A DNA stretch of 41,827 nucleotides, taken from positions 1-41,827 of the forward strand of contig CAIVJW010000138.1 of NCBI GenBank assembly GCA_903906315.1, read 5' to 3'. This stretch comes from an uncultured delta proteobacterium. GTDB taxonomy: Bacteria; Myxococcota_A; Polyangia; Polyangiales; Polyangiaceae. A program made the translations under genes and the position numbers. Shown here piece after piece: positions 1 to 41,827 of this stretch. Under the pieces are notes generated by a model. That model did not search any database, was not told the origin of the DNA, and saw nothing but the letters and a program-made list of their open reading frames with translations. Position 1 is the first letter of the stretch, and every line of letters begins with the position of its first letter.

Positions 1-166
1 CCTGGCCCGCGCCGCCCTGGGCCGCGCCGCCCGTGCCCGCGCCGCCGGCGCCGGTCTCGGTGGTGGTGGTGCCGGTCGAGGTCGTCGACGACGAGGTCGT
101 CTCCGACTTACAGGCAACGAGAGCGAGGCTGGCGCCGAAAACGACCGAGAAAAGACGAGTGTTCAT
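1..166 (-). CDS. Thr/Gly-rich lipoprotein, N-terminal part (runs off left edge)
   Basis: The reading frame starts at the ATG at 164-166 and runs leftward out of the window, so only the first 55 residues are visible. A good ribosome-binding site (GGAGG, complement of 176-180) lies about 9 bases before the ATG. The protein opens with a signal peptide ending in a lipobox (LVAC, Cys19), then a Ser/Thr run and a Gly/Ala-rich stretch, the flexible linker typical of outer-surface lipoproteins in myxobacteria. The same architecture recurs in this window at 7070, 12921 and 41145. The functional domain must lie beyond the edge, so no function can be given. Confidence 0.8.
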   Translation of the reverse strand, partial: MNTRLFSVVFGASLALVACKSETTSSSTTSTGTTTTETGAGGAGTGGAAQGGAGQ

Positions 167-506
167 TAGTAAATTCCTCCCAGGTAAGCACCCGAGTTGT
201 CGACAAGGACCCCGAAGACTAGCAGAACCCGGCGCGCTGAGCCAACGCCGCGTCAAACCTTCGAGCAGAGACTACGTTGCAGCTGCCGATTCCTTCCCGG
301 CCCGCCGGTCCGAACACGGCTCGCCCGAACCCACGCGATCGACGCGTGGCCCCGTCCGAGGTTCGACCCAAGCGCTGGCTGGCAAGTTCGAGCAGAAGCA
401 TCCTTTAGCAAAAACGCAGGCCCACAACACCTTTTTTCACCGAGGCGTTCTGCCCCGGCCCGAAGCGCGGCCCATGTCTCGTGAGACGGCCCGGGAATCG
501 GGCCAT
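167..506. other. 340-bp intergenic region
   Basis: No convincing gene is seen. It contains the leader of the leftward lipoprotein gene and a less GC-rich pocket around 400-435, which includes a T-run at 431-436 and is a plausible promoter area. The right end holds the hairpin described at 488-504. Open frames crossing it on either strand lack a recognisable product and are by-products of the high GC content. Confidence 0.5.
488..504 (-). terminator. Hairpin just after the FabV-like gene
   Basis: GGCCCG at 488-493 pairs perfectly with CGGGCC at 499-504 around a 5-base loop, three bases beyond the TGA of the leftward reductase gene. No T-run follows on the minus strand, so this would be a weak or Rho-assisted terminator. 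A second small palindrome (GTCTC-GT-GAGAC) lies just beyond it. Confidence 0.4.
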
Positions 507-1619
507 TCAATCGCGTCGGCTCGCGGCCGACGCGTGGAGCGCGCGGAAGGCGCCGGGCAGGTCCGCCGGCCCGAGCGCGTCACGCCGCGCCGCGAAATCG
601 GGAAGGCAGGCCTGGTAGGCCGCGTCGAGGCGCACGTCTGCACCCCCGTAGCCCGCGCGGAAGATCTCCATCGAGTCGCGCGCGAGATCGGGCAGGTCCC
701 GCCATTGCCCGCGCTCGAGGAGGAGCTCCGTGCTGAGAGCGAACATGAGCATCCCGCCGGGAATCGCGCCGAGCGCCGTCGTCGCGACCGGCGGATAGCA
801 GAGGCGCGCGGGGACGGCGCCGAAGCGGTCGCGGATGTCGGCCATCGTCGCGCGCTGGAGCTTCTTCGCGCCGGCGAGCGGGCCCATCGCGTAGACCGGG
901 TCGTCGGGGGCGAAGTCGTAGTCGCAGAACGCGACGATGCTCTCGCCGCGAGCGAGGAGGCCCGCGGCGGCGAGGGGCTCGGCCCAGAGCAACGACGAGC
1001 TTCCCATGAAGCGGTTCGTGCGCTCGATGTCGGTCTCGGTCGCGACCTCGACGTCGACGAGGCCGAGCCGGCGCACGTTCTCGGGGCGGGAGAAGTCGGG
1101 CACCTGGAGGACCGGGTCGAAGGCGACGTCGAGGTCCGGGACCTGCGTCGGGCCGTGCTCGACGTAGCGCTTGGTCGCGCCCGCGGCGATGCCATTGACG
1201 AGGTGCACCGCGCGGTAGCGGCCCTCGAGCTCGGCGACGACGGCCTCGATGGTGGCGGGCTTGGTCGCGTCCTCGTTCCAGAAACGCGCGGTGAGGCCCT
1301 CGGCCGCGGCCGCGTCGCCGATCGCGCGGACGTGGTGGCCGCCGATCTGCATCTTCTCGCTGTCGTAGTGGACGCCGAAGACCGCGGCGCGCTCGCCGAA
1401 GAGGAGCTGGACCGCGAGGGCGCGCGTGATGCCGTTCGACCCGCCGAGGATCAGCACGGCCGTGTCGGGGGCGATCGCGGTGCCGGCGGGCCGGAGGTCG
1501 CGACGCTGCTTCGCGAGCAACGCGGCCGAAACGCGGGCGCCGTGCTCCGCGAGCGCACCGACGAGCGAACGCCTGTCGAGGCCGCCGAGCGGGAGCTTCT
1601 TGAAGGTCTCGAGGTCCAT
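507..1619 (-). CDS. FabV-like enoyl reductase (SDR superfamily), divergent
   Basis: A 370-residue protein resembling FabV / trans-2-enoyl-CoA reductases, which reduce the 2,3 double bond of enoyl-ACP or enoyl-CoA with NAD(P)H. The nucleotide-binding turn is at residues 57-65 (LILGGSNGI then Thr), where the last Gly of the usual SDR G-x3-G-x-G is replaced. Y243 and K252 fit the Y-x8-K active-site spacing that separates FabV from FabI. The region after the turn (GVHYDSEK, then FWNEDA at 113-118) follows the FabV order of elements. It is somewhat shorter than typical FabV (about 400 residues). It stands alone, leftward, divergent from the channel gene at 1755. The fold assignment is fairly secure; the substrate is not, and another acyl or polyketide reductase is possible. 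Confidence 0.6.
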   Translation of the reverse strand: MDLETFKKLPLGGLDRRSLVGALAEHGARVSAALLAKQRRDLRPAGTAIAPDTAVLILGGSNGITRALAVQLLFGERAAVFGVHYDSEKMQIGGHHVRAIGDAAAAEGLTARFWNEDATKPATIEAVVAELEGRYRAVHLVNGIAAGATKRYVEHGPTQVPDLDVAFDPVLQVPDFSRPENVRRLGLVDVEVATETDIERTNRFMGSSSLLWAEPLAAAGLLARGESIVAFCDYDFAPDDPVYAMGPLAGAKKLQRATMADIRDRFGAVPARLCYPPVATTALGAIPGGMLMFALSTELLLERGQWRDLPDLARDSMEIFRAGYGGADVRLDAAYQACLPDFAARRDALGPADLPGAFRALHASAASRRD

Positions 1620-1754
1620 TCGAGCGCTTTACTCGGGGCGCCCTCGGGTCGCAACGAGAGGGCCGCTCGGGCGCGCCCGACCGCGGGCCGTTCATGGTAA
1701 GAGCGCCCTCGACGCGCCGCGGGGAGCGCGATCGAGAGGACGCGGGGGCGGACC

Positions 1755-2804
1755 ATGCCGGCGAAGCGCGACAGGGACGACAGGCGAGCCCGCGTCGCGC
1801 CGGCGATCGCGGTGCTCGCTCTCGTGATCTCGGTCGGCGGGATCGTGATCTACACGCTCGGCGGCGGCCGCTGGTCGCTCGGCGAGTCGCTCTACCTCGC
1901 GGTCAACGCCGTCTCGACGGTCGGCTTCTACGAGCTCGACGGCATGGGCAACGTGCGCTTCGCGCGGGCCGTCACCGTGCTCATCATCATCGCCGGCCTC
2001 GGCGCCGTCGCCTACTTTCAGTCGAGCCTGACGGCGCTGCTCGTGCAGGGCGTGATCGGCAAGCGGTTCAGGGTGAAGCGGATGCAGACGCGGATCGAAG
2101 GCCTCGCGGATCACATCGTCATCGCCGGCGCGGGGTCGACCGGGATGCACGTCATCGAGGAGCTCGACGCGACCGAGACTCCGTACGTCGTCGTCGATCG
2201 CGACGCGGCCGCGCTCGAGCGGATCGCGCGCGACCTCACCTCCGGGCGCATGCTCTACGTGATCGGCGACGCGACCGACGACTCGGTCCTCCAGGAGGCC
2301 GGCATCACGCGCTGCCGCGGCGTCGTCGCGGCGCTCACCGAGGACCGCGACAACCTCTACGTGACGCTGTCCGCGCGCAGCCTGAACGCGACGGCGCGCA
2401 TCGTGGCGAAGGTGATCCACCCGGACGCCGCGCCGAAGATGGTGCGCGCCGGGGCGAACGCGACGGTGAGCCCGAACATGATGGGCGGCCAGCGCATGGC
2501 GAGCGAGATGGTGCGCCCGACCGTGGTGCGCTTCCTCGACCAGATGCTCGCGGACAAGGAGGTGCTCCGGCTCGAGGAGGTCGAGATCCCCCAGGGATCG
2601 TGGTTCATCGGGCGGAGCCTGCGCGAGGTGCCGATCCGTGCGCACACGAACCTGCTCGTCGTCGCGCTGCGCATCGACCAGACCTTCCTCTACAACCCGG
2701 AGCCGAGCGCCGAGCTCACGGCGGGCGCGGTGCTCGTCGTCCTCGGCGAGAGCCGCAACGTCGCGCGGCTGCGCGAGCTCGTCGTGCGCAAGCAGCCCGC
2801 GTAG
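1755..2804 (+). CDS. Two-TM potassium-channel-like protein with RCK domain
   Basis: 349 residues. TM1 spans about 15-34, the pore helix and filter about 43-60, and TM2 about 70-98. A cytoplasmic RCK/TrkA-N Rossmann domain follows at about 118-235 (IAGAGSTGMH, then the acidic VVVDRD that binds the nucleotide ribose), and a TrkA-C-like domain at about 255-345. This is the MthK/Kch architecture: a tetrameric membrane pore gated by a ligand-binding cytoplasmic ring. The filter reads TVGFYE at residues 55-60 instead of the canonical TVGYGD, so the second Gly of GYG is a Tyr; ion selectivity should not be assumed. The start is the ATG after a purine-rich GGGGCGG. It is divergent from the reductase and converges with the HEAT gene. 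Confidence 0.85.
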   Translation: MPAKRDRDDRRARVAPAIAVLALVISVGGIVIYTLGGGRWSLGESLYLAVNAVSTVGFYELDGMGNVRFARAVTVLIIIAGLGAVAYFQSSLTALLVQGVIGKRFRVKRMQTRIEGLADHIVIAGAGSTGMHVIEELDATETPYVVVDRDAAALERIARDLTSGRMLYVIGDATDDSVLQEAGITRCRGVVAALTEDRDNLYVTLSARSLNATARIVAKVIHPDAAPKMVRAGANATVSPNMMGGQRMASEMVRPTVVRFLDQMLADKEVLRLEEVEIPQGSWFIGRSLREVPIRAHTNLLVVALRIDQTFLYNPEPSAELTAGAVLVVLGESRNVARLRELVVRKQPA

Positions 2805-2900
2805 CCGTCGCGGACGGCGGGTCGAGCGCTTCGGACACCGGCGTGCAAGCCGGCGCACGCCGCGAAGCCCGGGCGCTCGGCGGGCTGGTTGGCTGCCCTG

Positions 2901-2920
2901 CCCCGGACTTCGCTCCGGGG
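2901..2920. terminator. Bidirectional hairpin between convergent genes
   Basis: CCCCGGA (2901-2907) and TCCGGGG (2914-2920) form a perfect 7-bp stem with a 6-base loop. It sits between the rightward channel gene (ends 2804) and the leftward HEAT gene (ends 2961). There is no clear T-run. The rest of 2805-2960 shows nothing else. Confidence 0.55.
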
Positions 2921-2960
2921 CTGCTTCATCGCCCGCGGTGCGCGAGGCGCGCGCCGTCTC

Positions 2961-4829
2961 TCACGAGGCGATGTTGCGGGCGCCGAGGATGTCGCGCACG
3001 GCGGCCTGCGCGGGCGACGGGAGGCGGCCCATCGCGGCGCGGGCGAGGTCGACGAACTTGGTGCCGCGCGCGCGCTTCAGGGCGTCCACGGCGGCGGAGC
3101 GATCGGCCGCGCCGTCGTGCTCGATCACGCCGAGCAGCATCTCGGCGGCCTCGAGGGTGTCGATCTTGGCGAGCGCCTTGATGACGGAGGCGCGGACCGC
3201 AGCGCGCGGGGTCTCGCGATAGATGCGCGCGAGCGGGTCGAAGGCGTGGGGGAAGCGCAGCTCCTCGAGCGCGCGCGCCGCCTCGCGCGCGACCCCGGGG
3301 TCGTCGTCCGCGAGCGCCTGGCGCAGGCTGATGAACGTGCGCTTGTAGAGGAAGCGAGAGAGGGCGCGCGCGACCGCGATGCGGACCGAGGGATCCGAGC
3401 TCGCGAGCAGGTGCTCGAGCGGCGAGAGGATCGAGTAGAGCTCGACCAGCGCGAGCTCCCCGGCGAGCGCCGCGTGGAGCTCGTCGAGATCGACGCCCGC
3501 GGCCCGGGGCTGGCGCTCGGCCGCTTCGACCGCCAGCGCCGTCAGGCGCGCGAGCATGGCTCGACGACGGGTGACCTCGGACCACGACGCGGCGTCGAGG
3601 ACGACGTCGCCCGCGGCCTCGGCGGCGCTCCCGCGCTGCTCCCACTCGACGAGATCGACGTGCCACACGTCGGGGAAGCCGACGTCGTGGCGCAGATGCG
3701 CGGGCAGCGGCGCCGCGTCGGTCTCGACGTTCTGCGCGTCGACGTACCGGCCGGCCGCGCGGCCATAGTGGGCGCGGCGCGAGGCCTCGAGGGGCAGCTC
3801 CGCGAGGGCGCGGTAGACGGCGCCGACTCGGCCGTACTGGCCGGCCTCGCCGTACGCGATGACGGCCGCGAGCAGGGCGTTCTCCGAGAGCTCCGGGGGC
3901 GCGCCGCGCTCTCGGCTGGCCGCCGCCGTCTGCTGCCAGAGGCGCGCCTGCGTGAGCGTCGCGAAGGCCGCGACCGAGTCGAGGCCCTCCTTGCGCGCGT
4001 AGGCGGCCATCTCGCGCGAAAGGGTCGCGGCGGCGCTGATCTCGCCCTGCTTCTCGGCGGCCCCGACGGCTTCCTCGTAGGACTGGAGCGCGTAGTAGCG
4101 GAGGTGGTCCTCGCACAGGATACGGATCACGTTCACGTAGCCCTCGAGGACGTGCTCGAAGGTCTGGCTCTCGCGGCCGATCGCCAGCAGGACCTGGAAG
4201 CAGTCGAAGGCGCGCTCGCGCTGGCCGATGGTCTCGTAGCGATCGGCGGCCTCCTCGAGCAGGTGCACGGCGGCGACGACGGCCTCGCGGGCCGCGCGCG
4301 CGTCGCCGGTGCGGAGCGAGGTGCGGGCGAGGTTGAAACGCGCGAGGCCGGCCGCATACAGGTCGGATCCCGAGCTCGAGAGGAGCTGCGCGAGCCGCGA
4401 CCAGAGGGCGCGCGCGCGGTCGAAGTCGCCGCCTCGCTCGCGGGCGATCGCGGCCTGCGCGACCAGGCCCGCCGCCTCGTACTCGTCGGCGGCCTGCGCG
4501 TAGAGGCCGCGCGCGCGGTCGTGCGGGCCGAGCTTGTCGGCCCACGCGAGGACGGTGCGCGCGCGATCGAGCGGCGGCACGCGGCCGACGAGGTGCTGCT
4601 GCGTGCGCTCGGTGCCCGCGTACCAGTCGACGGTGAGCGCGGCCCGAAAATCGCCCTGCTGCGCGAGGACGTCGCGCAGCTCGACGCAGAGCGCGACGTA
4701 CTCGTCCTCGCGGGCGATGGTGTGGCCGGCGGCCGCGACGAGCGCGGCGCGGGCGCCCGCGAGATCGCCGCGAGCGCGGGCGGATCGGGCCTCCTCGCGG
4801 AGATCGGACAGCTCGCGCGGGGCGCTCAC
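2961..4829 (-). CDS. TPR/HEAT-repeat protein coupled to VWA gene
   Basis: 622 residues from a GTG at 4827-4829. This GTG overlaps the TGA of the upstream VWA gene (GTGA on the minus strand), so translation is probably coupled; the long open frame further upstream is only the shadow of the VWA gene. The N-terminal two thirds are alpha-helical and TPR-like: recurring Ala-rich helix pairs such as AGARAALVAAAG and GDARAAREAVVAA. The last about 170 residues contain HEAT-type repeats (DPSVRIAVARALSRF, DPGVAREAARALEEL, AVRASVIKALAKI). There is no signal peptide, so it is probably cytoplasmic and a scaffold or partner for the VWA protein. No enzymatic motif is seen, and I cannot name a function. Confidence 0.8.
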   Translation of the reverse strand: MSAPRELSDLREEARSARARGDLAGARAALVAAAGHTIAREDEYVALCVELRDVLAQQGDFRAALTVDWYAGTERTQQHLVGRVPPLDRARTVLAWADKLGPHDRARGLYAQAADEYEAAGLVAQAAIARERGGDFDRARALWSRLAQLLSSSGSDLYAAGLARFNLARTSLRTGDARAAREAVVAAVHLLEEAADRYETIGQRERAFDCFQVLLAIGRESQTFEHVLEGYVNVIRILCEDHLRYYALQSYEEAVGAAEKQGEISAAATLSREMAAYARKEGLDSVAAFATLTQARLWQQTAAASRERGAPPELSENALLAAVIAYGEAGQYGRVGAVYRALAELPLEASRRAHYGRAAGRYVDAQNVETDAAPLPAHLRHDVGFPDVWHVDLVEWEQRGSAAEAAGDVVLDAASWSEVTRRRAMLARLTALAVEAAERQPRAAGVDLDELHAALAGELALVELYSILSPLEHLLASSDPSVRIAVARALSRFLYKRTFISLRQALADDDPGVAREAARALEELRFPHAFDPLARIYRETPRAAVRASVIKALAKIDTLEAAEMLLGVIEHDGAADRSAAVDALKRARGTKFVDLARAAMGRLPSPAQAAVRDILGARNIAS

Positions 4830-6337
4830 GGCGCGGCCCCTCGCCGGGCGGAGGCGGGCGACAGCGCCGATCGGGGCCCGGCGCCGTCCACCGCCGGCGA
4901 CGCGCCCTCGGTCTGGCCGAGGATCGACTTCGCCGCGTCCGCGCGCGCGGCCTTCTGGCCGAGCGTCGCGTGATCCACGACCCAGTGCGCGTCGAGCAGA
5001 TCGAGGTAGTCGAGGTCGAGCGCGCCGCCGCCGGACGGCAGGATGAACACGGCCGCGAGCTGCGCGTGCGCGCGCACCGCCTGCACCATCTCGCGCGGGA
5101 TGTAGAGGGCCGCGTGCGTGAAGAGGTGCACGACCGCCTGGCGAGGGTCGCGCTGGCGCGCGATCTCGAGCTCGGTCGCGAGCGCGGCGAAGACCCGCGC
5201 CGGGTTCCGGCCTCGCTCGCCCTTGAAGGAGAGGATCTGGGCCGTGGGCACGGCCCCGTTGCGAGCGCGGATGACCTCGTAGAGGCGTGCGTCGAAGAAG
5301 CGGAAGGCGACGTCCTCGCCCTCGATCAGCAGCTTCTTCGCGGTCGCGATCGCGAGGCCGCGCGCGAACGTCTGCCGGTCGCCGCGCATCGAGGCCGACG
5401 CATCGACGAGCAGGAGGTGCACGCGCCGCTGCTCCTCGCGGCTCTGCTCGCGCGCGAAGTAGAGGACCTCGTTCTCGGCGATGCGGCGCGCGAGCTCGAG
5501 GTCGTCCCAGGCGAGCTCCGAGAGCACCATGCTGTCGATGGATCCGCGCGTACCGATGCCGGAGTAGCCGAAGGAGGCCGTCGTGCCGGAGGCGGCGCGG
5601 GTCTTGGTCTCGAGCACGCTCGGCAGGATCTCGAGGGAGAAATTGACGATGTCGTTGGCCTCGGGGGACTCGAGCGCGGCGAGCAGGTCGACCTGCGCGA
5701 GCGCGCCGGCGGACGCCTCGGCGCCGAGCATGCCGAAGAGGCGGAGCGTGTCGAGGTCGAGCGCGTCGGCCATGGTGAGCACGAAGAGGCGCCCGACCTC
5801 GAGGGCGGAGAACGCGCCGAGCTCGAAGTCGCGGCGGCGCACCGCGCCGAGCAGCGCGGGGAGCTGCGGGTCGAGCCGATCGAAGATCGAGGCGTCGGCG
5901 GGGATCGCGGCGGCGTAGGCGGGCGGCGACGGGATGCGCGCGGCGATCGTGCCGAGCAGGCGCGCGAGGACGACCACGACGAGGTCGTCGTTCATCTTGA
6001 GCTGCGCGGCGCGGCGCGCGACCTCGCCGCCCGCGAGCTCGATCAGGAGATCGTGGTACGCCTGCGCGAACCGGGGCGCGTCGGCGCCGAGCGCGGCGAG
6101 CGCGCGGCCATCGCAGCGCGGACCGAGCTCGTATTGCTCGCGCGGGGCGGCGAAGACGAGGCCGAGGTCGTGGACCAGCACGAACGGGAGCACGACGCCC
6201 AGGCGCTCGAGGCCCTCGTGCCAGCGACGGGATCGGAGCGCGAGCGCGGACGCGAGCGGGCGCACCTGCGAGAGCGCGAGGGACCCGATCGGCCCGGCGA
6301 CGGCCGGGTCGCGCGCGAGGGAGTCGGGGACGGGCAC
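4826..6337 (-). CDS. VWA-domain protein (MIDAS intact)
   Basis: 503 residues starting at a GTG (6335-6337). The N-terminal half is helical and unassigned. A von Willebrand factor A domain occupies roughly 304-460, with the MIDAS motif VDASASM (D312-x-S-x-S316) and a later FTHA segment (406-409) where the MIDAS Thr would lie. The order of elements recalls CoxE/YehP-type VWA proteins, which often work with MoxR AAA+ ATPases, but no MoxR gene is in the window. It is the first gene of a two-gene unit with the HEAT/TPR gene (4-bp overlap) and is divergent from the PAP2 gene with 32 bp between starts. The VWA assignment is secure; the role is unknown. Confidence 0.85.
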   Translation of the reverse strand: MPVPDSLARDPAVAGPIGSLALSQVRPLASALALRSRRWHEGLERLGVVLPFVLVHDLGLVFAAPREQYELGPRCDGRALAALGADAPRFAQAYHDLLIELAGGEVARRAAQLKMNDDLVVVVLARLLGTIAARIPSPPAYAAAIPADASIFDRLDPQLPALLGAVRRRDFELGAFSALEVGRLFVLTMADALDLDTLRLFGMLGAEASAGALAQVDLLAALESPEANDIVNFSLEILPSVLETKTRAASGTTASFGYSGIGTRGSIDSMVLSELAWDDLELARRIAENEVLYFAREQSREEQRRVHLLLVDASASMRGDRQTFARGLAIATAKKLLIEGEDVAFRFFDARLYEVIRARNGAVPTAQILSFKGERGRNPARVFAALATELEIARQRDPRQAVVHLFTHAALYIPREMVQAVRAHAQLAAVFILPSGGGALDLDYLDLLDAHWVVDHATLGQKAARADAAKSILGQTEGASPAVDGAGPRSALSPASARRGAAP

Positions 6338-6369
6338 GGGAGCGAGAAGGTAGCGCGAAAGGAGCGCGG

Positions 6370-6984
6370 GTGTACCTTGCGAGCGTGCCGCTCTTCGAGG
6401 CCGTGCAGGCGATCGACGAAGCCGTGCTCCGCGCGGCGGTCGGGAGCCCCGCGTGGGCCGTGCCGTTCTTCCTCGTCGCGACGACGCTCGGCGCCGGCTG
6501 GGGGCTCGTCGCGCTGCTGCCGCTGCTCGCGCGCCCCGCCACGCGGCGCCTGACGGCGTGGCTCGTGGGCGCCGTCGCCGCGACGAGCGCGCTCACCTCG
6601 CTGCTCAAGCTGGTCTTCCAGCGCCCGAGGCCGTGCGACGCGCTCGGCTGGTGCCACGCCGTCGGCGTCGCGTCACCGGGCGGCTTCTCGCTGCCGAGCG
6701 GGCACGCGTCCGGAGCGTTCGCGTTCGGCGTGTTCGTCGCGCTCCGCGCGCGCCCGGTCCATGGCGCGCTCGCGCTCGCGTTCGCAGCGTCGAGCGCGTG
6801 GTCACGCTGCGTGCTCGGCGTGCACTACCCGAGCGACGTCCTCGCGGGGGCGTGCCTCGGGGCTGGCGTCGGGGCCGCGTTCGCGTGGGCCGAGCGAGCG
6901 AGGGCGCGCGACGACGACGCGGCCTCGCCTGGTGGCCGAGCGCCGCATCCCGAGGCCACGCCCCGCGACAGTCTGGCCCAGTAA
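6370..6984 (+). CDS. PAP2-family membrane phosphatase
   Basis: 204 residues from a GTG preceded by AAAGGAG (6358-6364, 5-base spacing). It contains the three phosphatase motifs of type 2 phosphatidic acid phosphatases: K-x6-RP-like KLVFQRPRP, PSGH, and SRCVLGVHYPSDV with the catalytic His. About five hydrophobic helices surround them, so it is an inner-membrane enzyme with its active site on the outer face. It probably dephosphorylates a lipid phosphate such as undecaprenyl pyrophosphate or phosphatidate; the substrate cannot be read from the sequence. The charged C-terminal tail (RARDDDAA...) is likely cytoplasmic. It is divergent from the VWA gene. Confidence 0.88.
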   Translation: MYLASVPLFEAVQAIDEAVLRAAVGSPAWAVPFFLVATTLGAGWGLVALLPLLARPATRRLTAWLVGAVAATSALTSLLKLVFQRPRPCDALGWCHAVGVASPGGFSLPSGHASGAFAFGVFVALRARPVHGALALAFAASSAWSRCVLGVHYPSDVLAGACLGAGVGAAFAWAERARARDDDAASPGGRAPHPEATPRDSLAQ

Positions 6985-7030
6985 GGCACACGACCGTTCG
7001 AGAACCCGCCGTTTCCCGAGGATTTGGCGC

Positions 7031-7066
7031 GGCACGCCCTCTGCAAACGCCCCCCGCAGAGGTGCC
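7031..7066 (+). promoter_or_regulatory. Hairpin that buries the lipoprotein gene's RBS
   Basis: CCTCTGC (7038-7044) pairs perfectly with GCAGAGG (7056-7062), and GGCA (7031-7034) extends the stem with TGCC (7063-7066) across a 3-base bulge. The loop is an A/C-rich 11-mer. The 3' arm contains AGAGG, the only good Shine-Dalgarno sequence for the ATG at 7070, 7 bases away. In the folded state the site would be closed, so translation could be controlled by temperature, a protein or a small RNA. The structure is read from the sequence; the control is inferred. Confidence 0.5.
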
Positions 7067-7069
7067 GCC

Positions 7070-7576
7070 ATGACGAGCTTGAAGCTGCTTCCCGCCCGCC
7101 CCCGTACCCGCGCGACCGCTCCCCACTACCCGCGCAAGGCGCTGATCGGAGCGCTCCTCTTCGCGGCCGGCACGGTGGCGTGCGGATCGAACGTCGTCGA
7201 CGAGAACGCCGGCCACGCCGGACAGCCCGCGACGTCGCACCAAACGGGCGCGGGAGGCGGCACGGGCACGTCGACGAGCGGCACCACGACGACGGACACG
7301 ACGACCACGACGACCACCGATCCGGGCTGGGGCGGCGGCTACGCGGGCGGGATGCCGGAGCCCTGGGACGACGGCGGCGCGGGCGGCGGCACGACGACGA
7401 CGACCGACACGTACACCGAGACGACGACGACGACCGACACGACCACGACGACCGACACGACCACGACGACCGCGACCGAGACGGGCGCGGGCGGGGCCGG
7501 AGGCGCGTTCGCGGGCGACCAGGCCGAGGGCTGGGGCGGCGCGGGCGGGGCGGGCGGGGCGGGCGGCGGCCCCTGA
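7070..7576 (+). CDS. Thr/Gly-rich lipoprotein, possible radical SAM substrate
   Basis: 168 residues from the ATG at 7070; frames extending further upstream run through the PAP2 gene. A basic N-terminus, hydrophobic segment and lipobox (TVAC, Cys38) mark a lipoprotein. The mature part is low complexity: blocks of TTTTT/TDTTT alternating with Gly/Ala runs, interrupted by a few aromatic islands (PGWGGGYAGG, PEPWDDGG, AEGWGGAGG). There is no folded domain. It ends 76 bp before the radical SAM/SPASM gene on the same strand, so the two are probably co-transcribed. Gly-rich substrates with aromatic residues followed by Asp/Asn/Ser are known for cyclophane-forming SPASM enzymes, and W-D-D here fits that pattern loosely. 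It may equally be an ordinary myxobacterial surface lipoprotein. Confidence 0.75.
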   Translation: MTSLKLLPARPRTRATAPHYPRKALIGALLFAAGTVACGSNVVDENAGHAGQPATSHQTGAGGGTGTSTSGTTTTDTTTTTTTDPGWGGGYAGGMPEPWDDGGAGGGTTTTTDTYTETTTTTDTTTTTDTTTTTATETGAGGAGGAFAGDQAEGWGGAGGAGGAGGGP

Positions 7577-7652
7577 CGCGGGATGTCCCGTCGGCCGAAC
7601 CGCCGCCGAGACCCGTCGACCGCAGGGAGTACGCGCCGCCGCAGAGGAGACC

Positions 7653-8837
7653 ATGGAGCTCACGCTATTCGTCGACCACCAGTGCAACCTCCGCTGCACC
7701 TACTGCTACAACGGAGAGAAGTTCTCCCGGCGGATGAGCCGCGAGGTGCTCGTGGAGGCCGCGCGCCTGGCGCTCGGCAAGGCGCGCGACGTGCTGCACG
7801 TCTCCTTCTTCGGCGGTGAGCCGCTCCTGCACCCGGAGTTCATCGAGGAGGCCGCCACGCTGTTCGAGCGCGAGGCCGAGCGCCTCGCCCCGGGCCTCGC
7901 GCTGCGCTTCATCATGAACACGAATGGCACGCTCCTCGACGACCGTGCCATTCGGATCCTGTCCGCTCCGCGCCAGTTCCTCGTGAACGTGTCGCTCGAC
8001 GGCGCCCCCGAGGTGCACGACAAGGTGCGCCTCACCGCGGGCGGAAAGGGCACCTACGACGCCGTCGATCGGGGCCTGCGGCGCCTGCGCGACGCCGGCA
8101 TTCCCTACCAGCTCCTCTCCGTGGTCGGCCCCTCTGGCGCGCGGGCCCTCGGCAGCACGGTGGCGACCCTGCTCGCGCTCGCGCCGGAGAAGGCGCAGCT
8201 CAGCGTGGACTACCGCGCGCCGTGGACGATCGAGTCGCTCGGCTGGCTGCGCGACGGGCTGCGCGACGCGGGCGACGCCTGGATGGCGGCATTCCGCGCA
8301 GGCAAGGTGGTCCCGCTGAACCCGCTGCACGGGAAGATCCTCGCGCACCTGCACGGCGGGATGCCCTGCGCGAGCCGGTGCCTCCTCGCCAATGGCGAGC
8401 TCACGGTGGCGCCCTCGGGCAACCTGTATCCGTGCGGCCAGATGGTCGGCGAGGACGACGACCCCGCGCTCGTGATCGGGCACGTCTCGACGGGCGTCGA
8501 GCCCCCGCGCGTCGCCGCGCTCCAGGCCGCGCGCGACCGCATCGACGAGACCTGCGGCGAGTGCGAGCTGCTCGATCGATGCCAGAGCCAGTGCGGCTGT
8601 CGGCACGTCGCGCTCACCGGCGAGCTCGGCCGCGTCACCGCGGCGCTCTGCGAGACCGAGGCCGCGTTCATCGACGAGGCCGACCGCGTGGCCGAGGTGC
8701 TCTACGCCGAGCGCTGCCCGGCGTTCGTCTCCTACTACTACGATCGCGCCTGGGGGATGACGCCGGGAGCCAAGCTCGTCACGCTGCGCCGCCCCGTGCG
8801 CGACGGCGCGCCCGAGGCCACGACGCCGCGCTCCTGA
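7653..8837 (+). CDS. Radical SAM / SPASM-domain enzyme
   Basis: 394 residues with AGGAG just before the ATG. The radical SAM cluster motif is at the very start (C11-x3-C15-x2-C18 in CNLRCTYCYNG), followed by GGEP at 54-57 (SAM binding). The C-terminal half has a SPASM-type Cys set: C239, C243, C261, C301, C304, C310, C314, C316 and C333. These would bind two auxiliary [4Fe-4S] clusters. Such enzymes modify ribosomally made peptides or proteins (thioether, C-C or cyclophane bonds, epimerisation) or mature anaerobic sulfatases. The absence of an N-terminal RRE or PqqD-like domain means substrate recognition must use other parts. The neighbour at 7070 is the only candidate substrate nearby. No transporter or protease follows. 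Confidence 0.85.
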   Translation: MELTLFVDHQCNLRCTYCYNGEKFSRRMSREVLVEAARLALGKARDVLHVSFFGGEPLLHPEFIEEAATLFEREAERLAPGLALRFIMNTNGTLLDDRAIRILSAPRQFLVNVSLDGAPEVHDKVRLTAGGKGTYDAVDRGLRRLRDAGIPYQLLSVVGPSGARALGSTVATLLALAPEKAQLSVDYRAPWTIESLGWLRDGLRDAGDAWMAAFRAGKVVPLNPLHGKILAHLHGGMPCASRCLLANGELTVAPSGNLYPCGQMVGEDDDPALVIGHVSTGVEPPRVAALQAARDRIDETCGECELLDRCQSQCGCRHVALTGELGRVTAALCETEAAFIDEADRVAEVLYAERCPAFVSYYYDRAWGMTPGAKLVTLRRPVRDGAPEATTPRS

Positions 8838-8982
8838 CGGGCCGCCGACCGCCGCGGCCCCGTCCCTCCGTCGCCTTCACGCGCCACGGCGGATCCCCCT
8901 GCGTCGCCGACCTCAGCGACGCCGTCCTCCCCAGCTCGAGGGATCGTTCGATCGGAAGATCGGTCCAGAAATACGGGGGGTC

Positions 8983-9062
8983 AACCACGAAGGCAGGGAG
9001 GACGCCGAGAGTTTCATGGGCTTTCCTCGGTGTTCTCTGCGCCTCTGCGCCTCTCTGTGGTG
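8983..9062. repeat. Imperfect inverted repeat of the ACCAC-GAGG-CGCAGAG type
   Basis: The left arm starts ACCACGAAGGCAGGGAGG at 8983. The right arm, read on the other strand from 9062, starts ACCACAGAGAGGCGCAGAGG, and both run toward a centre near 9019 (GCCGAGAG versus ACCGAGGAAAG). The right arm itself has short tandem CGCAGAG units. Sequences of this style occur as dispersed intergenic repeats in several bacterial phyla. It lies in the 252-bp convergent gap between the radical SAM gene and the leftward lipoprotein gene, where it could also act as a terminator. The remainder of 8838-9089 shows nothing else. Confidence 0.5.
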
Positions 9063-9089
9063 AACTCTCTCCACCTCTCGAGCGGAGGC

Positions 9090-10124
9090 TCACGAGGGCG
9101 GCTCGACCGGCTCGGGCTCCGAGGCGGCCGTGGGCGCGCACGTCGACACGCCGGCGCCCACGACCTCGAACCCGGCCTGGTCGCTGACGAGGTCGATCTG
9201 CCCCGTCGACGGGTGAAACCGGTGCGCGCGCGTGGTCTCGCCGAGGACGCTGGAGAAGACCCAGAGATCGCCTCCCCACGCGGCGACCGCCCAGCCGCCT
9301 TCGACCTGGAGTCCCCCGAGGTCGAAGCGCGTGGCGAGCGCGCCGGTCGCGACGTCGATCTGGCCGACCTCGCCGGACACGAAGAACCCGTAGAGCTTGC
9401 CGTCACCGGTCCCGGTCAGGTCGGCGTCGACGCCCTCGCCCGTGCCCCGCAGCGCGAGCCGGCCGGTGCGCGGGTCGAGGGTCGCGAGCCTCCGCGTCCC
9501 CGGGTCCGGCGCGCCACCGAAGCCCCACGTGGAGGTCCCGACCCACGCCTCGCGGACGAAGAGCGTCTCGCCGTCGGGCGACGTCGGGTCGGCGACGTAC
9601 GCCATGCCGAAGTGCCGGAAGGCGAGCCCCGCGGTCGACCGGTCGACGGCCGTGGGCTCGCACGCGCCGGTGGCGAGGTCGACCTGATAGACGATCTGGT
9701 CCTGGGCGAGCGCGAAGGCGCGCGCGTGCCGGTCGACGGCCATCGAGAACATGGCGGCCCCCTCCGGCAGACACGAGGGGCGCCCCACGCGCTCGAAGGT
9801 CAGCGTCGGCGGCCAGAAGCGGTGGATCTCGCCCTCCGCCGAGAGCACGTAGACGTATTGGGTGGCGTCCGAGCACGCCGGCACGTCCGACCATGCGGCC
9901 GGGCCGTCCTCGGTCGGCGCGGCGCCCCCGTCCGGCGCCGCGCCGACCCGGCCCAAGGCCGCCGCGAGGCCCGCGCTCGGCCCGGCCCCCACGGCGAACC
10001 GCGTGCCGTCGTCGACGTCCTCGCCGTCGTCGACGGTGGGGACAGTGCCGTGCGCGCAGCCGAGGCCGGCCGCGGCGAGGGCGAGGAGCGACGAGGCACC
10101 GAGGAGGCGGAGGAGGCTCATCAT
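9090..10124 (-). CDS. Propeller-like exported lipoprotein
   Basis: 344 residues, starting at the double ATG at 10119-10124; the frame is open for 66 more codons upstream but only there does a signal peptide begin. It has a lipobox (GLGC, Cys23) and an Ala/Gly/Asp-rich linker to about residue 80. A beta-rich domain follows in which short strands repeat: [86 protein letters not shown]. Each resembles a blade of a beta-propeller, so a six- to seven-bladed outer-surface propeller is likely. There is no catalytic motif. It is divergent from maeB. Confidence 0.75.
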
Positions 10125-10279
10125 GTCCGTGGGTGGCGGCGCGGGCGCAGCGCCATCACGAAAAAGCGAAGCCGAGCTTTCGGCGCGGTGCGGCAAGAGC
10201 GAGGCGCGCAGATCTCGCGCGTGCTTCTGCCTGTTTCTTCGCGCGAAGGCGGCGCGGCAGAGGAGTAAGCTCCGCCGCC
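10125..10279. promoter_or_regulatory. Divergent promoter region, lipoprotein / maeB
   Basis: 155 bp separate two divergent starts and must hold both promoters. GAGGAG at 10260-10265 is the best ribosome-binding site for maeB but lies an unusually long 14 bases from the ATG at 10280. The segment 10225-10250 (TGTTTCTTCGCGCGAA) is slightly less GC-rich. No clear operator is visible. Confidence 0.4.
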
Positions 10280-12586
10280 ATGGGCGACCTAGACAAAGCC
10301 AATGTGAAGAAGCAGGCGGCACTCGACTACCACTCCGAGCCCAAGCCCGGAAAGATCGAGGTCATCCCGACGAAGCCGTTCAGGAACCAGCGCGACCTGT
10401 CGCTGGCCTACACGCCCGGCGTCGCGGAGCCGTGCCTCGAGATCGAGAAGGACCCCGACCTCGCCTACAAGTACACGTCCAAGGGCAACCTGGTCGCCGT
10501 CGTGTCGAACGGCACCGCCGTGCTCGGCCTCGGCGACATCGGCGCGCTCGCGGGCAAGCCGGTGATGGAAGGGAAGGGCATCCTCTTCAAGAGCTTCGGC
10601 GGGATCAACGTCTTCGACATCGAGATCAACGCGCCCACTCCGAAGGAGGTCATCGACGTCGTCGCGGCGCTCGAGCCGACCTTCGGCGGCATCAACCTCG
10701 AGGACATCAAGGCCCCCGAGTGCTTCGAGATCGAGGAGACGCTCATCGAGCGGATGAACATCCCCGTCTTCCACGACGATCAGCACGGCACGGCGATCAT
10801 CTCGGCGGCCGGCCTCCTGAACGCGCTCGACCTCGTCGGCAAGAAGATCGACGAGGTGAAGGTCGTCTTCTCCGGCGCGGGCGCCGCCGCGATCGCGACC
10901 GCGCGGCTCTACCTGGCGCTCGGCGTCAAGCGCGAGAACGTCCTGCTCATCGACCAGAAGGGCGTCGTCTACGAGGGGCGCCCGCACCCCACGAACAAGT
11001 ACAAGCAAGAGTTCTGCGCGCCCGCGAGCTGCACGGCGCGGACGATCGCCGACGCCCTCATGGGCGCCGACGTGTTCGTCGGCGTGTCGAAGGGCGGCAT
11101 CGTCAGCGGCGACATGATCAAGGGCATGGCCGACAAGCCCATCGTGTTCGCGATGGCGAACCCGGACCCGGAGATCACCCCGGCCGAGGCGAAGGCCGCG
11201 CGGCCGGACGTCATCATGGCGACGGGCCGATCGGACTACCCGAACCAGGTCAACAACGTGCTCGGCTTCCCGTTCATCTTCCGCGGCGCGCTCGACGTGC
11301 GCGCGCGCAAGATCAACCTCGAGATGAAGCTCGCCGCCGTGCACGCGCTCGCCAAGCTCGCGCGCGAGGACGTGCCCGACATCGTCAAGAAGGCGTACTC
11401 GAACGAGAACCTCAAGTTCGGCCCCGAGTACATCATCCCCAAGCCCTTCGATCCCCGGCTGATCCTGCACGTGCCGGTGGCGGTCGCCGAGGCGGCCATG
11501 AGGACGGGCGTCGCGCGGCTGCACCTGCCCGACCTCAACGCGTACCGCGACCAGCTCGAGAAGCTGCTCGGCAAGAGCCGCGAGGTCATGCGGCCGATCA
11601 TCCGCAAGGCGCAGACGGCGCCGAAGCGCATCGTCTTCCCCGAGGGCATCGACGAGCGCATCCTCCACTCGTGCCAGGCGCTCGTGGACGAGAAGATCGC
11701 CATTCCGATCCTGCTCGGCCTCGAGACCAAGATCCGCGAGAAGATCGCGGCGCTCGGGCTCGACCTCGGCGACGTCCAGATCCAAAACCCGGAGCTTTCG
11801 CCGAAGCTCGAGGCGTACGCCGAGAAGCTGCTCGACATGCGTCACGGCAAGGGCATCAATAACCTCGACGACGCGCGCATCTACCTCGCCGATCGCAACG
11901 CCTTCGGCGCGATGATGGTGAAGATGGGCGACGCCGACGGGCTGCTCTCGGGCAGCCGCACCGCGTACCCCGACACGATCAAGCCCGCGCTCGAGGTCAT
12001 CAAGCTCAAGCCGGGATCGAACATCGTCAGCGGCCTCTACGTGATGCTGGTCAAGAACAAGGTCCTGTTCTTCGCCGACACCACGGTCAACATCGACCCG
12101 AGCGCCGAGGCGCTGGCCGAGATCGCGCTGCAGGCCGTGGACCACGTCCGGTTCTTCACCGACGAGGCGCCGCGCGTCGCGATGCTGTCGCACTCCTCGC
12201 ACGGCAGCGCCCGCAACGATCAGTCGAAGAAGGTGGCCCGGGCGACGCAGCTCGTCCGCGAGCGGCGCCCCGGCCTCATCATCGACGGCGAGATCCAGGC
12301 CGACGTGGCGCTCGACGGCGAGATGCGGCGCGACCTGTTCCCGCGAAGCACGCTCACCGAGAGCGCGAACGTGCTCATCTTCCCCGACCTCGACAGCGGC
12401 AACATCGCCTACAAGATGATGCTCAAGCTGGGCGGGGCCGAGGCGATCGGCCCGATCCTCATGGGCATGGGCGCGCCGGTCAACGTGCTGCAGCGCGGGT
12501 CGACGCTGAACGAGGTCGTGAGCATGGCCGCCGTCACGGTGGTGCAGGCGCAGGACCTCGAGGCGGCGACGACGGCCTCCGCGTAG
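10280..12586 (+). CDS. maeB: NADP-dependent malic enzyme with phosphotransacetylase-like domain
   Basis: 768 residues, the usual size of MaeB. Malate is oxidatively decarboxylated to pyruvate and CO2 with NADP+, supplying NADPH and linking the TCA cycle to pyruvate. The malic-enzyme N-domain (about 15-155) contains [12 protein letters not shown] at 41-52 and the catalytic Lys region [18 protein letters not shown] at 165-173 carries metal and substrate ligands. The NAD(P) domain (about 170-410) has [10 protein letters not shown]. Residues about 430-768 form the phosphotransacetylase-like domain, which in MaeB proteins is regulatory (acetyl-CoA inhibition is known for the family) and not an active transacetylase. 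The upstream open frame is spurious. It is a single gene followed by a strong hairpin. Confidence 0.95.
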
Positions 12587-12601
12587 CCTGATCCCGGCGA
12601 C

Positions 12602-12631
12602 TCCCGAGGTCCGGCTCACCGGGCCTCGGGA
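12602..12631 (+). terminator. Strong hairpin after maeB
   Basis: TCCCGAGG (12602-12609) pairs with CCTCGGGA (12624-12631). A T-G wobble and CCGG/CCGG continue the stem to 13 bp, with a CTCA loop, beginning 15 bases after the maeB stop. No long T-run follows, which is common in such GC-rich genomes. Confidence 0.7.
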
Positions 12632-12920
12632 ACGCGCTCTCGACTCCCCGCTCATCCCCCCCAGCCTCACGCGAACACCGCGCCTCTCGGCGGCGGCGCC
12701 CCGTCGCGCCGACCGCGATCGCAGGACGACACGCGCCCGGCCGCGAAGCCCGCGCCCCGAGGCCGAGCCCATCGGAGACGCGCCGTTCGCCGGCCTCGCC
12801 GGTCGGTCGTGGCCACGCCGCGAACCGCAGCGGGATCCCTCCGACGAGAATCCCGCGCCATGGTGATAGCCTCCGTCCTTTCCGCCCGGCCGCCGGGCGA
12901 CCGACCGGGAGGACCCTCCG
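12632..12920. other. Intergenic leader of the MopE-repeat gene
   Basis: 289 bp between the maeB terminator and the next gene. No gene is supported: a frame containing an ATG at 12860 lacks a recognisable product and is an overlap artefact. It must carry the promoter for the gene at 12921, whose ribosome-binding site GGGAGG lies 8 bases before the ATG. Confidence 0.45.
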
Positions 12921-15251
12921 ATGCGCATGCCGATCCGCTTCGCCGCACCCGCCGCCCTCACCCTCGCGATCGCGGCCGGCTGCGGCAGCACCGTCGAGAC
13001 GGCCTCGTCCGGCGCGACGACCGGCACCGCGACGTCGAGCACGTCGAGCACGTCGGCCGCGACGGGCGGCGCGGGCGGGACCGCCTCGCCCGCAGGAGGG
13101 AGCGGCGGCGCGGGCGGCGCGACCTCGACGGCGGCGGGAGGCAGCGGCGGCGGCACCTGCGGCGCCGAGGTGTGCAACGGCAAGGACGACGACTGCGACG
13201 GCACGATCGACGAGGGGTGCGCGTGCGCGGCGGGCGAGTCGGCGCCCTGCTACGACGGGCCGGCAGCGACCGCAGGCGTCGGCGCGTGCAAGAGCGGGAC
13301 GCGCAGCTGCGCGGCCGACGGCACCTGGGGACCGTGCGCCGGCGAGGTGACGCCGGCGCCCGAGAGCTGCAATGGAGTCGACGACGACTGCAACGGTCCG
13401 GTCGACGACGGGATCGCCCCGATCACGTGCGGGCTCGGGGCCTGTCAGGTCACGGCCGCCGCGTGCAGCGGCGGGCAGCCCGGCGCTTGCACCCCGCTGC
13501 CTGCGGCGCCGAAGGAGGCGTGCAACGGGGTCGACGACACCTGCGACGGCGCGGTGGACGAGGGCTGCGACTGCCTCGATGGCGCGACGCAAGACTGCTA
13601 CTCGGGGCCGCCCGGCGCGGCGGGCGTGGGGGCGTGCGTGAAGGGCACCCAGACGTGCGCCGGCGGCGCGTGGGGCGCCTGTGCCGGCGAGGTGCTGCCG
13701 ACGGCCGAGGCGTGCAACGGAGTCGACGACGACTGCAATGGTGTCGCCGACGACGGCCTCGGCGCGGTGAGCTGCGGAGTCGGCGCCTGCTCGGCGACGG
13801 TGCCGGCGTGCGAGGCGGGCAAGCCCGTCGCGTGTCTCCCGGGCGCGGCGAAGCCGGAGCAGTGCAACGGGGCCGACGACGACTGCAACGGGGTCGCCGA
13901 CGACGGTCTGGGCCAGGTGCTCTGCGGCCAGGGCGCCTGCGCGGCGTCCGTGCCCGCGTGCGTGGGCGGCCAGCAAGGCGTCTGCTCGCCCGGCCAGCCC
14001 GGCGAGGAGATCTGCAATGGCCAGGACGACGACTGCGATGGTCAGGTCGACGAGGCGTTCGGCAACTGCGGCCCCGGCCAGGCGTGCGCGGGCGGCGCGT
14101 GCGTCGACGACTGCGCCGGGCCCGGCGCGACCCCGTGCGGCGCGGGCACCGTGTGCAACGTGGGCGACGGCAAGGCGGGGCAGTGCGTGCCCGTCGGCGG
14201 CGCCTGCGTCGTGACCGGCCCGTTCGAGGCGTGCGGCGGGAAGGTCTGCGGCCCCGGATCGTCCTGCAACCCGAAGATCGGCGCGTGCGTGGCCGATCTG
14301 CCGTGCATCGGCCTCACCTGCGACGGCGGCGTGTGCCACGGCGCCGCGTGCCCCTGCGACCGGCCCGCGCCCACGTGCGCGGTGGCGCCGCTCGCCAGCC
14401 TCAACGCGGCGGCGTTCACCTACGGCCTCGTCGACCTCGACGTCGACCTGCAATGCGGGGCGTGGGGCGTGACCGTCCTCAGCGGCCCCGACTACCTGCG
14501 CAAGATGTCGCCCGCGGGTCAGGTCACGAGCGTGACGGGCGTGACCAACCTGAACATGGGCGAGGTCGCGGCCATCCAGGGCATGGGCAGCATCGGACAG
14601 GGGAACGTGGTCGACGTCGCGCTCACCTACAACTGCTGCGCGAACTGCGGCTGCCAGGCAGGATCGCCCCAGGGCGTCGCCCATTTCGACGCGCAGACGG
14701 GCACGCTGCCGATGGTCATCCCCGCGATCAAGACGACCACGGGGCCCGGCCCGTTCGGCGACGGCTACCTCGACACCGGGCCGCAGGGGCTCTCGTACGG
14801 CCTGGGGCGCCAGGTGTACGTCGGCAACATCGCGACGAACGGCGACGTGTACTCGGTCGACCTCGACACGAGCACGAAGAGCCTCGTGGCCACCCTACCG
14901 TCGCGCGTGTACGCGGCGGCGCCGTACGACGGGACGCGCCTGCTCGTCGCGATGGCGACGAAGGAGCTCGTGCTGCTCCACGTCGCCGATGGTTCGACGA
15001 CGCCCTTCGCGACGGCGCCCGCCGACATCACCAGCCTGGCGCGCGACTCCTTCACCGGCGACGTCTACGTCGGCCTCAAGGGCGGCGCGGTCCAGCGGCT
15101 CTCCGGAAAGGGGAAGGATCTAGGGCAGTTCGCCAAGGCGAAGGGGTCGGGGCGCATCTCGATCGCGCACGACAACTACCTCTATCAGGTGAACGTCGCG
15201 CCGGTGGCGTACGCGACTGTCGAGCGGTTCGCGCTGCCGGCGTCCTACTGA
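12921..15251 (+). CDS. MopE-repeat lipoprotein with C-terminal propeller-like domain
   Basis: 776 residues. A signal peptide ends in AAGC (lipobox, Cys21), followed by a Thr/Ser/Gly linker to about 78. Six copies of the MopE-type putative metal-binding motif C-N-G-x-D-D-D-C-N/D-G-x-x-D-D/E-G begin at residues 85, 150, 201, 265, 315 and 365. They are separated by Cys-containing connectors such as GVGACKSGTRSC. One copy (201) has Thr in place of the third Asp. In Methylococcus the MopE motif belongs to a copper-binding surface protein; for the many myxobacterial relatives the ligand is not known. Residues about 480-776 look beta-rich, with propeller-like strands (VYSVDLDTSTKSLVATL, VYVGLKGGAVQRLSG). 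The protein is probably anchored at the cell surface. Confidence 0.85.
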   Translation: MRMPIRFAAPAALTLAIAAGCGSTVETASSGATTGTATSSTSSTSAATGGAGGTASPAGGSGGAGGATSTAAGGSGGGTCGAEVCNGKDDDCDGTIDEGCACAAGESAPCYDGPAATAGVGACKSGTRSCAADGTWGPCAGEVTPAPESCNGVDDDCNGPVDDGIAPITCGLGACQVTAAACSGGQPGACTPLPAAPKEACNGVDDTCDGAVDEGCDCLDGATQDCYSGPPGAAGVGACVKGTQTCAGGAWGACAGEVLPTAEACNGVDDDCNGVADDGLGAVSCGVGACSATVPACEAGKPVACLPGAAKPEQCNGADDDCNGVADDGLGQVLCGQGACAASVPACVGGQQGVCSPGQPGEEICNGQDDDCDGQVDEAFGNCGPGQACAGGACVDDCAGPGATPCGAGTVCNVGDGKAGQCVPVGGACVVTGPFEACGGKVCGPGSSCNPKIGACVADLPCIGLTCDGGVCHGAACPCDRPAPTCAVAPLASLNAAAFTYGLVDLDVDLQCGAWGVTVLSGPDYLRKMSPAGQVTSVTGVTNLNMGEVAAIQGMGSIGQGNVVDVALTYNCCANCGCQAGSPQGVAHFDAQTGTLPMVIPAIKTTTGPGPFGDGYLDTGPQGLSYGLGRQVYVGNIATNGDVYSVDLDTSTKSLVATLPSRVYAAAPYDGTRLLVAMATKELVLLHVADGSTTPFATAPADITSLARDSFTGDVYVGLKGGAVQRLSGKGKDLGQFAKAKGSGRISIAHDNYLYQVNVAPVAYATVERFALPASY

Positions 15252-15253
15252 GG

Positions 15254-15331
15254 CGCAGGCTCGCGCAGGAGGGCCTCGAGCCCACGCGCCCGCTGCACGC
15301 GCGGCGCAAGCAGGACGCGGAGCTCGGTGGG
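15254..15331 (-). pseudogene. RecD C-terminal fragment
   Basis: On the minus strand this reads TELRVLLAPRVQRARGLEAL then LREPAP, nearly the same as the end of the intact RecD at 17694 (SELRVALALRVERASGLEAL then LREPDP). The two DNA segments match at roughly four of five positions over about 73 bases without gaps. Nothing upstream in any frame continues the similarity, so only the last about 26 codons survive. Its stop codon (TAG at 15245-15247) overlaps the end of the MopE-repeat gene. It is probably a decayed partial duplicate or the scar of a rearrangement near recD. Confidence 0.65.
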
Positions 15332-15410
15332 TGAAGCCGCGCGGCCGTCGCAGCCCCCGGCGCCGCGGTCGCGGCGAGCCCCGCGCGACCGGCGTCGAGG
15401 GCGCCCGCCG

Positions 15411-15803
15411 CTACTCCCGGGCGATCGGGAGGAGCGCGCGGACCTTCGGATCGCGGAGGTACAGGCCGGCCCAGGCGACGATGCCCACGACGACGGCGAC
15501 GACCCACTTGCCGTCGTCGGCGTGCACGTGCGTCGCGACGGCACCGCCGAGGTACGCGAGCAGGAGCAGGCCGCCGAGGTAGCGCGTCTTCGGCACGAGG
15601 TAGAGCACGAACGCCAGGAGCTCGATCAGGCCGAGCGGACGCGCGGCGCCGGCGGGGTAGGACTTGGTCCAGCCGTCGAGGAAGCCGGGCGGCTGCGCGA
15701 TCTTGAAGAAGGCGCTCGGCAGGAACACGAGGGCGAGCAGGCCCGAGAGCGCGCGGCCGGTCACGATTTGCCACTTGGGGAGCGGGGAGTCGGTCGTCGT
15801 CAT
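15411..15803 (-). CDS. DoxX-like four-TM membrane protein
   Basis: 130 residues from the ATG at 15801-15803; the frame stays open upstream but that part is Arg/Pro-rich and non-membrane. Four hydrophobic helices are seen at about 12-33, 50-68, 75-92 and 98-118. FFKIAQPPGFLDGW follows helix 1, and the overall size and spacing fit the DoxX-like family. Members are small inner-membrane proteins of uncertain function, some linked to quinone or redox processes. It is divergent from the Uma2 gene. Confidence 0.75.
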   Translation of the reverse strand: MTTTDSPLPKWQIVTGRALSGLLALVFLPSAFFKIAQPPGFLDGWTKSYPAGAARPLGLIELLAFVLYLVPKTRYLGGLLLLAYLGGAVATHVHADDGKWVVAVVVGIVAWAGLYLRDPKVRALLPIARE

Positions 15804-15918
15804 GGATTCGGCCCGGGGAGGTTCGGTCGTTGGGGTGAACCGGCGACGGTAGCTCGCGTGGGGGGAGGGCGCCAACGCGGCGGGGCGGCGCGGCGCGGCA
15901 GCGTGGCAGAGTCGAGCC

Positions 15919-16515
15919 ATGCCGGGTGAAGCCGCCGCTGCCGCGTACACGTCGTGCGCCGACTTCGTCGCCCGCGAGCGCGATGGCGCAGATCGCCACG
16001 AGTGGCTCGCGGGCCACGTCTACGCGATGGCCGGCGGGACGCTCGCCCACGGGGCGCTCGGCGCCGCCGCAGCCAGTGAGCTCCGCTCGATCGCGCTCGG
16101 CTGCGGCTGCGTGGTCTACGGCTCCGACGCGATGGTCCGCGTGACCGCGACGGGCCTCGCCAGCTACCCCGACGCGTCGGTCGTCTGCGGCCCCCTCGCC
16201 GTCGACCCGGACAACGCCCGCGCGATGACGAACCCCTCGGTCGTCGTCGAGGTGCTGTCGAAGCGCACCGAGGCGTACGACCGCGGCGAGAAGTTCGCGC
16301 ACTATCGGAGGCTCGCCTCGCTGGGCGACTACGTCCTCGTCTCGCAGACCGAGGTCGCCCTCGAGGTCTACTCGCGCGAAGGCGACACCTGGGTGCTGCG
16401 CACCGCGGGGCCCGGAGAGTCGGTGCCGCTCTCGGCGATGGCGGGCCGGCTCGCGGCCGACCGCGTGTACGCCGGGGTCGCGCTCGAGGAGCCCGCGGCG
16501 GAAGCGGCCTCGTAG
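15919..16515 (+). CDS. Uma2-family (DUF820) putative endonuclease
   Basis: 198 residues. It has the PD-(D/E)xK-type fold signature of Uma2 proteins: an N-terminal YTSCADFVARER/HEWLAGHVYAM segment, YPDASVVCG with the catalytic Asp at 85, and VVVEVLSKRTEAYDRGEKFAHYR with Glu111. Uma2 proteins are often multicopy in cyanobacteria and myxobacteria and are thought to be nucleases, some from mobile elements, but their biological role is not settled. No partner gene (antitoxin or transposase) is adjacent. The motif residues appear intact. Confidence 0.8.
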   Translation: MPGEAAAAAYTSCADFVARERDGADRHEWLAGHVYAMAGGTLAHGALGAAAASELRSIALGCGCVVYGSDAMVRVTATGLASYPDASVVCGPLAVDPDNARAMTNPSVVVEVLSKRTEAYDRGEKFAHYRRLASLGDYVLVSQTEVALEVYSREGDTWVLRTAGPGESVPLSAMAGRLAADRVYAGVALEEPAAEAAS

Positions 16516-16645
16516 GGGGGCGGTTTCGCGGCCCACGTCGTCGTCGATCGGGAGCCGGCGGGGGTGGCCCGCGCGCGTCAAGGCGGGTCGCGACGGAGGG
16601 AGCCTGCGCCAGCCCAGCGCCGGACCCATGCCCGGAGGCCTCGAT

Positions 16646-17590
16646 TCAGGGGTCCGCTGCCGGCGCGACGTCGCCCTCGCGCACCGCAGCGGCCGGCACC
16701 AGGACCTCCTGGCCGTCCATCGAATCGCCGTCGATCGCCACGAGCCCGTCGGCCCGCATCACCGGCCGCACGACGACGCCCTCCGCGCGCCCGTCGCGCA
16801 CGGCGAAGACCACGGTCGCGCCGTCGCGCTCGGCGGTCGCCGCCTCGGGCACCGTGAGAAGGCCCTCGACGACGCGCACGACGACGCTCGCCGAGGCGGT
16901 CATTCCGGGCAGCAGCGATCGGTCCGGATTCGCGACGAAGAACGTCACCGGGAGCGTGTGGTCCGCGGTCATCGCGGCGTCCACGCGCGTCACGACCGAC
17001 GCGAACTCGCGCCCGGGCATCGCCAGGACGCGCAGGGCCACGGGCTGCCCGGCGCGGACCTCCGTGGCGCCGACCTCGGGCAGCTGGGCGCGCCCCTCGA
17101 TCGACGAGAGGTCGACGAGGGTGACGAGGCGGGTCTGCGACTCGGTGACGGGCGCCCCGAGCTCCACGTGCCTCGCCAGCACGACACCGTCGCGCGGCGA
17201 TCGCACCACCGCGACGCGCCCGTGGGCGCGGATCCGCGCGAGCTCCTGACCGCGATGGACCACGTGGTTTACCTCGACGAGCAGGACCTCGACGACGCCC
17301 GACTCCGGCGCCGTCACGACCAGCGTCGCCGCCGGAGACAGCGTCACGGGCCCCGAAACGCGATGCGTGAGCGTGCGCCGCTGGACGCGCGCGCGACGCG
17401 GAGCCGCCGTCGGCGAGGCGGGGGCGGCGGCATGGGCCGGCGCCGCGATCGGAGCGCAGGCGCCCGGCGCCACGTGCGCGGGCGGATCGACCCGCGCGCA
17501 CCCCGCCATCACCACCGCCACCAGCCCGCTGCGCAACACGACGGAGAGCGTCACGGGCGCGACCGTGCGCGTGACGCCCACGGATCGCAA
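16646..17590 (-). CDS. RND-type periplasmic adaptor lipoprotein (orphan)
   Basis: 314 residues. The signal sequence has a lipobox (VMAGC, Cys31) and is followed by an Ala/Pro linker. The body follows membrane-fusion (HlyD/CzcB-like) adaptors: a lipoyl-type half with APESGVVEVLLVEVNHVV and RGQELARIRAHG, the matching half SPRDGVVLARHVELGAPV, a beta-barrel region (RAGQPVALRVLAMPGREF), and a membrane-proximal domain ending in DGQEVLVPAAAVREGD. The alpha-helical hairpin is nearly absent, as in short CusB/CzcB-type adaptors. Normally such proteins link an inner-membrane RND pump to an outer-membrane channel, but neither gene is nearby. The exact start among several N-terminal codons is uncertain. 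Confidence 0.75.
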   Translation of the reverse strand: MRSVGVTRTVAPVTLSVVLRSGLVAVVMAGCARVDPPAHVAPGACAPIAAPAHAAAPASPTAAPRRARVQRRTLTHRVSGPVTLSPAATLVVTAPESGVVEVLLVEVNHVVHRGQELARIRAHGRVAVVRSPRDGVVLARHVELGAPVTESQTRLVTLVDLSSIEGRAQLPEVGATEVRAGQPVALRVLAMPGREFASVVTRVDAAMTADHTLPVTFFVANPDRSLLPGMTASASVVVRVVEGLLTVPEAATAERDGATVVFAVRDGRAEGVVVRPVMRADGLVAIDGDSMDGQEVLVPAAAVREGDVAPAADP

Positions 17591-17662
17591 GCGGGGTGCG
17601 CGCGGCGGTTCGGGGCAGCCTCGGACCCGGGATCGTGGTCGACCTCGCGCCGGCGGCGCGCG

Positions 17663-17679
17663 CGACCGTCGAACGGTCG
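17663..17679 (-). terminator. Hairpin after recD
   Basis: CGACCGT (17663-17669) pairs perfectly with ACGGTCG (17673-17679) around a 3-base loop, 14 bases after the recD stop on the minus strand. It is a likely end point for the recCBD transcript. Confidence 0.5.
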
Positions 17680-17693
17680 GCGCGAACGTCGTC

Positions 17694-19763
17694 CTACCCG
17701 GGATCGGGCTCGCGGAGGAGCGCCTCGAGCCCGCTGGCCCGCTCGACGCGCAGCGCGAGCGCGACGCGGAGCTCCGACTCCGTGCCGAGCCAGGCGAGCT
17801 GCTGCTTGGCGCGCGTGACGCCGGTGTAGACGAGCTCGCGCGTCTGGATCGGCGACGGCCTCCCGGCGAGCACCAGGGCCACGCGGTCGAACTGCGAACC
17901 TTGCGACTTGTGGACGGTCATCGCGAGGGCGCCCTCGTGCGCCGGTAGGCGGGAGAGCGGCACCACGCGCACCTCGCCGGGGCGCTCGTGGGGGAACACG
18001 GCGACGCGCCCGGTCGGCGTCGGGAGCACGAGGCCCACGTCGCCATTCATCAGGGCGACGTCATAGGCATTCTCGGTCACGAGGATCGGGCGGCCGATCC
18101 AGTGGCGCCCGGAGTCGCCGCGGCGATCGTGGTCGAGCGACTCGCGCACGCGCGACGCCAGCGCCTTCTCGATCCCCGCGACGCCGAGGGGACCGCGACG
18201 GTGGACGGCGAGCACGCGATACCGGGCGAGCGCGTCGAGCACGGCGCGCTGAAACTGCGGCGCACAGACGGCCGGCGATCGGACGCCCGAGGCGCGAAGC
18301 TCGCGGGCCAGGATCGCGGCGTAGCCGTCGACCCAGCGCACGCGGCCATCCGGGTCGCGGACCTCGAAGCCCTTCATGTAGGGATCCGCGAGCCTGTCGA
18401 GCTGCGCTTCGCTCGGGCGCCCGCGCTGGCTCGGGCCCGTGATCTCGGGGGCGCCGAGGTGGGTGACTCGCTCGTTCGGCCAGCGCTCGTCGGGCGCGCC
18501 TCGGCGGCCGGCGAAGACGTCGACGGCGCGATCGACGCGCGCGCCGTCGTCGCCGCGCGGCACCCCGGGCATCTCGGTCGCGTAGCTCTGGAGGCAGGCC
18601 GCTATCAGCGCGATATCGGGCGCGTCGGCGAAGCGACGCGACCGCGTGAACGCCTGCACGCTCCCGGCGAGCGGGCCCGCGTCGCGGGCGCTCACGAGGT
18701 CGGCGAGCACGCAGCCGGCCTCGACGCTCGCGAGCTGATCGCGGTCGCCGAGCAGCACGAGGCGCGCGTCGTCCGCGACCGCTTCGACCAGCCTGCGCAT
18801 CAACGCGAGGTCGACCATCGAGACCTCGTCGACGACGACGACGTCGGCCGGGACGGGGTTGTCGCGCCCATGGCGCACGCTGCCGTCGGGCCGCACGCCG
18901 AGCAGCCGGTGAAGCGTGCTCGCCTCGAGCGCCTGGAGCGCCGCGCGCACGTCGGCGTCGACGTCGAGCGGCGGCGTCGCGTCGCTCGACGTCGCCTCGC
19001 GGATCGCCTCGCGCATGCGCACCGCGGCCTTGCCGGTGGGCGCCGCGAGCTTGATCACGAGCGGGCGCCCGCCGCGCCGGTCCTCGATCAGGGCGGCGAG
19101 CAGCCGGGTGATCGAGAACGTCTTGCCCGTGCCGGGACCGCCGATCACGATCGCGAGGCGGCGCGTGGCCGCGAGGCGGACGGCGCGCGCGGCCTCGCCG
19201 TCCGGCTCGCCCGGGAACAGTCGGGGGATCGAGGCGTCGAGGCCCGCGACGACGGCGCGGTCGTCGACGCCCGCGCGCGTGCGCTGCCGGAGGGCCGTCG
19301 CGACGAGCTGCTGCTCGCGAAACATGCGGCGCGTGAGCAGCAGCGAGGCGCCGCCGCCGAGATCCTGATGGACGAACGGGCGACGCGCGGAGTCGTCCGG
19401 CGGCCCGACGAGAGGCGAGGACAGGGTCTCTCGCTGCCAGGTCTCCGGGGCAGGCCACGGCAGCGGCTCTTCCTCGTCGGCCGCGCCCCCGTCGGTCGCA
19501 GCCTCCGGCGCGGCGTCGGGCGGCGCGGCCGACCGCGGATCGTGCCGACGAGGATCGTCTCCGATGCGCGAGGCGACGACCGCGAGGTCGACCCCCGCGT
19601 GCCCGACGCGCGGCGCGCGCACCGCGAACGCGAGCCCGAGCATCCGAACCGGATCGCGCTCGCCGAAGCGCGGCGCCACGATCGCCACGGCCTGCACGTC
19701 GGCCGCCGTGAGCACGCCCTCTTCGACGAACCGCGTTGCGAGGGCCTGAAACGTGGGAGTCAT
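17694..19763 (-). CDS. recD: RecBCD enzyme subunit RecD (5'-3' helicase)
   Basis: 689 residues from the ATG at 19761-19763, which overlaps the recB stop as ATGA. SF1B helicase motifs are intact: Walker A GGPGTGKT (208-215), motif Ia APTGKAA (241-247), motif II VVVDEVSM (about 309-316), motif III GDRDQL (339-344), HKSQGSQFDRVAL (motif V) and YTGVTRAK (motif VI). The N-terminal about 120 residues would contact RecC and are linked by an acidic spacer (GGAADEEEPLPW, about 92-103). RecD is the fast 5'-3' motor of the complex that resects double-strand breaks and degrades linear foreign DNA. It is the last gene of the recC-recB-recD operon. The longer in-frame extension upstream lies inside recB and is not real. 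Confidence 0.95.
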   Translation of the reverse strand: MTPTFQALATRFVEEGVLTAADVQAVAIVAPRFGERDPVRMLGLAFAVRAPRVGHAGVDLAVVASRIGDDPRRHDPRSAAPPDAAPEAATDGGAADEEEPLPWPAPETWQRETLSSPLVGPPDDSARRPFVHQDLGGGASLLLTRRMFREQQLVATALRQRTRAGVDDRAVVAGLDASIPRLFPGEPDGEAARAVRLAATRRLAIVIGGPGTGKTFSITRLLAALIEDRRGGRPLVIKLAAPTGKAAVRMREAIREATSSDATPPLDVDADVRAALQALEASTLHRLLGVRPDGSVRHGRDNPVPADVVVVDEVSMVDLALMRRLVEAVADDARLVLLGDRDQLASVEAGCVLADLVSARDAGPLAGSVQAFTRSRRFADAPDIALIAACLQSYATEMPGVPRGDDGARVDRAVDVFAGRRGAPDERWPNERVTHLGAPEITGPSQRGRPSEAQLDRLADPYMKGFEVRDPDGRVRWVDGYAAILARELRASGVRSPAVCAPQFQRAVLDALARYRVLAVHRRGPLGVAGIEKALASRVRESLDHDRRGDSGRHWIGRPILVTENAYDVALMNGDVGLVLPTPTGRVAVFPHERPGEVRVVPLSRLPAHEGALAMTVHKSQGSQFDRVALVLAGRPSPIQTRELVYTGVTRAKQQLAWLGTESELRVALALRVERASGLEALLREPDPG

Positions 19764-22700
19764 TGCGCGGCCTCCTTCTCGGGGGAGAGCGCCCGATCGA
19801 GCGCCTCGACGGTCTCCTTCGGCCAGCGATCGCCGAGCACGCCGAGGCAGCGCCCGGTGGCCGGGTCGCGCGGCGTGTCCGGCCCCGACATGCCCTTCAG
19901 AAACAGGTAGAGATACCCGCCCACGTCGCGGTCGTAGTCGTAGCCGCGGAGCCTCGTCTTCAGGTGCCGGTGCAGCGCGAGCGTGTAGAGCAGCGCCTGG
20001 AGCGGATAGCCTGCCTTGGCCATCTCCCACTCGAGCCACGGGCCCGCGTAGTTGAAGGCCTCCGAGTCGCCGATGCGGTTCGTCTTGTAGTCGGCGAGGA
20101 AGTAGCGCCGATCGCCTGCGACGGTCGCGCGGAACACGAGATCGATCGACCCCGTGAGGATGCCGGCGATGCCCTCGATGATCGGGCGCCCGGCGTCGCG
20201 GCGCGCGCGGAGGTGGTCGACCCACGGCGCGACGCCGCGGCGATGCGCCTCGGGCGAGGCCAGGATCGCCTCGTACACCTTGCCGGGGTCCACGCAGCCG
20301 GGGCGCGCTTCGAGCTTCGATCGCGGCGCCGCGCTCGCGCCGGGATCGCGTCGCCACGCGGTGCCGTCGCCGAGCCGGAGGTCGAAGGCCAGCTCGTCGA
20401 GGCGATCGCCGAGCGCGAGGTCGCGCAGCGAGAACCCCGGCGGGAGCCCGCGGACCGCGTCGTCCTCGCGCGTCGAGTCGAGCGGAGTCGCGATCAGCGT
20501 CGGGAGTAGCTCCACGAGCTCCGTCGTGAGCAGCTCGTCGCCGCGGAGCCCGACGCGCGCGGCCGAGGCGTTCACGAGGTCGCCGAGCGAGCGGCCGTCC
20601 TTCGCGACGCCCGTGGCGAAGTCGAGCGCCTCGAGGAGCTCGTGCACGCACGTCCCGTACTGCGTGCCGCGCCCGCGCTCGATCCTGCGCAGGGGCGCGC
20701 CCGGGGGATCGATCCGGGGCGGCCTCACGAGGCCGGCGGGCCCCTCCCCCGCCTCGGCCCGACGCGCGACGCCCGCGGCCTCGGCGATCGCGGCGTCGGC
20801 CCGCATCCGCTCGTCACGGTCGGGCGCGGCGCTGCCAGACGCGAGGCTCGTGAAGCTCGCGACCATCCACGGGCCAACGAGCGCCGGGGCGTCGGCGGGC
20901 CACGCCGCGCGCGCCGGATCCGCGAGCGAACGCGCCGGCGCCACCCATTGCGTCGCCCCCTCGACCGGCAGCTCGGCCGACCAGGTGAGGCTCCCCTCCG
21001 ATCGCGCGACGAGCTGGTCGAGGCGCAGCTTCGCCTTCGGCCACGCGCCCGCGGCTCCCTTCTTGCCGAAGTCCGGCATCGCGCCGTCGTCGAAGCCGTC
21101 CCGATCCGGATCGCGCATCAACAGGCGCCCGATCGCCGTCCCGCTCGCCGCCGCGCCGCCCGCGCCGATCGGCCCGTACCACGCGATCGTGCGGTGCCGC
21201 GCGCGCGTCAACGCGACGTACTGCTTGCGGAGCGCCTCGCGCCGCTCCTCGGCCACGGCGCGCGCGTGCGCCTCCGTCCGCCCCTCGGTGCCCTTGCCGC
21301 CGACGTGCAGCTCGGCGCCGTGATCGCCGCGCACGACGATCGGGCGGCCCTTGTCGTCGTGCTTGCGCGCCGACCACCCGAACGGCAGCAGCACGACCGG
21401 ATACTCGAGCCCCTTGCTCGCGTGCACGGTCTCGATCCGCACGGCGCGCGCGTCGCTCTCGAGCCGCTGCGCCGCCTCCTCGCCCCCCGCGCCCGCCTGC
21501 GCGCACAGCCAGTCGGCGAGCGCCCGCGGACCGTGGCGGCGCGTGCGCTCCTCGACGTGGAGCAGCTCGAAGAGGTGGCGCAGGTCCGTCGCGTGACGCT
21601 CGCCCTCGGGCAGCGCGAGCACGCGCGGCACGACCCCGAGCGCGCTCGCTTCGGCGTCGAACGTGCGCGCGAAGCCCTGCTTCGGCCAGCGATCGGCCGC
21701 GGCCTGCAGCCGCTCGGTCCAGGCGTTCCAGTCGCGCGCGCTCGGGTCCGGTGCGCGCGCCGGATCGACGGCGTCGCCCGCGTCGCCCGCGCCGTCGAGC
21801 TCGCGACCCGCGCGCGAGAGCGCCCACGCCAGCTCGTCGGCCGCCCAGCCGAACAGCGGCGTGACGACGGCCGTCCTCGCCGCGCGGTCGCGCCCACCGC
21901 CCGCGACCGCGTCCAGCCACGCCGCGAGCCAGCGCGCGACGGGCGTCTCGATCACGGAATCGTGGGCCGCCGCCACCGCGGGCACGCCCGCGCGCCCGAG
22001 CGCCCGCAGCACCGCCGCGCCCTCGTGATGGCCATTGACCAGCACGGCGAGATCGCCGGGCTCGATCGCGGGCGGGCGTTCGTCGCCGAGGTCGCGATCG
22101 ATCTCGCCGCGCGCGCCGTCGAGCCACGCGACGACCTCGCGCACCGCGAGCCGTGCCGCGAGGCCCTCGGCCTTGGACGAGATCGGCTGTCCCTCGTCGC
22201 CGCCGCGGGCGCGGTCGTCGACCCAGCGGAGATCCAGGCCCGAGGGCGGGCCGACGGCTCGCAGCCGGTCGCCGTGCTGCGCGACCACGTGGACGTAGTC
22301 GATCGCCTCCTGGTCGAAGGGCGACGATCCGGCGCGGAACAAGGCGTTCGTGGCCTCGACCGCCCGGCCGTCGGATCGCCAGTTGCGGTCCATCGTCCGC
22401 CGCTGGTCCGGATCGACCACCCCCGCCGCAGCGAGGTAGACGTGTACGTCGGCGCCGCGAAATGCGTAGATCGCCTGCTTCGGGTCGCCGATGAGGAACA
22501 GCCTCCGGTGGCCGTGGAACGCGGCGCGGAGGACGCTCCACTGCGCGTCGTCGGTGTCCTGAAACTCGTCGACGAAGACCGCGTCGAAGCGCTCGCGGAT
22601 GCGCGCGGCGAGCGGGCTGTCGGCGCCGCCGTCCTTTGCGACGCGCTCCGCGAGGCGCGACAGGATCGCGTCGAACGTGAGCACGCGCCGGCGCTCGAGC

Positions 22701-23755
22701 TCGGCCTCGACCCGCTCGCGCGCGGTCGCGGCGAACGCGACGAGCGGGGCAAATGCGCCGTGAAACTCGGCGTGGTCGTCGTAGAAGCGCTCGATCTCCT
22801 CGACGATGGGCCCCCACGGGCGCGCCTCGAGGTCGCTCGGCGCCCCCTTCCAGAGCCCGCGGAGGGCCGTGGCGCGAAGGCGCGCGAACGCGGGCTGCGC
22901 CGTGTCCCCCGGCCCCGCACCCGCGGCGAGCCAGTCGCTCACCTTGCGGATCGATCCGGACATCCAGCTGTCGCGCAGCGTCTTGAAGCGCTTGTCGCGC
23001 ACGTCCTGCTCGAGCGCCCCGAGGGCGCCGCGCGCGAGGCCGTCGCTCCAGCGCGCCTGCATCGCGGCCGCCTTCACCGTCCACTCCCGCGCCTGGCCGA
23101 GCGCGCCGCGCAGCACGTCCGCGGAGCTGTCGCCCGCGCCCGGCGCCTTCTCGGCCGGCAGCACGCCCGGCTTGGTCGGGCCGCTCATGCGCTTCGCCAC
23201 GTCGAGCAGCGAGGCCCGATTGACGCCGGCGCCCTCCAGCGCGGCGAGCTCCGCGGGCGACGCGGAGGCGTAGAGCGCGGCGAGCGTGTCGTCGACGATC
23301 TCCTCGACCACGTCGCCGGCGTCGGACATGAGCTCGAGCTCCGGGTCCTGCCCGGAGTCGAACGCGAGCTCCTGCAGCATGCGCTGCGAGAACCCGTGGA
23401 TCGTCGAGATCGGCGCGAGATCGAAGGAGCGGAGCGCGAGCTCGAGCCGGCGCACGATCTCGGCGCGCGGGGCGGCGCCGAGGACGTGGACAATCACCGG
23501 GTCCTCCGTCGTCGCCCCCGGCCCGCGGGCGGCCTCGAGCGCCTCGCGCAGGCGCCTGCGGACGCGATCACGCAGCTCGCCCGTCGCCGCATTCGTGAAG
23601 GTGATCGCGAGGATGCGGTCGACTGGCAGCCCGTGCTCGGCCACGAGCCGCAGCACGAGACTGGCAATCTGGAACGTCTTGCCCGTCCCCGCGCTCGCCT
23701 CGATCAGCCAGGTCGTGTGCTCGGGGAGCGCCTCGGTGTCTCGCCAGGGGTTCAT
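19760..23755 (-). CDS. recB: RecBCD enzyme subunit RecB (helicase-nuclease)
   Basis: 1331 residues from the ATG at 23753-23755, overlapping the recC stop as ATGA. UvrD-like 3'-5' helicase: Walker A SAGTGKT (21-27), motif Ia ITFTNAATGELRDRV, motif II VDEFQDTDDAQW, motif III GDPKQAIYAFRGAD, VHASKGLEYPVV, and motif VI YVALTRARHR. The C-terminal nuclease domain is intact, with GTCVHELLEALDF, then GSIDLVFR and FLADYKTNRIG giving the Asp-Asp-Lys of the RecB nuclease. The tail YPLQALLYTLALHRHLKTR and KGM is also typical. It is somewhat longer than the Escherichia coli protein, mainly through charged insertions. It combines with RecC and RecD in double-strand-break repair. Co-translation with both neighbours is likely. 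Confidence 0.95.
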   Translation of the reverse strand: MNPWRDTEALPEHTTWLIEASAGTGKTFQIASLVLRLVAEHGLPVDRILAITFTNAATGELRDRVRRRLREALEAARGPGATTEDPVIVHVLGAAPRAEIVRRLELALRSFDLAPISTIHGFSQRMLQELAFDSGQDPELELMSDAGDVVEEIVDDTLAALYASASPAELAALEGAGVNRASLLDVAKRMSGPTKPGVLPAEKAPGAGDSSADVLRGALGQAREWTVKAAAMQARWSDGLARGALGALEQDVRDKRFKTLRDSWMSGSIRKVSDWLAAGAGPGDTAQPAFARLRATALRGLWKGAPSDLEARPWGPIVEEIERFYDDHAEFHGAFAPLVAFAATARERVEAELERRRVLTFDAILSRLAERVAKDGGADSPLAARIRERFDAVFVDEFQDTDDAQWSVLRAAFHGHRRLFLIGDPKQAIYAFRGADVHVYLAAAGVVDPDQRRTMDRNWRSDGRAVEATNALFRAGSSPFDQEAIDYVHVVAQHGDRLRAVGPPSGLDLRWVDDRARGGDEGQPISSKAEGLAARLAVREVVAWLDGARGEIDRDLGDERPPAIEPGDLAVLVNGHHEGAAVLRALGRAGVPAVAAAHDSVIETPVARWLAAWLDAVAGGGRDRAARTAVVTPLFGWAADELAWALSRAGRELDGAGDAGDAVDPARAPDPSARDWNAWTERLQAAADRWPKQGFARTFDAEASALGVVPRVLALPEGERHATDLRHLFELLHVEERTRRHGPRALADWLCAQAGAGGEEAAQRLESDARAVRIETVHASKGLEYPVVLLPFGWSARKHDDKGRPIVVRGDHGAELHVGGKGTEGRTEAHARAVAEERREALRKQYVALTRARHRTIAWYGPIGAGGAAASGTAIGRLLMRDPDRDGFDDGAMPDFGKKGAAGAWPKAKLRLDQLVARSEGSLTWSAELPVEGATQWVAPARSLADPARAAWPADAPALVGPWMVASFTSLASGSAAPDRDERMRADAAIAEAAGVARRAEAGEGPAGLVRPPRIDPPGAPLRRIERGRGTQYGTCVHELLEALDFATGVAKDGRSLGDLVNASAARVGLRGDELLTTELVELLPTLIATPLDSTREDDAVRGLPPGFSLRDLALGDRLDELAFDLRLGDGTAWRRDPGASAAPRSKLEARPGCVDPGKVYEAILASPEAHRRGVAPWVDHLRARRDAGRPIIEGIAGILTGSIDLVFRATVAGDRRYFLADYKTNRIGDSEAFNYAGPWLEWEMAKAGYPLQALLYTLALHRHLKTRLRGYDYDRDVGGYLYLFLKGMSGPDTPRDPATGRCLGVLGDRWPKETVEALDRALSPEKEAAQ

Positions 23756-26700
23756 GCGTCCTCCGCGTCGCTGCCCTCGGGCTCGTTCGCGCCCTTCGCG
23801 TCCGTGCCCGCGGCGAGGACCGGGCCCCACACGCGCACGGCCCGCTCGCAGACCTCGGTCGCCCGCTCGGCGAGGTCCTCGATGCCGAGGTGCCCGAAGA
23901 TCGCCGACACCCACGGGTCTTCGTGGTCGCCCGCCGCCATCGACGATCCGCTCCACGCGGCGTCGGACGCCTCGACGGCGCCGGCCGGCGAGAGCTGCGC
24001 GTCCTTCGCGAGGCGAAGGGCGACCGCGCGCGAGAGCGCTGGAAACAAGGGGATCGGTCCCCCTCGCACCTCGCGCCAGGTCCGCACGAGCGCGTCGAGG
24101 TGCGCCCGCGCGTCGGCCGCCGAGGGCGCGTGGAGCGTCGCCTCCTTGCCGTGGCCGCACACGTGCGCGGACACGACCGCTTCGCCCGCCGCGACCGCGA
24201 CGATCAGCGTGACCCACGCCGTGAGCTCCGCGCGGCCGTTCGCGCCCTTGCTCGCCGTCACCCACACGAGCCGCCGGTCGCCGTCCTCGAGGCGCACGTC
24301 CGCCGCGGCGGCCGACACCACCACGCCGCCCACCTCGCAGCTGGCCTGGAGCGCCTCGGTGCGCACGCCGGGCACCGCCTCCGCGCGCCGCCTCGCCTCG
24401 CGCGCCTCGCCGACGATCCCCTCGAGCGCGCGACGGCCTCCGGCGCGCAGCTGCAGCGCACCCTCGCCGCGCAGCCGCGCCTCGAGCGCGTCGACGTCCG
24501 GCTCGGCGCCGCCCTCGGTCGCGCGCAGCACGCGATCGCGCAGCGACCAGGCCTCGAGCGTGCCCTGATCGAGGGGCTCGCGGTCGGGCACGGTCGCGTC
24601 CTCGGGCGCGAGCGAGAGGCCGAGCCGCCGGCGCAGCAGCTCCTCCTGCGGCCTCGCCAGCGCCCGGGCGAGCTCGTCGGCGCGGATCGCGTTCGTCTCC
24701 CCATCTTCCGCGGGCCACGGCGCGTCGAGCGGGGTGGCCGCGAGCCCGGCGAGCCTCCGCGGCCCGCGGATGGCCACAGCCGCGTCGACCCACACCGCGT
24801 CGAACGGGAGCCGCGGAGCCGCCGCCCCCTCCCCCGCCGCGAACGCCTTCTCGCTCCAGGGCTGCAGCGGGTGATCGACCCTCCGCGCCTTGGGCGCCTC
24901 GCCCGTGCCCGCGGCGATCACCTCGACCAGCTCGCTCACCACGACCGACATCGGCGCGGGCGCCCCGCGGCTCGGCTCGAAGCCGGTGCCGAAGAGCAGG
25001 AGCGCGTCGCGCGCGCAGAGCACGGCCTCGAGGAACAGGTGCCGATCGATCGTCCGGCGGTCGTACTCGCCGTGCTTGCGGGCCGCGAACGGGTCCCACG
25101 CGGGCGTGCGACCGGGCCGCGGAAACGCGCCGTCGTCGAGCCCGAGAATGGCAATCACGCGGAACGGCACCGACCGCATCGGCTCGAGCGCGCAGACGGT
25201 GATGGCGCCGGTGATGGGCCGATCACCGCGCAGCGGCCGGTCGAACGCGCCCGCGAGCGTCGCCGCGACCGCGGATCGATCGAGCGGGAGGCCCTCGCCG
25301 AGGTCGTCCGGAAAGAGCTCCGCGAGCGCCTCCTCGACCTCGACGCGCAGCCACGCCGACTCGCCCTCGACCTCCGTGAAGTCGTCGATCAGCTCCGTCA
25401 GGCGCGCGCGCCACCCGGCGCTCGTCGCGGGCTCGATCACGCGCCCGCGCACGGCGCGCAGGCGGTCGAAGAGATCGGCGAGGCGGCCGAAGCGCTCCAC
25501 GCCGTCGCGCCCGGCGACGTCGAAGGGGACGGCCGGCGCGAGGTCCGATCCCGCGGGCCCGGGCACGACGTCGAGCCCGCCGAGGTCGTGCATCAGCACG
25601 CCGAGCGCGAGCCGCTCGAGGCCGAAACGCACGGTGTTCTGGTCGATCGCGGGCTGCCCGTGCCGCTCCCGATCGGCCGCGTCCCAGGCCCACCGGATCC
25701 CCGATCCGACGACCATCGCGCGAAGCTCGGCGACGTCGTCCTCGCGGAGCGCGAACCGGCGCCGCACGGGCGCGGACGCGATCACCTCGAGCAGGCGCGA
25801 GGCCGTGACCCGCTCGTCGGCGAGCCCGAGGAGCTGCGCGAGCGCGTCGGCGACCGGGTTCTGCGCGCGGAGGCCGAGATCCGCGATGTGGAGAGGGAGC
25901 TGCGGGACGCCGTCGCCGTGCCGCGCGAAGACGGCCGCGAGGAGCGGCGCGTGGGTCGCGACGTCGGGCGTCATCACGAGCACGTGCCGCGGCTCGAGCG
26001 TCGGATCGGCCGCGAAGCGGCGCAGCAGCTCGTCGCGGAGGGCCTCGCACTGCCGGAGCGCGCCGTGGCACGCGTGCACCTCGAGCGATCCGCACGCCGC
26101 GAGGTCGGCCCACGGGCTGTCGGTCGGGTTGTCCTCGGCCCCGTCGGTCCAGGCCTGCACGCGCCCGAGCAGCGTCGAGGCGCGGTCGTCCTGGCGAGGC
26201 GCGTGCGACGGGGTGGTCGGCTCGGCGTAGCCGGTGCTCTCGAGCCACACCTGCAGATCGCGGCTCGGCTCGCCGTTCGCGGCCAGGATCGCGTTCTGTC
26301 GCTCGAGCTTCGCGAGCAGCTCGGCCGTCTCCGCGGGCGCCTTCGGCTCGCGCAGCTCGCGCAGCTGCTCGCGCTTGCTGTGGATGTCCTCCCACCACTC
26401 GCGCGACGGCGCGAACGCGAACACGTGGATGTCGAGGTGGCGCGCGAGCGTCGCGAGCCAGCGCTTGTCGCCGGGGCGCAGCGTCGTGAGCCCGAAGACG
26501 TGCAACGCGCGCCCCGTCTCGATGGGCGCGAGCGCCGCGACCTTGGCGCGCACGCGCGCGGGGGAGATCTCGGGCCCGCCGTCGAGGTCGCGGAGGATCT
26601 CGGCCAGCCAGGCGTGATCCTTGGCCGATCCCGGATCGGCCGCCCACGCGAGCGCGTCCTCCGGGCGGTCGTAGAGGAGGCGCTCGATCGACCCGGCCAC

Positions 26701-27138
26701 CTCCTCGGCGAACGCGAGCTCGCGCGCCCGCACCGATTCCCCGACCTCGCCCAGGTAGGCGCGAACGCGGACGAACGCGGGGTCGCCGAGCCGCGCCCGG
26801 ATGCGCCCGAGCACCCGCGCGACGAGGCGCGGCCCGCTCCAGGCGTCGACCGTCCCCGGCGCACGCTCCCAGAACGCGGACCGGTCGGCCGCGCTCGGCA
26901 GCGACTGCAGCCACCGGGCGGCGCCGTCGAAGGCCGCGCCGGGAAACACGAAGTCGAGGCGCGCGACGCCGTCGAAGCGGGTCGCGAGCTCGTGCCGGAG
27001 CCAGCGGTCCATGCCGCGGCTGCCGACGAGGATGGGCACGGCCTCGAACGGGTCGTCGGGCCAGGCGTCCTGGAGCGCGATCGCGAGCGCGTCGACGAGC
27101 TCCTCGACGCGCTGACTGCGGTGGGCGATGAGCGTCAT
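23752..27138 (-). CDS. recC: RecBCD enzyme subunit RecC
   Basis: 1128 residues from the ATG at 27136-27138, preceded by AAGGAG with 8-base spacing. It begins MTLIAHRSQRVEELVDAL and VGSRGMDRWLRHELA, typical of RecC, and carries a degenerate helicase-like core (LHVFGLTTLRPGDKRWLA, HACHGALRQCEALRDELLRR, VLVMTPDV) and a nuclease-like fold without catalytic residues in its C-terminal half. RecC scans the unwound strand for the regulatory Chi sequence and splits the duplex. It is the first gene of the operon; its promoter lies in the 630-bp divergent region containing the GTTGTG/CACAAC units. Confidence 0.92.
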   Translation of the reverse strand: MTLIAHRSQRVEELVDALAIALQDAWPDDPFEAVPILVGSRGMDRWLRHELATRFDGVARLDFVFPGAAFDGAARWLQSLPSAADRSAFWERAPGTVDAWSGPRLVARVLGRIRARLGDPAFVRVRAYLGEVGESVRARELAFAEEVAGSIERLLYDRPEDALAWAADPGSAKDHAWLAEILRDLDGGPEISPARVRAKVAALAPIETGRALHVFGLTTLRPGDKRWLATLARHLDIHVFAFAPSREWWEDIHSKREQLRELREPKAPAETAELLAKLERQNAILAANGEPSRDLQVWLESTGYAEPTTPSHAPRQDDRASTLLGRVQAWTDGAEDNPTDSPWADLAACGSLEVHACHGALRQCEALRDELLRRFAADPTLEPRHVLVMTPDVATHAPLLAAVFARHGDGVPQLPLHIADLGLRAQNPVADALAQLLGLADERVTASRLLEVIASAPVRRRFALREDDVAELRAMVVGSGIRWAWDAADRERHGQPAIDQNTVRFGLERLALGVLMHDLGGLDVVPGPAGSDLAPAVPFDVAGRDGVERFGRLADLFDRLRAVRGRVIEPATSAGWRARLTELIDDFTEVEGESAWLRVEVEEALAELFPDDLGEGLPLDRSAVAATLAGAFDRPLRGDRPITGAITVCALEPMRSVPFRVIAILGLDDGAFPRPGRTPAWDPFAARKHGEYDRRTIDRHLFLEAVLCARDALLLFGTGFEPSRGAPAPMSVVVSELVEVIAAGTGEAPKARRVDHPLQPWSEKAFAAGEGAAAPRLPFDAVWVDAAVAIRGPRRLAGLAATPLDAPWPAEDGETNAIRADELARALARPQEELLRRRLGLSLAPEDATVPDREPLDQGTLEAWSLRDRVLRATEGGAEPDVDALEARLRGEGALQLRAGGRRALEGIVGEAREARRRAEAVPGVRTEALQASCEVGGVVVSAAAADVRLEDGDRRLVWVTASKGANGRAELTAWVTLIVAVAAGEAVVSAHVCGHGKEATLHAPSAADARAHLDALVRTWREVRGGPIPLFPALSRAVALRLAKDAQLSPAGAVEASDAAWSGSSMAAGDHEDPWVSAIFGHLGIEDLAERATEVCERAVRVWGPVLAAGTDAKGANEPEGSDAEDA

Positions 27139-27287
27139 GGCGCGGCTCCTTCGACGAGGCGGGCGTGGCGGGGGGAGGGCGCGGCGCGACGGCCGACCGA
27201 CACCTCGAGGACGACGGACTCTATCGGACCTGACCGCGCCGCGCCCCGCCTGGGTGCGCCCGCAGGCACACGGAGCCGCCAGCCGCC
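27139..27287. promoter_or_regulatory. recC leader and promoter region
   Basis: The first part of the 630-bp gap between divergent recC and the TPR gene. No gene is supported. On the minus strand the segment complementary to 27215-27227 (GATAGAGTCC) is the only faintly -10-like stretch upstream of recC. The right side of the gap holds the three repeat units listed next; the spacers between them (27351-27470 and 27534-27689) contain no gene, apart from a 14-bp GC palindrome (27555-27568). Confidence 0.35.
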
Positions 27288-27350
27288 GTTGTGCGCGGGC
27301 GACCAATGCACACGACGACGTCGTTGTGGACGATCGCCGACAGGCACAAC
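27288..27350. repeat. GTTGTG/CACAAC four-half-site unit, copy 1
   Basis: Half-sites in the order forward, reverse, forward, reverse: GTTGTGC at 27288, GCACACGAC near 27308 (diverged), GTTGTGG at 27323, GCACAAC at 27344. The unit is 63 bp. The half-sites can pair as two stem-loops, or serve as operators: the two outer pairs are each about 28 bp long and start 35 bp apart. Confidence 0.7.
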
Positions 27351-27470
27351 GGCCGCCTGAGGGCCGCCGCCATCCGCAGGCGCGGCAGCGGGTCGACGCA
27401 ACCGGGCCCCCTCGCCCCGGGCGCGGGGGCGCGATCGCGCCCGATTCTGCGAATGCGTCCTCGAGGGGCC

Positions 27471-27533
27471 GTTGTGCGATCTTCATCGTAAGGCACAACG
27501 ATCGCGTCGTGCGCGCCACGCATTGCGCACAAC
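27471..27533. repeat. GTTGTG/CACAAC four-half-site unit, copy 2
   Basis: Same layout and length (63 bp) as copy 1: GTTGTGC at 27471, GCACAAC at 27493, GTCGTGC at 27506, GCACAAC at 27527. The second pair extends to a 9-bp stem (GTCGTGCGC / GCGCACAAC) with one mismatch. Internal sequences between half-sites differ from copy 1, so only the half-sites and their spacing are conserved. Confidence 0.75.
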
Positions 27534-27689
27534 GCCGAACGACAGCCCGAGCTTGCCGGCGCGCCGGCGCGTCCTGCGTGGGCCGACATGCCCCGTGCGC
27601 CACGGTCCATCCACGCCTCGCCGGGCCCCGATAGGCCTCTCCCAGGCGTGAAGGCGCGACGCGAAGCACCGAAATCGCCTCGCCCGGGG

Positions 27690-27756
27690 GTTGTGCAACG
27701 TGGACCGAATTTGCACAACGAGACAGGTTGTGGTCCGGTCCGCGGGTCAGCACAAC
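27690..27756. repeat. GTTGTG/CACAAC four-half-site unit, copy 3
   Basis: GTTGTGC at 27690, GCACAAC at 27713, GTTGTGG at 27727, GCACAAC at 27750; 67 bp. The first pair is a perfect 9-bp inverted repeat (GTTGTGCAA / TTGCACAAC). The last half-site runs straight into the GAGGAGG ribosome-binding site of the TPR gene, so a protein or RNA structure here would directly affect that gene. Confidence 0.78.
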
Positions 27757-27768
27757 GAGGAGGCCTCC

Positions 27769-29298
27769 GTGGCGTACGTCCGCCGGCGCGGCAACCAGCT
27801 CTCGATCGTCGCCGGCGAGCGCCACCCGACGTCTCGCAAGGTGGAGCAGCGCGTCCTCTTCACCTTCTACTCGCGGGCCGAGGCGCTCGAGATGGTCGGG
27901 CGCGGCGGCGACCCGGCGAGCGCCGCTCGGTTCGCCGAGGTCCTCGATAGGGAGCACCCGGGGGTGCGCTTCGGCTGGGAGTCGCTCCGAGCCGCGGTCG
28001 CCGCCGACCTCGGCCACCTGCCCGAGACCTACGAGCGGCGGACCGAGCGCCCCGCCGGGTCGCTCCGGCCCGACGTGGTCGCGCTCGCGCGGGGCATCGT
28101 GCTCGCGCCGCCGCCGCCCGCGTCGGACGGCACCGCGAGGGCCGACGAGCGCGCGGCCCTCGAGTACCTCAAGGATCTCGTCACCTGGCGCCTCGCCACC
28201 TGGGACGACCGCCCGCCGGACGCCCCGCCGACCGAGGCGGCGTTCGCCTGGCGGTTCGCGACCCGGTCGCCCGAGGTCCCGCCCGACGCGGAGGCGCACG
28301 CGCTCGGGTTCGTGGCGCGCGGCGAGCTGGGCCGCGCCGAGGGTGCGTTCCGGGTCCTGACCGAGGGCTTCCCGGGCTACGCCGAAGGCTGGAACCAGCT
28401 CGGGCTCCTCGCGATCCCCCGGGGAGACCTCGACGGCGCCGAGCGCGACTTCCGCAGGGCCGTAGAGCTCGCCCGCGCGCGGCTCCCGAAGCGCCCCGGG
28501 CGCGGCTCGCTCGAACGGGACCCGAGGGCGCTGCCCTACGCCCGCGGCCTTGCGCACCTGACGCACACGCTCGTGTGCGCGGCGCGGTACGACGAGGCGA
28601 CCGAGCTGGCCGCGCGGATCGAGCACGAGTGCGGCGACCCGGTCGCGGCGTCTACGTACCGCGCTGCGATCGCGCTGAACGAGCACGACTGGGCGACCGC
28701 GGCGCGCGAGTCGACGACGCCCGACGCCGTCTGCCCGGCGCGCCGGATCCTCGAGGCCTTCGCGCGGTACGAGAGCGGCGAGCCGCAGGAGGCCCTCGCG
28801 GCGTTCGTGCACGGCGCGCTCTCCGCGCCCAGGGCGACCCGGGTCGTGCTCGGCCGAACCACCGACACGCCGCGCCCCGGCCTCGAAGCGGACGACCACG
28901 CGAGCGGCGTCCGGCTCCGCGCCTTGCTGCACGGCTACCTCGGGGCGCGGGGCGCCGAGGCGACGCGGTACTTCGAGCGCGTGATCGACGACGAGCGCGT
29001 GGCCAAGACCGTGCGCGCCATGGCCGGGCTGCGAACGAGCTGGTACGCGGACACGAAGAAGACGAAGGAGTATCTCGATCACCTCACGGTCTCGCAGACC
29101 GCGGCGTTCGCGAGGACGCTCCTGCGCCAGGTGCCCGACCTCGTGGAGAAGGGAGGCCCCGCGCCGGGGGGCCGGGCGACTCGCCGCGAGCCGCCGGCGC
29201 GTCCCGCGGGGGGCGGGGCGGCGGACCCGCTTCCGGGACAGGCGAGGCTGTTTCCCGACACGGACTCCGACCGCGGCCGCTCGCGAACAAAGCCCTGA
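27769..29298 (+). CDS. TPR protein with transposase-like N-terminal segment, unknown function
   Basis: 509 residues from a GTG at 27769 with GAGGAGG 5 bases upstream; an in-frame start further left would fall within repeat unit 3 and has no ribosome-binding site. The first about 40 residues (VAYVRRRGNQLSIVAGER, then KVEQRVLFTFYSRAEAL) resemble the small N-terminal segment of IS1634-type transposases (YVRxxG...GKVxQRxL), but no DDE catalytic domain follows. Residues about 175-260 and 270-410 contain TPR-like pairs (LGFVARGELGRAEGAFRVLT, WNQLGLLAIPRGDLDGAERD, LVCAARYDEATELAARIE). The C-terminus is Gly/Pro/Arg-rich and probably disordered (ARLFPDTDSDRG). No signal peptide. Function unknown. It is divergent from recC across the repeat units. 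Confidence 0.8.
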   Translation: MAYVRRRGNQLSIVAGERHPTSRKVEQRVLFTFYSRAEALEMVGRGGDPASAARFAEVLDREHPGVRFGWESLRAAVAADLGHLPETYERRTERPAGSLRPDVVALARGIVLAPPPPASDGTARADERAALEYLKDLVTWRLATWDDRPPDAPPTEAAFAWRFATRSPEVPPDAEAHALGFVARGELGRAEGAFRVLTEGFPGYAEGWNQLGLLAIPRGDLDGAERDFRRAVELARARLPKRPGRGSLERDPRALPYARGLAHLTHTLVCAARYDEATELAARIEHECGDPVAASTYRAAIALNEHDWATAARESTTPDAVCPARRILEAFARYESGEPQEALAAFVHGALSAPRATRVVLGRTTDTPRPGLEADDHASGVRLRALLHGYLGARGAEATRYFERVIDDERVAKTVRAMAGLRTSWYADTKKTKEYLDHLTVSQTAAFARTLLRQVPDLVEKGGPAPGGRATRREPPARPAGGGAADPLPGQARLFPDTDSDRGRSRTKP

Positions 29299-29321
29299 AT
29301 TTCGCGCGGCGAGGCGACGCC

Positions 29322-29395
29322 GCGAGGGCCTCGTCGACGAGCAGGATCACGCGATGCCGCTCGCGCCCGGCGGCGCGGGGACAGCGCGCAGCTTC
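29322..29395 (-). pseudogene. Bax1 (DUF790) gene fragment
   Basis: On the minus strand this reads RERHRVILLVDEALA, against RDRHPVIVLVDEALA in the intact Bax1 gene (residues about 341-355, DNA 35836-35904). The DNA similarity covers about 70 bases with a 5-base length difference and begins and ends abruptly. It lies 24 bases after the stop of the TPR gene. It appears to be a stray internal piece of a Bax1-like gene. Confidence 0.55.
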
Positions 29396-29893
29396 CGCAA
29401 CCAACCGCTCCCGGCCGACTGGGCACAGGCGCCTGCGCCGCTCGATTCCCCATGAGCCGCGGAGGGGCGGAGCTGCCACGGGACTGCGACCTACGGAGTC
29501 ACCGCTCGTGCTCGGCGCGGGCCGAGTCGCTTCGGAACACCCGGCTGGCGGTCGCCAGCGGATGGACCCGCGCCAGGTAGGCGCCGACCGGCCCCCCCCG
29601 ATCGCACCGACAGGTCCAACTCCGCGCCTGTGACACCGGGGCCGAGCACGCCGAAGACGCTCACTGCCCCCGTCCGTTCCGTCCAAGGCCGATCCGCCTG
29701 CCGACGCGCGGGTCGGGCGCCGCGGCGCGACTGACAATTGTCAGTCGCCACCGTCGAGGGGATTCGGGCCTCTTGAACTTGGTCCGCCGAACAACGAATC
29801 CTCTGGCTCATCCGTCGCCGCATAGCAAGTGCAACATGGCTCACAACTGCCCAAGGTGAGCGCAATTCGACGTAATCAGGAAGGGACCCAGTC
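29396..29893. other. Intergenic region before the protease gene
   Basis: About 500 bp without a supported gene. The left part is GC-rich with no recognised content. From about 29730 the composition falls to ordinary levels, and this part contains the perfect palindrome at 29727-29748 and the leader of the protease gene. Open frames across it on the minus strand are long but lack any recognisable product. Confidence 0.5.
29727..29748. promoter_or_regulatory. Perfect 22-bp palindrome, likely operator
   Basis: The half GCGACTGACAA (29727-29737) is followed directly by its exact reverse complement. It is 145 bp upstream of the protease start. The central TGACAATTGTCA has the form of a dimeric repressor site (TetR, MarR or GntR type). 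TTGTCA at 29739 could also serve as a -35 element, but no convincing -10 follows. Confidence 0.6.
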
Positions 29894-30751
29894 GTGAATC
29901 CAGCCACCACTTCTCATTCTTGGTCACGGTTGGCGTCATCCGCGATCGTCGCGGCGGCGTGCGCCATGACCGCATGCGGAAGCTCCGACACGGAGGAGGC
30001 CCCGGTACCGGCGCGAAACCGCGCTGAAGTGTTCTCGCCATCGGTCACGAAAGTCGTCTTCGAGATGGCTTACGCCCCAGGCGCAGAGCCCTGGATGGGC
30101 GGATTCGGTGGCGCCGAGAGGGGGTTCCTGCTCATGGAGAGGAACGCCCTGCGCCTCTTCAACGACTCGAACAAGACGCTCGAGATTCCGAGCTCGGTCG
30201 ACCAGATGGCGAGGCTCGACGACGTCACGAAGACCGACTTCACGACGCAGGACCTCCTCGATATCGCCGTCAAGCACCGCACCCAGATCTCCGCGGGAAA
30301 CACCGCGGCCTACTACTTCATCTGGGTGAATGGCTACTACAGCAAGGACGGCCAGCGAAACAACGCGGTGCTCGGCGTGTCGGTCGGCGACAGCGGCGTC
30401 ATCGCCGTCTTCAAGCCCGCGTTGCAGGACAACCTCGACACCCTCGTCGGCCCGATCGACAGCCCCGCCGACAAGCTGGCGCTGGCCATCAACTCTCGGC
30501 TCATCGAGCAGATGGTCATGCTGCACGAGCTCGGGCACGCCGTCGGGCTCGTCAACGACGGGCTCCCGATGTCGGCGAAGCACCAGGACGACGGGCACGG
30601 CCACCACTGCAGCAACCCGAACTGCCTGATGTACTGGATGAACAGTCGGTTCAACTCCGTGCGGCAGTTTGTCACGACACACATCACGAGCGACGCCAGC
30701 TCCGTCTTCGACGACGCCTGCCTCGCAGACGCCGCGGCGTTCGGAACGTGA
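29894..30751 (+). CDS. Lipoprotein metzincin-like zinc protease
   Basis: 285 residues from a GTG with AAGGGA upstream. The signal peptide ends at a lipobox (MTAC, Cys28). The zinc site HELGHAVGLVND (211-222) is metzincin-like, with Asn at the position of the usual third His; H230 in PMSAKH or a nearby residue probably replaces it. HHCSNPNCLMYW (237-248) gives C-x4-C-x-M with the Met-turn at M246, an arrangement also seen in archaemetzincins. It is probably a cell-surface or secreted endopeptidase. It is followed 41 bases later by the Cys-rich protein gene on the same strand, probably one transcript. Confidence 0.8.
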   Translation: MNPATTSHSWSRLASSAIVAAACAMTACGSSDTEEAPVPARNRAEVFSPSVTKVVFEMAYAPGAEPWMGGFGGAERGFLLMERNALRLFNDSNKTLEIPSSVDQMARLDDVTKTDFTTQDLLDIAVKHRTQISAGNTAAYYFIWVNGYYSKDGQRNNAVLGVSVGDSGVIAVFKPALQDNLDTLVGPIDSPADKLALAINSRLIEQMVMLHELGHAVGLVNDGLPMSAKHQDDGHGHHCSNPNCLMYWMNSRFNSVRQFVTTHITSDASSVFDDACLADAAAFGT

Positions 30752-30792
30752 GCGGCCCTATGGTTCGACGATCCAAAGCAAGGAGCTTCGAG

Positions 30793-33267
30793 ATGGACCT
30801 GACGGTGGATCGGCCCTGGTTTCGCGTCGTCCTCGCGGCACTCGCGGCCATGATGGTCGCCTGCTCGTCCGCCTCGCCCGCGCCGTCGGCCGGGACCGTG
30901 GCAGATGCGCCGCCGGAGGACGAGTGGGTCAGCAGCGGCACGACGTGCCTCGGCAACGGCACGGTGCACGACCCCAACCCTGCCGGCTGCACCTACAATT
31001 CGGAGTGCCGTCGCTCGCCGGTCTCCCAGGGCGGCGACTGGGCCCACGGCTGGATCAAGAGTGAGTGCTCGAACATCGACTGGATGACCGGGATCTCGAC
31101 CGACGCCACCTCGAGGGACCACAACCTCCTCTGCGCCTCGACATCGTACTCGAACCTCACCGGCGGCAGCATACCGGCGGCCTCCTGCACGGTCGTGTGG
31201 GCCACGGCGACGTCGACCACCTACCCGGCAAGCGGCGGCCTGATGCCGAGCGACTGGGATCCGAGCACCGCGGGCGCCCCCGTCGCCAAGCTCGAGTGCC
31301 CCGGAAATAGCCACGTCTCGGGCTATGCGCGCGACGGCGATGGCAACGTCGCCAGCATCCTGTGCTGCACGATCGCGGGCGAGACGGCGAAGACCAACTG
31401 CGCGGCGCAGACCTACGCGCTCGGCGCGGTCGATGCCCGCGAGTCGAGTCTCACCGGCGACTGGGACCCGGGCTTCCCGAAGCTGGAGTGCGGCACCGGG
31501 CGCGTGATGGGCGGCCTCAGCACGCTCGCCAACGGCGGCTCCACGGGCTCGGCGACCAACCAAGGGGCGAAGCTCGGCCGCGTACACGGCGTTCTCTGCT
31601 GCGATGCGAGCCCCGCCTTCTCGGCGCAGAGCACCTACAACGCGAACCCGCTCGCCTGTGCAACGAACAACGATTGTCGCGTATCGCCAACTACTTGGGA
31701 CACTGGCGAGTGGGCGAAGGGCTACGTCAAGCTGGAATGCGCCGAGACCGACGTCATGACAGGTATATCGGTTGGCGCAAACAACGGCATTCATCAGCAC
31801 CACTGCGCGCTATCGAACTACACGAACGCGAGTGGCGGGAACGCCACCGTGGCGAGCAACATGGTGTCGATCAACGGCGGCTACGTCGGGTCGTACCCAA
31901 GCGCCCTTTCGAAAGTGGACTGGGACCCCGGTTACGCCAAAAAGGAGTGTGTGGCGGGCCAGCACTTGGCCGGAATCTCCGTGAAGAATGGGATGGTCAC
32001 TGTCGGCAACACTCTATGCGCCTCCTTCCCTGGCGAAAGCGCCCAGACCAACTGCGCACCCGTGACCTTCGGCAATACGGGTCTCAAGGAGGCGCACGAG
32101 TCCACGACCACTTCCGGCGACTGGTCCCCCGGCTACTACAAGCTCGAGTGCGGCCAAGGCCGGGTGATTTCGGGCGTGAGCGTGGTCAACGGCTCGGCAG
32201 TGCTGCACGGCATCCTCTGCTGCGACTCGACCCCGACGCAGGCCTACTCGTCCTGCTGCAACGACACGTCATTCAAGGCCTCCGTCGCGAGCTGCGTCTC
32301 CAATGCAACCAAGAACGCCGCGGCCTGCAACCTCGTCGACTACTGCTGCCAGCCCGGCATGAGTGCCCATGCCGGGTCCTACGACTGCGAGGAGGTGGCG
32401 CTCGCGGAGGATCCGTCGAAAGAGGGCGGCACAGGTCTTAGCGTGGCACCGCAGTCGAGCCCGGTGACCAGCTCGCCGACGTGCGGGAGCGGCGGCCCGG
32501 CAAAGGCGTGGTCGTTCTCGTTCACTCAGTCAAAGATTCGCGGGAACGCGAACTTTGGCACCTTCTACGAGGCGTCCGTGCTCCTGTCGGCCGACAGCAT
32601 GCTGAACGCCTCCGGGGAGGCAAAGATGGCGGTGGGCGTGGCCCTCTTCGGGAAGAAAGGGACGCTCGCCTCGTTCGACGCGAACGCGATCCTCCAATCC
32701 GGCGCGAGCAACACGGCGAGCATCAGCGTGCAGGCGCTCGGGCAGGATGTGGGCGGATTCCCGATCGAGGGGACGTCGCACCTGGACCACGAGGCGTCGT
32801 GGACGCAGATGCTCTTCGAGAAGGAAAAGGTGTACATCGTCGGCGGCGTGCCGGTGACCGTCACGCTCGGACTCGAAGCGAACTGGGGCATCAACGATTC
32901 GCTCGACCTGAGCGCCGCCACGCTCACCGTGAACGCAGAGCCCTGGTGCAACCTGACCGGGACCGCATCGGCCGCGGTGGGCGGGGGCGTCAGCGGCTGG
33001 GCCTCGACCACCGTCGGCATCGAGGGGTCTCTCACGTTCGTGGACCTCTCGTTCAACAACACGGCGGTCGTCTCGCCGACAGCCGCAGACCTCACGTACA
33101 GCGTCACGGGGGCGCTGACTTCGAGGGAGCTCTCCGGGAAGGTTTCGGCCTTCGTGAAGACGCAGTTCCTCTGGTTCAAGAAGAAGTGGTCGACCACGAT
33201 CGCGCGCTTCTCCGCGGGCAAGCAGGTCACGCCGTACCTGGACTACCACGGCTGCGTGACGTTCTAA
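30793..33267 (+). CDS. Large Cys-rich modular lipoprotein, unknown function
   Basis: 824 residues from the ATG at 30793 with AAGGAG 7 bases upstream; a GTG at 30748 overlapping the previous stop is in frame but gives no better signal peptide. Lipobox MVAC (Cys24). Residues about 40-530 contain repeated modules: W/Y-x-K-x-E-C followed by G-x-G(I/V)S and an LCC pair, for example DWDPGFPKLECGTGRVMGG, DWDPGYAKKECVAGQHLAG and DWSPGYYKLECGQGRVISG. A second Cys-rich part (SSCCNDTS, VDYCCQPG) leads to a beta-rich C-terminal domain of about 260 residues ending VTPYLDYHGCVTF. It is probably an exported, disulfide-stabilised surface protein, perhaps a substrate or partner of the adjacent protease. The stretch 31640-32060 is noticeably less GC-rich than its surroundings. 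Confidence 0.82.
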   Translation: MDLTVDRPWFRVVLAALAAMMVACSSASPAPSAGTVADAPPEDEWVSSGTTCLGNGTVHDPNPAGCTYNSECRRSPVSQGGDWAHGWIKSECSNIDWMTGISTDATSRDHNLLCASTSYSNLTGGSIPAASCTVVWATATSTTYPASGGLMPSDWDPSTAGAPVAKLECPGNSHVSGYARDGDGNVASILCCTIAGETAKTNCAAQTYALGAVDARESSLTGDWDPGFPKLECGTGRVMGGLSTLANGGSTGSATNQGAKLGRVHGVLCCDASPAFSAQSTYNANPLACATNNDCRVSPTTWDTGEWAKGYVKLECAETDVMTGISVGANNGIHQHHCALSNYTNASGGNATVASNMVSINGGYVGSYPSALSKVDWDPGYAKKECVAGQHLAGISVKNGMVTVGNTLCASFPGESAQTNCAPVTFGNTGLKEAHESTTTSGDWSPGYYKLECGQGRVISGVSVVNGSAVLHGILCCDSTPTQAYSSCCNDTSFKASVASCVSNATKNAAACNLVDYCCQPGMSAHAGSYDCEEVALAEDPSKEGGTGLSVAPQSSPVTSSPTCGSGGPAKAWSFSFTQSKIRGNANFGTFYEASVLLSADSMLNASGEAKMAVGVALFGKKGTLASFDANAILQSGASNTASISVQALGQDVGGFPIEGTSHLDHEASWTQMLFEKEKVYIVGGVPVTVTLGLEANWGINDSLDLSAATLTVNAEPWCNLTGTASAAVGGGVSGWASTTVGIEGSLTFVDLSFNNTAVVSPTAADLTYSVTGALTSRELSGKVSAFVKTQFLWFKKKWSTTIARFSAGKQVTPYLDYHGCVTF

Positions 33268-33279
33268 TCGGCATTCTCG

Positions 33280-33308
33280 CTGGACACAGGCGCCCGTCCT
33301 GTGTCCAG
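33280..33308 (+). terminator. Strong hairpin after the Cys-rich gene
   Basis: CTGGACACAGG (33280-33290) and CCTGTGTCCAG (33298-33308) form a perfect 11-bp stem with a 7-base loop, 12 bases after the stop codon. It separates this unit from the next gene. Confidence 0.75.
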
Positions 33309-33372
33309 CCGGGGCCGCCCGACGGGCGAGCCCCGATTCCGTTCCGAATCCAACGTAGTTGAAGGAGTCGCC

Positions 33373-35292
33373 ATGACTGCTCGATCTCGTACCGCCGTGG
33401 TCGGCGGCGCCGCGGTCGTCGTGCTGATCGCCCTGTTCAGCCGTCCGCCTGCCGCAAACCCGGTTTCGATGTCGGTTCCGCTAGCGGCTGCCGCCGACGC
33501 GCCGGCGTCGATACCCGTGGTCACGGCGACCGCCGCGGCGGACGCACCGGCGCCCAGGCCGGGCAGCATGCACAGCTACGACATTACCTTCGTGCAGAGC
33601 ATCTCCTTCGGTCAGCGCGCAAAGGCCGCCGCCGGTGGCGCCCCGGCGCCCCATGGCCTCGACAAGACCGTGAATGGGGGCCTCACGCTCGCCTGTGTGG
33701 AGCACGATGCGAGGCGCGTGCGATACCGCGCAACACTCGAGCACGTCGGAGCGTCCATCAACGGCGAGCGTGTGACCCACGCGGAGCTGCTCACGCTGCT
33801 CGCGCGCCCGTTCTTCTTCGACACGGACGCCGACGGGCGCATCGTCGCGTTTGCCTTCGACGCGAATCTCCCCATGGACGTGCGGGGTGGCCTGAAGGCG
33901 ATGATGGCGCTCGGGCAGGTCGTGACGGGCGCGGGGGACACCTGGACCACCCGCGAAGAGGACACGACGGGCGCCTACGACGCGACCTACACGCGCAGTG
34001 CGGCGGGCAACCTCCTCCGCAAGACCCGCGTCCGCTATGTTCACCTCGCGGGACGAGAGGGCGGCGAGGCCGACGAATCCGCCCAGGTCGAGGTCCACGA
34101 CGATATCCGCATCGCGCTCGGCGGAGACGGCGCGATGGCCACCCTCTCGGCGATCACAGCGACCGATATTCCCTTCGCGGAGCCGCTCGGGCACATAAGC
34201 GACCAAGAGAGCTGCATCATGACCCTGCGGAACACCGGCTTCGACGGGGCGAAGCTCCCCTCGTACCGCGCCGAGCGTGCCGCGATGCAGGAGGCCACGA
34301 TGGACGTCACAGCCGAAATTCGGGCTCCGGCGACGATGCAGGCGATGCGCGACCAGGCCAACCGCAACACGCTGAAGGGCGCCAATCTGCACGACCTGCT
34401 GGGCGAGCTCGAGCACGCGCGCACCGGGTCGAGCCAAGAGCGCGCCGTGGTGATGTCGCGGCTGCGGGCAGACTTTCGCCTGAACCCCGACGACGCGAAG
34501 CAGATGGCGAGGGATGTCCCGGGATCACCTGTCCAAGACGGGATGCTGCTTACCGGCGCGCTGGCAGGCGCGGCAACCCCCGAGTCGCTCGGGTCGCTCG
34601 CCGAGGTGGCGGCGAACGCCAGGACGCCGAAGGAAGTCCGGCTCAACGCCGTGACCGGGCTCGGTCTGGCCACGGCGTCGTCGTCCCCGCTCGTGCACGC
34701 GCTCGCGGCGCTGCTGAGCGATCCCGATCCCAGGGTGCACGCGTCAGCGTTGCTCGCGCTCGGGAGCGCCGCAGCGACCCTGCGAGAGAGTGACCCCGCG
34801 GCCTACGAGTTCGCGATCACGACGCTCCTCGGCGCCCTGGCGAGCGCGCAGATCCCCGAACAGCGGGCGCTGGGCTTCCGTGCCCTCGGCAACTCCGGCG
34901 ATGCGCGCGTCTTGCCCCTCGCAAAGGAGGCCGAGACGCGCGAGGTGCCGGCCGTGCGGCTTGCCGCGGTCGTCTCCGTGCGACGGGTCGTGCACCCGGA
35001 GGTCGACGCGTTTCTGACGAGCGTGATGCACGAAGACACCGAGCTCCGTGTGCGCGTCGGCGCGATCGAGACGGCGGAGCAGTACCGCACACTGCCGGCG
35101 TATGTGCCGGTGCTGGGCGAGGTCGCGAAGAACGACGCTGCGCCGCTCGTGCGCCGCGCCGCGCTCCACGCCCTCGACCGCGTGAAATCAGTCCCCGAGG
35201 TGCCGGCGGCGATCCAGTGGTCGGCCGAGAACGATCCGTCGGAGGACGTGAGGAAGTTTGCAGGCGAGCTCCTGCAGGGCAGCCCGGAGTGA
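33373..35292 (+). CDS. Exported vitellogenin-N/LLT-like protein with HEAT-type helical domain
   Basis: 639 residues from the ATG at 33373 with AAGGAG 6 bases upstream. A single N-terminal hydrophobic segment (about 8-22) directs it through the membrane. Residues about 66-270 look like the N-terminal beta-barrel of vitellogenin and microsomal triglyceride transfer protein: RPFFFDTDADGRIVAFAFD (145-163), then the conserved-type LPMDVRGGLKAMMALGQ (166-182), and EEDTTGAYDATYTR (195-208). Residues about 335-635 form a helical HEAT-like domain (LLTGALAGAATPESLGSLAE, DPDPRVHASALLALGSAA, ALGFRALGNSGDARVLPLA). The family match is my recognition, not a search result. If right, it may bind or move lipid in the periplasm. 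Confidence 0.7.
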   Translation: MTARSRTAVVGGAAVVVLIALFSRPPAANPVSMSVPLAAAADAPASIPVVTATAAADAPAPRPGSMHSYDITFVQSISFGQRAKAAAGGAPAPHGLDKTVNGGLTLACVEHDARRVRYRATLEHVGASINGERVTHAELLTLLARPFFFDTDADGRIVAFAFDANLPMDVRGGLKAMMALGQVVTGAGDTWTTREEDTTGAYDATYTRSAAGNLLRKTRVRYVHLAGREGGEADESAQVEVHDDIRIALGGDGAMATLSAITATDIPFAEPLGHISDQESCIMTLRNTGFDGAKLPSYRAERAAMQEATMDVTAEIRAPATMQAMRDQANRNTLKGANLHDLLGELEHARTGSSQERAVVMSRLRADFRLNPDDAKQMARDVPGSPVQDGMLLTGALAGAATPESLGSLAEVAANARTPKEVRLNAVTGLGLATASSSPLVHALAALLSDPDPRVHASALLALGSAAATLRESDPAAYEFAITTLLGALASAQIPEQRALGFRALGNSGDARVLPLAKEAETREVPAVRLAAVVSVRRVVHPEVDAFLTSVMHEDTELRVRVGAIETAEQYRTLPAYVPVLGEVAKNDAAPLVRRAALHALDRVKSVPEVPAAIQWSAENDPSEDVRKFAGELLQGSPE

Positions 35293-35460
35293 GGCCGAGG
35301 ATTGGAGGCGATGGCCGATCGGAGGGTGGCGGCAGCTCGAGCGAGAAGCGCATTCGCTTCGCCCCGGTCCCCCGTCCGCCCTCCGCGGCGCCCATCGCCT
35401 TGCGAGACCCCAGCCGAAACGGGTGCGCGTTCACGGGCGCCGCGGTGCGGACCCGGGGGG

Positions 35461-35633
35461 GGCGCCAAGAACGCCAAGAACGCCAAGGACGCCAACCGAG
35501 AGGTTAGGAGGCGGCAGGCCCTGCGGGGCCGGAGGCCGGCCGGCGGATGCGCGCTGCGTCGACGCGCCGGCTCGCGGCGCGGCACCCCGAATCTTCCCTC
35601 GGCGCTCCTGGCGCTCTTGGCGTCCTTGGCGCC
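35461..35633. repeat. 173-bp element with 29-bp terminal inverted repeats
   Basis: The left end, GGCGCCAAGAACGCCAAGAA from 35461, is mirrored by the right end, which reads GGCGCCAAGGACGCCAAGAG from 35633 on the other strand. The two match for about 25 bases with very few differences. Each arm is itself built of tandem 9-mers (CGCCAAGRA). The interior is GC-rich with small hairpins around 35510-35560 and codes for nothing. It lies in the convergent gap 35293-35732 between the LLT-like gene and Bax1, the remainder of which shows no gene. CGCCAAG tandem repeats of this kind are known as dispersed intergenic sequences in several bacteria; this could be a MITE-like element or a terminator. Confidence 0.65.
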
Positions 35634-35732
35634 ACTCTCGCTCCCTGTCCATCCGCTCCACCGCCTTGCGAGCCAGCCAGCGAACGACGCGCGAACCGGG
35701 GGCCGTGAATGCGTGCTTTCGGCGATCGCGGG

Positions 35733-36899
35733 CTACGCCCTCCACAGCGCCTCCGCCGCATCGAGGAGCGCCGCCGCGTCGACGCTCTTGCGATACCGGA
35801 CCAGCGTCGCGCCCACGAGGTCCGTGTCCGCGCACGCGAGGGCCTCGTCGACGAGCACGATCACCGGATGCCGGTCGCGCACGGCGGCGAGGGCGCGCAG
35901 CTTCGAGGCGAGGTACTCCGGCGTGTAGAAGCCGACGATCTCGACGAGCACCCGCGCCTCGCCCCGGCGGAGGGTGAAGTCGGGGAAGCAGACGCCGCCG
36001 CCCACCGGGATCGCGGCCGTCTCCCGCTCGAGGGTGAAGCCGCGCCCGAGCTTGCGCACGTCGCGGACCAGCCGCCGCTCGACGGCGCTGTCGGTCTCGC
36101 GCGGCAGCGCGTGGGGGCGCGCGATCGGGTCGCTCGCGTCGGCGACGACCCGAAGGCGCCGATGCCCGAGGACGCACGTCGCCTCGAGCTCCCACGCCGG
36201 GGTCGAGAAGGCCGCGGGCACGAAGGACGCGAGCGCGTGGCCGTACTTCGTCGTCTGGTGGAAGATCGAGAGGGGCCCGGAGAGCGCGATCGTGGTGCCC
36301 TCGGCGGAGGGCACGTAGGTGCAGAGGAGCCGGCGGAGCTTCGCGAGCCGGACGACCGACCGGACGTGGGATCGAACCCGCACGCGCGTCTCGGAGGAGC
36401 GCAGGATCAGGCCCTGCACGAGCGCGAGGTTGTAGGCGAGCACGACCTCGCCCGGGGCCGGCACGACGGCCGGCGCGACGAGGCGGCGGGCGCCGGGCCG
36501 GTCGGCGAAGAGCCCCTCGAGTACGGCCGCGCGGTCCACCCCGAGGGCGCTCGCCGCGGCGTCGATCGCGGCGTCGCGGCTCGCGGAGGCCGCGAGGTCG
36601 AAGAGCACGCTGCGGATGCGCGCGGGCGGCGCGGCCGAGGCGACGACGGTGCTCCACCACCGTCCGAGCACGCGCCGGACCCCCGCGACCACCCGCCCTC
36701 GCACGCCGTGGGCGCGGCCGAGATCGACCATGCGGCCGGCGAGGCGGTCGTCGACCTCGTCCGCGGAGAGGCCCCCGAGGTCGGCGAGCTCGCCCGTGAG
36801 CTCGCGCAGCCACACCTCGTCGCGCGCCGTGAGGTACGCCGGGACCGCGACCGCGCCGCGCTCGACCCACGAGAGCTCGCGCTCACCGAGGACGATCAA
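35733..36899 (-). CDS. Bax1-family nuclease (DUF790)
   Basis: 388 residues from a TTG at 36897-36899, overlapping the end of the XPB gene by 17 bases. DUF790 proteins are the Bax1 nucleases that bind XPB helicase, first studied in archaea. The C-terminal part has the PD-(D/E)xK signature CFPDFTLRRGEARVLVEIVGF (about 304-324) with D307, E320 and the following family motif YTPEYLASKL. The middle part AYNLALVQGLILRSS and HQTTKYGHALASF is also typical. Such complexes unwind and cut DNA with bubbles or damage, probably in excision repair. Its active-site residues look intact. The TTG start is inferred; the first downstream alternatives would shorten it by several codons. Confidence 0.85.
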   Translation of the reverse strand: MIVLGERELSWVERGAVAVPAYLTARDEVWLRELTGELADLGGLSADEVDDRLAGRMVDLGRAHGVRGRVVAGVRRVLGRWWSTVVASAAPPARIRSVLFDLAASASRDAAIDAAASALGVDRAAVLEGLFADRPGARRLVAPAVVPAPGEVVLAYNLALVQGLILRSSETRVRVRSHVRSVVRLAKLRRLLCTYVPSAEGTTIALSGPLSIFHQTTKYGHALASFVPAAFSTPAWELEATCVLGHRRLRVVADASDPIARPHALPRETDSAVERRLVRDVRKLGRGFTLERETAAIPVGGGVCFPDFTLRRGEARVLVEIVGFYTPEYLASKLRALAAVRDRHPVIVLVDEALACADTDLVGATLVRYRKSVDAAALLDAAEALWRA

Positions 36900-38244
36900 G
36901 GGCCCCCCTGCGGCTCGAGGCGCGGCGGTCGTCCGTCGTCGCCGAGGTCACGAGGTCGTACACGAGGGCGCGCTTGCCGGGCGCGGGGCGCAGGACGCGA
37001 CCCACGCGCTGGACGTGCTCGCGGGCGCCGAGCGACGACCCGACCACGATGGCGACGCTCGCGTCCGGGACGTCGATTCCCTCGTTGAGCACGCGCGCCG
37101 ACACGATGGCGCGGTAGCGACCGCCGCTGAACCGCGCGAGGATCTCCTCGCGCTCGGCGCGCCCGATGTCGGCCGTGATCACGGGGACCAGGTTGTCCTG
37201 GCCGATCGCGTACGCGTCGTCCGTCGAGGCCGCGAACACGAGCGTGCGCGCGTCGCGGTGGCGCGCGAGGAGCGTGCGCACGAGCGCGCGCTTGGCGGAC
37301 GGGAACGCGGCGAGGGCGCTGGCGCGCTGGAAGCCCCGGAGCGCGGCGCGCCCGTCCGAGCTCATCCCGAGCGCCCGCACGAGCGAGGGCCAGTCCGATC
37401 CAGGTCGCGCGCGGGCGAACGCGGCGCGGAGCGTGGCGAAGGGCCGGTAGCTCCGCTCGTAGCGATCCCGCTCGTCCGGATCGAGCGCGACGCGAAGCTG
37501 CACGAGGTCGAGCGGCGCGAGGTGCGTGCCGATCAGGTCCGCGACCCCGAGCTCGCAGACGATCGGCCCCACGAGATCGGCGAGCCGCGCCTCCTCGGCA
37601 GACCCCGCGCGCGGCGCCGTCGCGGTGAGCCCGAGCCGCAGCGGAGCCACGCACATCTCGAGCGCTTCGGCCACGAACCCGGACGCCGCGTGGTGCGCCT
37701 CGTCCACGACGACGATCCCGAAGCGCGCGCCGTGAACGTCGAGGTGCCGGTGCGCGCTCGCGAAGGTCATCACCGTGAGGGGCTCGAGGCGGCGCTCGCC
37801 GTCGCCCATCACGCCGACGTCGCCGTCGTAGGCGCGCCCGACCTCGCGCTCCCACTGGTCGAGCAGCGCGCGCGTCGGACACAGCACGAGCGCGGGCACG
37901 GCGCACGACGCGATGGCGGCGATCGCGACGCGCGTCTTGCCGGCGCCCGTGGGCAGCACGACGACCCCGCGCCCGCGAAGACACCAGGAGTCGAGGGCGG
38001 CTTGCTGGTAGTCCCGCAGCGACGGCGCGCGACACCCGAGCGGGGCCGCCAGCCGCGCGGAGGCGACCCGGTCGTCGACCCGGACCCCGCGACTCCGCGC
38101 GTCGCGGAGCAGGGCGTCGTAGGCGTACGCCGGGGCGCGGAAGCACGCCGTGCGGTCGTCCCAGATCGCGCGCGGCGGGTCGTAGGACGCCGGCAGGTCG
38201 TCGAGGCGGAGCGTGCCACGGTCGAAGCGGAGGACGAGCGTCAC
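36883..38244 (-). CDS. XPB-like SF2 DNA helicase
   Basis: 453 residues from a GTG at 38242-38244; the frame is open for 44 more codons but those are Pro/Arg-rich non-family sequence. Q-motif-like SLRDYQ (75-80), Walker A PTGAGKT (98-104), DEAH in VVVDEAHH (178-185), motif III LTATAPR (206-212), and motifs V-VI ARVLNEGIDVPD and QRVGRVLRP. The N-terminal about 70 residues correspond to the small damage-recognition domain of XPB. XPB uses ATP to open DNA 3'-5', and with Bax1 forms a helicase-nuclease. It is co-transcribed and overlapped with Bax1. Confidence 0.88.
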   Translation of the reverse strand: MTLVLRFDRGTLRLDDLPASYDPPRAIWDDRTACFRAPAYAYDALLRDARSRGVRVDDRVASARLAAPLGCRAPSLRDYQQAALDSWCLRGRGVVVLPTGAGKTRVAIAAIASCAVPALVLCPTRALLDQWEREVGRAYDGDVGVMGDGERRLEPLTVMTFASAHRHLDVHGARFGIVVVDEAHHAASGFVAEALEMCVAPLRLGLTATAPRAGSAEEARLADLVGPIVCELGVADLIGTHLAPLDLVQLRVALDPDERDRYERSYRPFATLRAAFARARPGSDWPSLVRALGMSSDGRAALRGFQRASALAAFPSAKRALVRTLLARHRDARTLVFAASTDDAYAIGQDNLVPVITADIGRAEREEILARFSGGRYRAIVSARVLNEGIDVPDASVAIVVGSSLGAREHVQRVGRVLRPAPGKRALVYDLVTSATTDDRRASSRRGALDRPR

Positions 38245-38437
38245 GGGCGCGGCTCTGGCGATCGCCGTGCCAGGGCCAATCGTGCGCAATTCGCGCGGAG
38301 GTCGGCCTCGCCAGGGTGGCGGAGGGGTGGCGGAGGGTGGCGACCGCCACGGGGTCGACCCGAGCGACGGCGGCACCGTGCGCCTGCGATCGCCCCCCTC
38401 CCCGCGGCGCGATCGGCGCCGTGGCGGGACCCCGCCT
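38245..38437. other. Leader of the XPB-Bax1 operon
   Basis: No gene is seen. It contains the G-rich triplet repeat at 38313-38342 and must hold the promoter for XPB. Confidence 0.35.
38313..38342 (+). repeat. Three tandem copies of AGGG(G)TGGCGG
   Basis: The 10-11-base unit occurs at 38313-38322, 38323-38333 and 38334-38342 (last copy short). The plus strand has several runs of two to four G and could fold into a G-quadruplex upstream of the helicase gene. Confidence 0.6.
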
Positions 38438-38533
38438 CTACCCCTCGAGGAGCCGCTCCAGCGCCTCGACCGGCTGCGCGCCGACCACGCCCCGACCGCC
38501 GTGCACGAACGTCGGCACCCCGGTGACTGCGCG
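38438..38533 (-). pseudogene. C-terminal remnant of a DsbA-family (FrnE-like) oxidoreductase
   Basis: The minus strand reads AVTGVPTFVHGGRGVVGAQP then VEALERLLEG and a stop (38438-38440). This is the well-conserved end of FrnE/DsbA-like thioredoxin-fold proteins, with the cis-Pro loop GVTGVPTFV. The similarity stops at about 38533, four bases from the stop codon of the DUF2442 gene. The catalytic CxxC and the rest of the protein are missing from the window, so the gene is truncated, apparently by arrival of the DUF4160-DUF2442 pair. Confidence 0.75.
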
Positions 38534-38537
38534 ATCC

Positions 38538-38855
38538 CTAAGGGGTCAGGGCGTTCGGGCCGACGGATGCGTCCGCGCCGACGACCATCGTCGCAGGCGG
38601 ACGATCGCCCGACTCCGGTGGGAGTCCGCCCCAGATCACCGTGTCGGGGCAGAGGTCCGCGCCGTTCGGCCAGGCGAGCGCCCCGGCCTCCACGCGCACG
38701 CTTCGAAAGCTCGCGTCGTCCGCGCGCACGCGCTCGAACACCGCGCCCGTGAGAAGCGCGGACAGGTCACGCTCCACGGTCGTGCCATCGGAGAGCACGA
38801 GCCTCACCACGGCACCGCCAAGCGGCTGCACGTCACGAATTCGAATCAGGGCCAT
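38538..38855 (-). CDS. DUF2442-family protein
   Basis: 105 residues. It begins with an IRIRDVQPLGGAVVRLVLSDG strand pair, then RDLSALLTGAVFERVRAD and the family signature VEAGALAWPNGADLCPDTVIW. DUF2442 proteins are small and of unknown function, and are commonly encoded beside DUF4160 genes, which has led to suggestions of a toxin-antitoxin-like unit; this is unproven. The C-terminal about 25 residues (SGDRPPATMVVGADASVG) are extra. It follows the DUF4160 gene by 14 bases on the same strand and abuts the DsbA-family remnant. Confidence 0.82.
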   Translation of the reverse strand: MALIRIRDVQPLGGAVVRLVLSDGTTVERDLSALLTGAVFERVRADDASFRSVRVEAGALAWPNGADLCPDTVIWGGLPPESGDRPPATMVVGADASVGPNALTP

Positions 38856-38869
38856 CGTCGAAGATCCTC

Positions 38870-39130
38870 TCACTCGAGCGGGGCAATTCGCGCGCGGGCG
38901 TCGCCGCTGCGCGCGAGCTTCCAATCGCCTGCGAGCTCCTCGCGGTGAAGCGCCGCCCACTCGAGCACGAGGGCGTGGGCCCGGCGCGGGAGCTCGCCGC
39001 GCATCACCTTCAGCGTGTCGATCTCGAACAGCGCTTCGTGATCCCCGTAGGCCGCGTGGACGTGGGGAGGCGCGTGGTCGTTGTAGAAGATCCGAATCAC
39101 GATGCCGAAGAATCGGCTGATCTCGGACAT
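38870..39130 (-). CDS. DUF4160-family protein
   Basis: 86 residues from the ATG at 39128-39130. The family pattern is clear: ISRFFGIVIRIFYNDHAPPH, then HVHAAYGDHEALFEID and ELPRRAHALVLEWAALHREEL. The conserved NDH-PPH-H residues suggest a metal or nucleic-acid site, but no activity is established. It is the first gene of the pair with DUF2442. It continues to 'WKLARSGDARARIAPLE', the usual length. Confidence 0.85.
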   Translation of the reverse strand: MSEISRFFGIVIRIFYNDHAPPHVHAAYGDHEALFEIDTLKVMRGELPRRAHALVLEWAALHREELAGDWKLARSGDARARIAPLE

Positions 39131-39580
39131 GACGCGAAGGCTTCCACGCTCGCCTGCGCGCGGCAAGGTGGCGCAGCCCCTCCAAACGGGACGGGGGCTC
39201 GGCCGGATCGGTGAGCGAGGGACGAGGCCACTCGGCGGCGCGACCGCGAGCGGCGTGCCGCGGCCGGTGCCGGCTGATTTCGCGGTCAATTCGGCGACCC
39301 ACGAGGCCGCGGCGGTGGGGGCCGAGCTGGCGGCGCGCGGCCGGCTACGACCTCGGCGAGGTCCAGCAAGCTCGTCGTCGAGGCGCCCACCGTGCGGCCA
39401 CCGCAGACGGGGCGCGTCCCGGCGCTGCGGGCTGCGCTCGATCTCGCCGAGGTCGGTGAAGACCTCGACCGTGGGGCGGGCCATGGAAACCGAGGGTGGC
39501 AGCGAGTGATCGGCGCTCCGCCGCCGGCCGCGCCGCGAGCATTCGCGGTGAGCGCGCCCACGGTGGTAGTCTGCGCGCCC
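39131..39580. other. 450-bp intergenic region
   Basis: No gene is supported. A minus-strand frame starting at 39485 (MARPTVEVFTDLGEIE) has a plausible start but changes frame before any domain can be recognised, so it may be debris. It holds the promoters of the divergent DUF4160 and lipoprotein genes, though no clear elements are visible. Confidence 0.4.
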
Positions 39581-40117
39581 ATGACGCACCCCCTCGTATT
39601 CGCGCGCGCCCTCGGAGCCGCGTCGCTCGCCGCGATCGCGGTCCTTGCTTGCACCCCGGAAAAGGACTCCTCGGCTGGCCCGCAGGCGCCGGCCGGCAAG
39701 GAGAGCGGATCGCAGGCCGCGCACGCGCCCTCGGCCGCCCCCTCGGCGGCGGCGACCGTCGCGGCGCCGGCGACGGCCTCGGCGGCGGCGACGGTCGCCT
39801 CCGGGGCGGCCGGATCGGCGGCGGCCGACACGCTCCCTTCGCTCGGGGCCGGGCTGCCCGCGGTCGAGGACGCGTGCGCGGCCGACGCGGACTGCGGTTT
39901 CACGACCCTGCCGGTCGGCGGCAAGCGCACCTGCTGTGACAACCAGTGCGGGCTGGTCCCGGTGACGAAGGCGTACGCGCAGAAGCTCGCGGCGGCCTGC
40001 GGCCCGATCAACGCGGCGCGCGGCGCGCAGAAGGCGACCGAGTGCCCGACGGTCGCCTGCGACGCGATGAAGAGCCCGAAGCCGCGCTGCAACGCCGGCA
40101 AGTGCGCGCTCTGGTGA
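39581..40117 (+). CDS. Cys-rich lipoprotein, unknown function
   Basis: 178 residues. The signal peptide ends with a lipobox (VLAC, Cys24). A long Ala/Ser/Pro linker (about 30-88) follows, then a compact C-terminal domain with eight Cys: CAADADCGF, CCDNQCGLVP, ACGPINAARG, CPTVACDA and RCNAGKCALW. This Cys spacing is common in small exported proteins of Polyangiales; no function is known. The stop overlaps a possible GTG start of the next gene. Confidence 0.82.
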   Translation: MTHPLVFARALGAASLAAIAVLACTPEKDSSAGPQAPAGKESGSQAAHAPSAAPSAAATVAAPATASAAATVASGAAGSAAADTLPSLGAGLPAVEDACAADADCGFTTLPVGGKRTCCDNQCGLVPVTKAYAQKLAAACGPINAARGAQKATECPTVACDAMKSPKPRCNAGKCALW

Positions 40118-40128
40118 GGCGCGCGAGG

Positions 40129-41142
40129 ATGGCGTTGCGGATCGCGCTCCTCGCGCTGCCGATCCTGATCGCCTCGGGCGTCGCGATCGCGGGCGAGCCG
40201 ACGGCGGCGGATCGCGAGACGGCGCGCGGGCTCATGGACCGGGGCGACGAGCTCGCGGCGAAGCACGACGGCGCGGGCGCGCTCGCGGCGTTCCAGGCGG
40301 CCCACGCGCTCATGGGGCTGCCGACGACCGGCGTCGAGGTCGCGAAGGCGCACGCCGCGATCGGCCACCTCGTCGAGGCGCGCGACGTCGCGCTCGCGGT
40401 GTCGCGCCTGCCGGTCGCGAAGCACGAGCCGGCGGCGCAGGGGAGAGCGCGCGCGGACGCCGCGGCGATCGCGCTCGCGCTCGCGCCACGGATCCCGTCG
40501 CTCGCGGTGACGATCGAGGGAGCGCCCGCGGACGCGCCCGTCGAGGTCGCGTTCGACGGCGCCCCGGTGCCGGCCGCGGCCGCGCAGCTCCCTCGCAAGC
40601 TCGACCCGGGGCGGCACGTCGTCACGGTCGCGTGCGAGGGCTTCGGCGCCGAGCGGATCGAGGTGGAGCTCGCGGAGGGCGCGGCGCTGACCCGCACCGT
40701 GAAGCTCGCGCGTGCGGCGGCCCGTGCGCCCACGCCGCCCGCGACGCAGGCCGCGCGCGCGCCTGCACCCGAGGCCGCCTCGGCGTCGCGCGGCGGATGG
40801 CCCGTCGCGACGTGGATCGGCTTCGGCGTCGGCGCGGCGGGGCTCGTCGTCGGCGGCGTCGCGGGCGGGCTCTCGCTCTCGAAGGCGTCGGCGCTCGCCG
40901 GCGCGTGCGACGCGGCCAAGCGCTGCCCGCCGAGCGCGCAGTCGGACCTCGACGCGGGAAAGGCGCTCGCGATCGTCTCGGACGTGGGCTTCGGCGTGGC
41001 CATCGCGGGCGCCGCGGTCGGCGTGATCGCGATCGTCCTGTCCAAGGGCGCGCCGCCCGACAGGCCCGCGGCGAGCTTCCGCGTGACTCCGTCGTTCGGT
41101 CCTGGCCAGCTCGGCGTGATGGGCACTCTGAGGGCGTTCTGA
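40129..41142 (+). CDS. PEGA-type exported membrane protein
   Basis: 337 residues from the ATG at 40129 (GAGG about 9 bases upstream); a GTG at 40114, overlapping the previous stop as GTGA, would add five residues and cannot be excluded. A signal peptide ends near AIAG (about 22). Residues about 26-110 are TPR-like (MDRGDELAAKHDGAGALAAF). Residues about 118-195 form a PEGA-like beta domain (LAVTIEGAPADAPVEVAFDG, LDPGRHVVTVACEGF). After an Ala/Pro linker two hydrophobic segments follow (about 226-247 and 280-303). It probably anchors in the envelope. Such proteins are very frequent in Polyangiales, but no specific role is known. Confidence 0.8.
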   Translation: MALRIALLALPILIASGVAIAGEPTAADRETARGLMDRGDELAAKHDGAGALAAFQAAHALMGLPTTGVEVAKAHAAIGHLVEARDVALAVSRLPVAKHEPAAQGRARADAAAIALALAPRIPSLAVTIEGAPADAPVEVAFDGAPVPAAAAQLPRKLDPGRHVVTVACEGFGAERIEVELAEGAALTRTVKLARAAARAPTPPATQAARAPAPEAASASRGGWPVATWIGFGVGAAGLVVGGVAGGLSLSKASALAGACDAAKRCPPSAQSDLDAGKALAIVSDVGFGVAIAGAAVGVIAIVLSKGAPPDRPAASFRVTPSFGPGQLGVMGTLRAF

Positions 41143-41144
41143 TC

Positions 41145-41726
41145 ATGGCAATCGCGCGAAACCTCCTCGGGATCGGCCTCGCGGGCGGCGCGATCGCCGC
41201 GGGCGGCGGCTGCGAGCTCGTCTCCGGCCTCGGCGGCTACGAGATCCACACGACCACCGCGTCCCCGAAATACACGACGTCGACGTCGACCACCGGCAGC
41301 GGAGGAACCGGCGGCAGCGGCGGGACCGGCAGCGGCGCCGGCGGCCAGGCGGGCGCGGGCGGCCAGGCGGGCGCGGCCGGGGCCCGCTGCGGTGACGGCC
41401 TGAAGAACGGCGACGAGACGGACCAGGACTGCGGCGGCGAGACGTGCGACGCCTGCCTGGGCGGCAAGGCGTGCCTGCAGGACCGCGATTGCACCGAGGG
41501 GGCGAGCTGCTGGTCGGGCTTCTGCTGCTATCAGGACCAGGCGTGCCACACGCGCTGCATGTCGTGCTCCGGCAAGCTCACGGGCCAGCAAGACGGGGTG
41601 TGCAATGACATGCTGCACGGCACCCAGGACGTCTATCAGGACGTTCGCGACGGCGGAGCCGACAAGGACACCTGCATCGGCAAATGGTATTGCCAGGGAA
41701 ACGGAGACTGCCTGGAGACGAAGTAG
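41145..41726 (+). CDS. Cys-rich lipoprotein with Gly-rich linker
   Basis: 193 residues, starting two bases after the stop of the PEGA-type gene, so the genes are probably one operon. Lipobox AGGGC (Cys23), then a Thr/Ser and Gly/Ala linker to about 82. The C-terminal domain starts CGDGLKNGDETDQDCGG and carries about 17 Cys (CDACLGGKACLQDRDC, CCYQDQACHTRCMSC, CIGKWYCQGNGDCLE). The NGDETDxDCGG signature is widespread in myxobacterial surface proteins. Function unknown. Confidence 0.85.
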   Translation: MAIARNLLGIGLAGGAIAAGGGCELVSGLGGYEIHTTTASPKYTTSTSTTGSGGTGGSGGTGSGAGGQAGAGGQAGAAGARCGDGLKNGDETDQDCGGETCDACLGGKACLQDRDCTEGASCWSGFCCYQDQACHTRCMSCSGKLTGQQDGVCNDMLHGTQDVYQDVRDGGADKDTCIGKWYCQGNGDCLETK

Positions 41727-41727
41727 A

Positions 41728-41741
41728 CGCGCCCGGGCGCG
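41728..41741. terminator. GC palindrome between convergent genes
   Basis: CGCGCCCGGGCGCG is a 14-bp perfect palindrome directly after the lipoprotein stop and before the stop of the leftward gene at 41748. It is a plausible bidirectional terminator. Confidence 0.45.
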
Positions 41742-41747
41742 CCTCCG

Positions 41748-41827
41748 TCAGCCCCGCACGACCTCGTCGCCGACCTCGTCGCCGACCTCGTCGCCCACGT
41801 CGAAATCGAGCGTCGCGCGCTCGCGCA
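41748..41827 (-). CDS. C-terminal end of a gene running off the right edge
   Basis: A minus-strand frame enters from the right edge and ends at TGA (41748-41750). The visible 25 residues read RERATLDFDVGDEVGDEVGD then EVVRG, with a GDEV unit three times in tandem. The convergent arrangement and hairpin support a real gene end, but too little is visible to assign a product. Confidence 0.45.
   Translation of the reverse strand, partial: RERATLDFDVGDEVGDEVGDEVVRG

Follow-up and report, generated by a model that had tools for sequence, protein, structure and literature searches.

A long-spaced inverted repeat tied to a scattered family of TPR-protein genes, and its probable role as an autoregulatory operator

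The window analyzed here, a stretch of 41,827 nucleotides from an uncultured delta proteobacterium of the Polyangiaceae, carries recC-, recB- and recD-like genes on its minus strand in the order C-B-D (17694-27138), and a TPR-family gene that diverges from recC across a 630-bp intergenic gap (27139-27768). Three units, each composed of four GTTGTG/CACAAC half-sites, lie inside this gap.

23752-27138, minus strand: recC, the divergent neighbor (Exonuc_V_gamma, RecC_C)
27288-27350: unit 1, 63 bp, a tandem pair of inverted repeats (GTTGTG-17-CACGAC-6-GTTGTG-16-CACAAC), 150 bp from the recC start
27471-27533: unit 2, 63 bp (GTTGTG-17-CACAAC-6-GTCGTG-16-CACAAC)
27690-27756: unit 3, 67 bp (GTTGTG-18-CACAAC-7-GTTGTG-18-CACAAC), running up to the TPR-gene ribosome-binding site
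27757-27763, plus strand: GAGGAGG, the ribosome-binding site of the TPR gene
27769-29298, plus strand: the TPR-family gene, a proposed autoregulator (GTG start, 509 aa)
27769-27906, plus strand: codons for residues 1-46 of the TPR protein, the basic N-terminal domain, which is its most conserved part and a candidate for DNA binding

A first-pass annotation of the sequence had described these units, and we find their number, their lengths and the distances between their starts (183 and 219 bp) to be as it claimed; the third copy does end at the TPR-gene ribosome-binding site, with the last half-site closing at 27756, GAGGAGG directly after it and the GTG at 27769. Its wording of the half-sites as GTTGTG/CACAAC holds exactly for 10 of the 12, while the remaining two, one each in units 1 and 2, are GTCGTG/CACGAC variants, and a better consensus is GTYGTG/CACRAC, which fits all 12. 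The segment 27288-27756 contains every exact GTTGTG of the window total (5/5) and 5 of its 8 exact CACAAC sites. Across 20,000 dinucleotide shuffles of 27139-27768 there were never more than 3 exact half-sites (10 observed) or more than 1 inverted pair (6 observed), and the mean number of complete units was 0.00005 (3 observed). The array amounts to six single inverted repeats, doubled into units, with the unit triplicated. Unit 3 is the one whose spacing and position recur in homologues; units 1 and 2, situated 200-480 bp from the TPR gene, are without counterpart at other loci. A lone GTYGTG-N16-18-CACRAC pair at 6167 of the window falls within coding sequence and is probably due to chance.

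We searched the 8.8-Mb assembly for three successive half-sites on both strands, using the reversed pattern as a control. Four sites were called complete because each matched on both strands: the three of the window and one on contig C72 (C72:6720-6785, gaps 18-6-18), which ends just before the ribosome-binding site of a paralogue (G000:C72:6801) that shares 48% identity with the TPR protein and is its sole close paralogue in the genome. The reversed pattern had zero matches in the 8.8 Mb. The genome-wide search that the first-pass annotation had proposed therefore returns four complete units, all before two family members, a number on which we reject a genome-wide repeat family. In the 107 further genomes of the taxonomic family the search turned up no unit with matches on both strands, either adjacent to recC or elsewhere. 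When the single repeat GTTGTG-N16-18-CACAAC was searched in six other carrier genomes belonging to three phyla, all 7 matches were located just upstream of a family gene, and the reversed pattern gave 2 chance matches; this restriction to positions upstream of the gene lends no support to the earlier suggestion of a repeat family mobilized by the TPR protein.

In the window's own genome the single repeat has five matches, four in the array and one orphan, GTTGTG-N18-CACAAC at G000:C292:3078-3107 (L106 1501-1530), which is followed by GAGG and has no family member, recognizable relic or decayed family gene nearby. The contig with this orphan site also encodes repeated peptide fragments 'RRWP/QKPTGERGFHWAPLT'. 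A reciprocal scan that started from the DNA and used the gap-18 pattern found 18 sites in 318 genomes of the class, of which 5 are directly upstream of family members; no relative was found adjacent to the other 13, a number close to that of the reversed control. There were no viral carriers either: of the 62 viral contigs in which the DNA motif was found, none codes for a family member, which fits chance in a large collection.

Homologues reached by a profile of the TPR protein come from Acidobacteriota (L071, L074), Desulfobacterota (Deferrisomatales, L072) and Myxococcota (L073, L075, L076 and others); a family member at L078 belongs to a Sandaracinaceae genome of the same order as the window and is the same locus as L051 in G174. 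Among genes of the AYVRRRGNQ type we considered testable those with upstream DNA present, which left out L109, L113 and L117, cut by contig ends. An exact GTYGTG-N16-19-CACRAC stands 1-82 bp upstream of the start in 16 of 16 such genes from these three phyla, 13 of which have a repeat with a gap of 18, whereas the same upstream repeat occurs in 0-1% of dinucleotide shuffles. The rule had been fixed on 15 of 15 genes, and the sixteenth, L204, was found afterwards with GTTGTGTCTGAGCTATAATCATGACACAAC at -71 and a gap of 18, as predicted. The comparison of upstream regions of orthologues, also proposed at first pass, thus places the repeat before every testable homologue, and for the TPR gene the half-sites are neither at random frequency in the genome nor without conservation beside orthologues.

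The doubled, four-half-site form is present at L073 (gaps 18-3-17) and at the paralogue, and in a less regular version at L071. Since most homologues have one repeat, the basic module is a single inverted repeat, GTTGTG-N16-19-CACAAC, usually with N18. Across 22 repeats, position 3 is the only one in the half-site that varies (T 39, C 5), a pyrimidine is preferred on each side of the half-site, and the gap between half-sites is nearly fixed in length and free in sequence, which bears out the earlier remark that the intervening sequence is not conserved. The long-spaced inverted repeat is a DNA site tied to one scattered TPR family and near-absent elsewhere in carrier genomes.

A divergent subfamily of (M)xFVRRKRGQ proteins, with ~20% identity overall, has GTAGTG-N18/19-CAC[TC]AC, or something close to it, with 1-3 bp left between the repeat and the ATG; these repeats are exact in 4 of 7 cases (L081, L083, L086, L052) and imperfect in L077, L078 and L079. 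The layout is kept while position 3 of the half-site shifts with the protein subfamily, but operator and protein differ jointly only once, and such covariation of domain and half-site, being a single evolutionary event, is suggestive only. Two proteins of this subfamily (L079, L086) have an extra cysteine-rich C-terminal domain, CRRRPxxxPCxG...CxRCxDxG.

The genes next to the TPR gene differ from locus to locus.

Window: recCBD
L071: a PQQ-dehydrogenase-like gene, read from its translation
L072: a DUF6880 gene (2509-3897), directly downstream and beginning where the TPR gene ends
L073: a nuclease-related (NERD-domain) helicase (4416-6056) and a divergent HTH/nucleotidyltransferase pair
L074: an ABC transporter
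L075 and L076, upstream of the TPR gene: AbiEi antitoxin genes (L075 507-1301, L076 583-1389) and SEC-C proteins

At L073 the NERD helicase start and the TPR-gene stop codon overlap (ATGA), which points to an operon, and the DUF6880 gene of L072 is a possible operon partner as well; L075 and L076 are from two related genomes. Across these loci only the TPR gene is constant and no other gene qualifies as a constant candidate regulator. Given this constancy, and a site that is nearly unique per genome, autoregulation by the TPR protein is the simplest explanation.

An operator of the TPR gene could instead be read by a regulator encoded elsewhere, such as a host factor or an AbiEi-type antitoxin, a reading that we consider unlikely. 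The association of site and gene by itself names no binder, and AbiE-type toxin-antitoxin genes, or an HTH/nucleotidyltransferase pair resembling them, are found close to three loci (L073, L075, L076). AbiEi is known to exert negative autoregulation via several inverted repeats at its own promoter (PMC7319586); the present system would resemble it in such autoregulation, and does so in being made up of scattered accessory genes. However, AbiEi belongs to another protein family, and AbiE genes are absent near most motif carriers: none was seen in the window, in the region of the paralogue or at the other loci examined, several of which are only 4-7 kb long. At L075 and L076 themselves, ~1.6 kb separate the AbiEi gene from the site, which stands at the TPR gene. 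Furthermore, the same site appears across three host phyla, unchanged and otherwise absent from the genome, which makes it unlikely that these hosts have in common a regulator acting in trans on this one target.

Promoters were predicted by a simple sigma-70 scan, and at six loci the predicted -10 element falls inside the repeat.

L072: TTGCCG-17-TATAGT
L078: TTGACA-17-TTATGT
L083: TTGCGC-16-TATATT
L052: TTGACG-18-TATATA
L108: -10 element inside the repeat
L204: -10 element TATAAT inside the repeat

At L074 and L111 it is the predicted -35 element that overlaps the right arm, and the repeat lies upstream of the predicted start. This variable and often overlapping position relative to the promoter would fit a repressor better than an activator. 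The scan gave no convincing sigma-70 promoter in the window, where a promoter may simply escape recognition, as is common in DNA of 73% G+C.

The same predictions bear on the view, which we regard as improbable, that the repeats work as RNA hairpins in a 5' leader, either as targets of the TPR protein or through an effect on translation. Single-strand folds are more stable than those of shuffled sequences for unit 1 (z -3.5), unit 3 (-2.3), L071 (-4.3) and L072 (-3.9), though not significantly so for unit 2 (-1.2). For units 1 and 3 and for L071, nested folding into a single long hairpin is possible. Stems are, however, expected of any inverted repeat, and the nearly fixed gap length with free gap sequence also argues against an RNA. 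Mismatched arms are tolerated: the right repeats of unit 2 and of the paralogue contain a C-A mismatch (GTCGTG/CACAAC), and the L052 arms (GTAGTG/CACCAC) would be unpaired as RNA. Finally, since the predicted starts at all eight of these loci lie inside or after the repeat, the full hairpin would not be transcribed there. The first-pass suggestion of structured RNA is accordingly disfavored.

We also judge it very unlikely that the repeats serve a mobile gene module as its site of recombination, integration or partition. The gene is indeed sporadic, occurring in at least 9 of 318 genomes of the class and at least 2 of 298 genomes around an acidobacterial carrier, figures that are lower bounds, because the large searches scored only a handful of candidates in each genome and fragmented assemblies are numerous. 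Some loci (L009, L110) have tRNA-like sequence, read by eye, on the upstream side of the TPR gene, a hint that genomic islands may have integrated there, and the central CACRAC-N6/7-GTYGTG resembles a recombinase core. Against this, most loci have one repeat pair on one side of the gene with no copy at its other end, the loci have no recombinase gene as a constant companion, the repeats are placed on promoters, and the double form with its short central gap is absent in most homologues. Very unlikely, too, is that the array also or mainly controls the divergent recCBD genes, named at first pass as possible targets together with the TPR gene, and that the TPR protein regulates repair locally. 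The array does lie between recC and the TPR gene, with unit 1 near the recC start, and might act on recC at this locus; but recC is beside the motif at no locus seen except the window, the paralogue and other carriers have other neighbors, no complete unit was found in the 107 related genomes, and a main role as a recCBD operator is without support outside the window.

Regarding the TPR protein itself, residues 1-45 are 62-89% identical within the AYVRRRGNQ subfamily, compared with 33-44% for the remainder of the protein, and have a net charge of +2 to +7 in all 14 members. AlphaFold2 models this segment as three antiparallel strands followed by a helix with a pLDDT of 90, both in the full protein and alone. 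The Pfam TPR models (TPR_1, TPR_2, TPR_16) match all 14 members, with helical repeats at residues ~170-450; the likeness to generic TPR proteins is confined to these repeats, whereas the conserved N-terminal domain and the operator belong to the present family only. No family naming the N-terminal domain or the whole protein was found in Pfam, NCBIfam, PADLOC or PHROGs. The N-terminal segments had no Pfam match at E up to 10, where sensitivity is low for so short a domain, and PF14657 found no member among 39 relatives. The domain likewise gave no significant match in a PDB sequence search, no Foldseek match at E <= 0.001, and a best VIA-align Z of 3.3 to unrelated chains. A defense annotation was rejected, as PADLOC gave no credible match beyond a weak one in one member (E 0.004). 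A link suggested by a resemblance of the N-terminus to IS1634-type transposases was also set aside: no such transposase was found in the genome, and when plasmids were searched with the N-terminal segment the matches were weak and at chance level. Residues 1-45 are the candidate DNA-binding domain through which the TPR protein would probably control its own gene.

AP2/ERF and phage-integrase arm-binding domains consist of a three-stranded sheet and then a helix in ~45 residues, and read short GC-containing boxes. The present N-terminus, as modeled, shares with them the order of elements and a vague sequence resemblance, but neither Pfam (Arm-DNA-bind/AP2) nor the PDB-sequence, Foldseek and VIA-align searches gave a match, and we treat this possible kinship as a lead.

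Taken together, we think it probable that the array serves as a DNA operator and that the TPR protein uses it to repress its own gene. All testable homologues have the motif in front of them, in many cases overlapping the predicted promoter, as an operator array of the TPR-gene regulator should, so this part of the first-pass annotation is strongly supported. Its further suggestion that the TPR protein binds the array offers the best explanation of the data, though binding itself is something we infer, as are dimeric binding, repression and a ligand or partner of the TPR domain. What is found at these loci, a dyad-symmetric site at the regulator's own predicted promoter that is conserved with the gene, is what would be expected of a repressor-type autoregulatory operator. 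In the proposed mechanism the functional module would be the long-spaced GTTGTG-N16-19-CACAAC, whose half-sites are separated by about two turns of the helix. Binding most likely as a dimer, the TPR protein would read one half-site of 6-8 bp per subunit through its small basic N-terminal domain, and on or beside the promoter it would keep its own gene repressed, the repression being lifted by a signal that acts on its TPR region. Points against the operator model are the N-terminal domain, which has no significant match to a known DNA-binding fold or family, the window array without a recognized promoter, the distant units 1 and 2, and the orphan site on C292.

A TPR protein of this kind may work like AimR, the arbitrium receptor and an RRNPP TPR quorum-sensing regulator, whose dimer reads two 6-bp boxes 25 bp apart with the TPR part along the spacer (PMC6458997) and which acts at aimX through an N-terminal HTH (PMC6458997, PMC9232636). 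Common to both would be an N-terminal DNA-binding domain (a candidate one here) joined to TPR repeats, two inverted 6-bp boxes set unusually far apart (by 25 bp in AimR and by 16-19 bp in the present repeat), and a spacer sequence that is not read specifically. Unlike AimR, the present site is at the gene's own start and the hosts are Acidobacteriota, Desulfobacterota and Myxococcota. As in the RRNPP proteins (Rap/Rgg/NprR/PlcR/PrgX/AimR), C-terminal TPR-type repeats are present in 14 of 14 members and in the model. The N-terminal HTH of that group is not, since this segment is modeled as strands and a helix at high pLDDT and matches no HTH family, which places the present family outside the RRNPP/AimR group. 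A literature search for the motif as an operator found no relevant report.

More tentatively, with somewhat less than even confidence, we propose that the ~45-residue strand-strand-strand-helix segment is an undescribed sequence-specific DNA-binding domain that heads widespread TPR one-component regulators, each recognizing about one site per genome, a long-spaced inverted repeat at its own promoter, together a self-contained accessory sensor switch. If true, this would assign a function and a DNA target to a TPR family unnamed in the libraries searched, and would add a non-HTH DNA-binding domain to the TPR-type regulators. It would also define a compact regulator-operator pair recognizable across phyla, in which the site, because it is almost unique per genome, could be used to find further members of the family and to annotate their starts.
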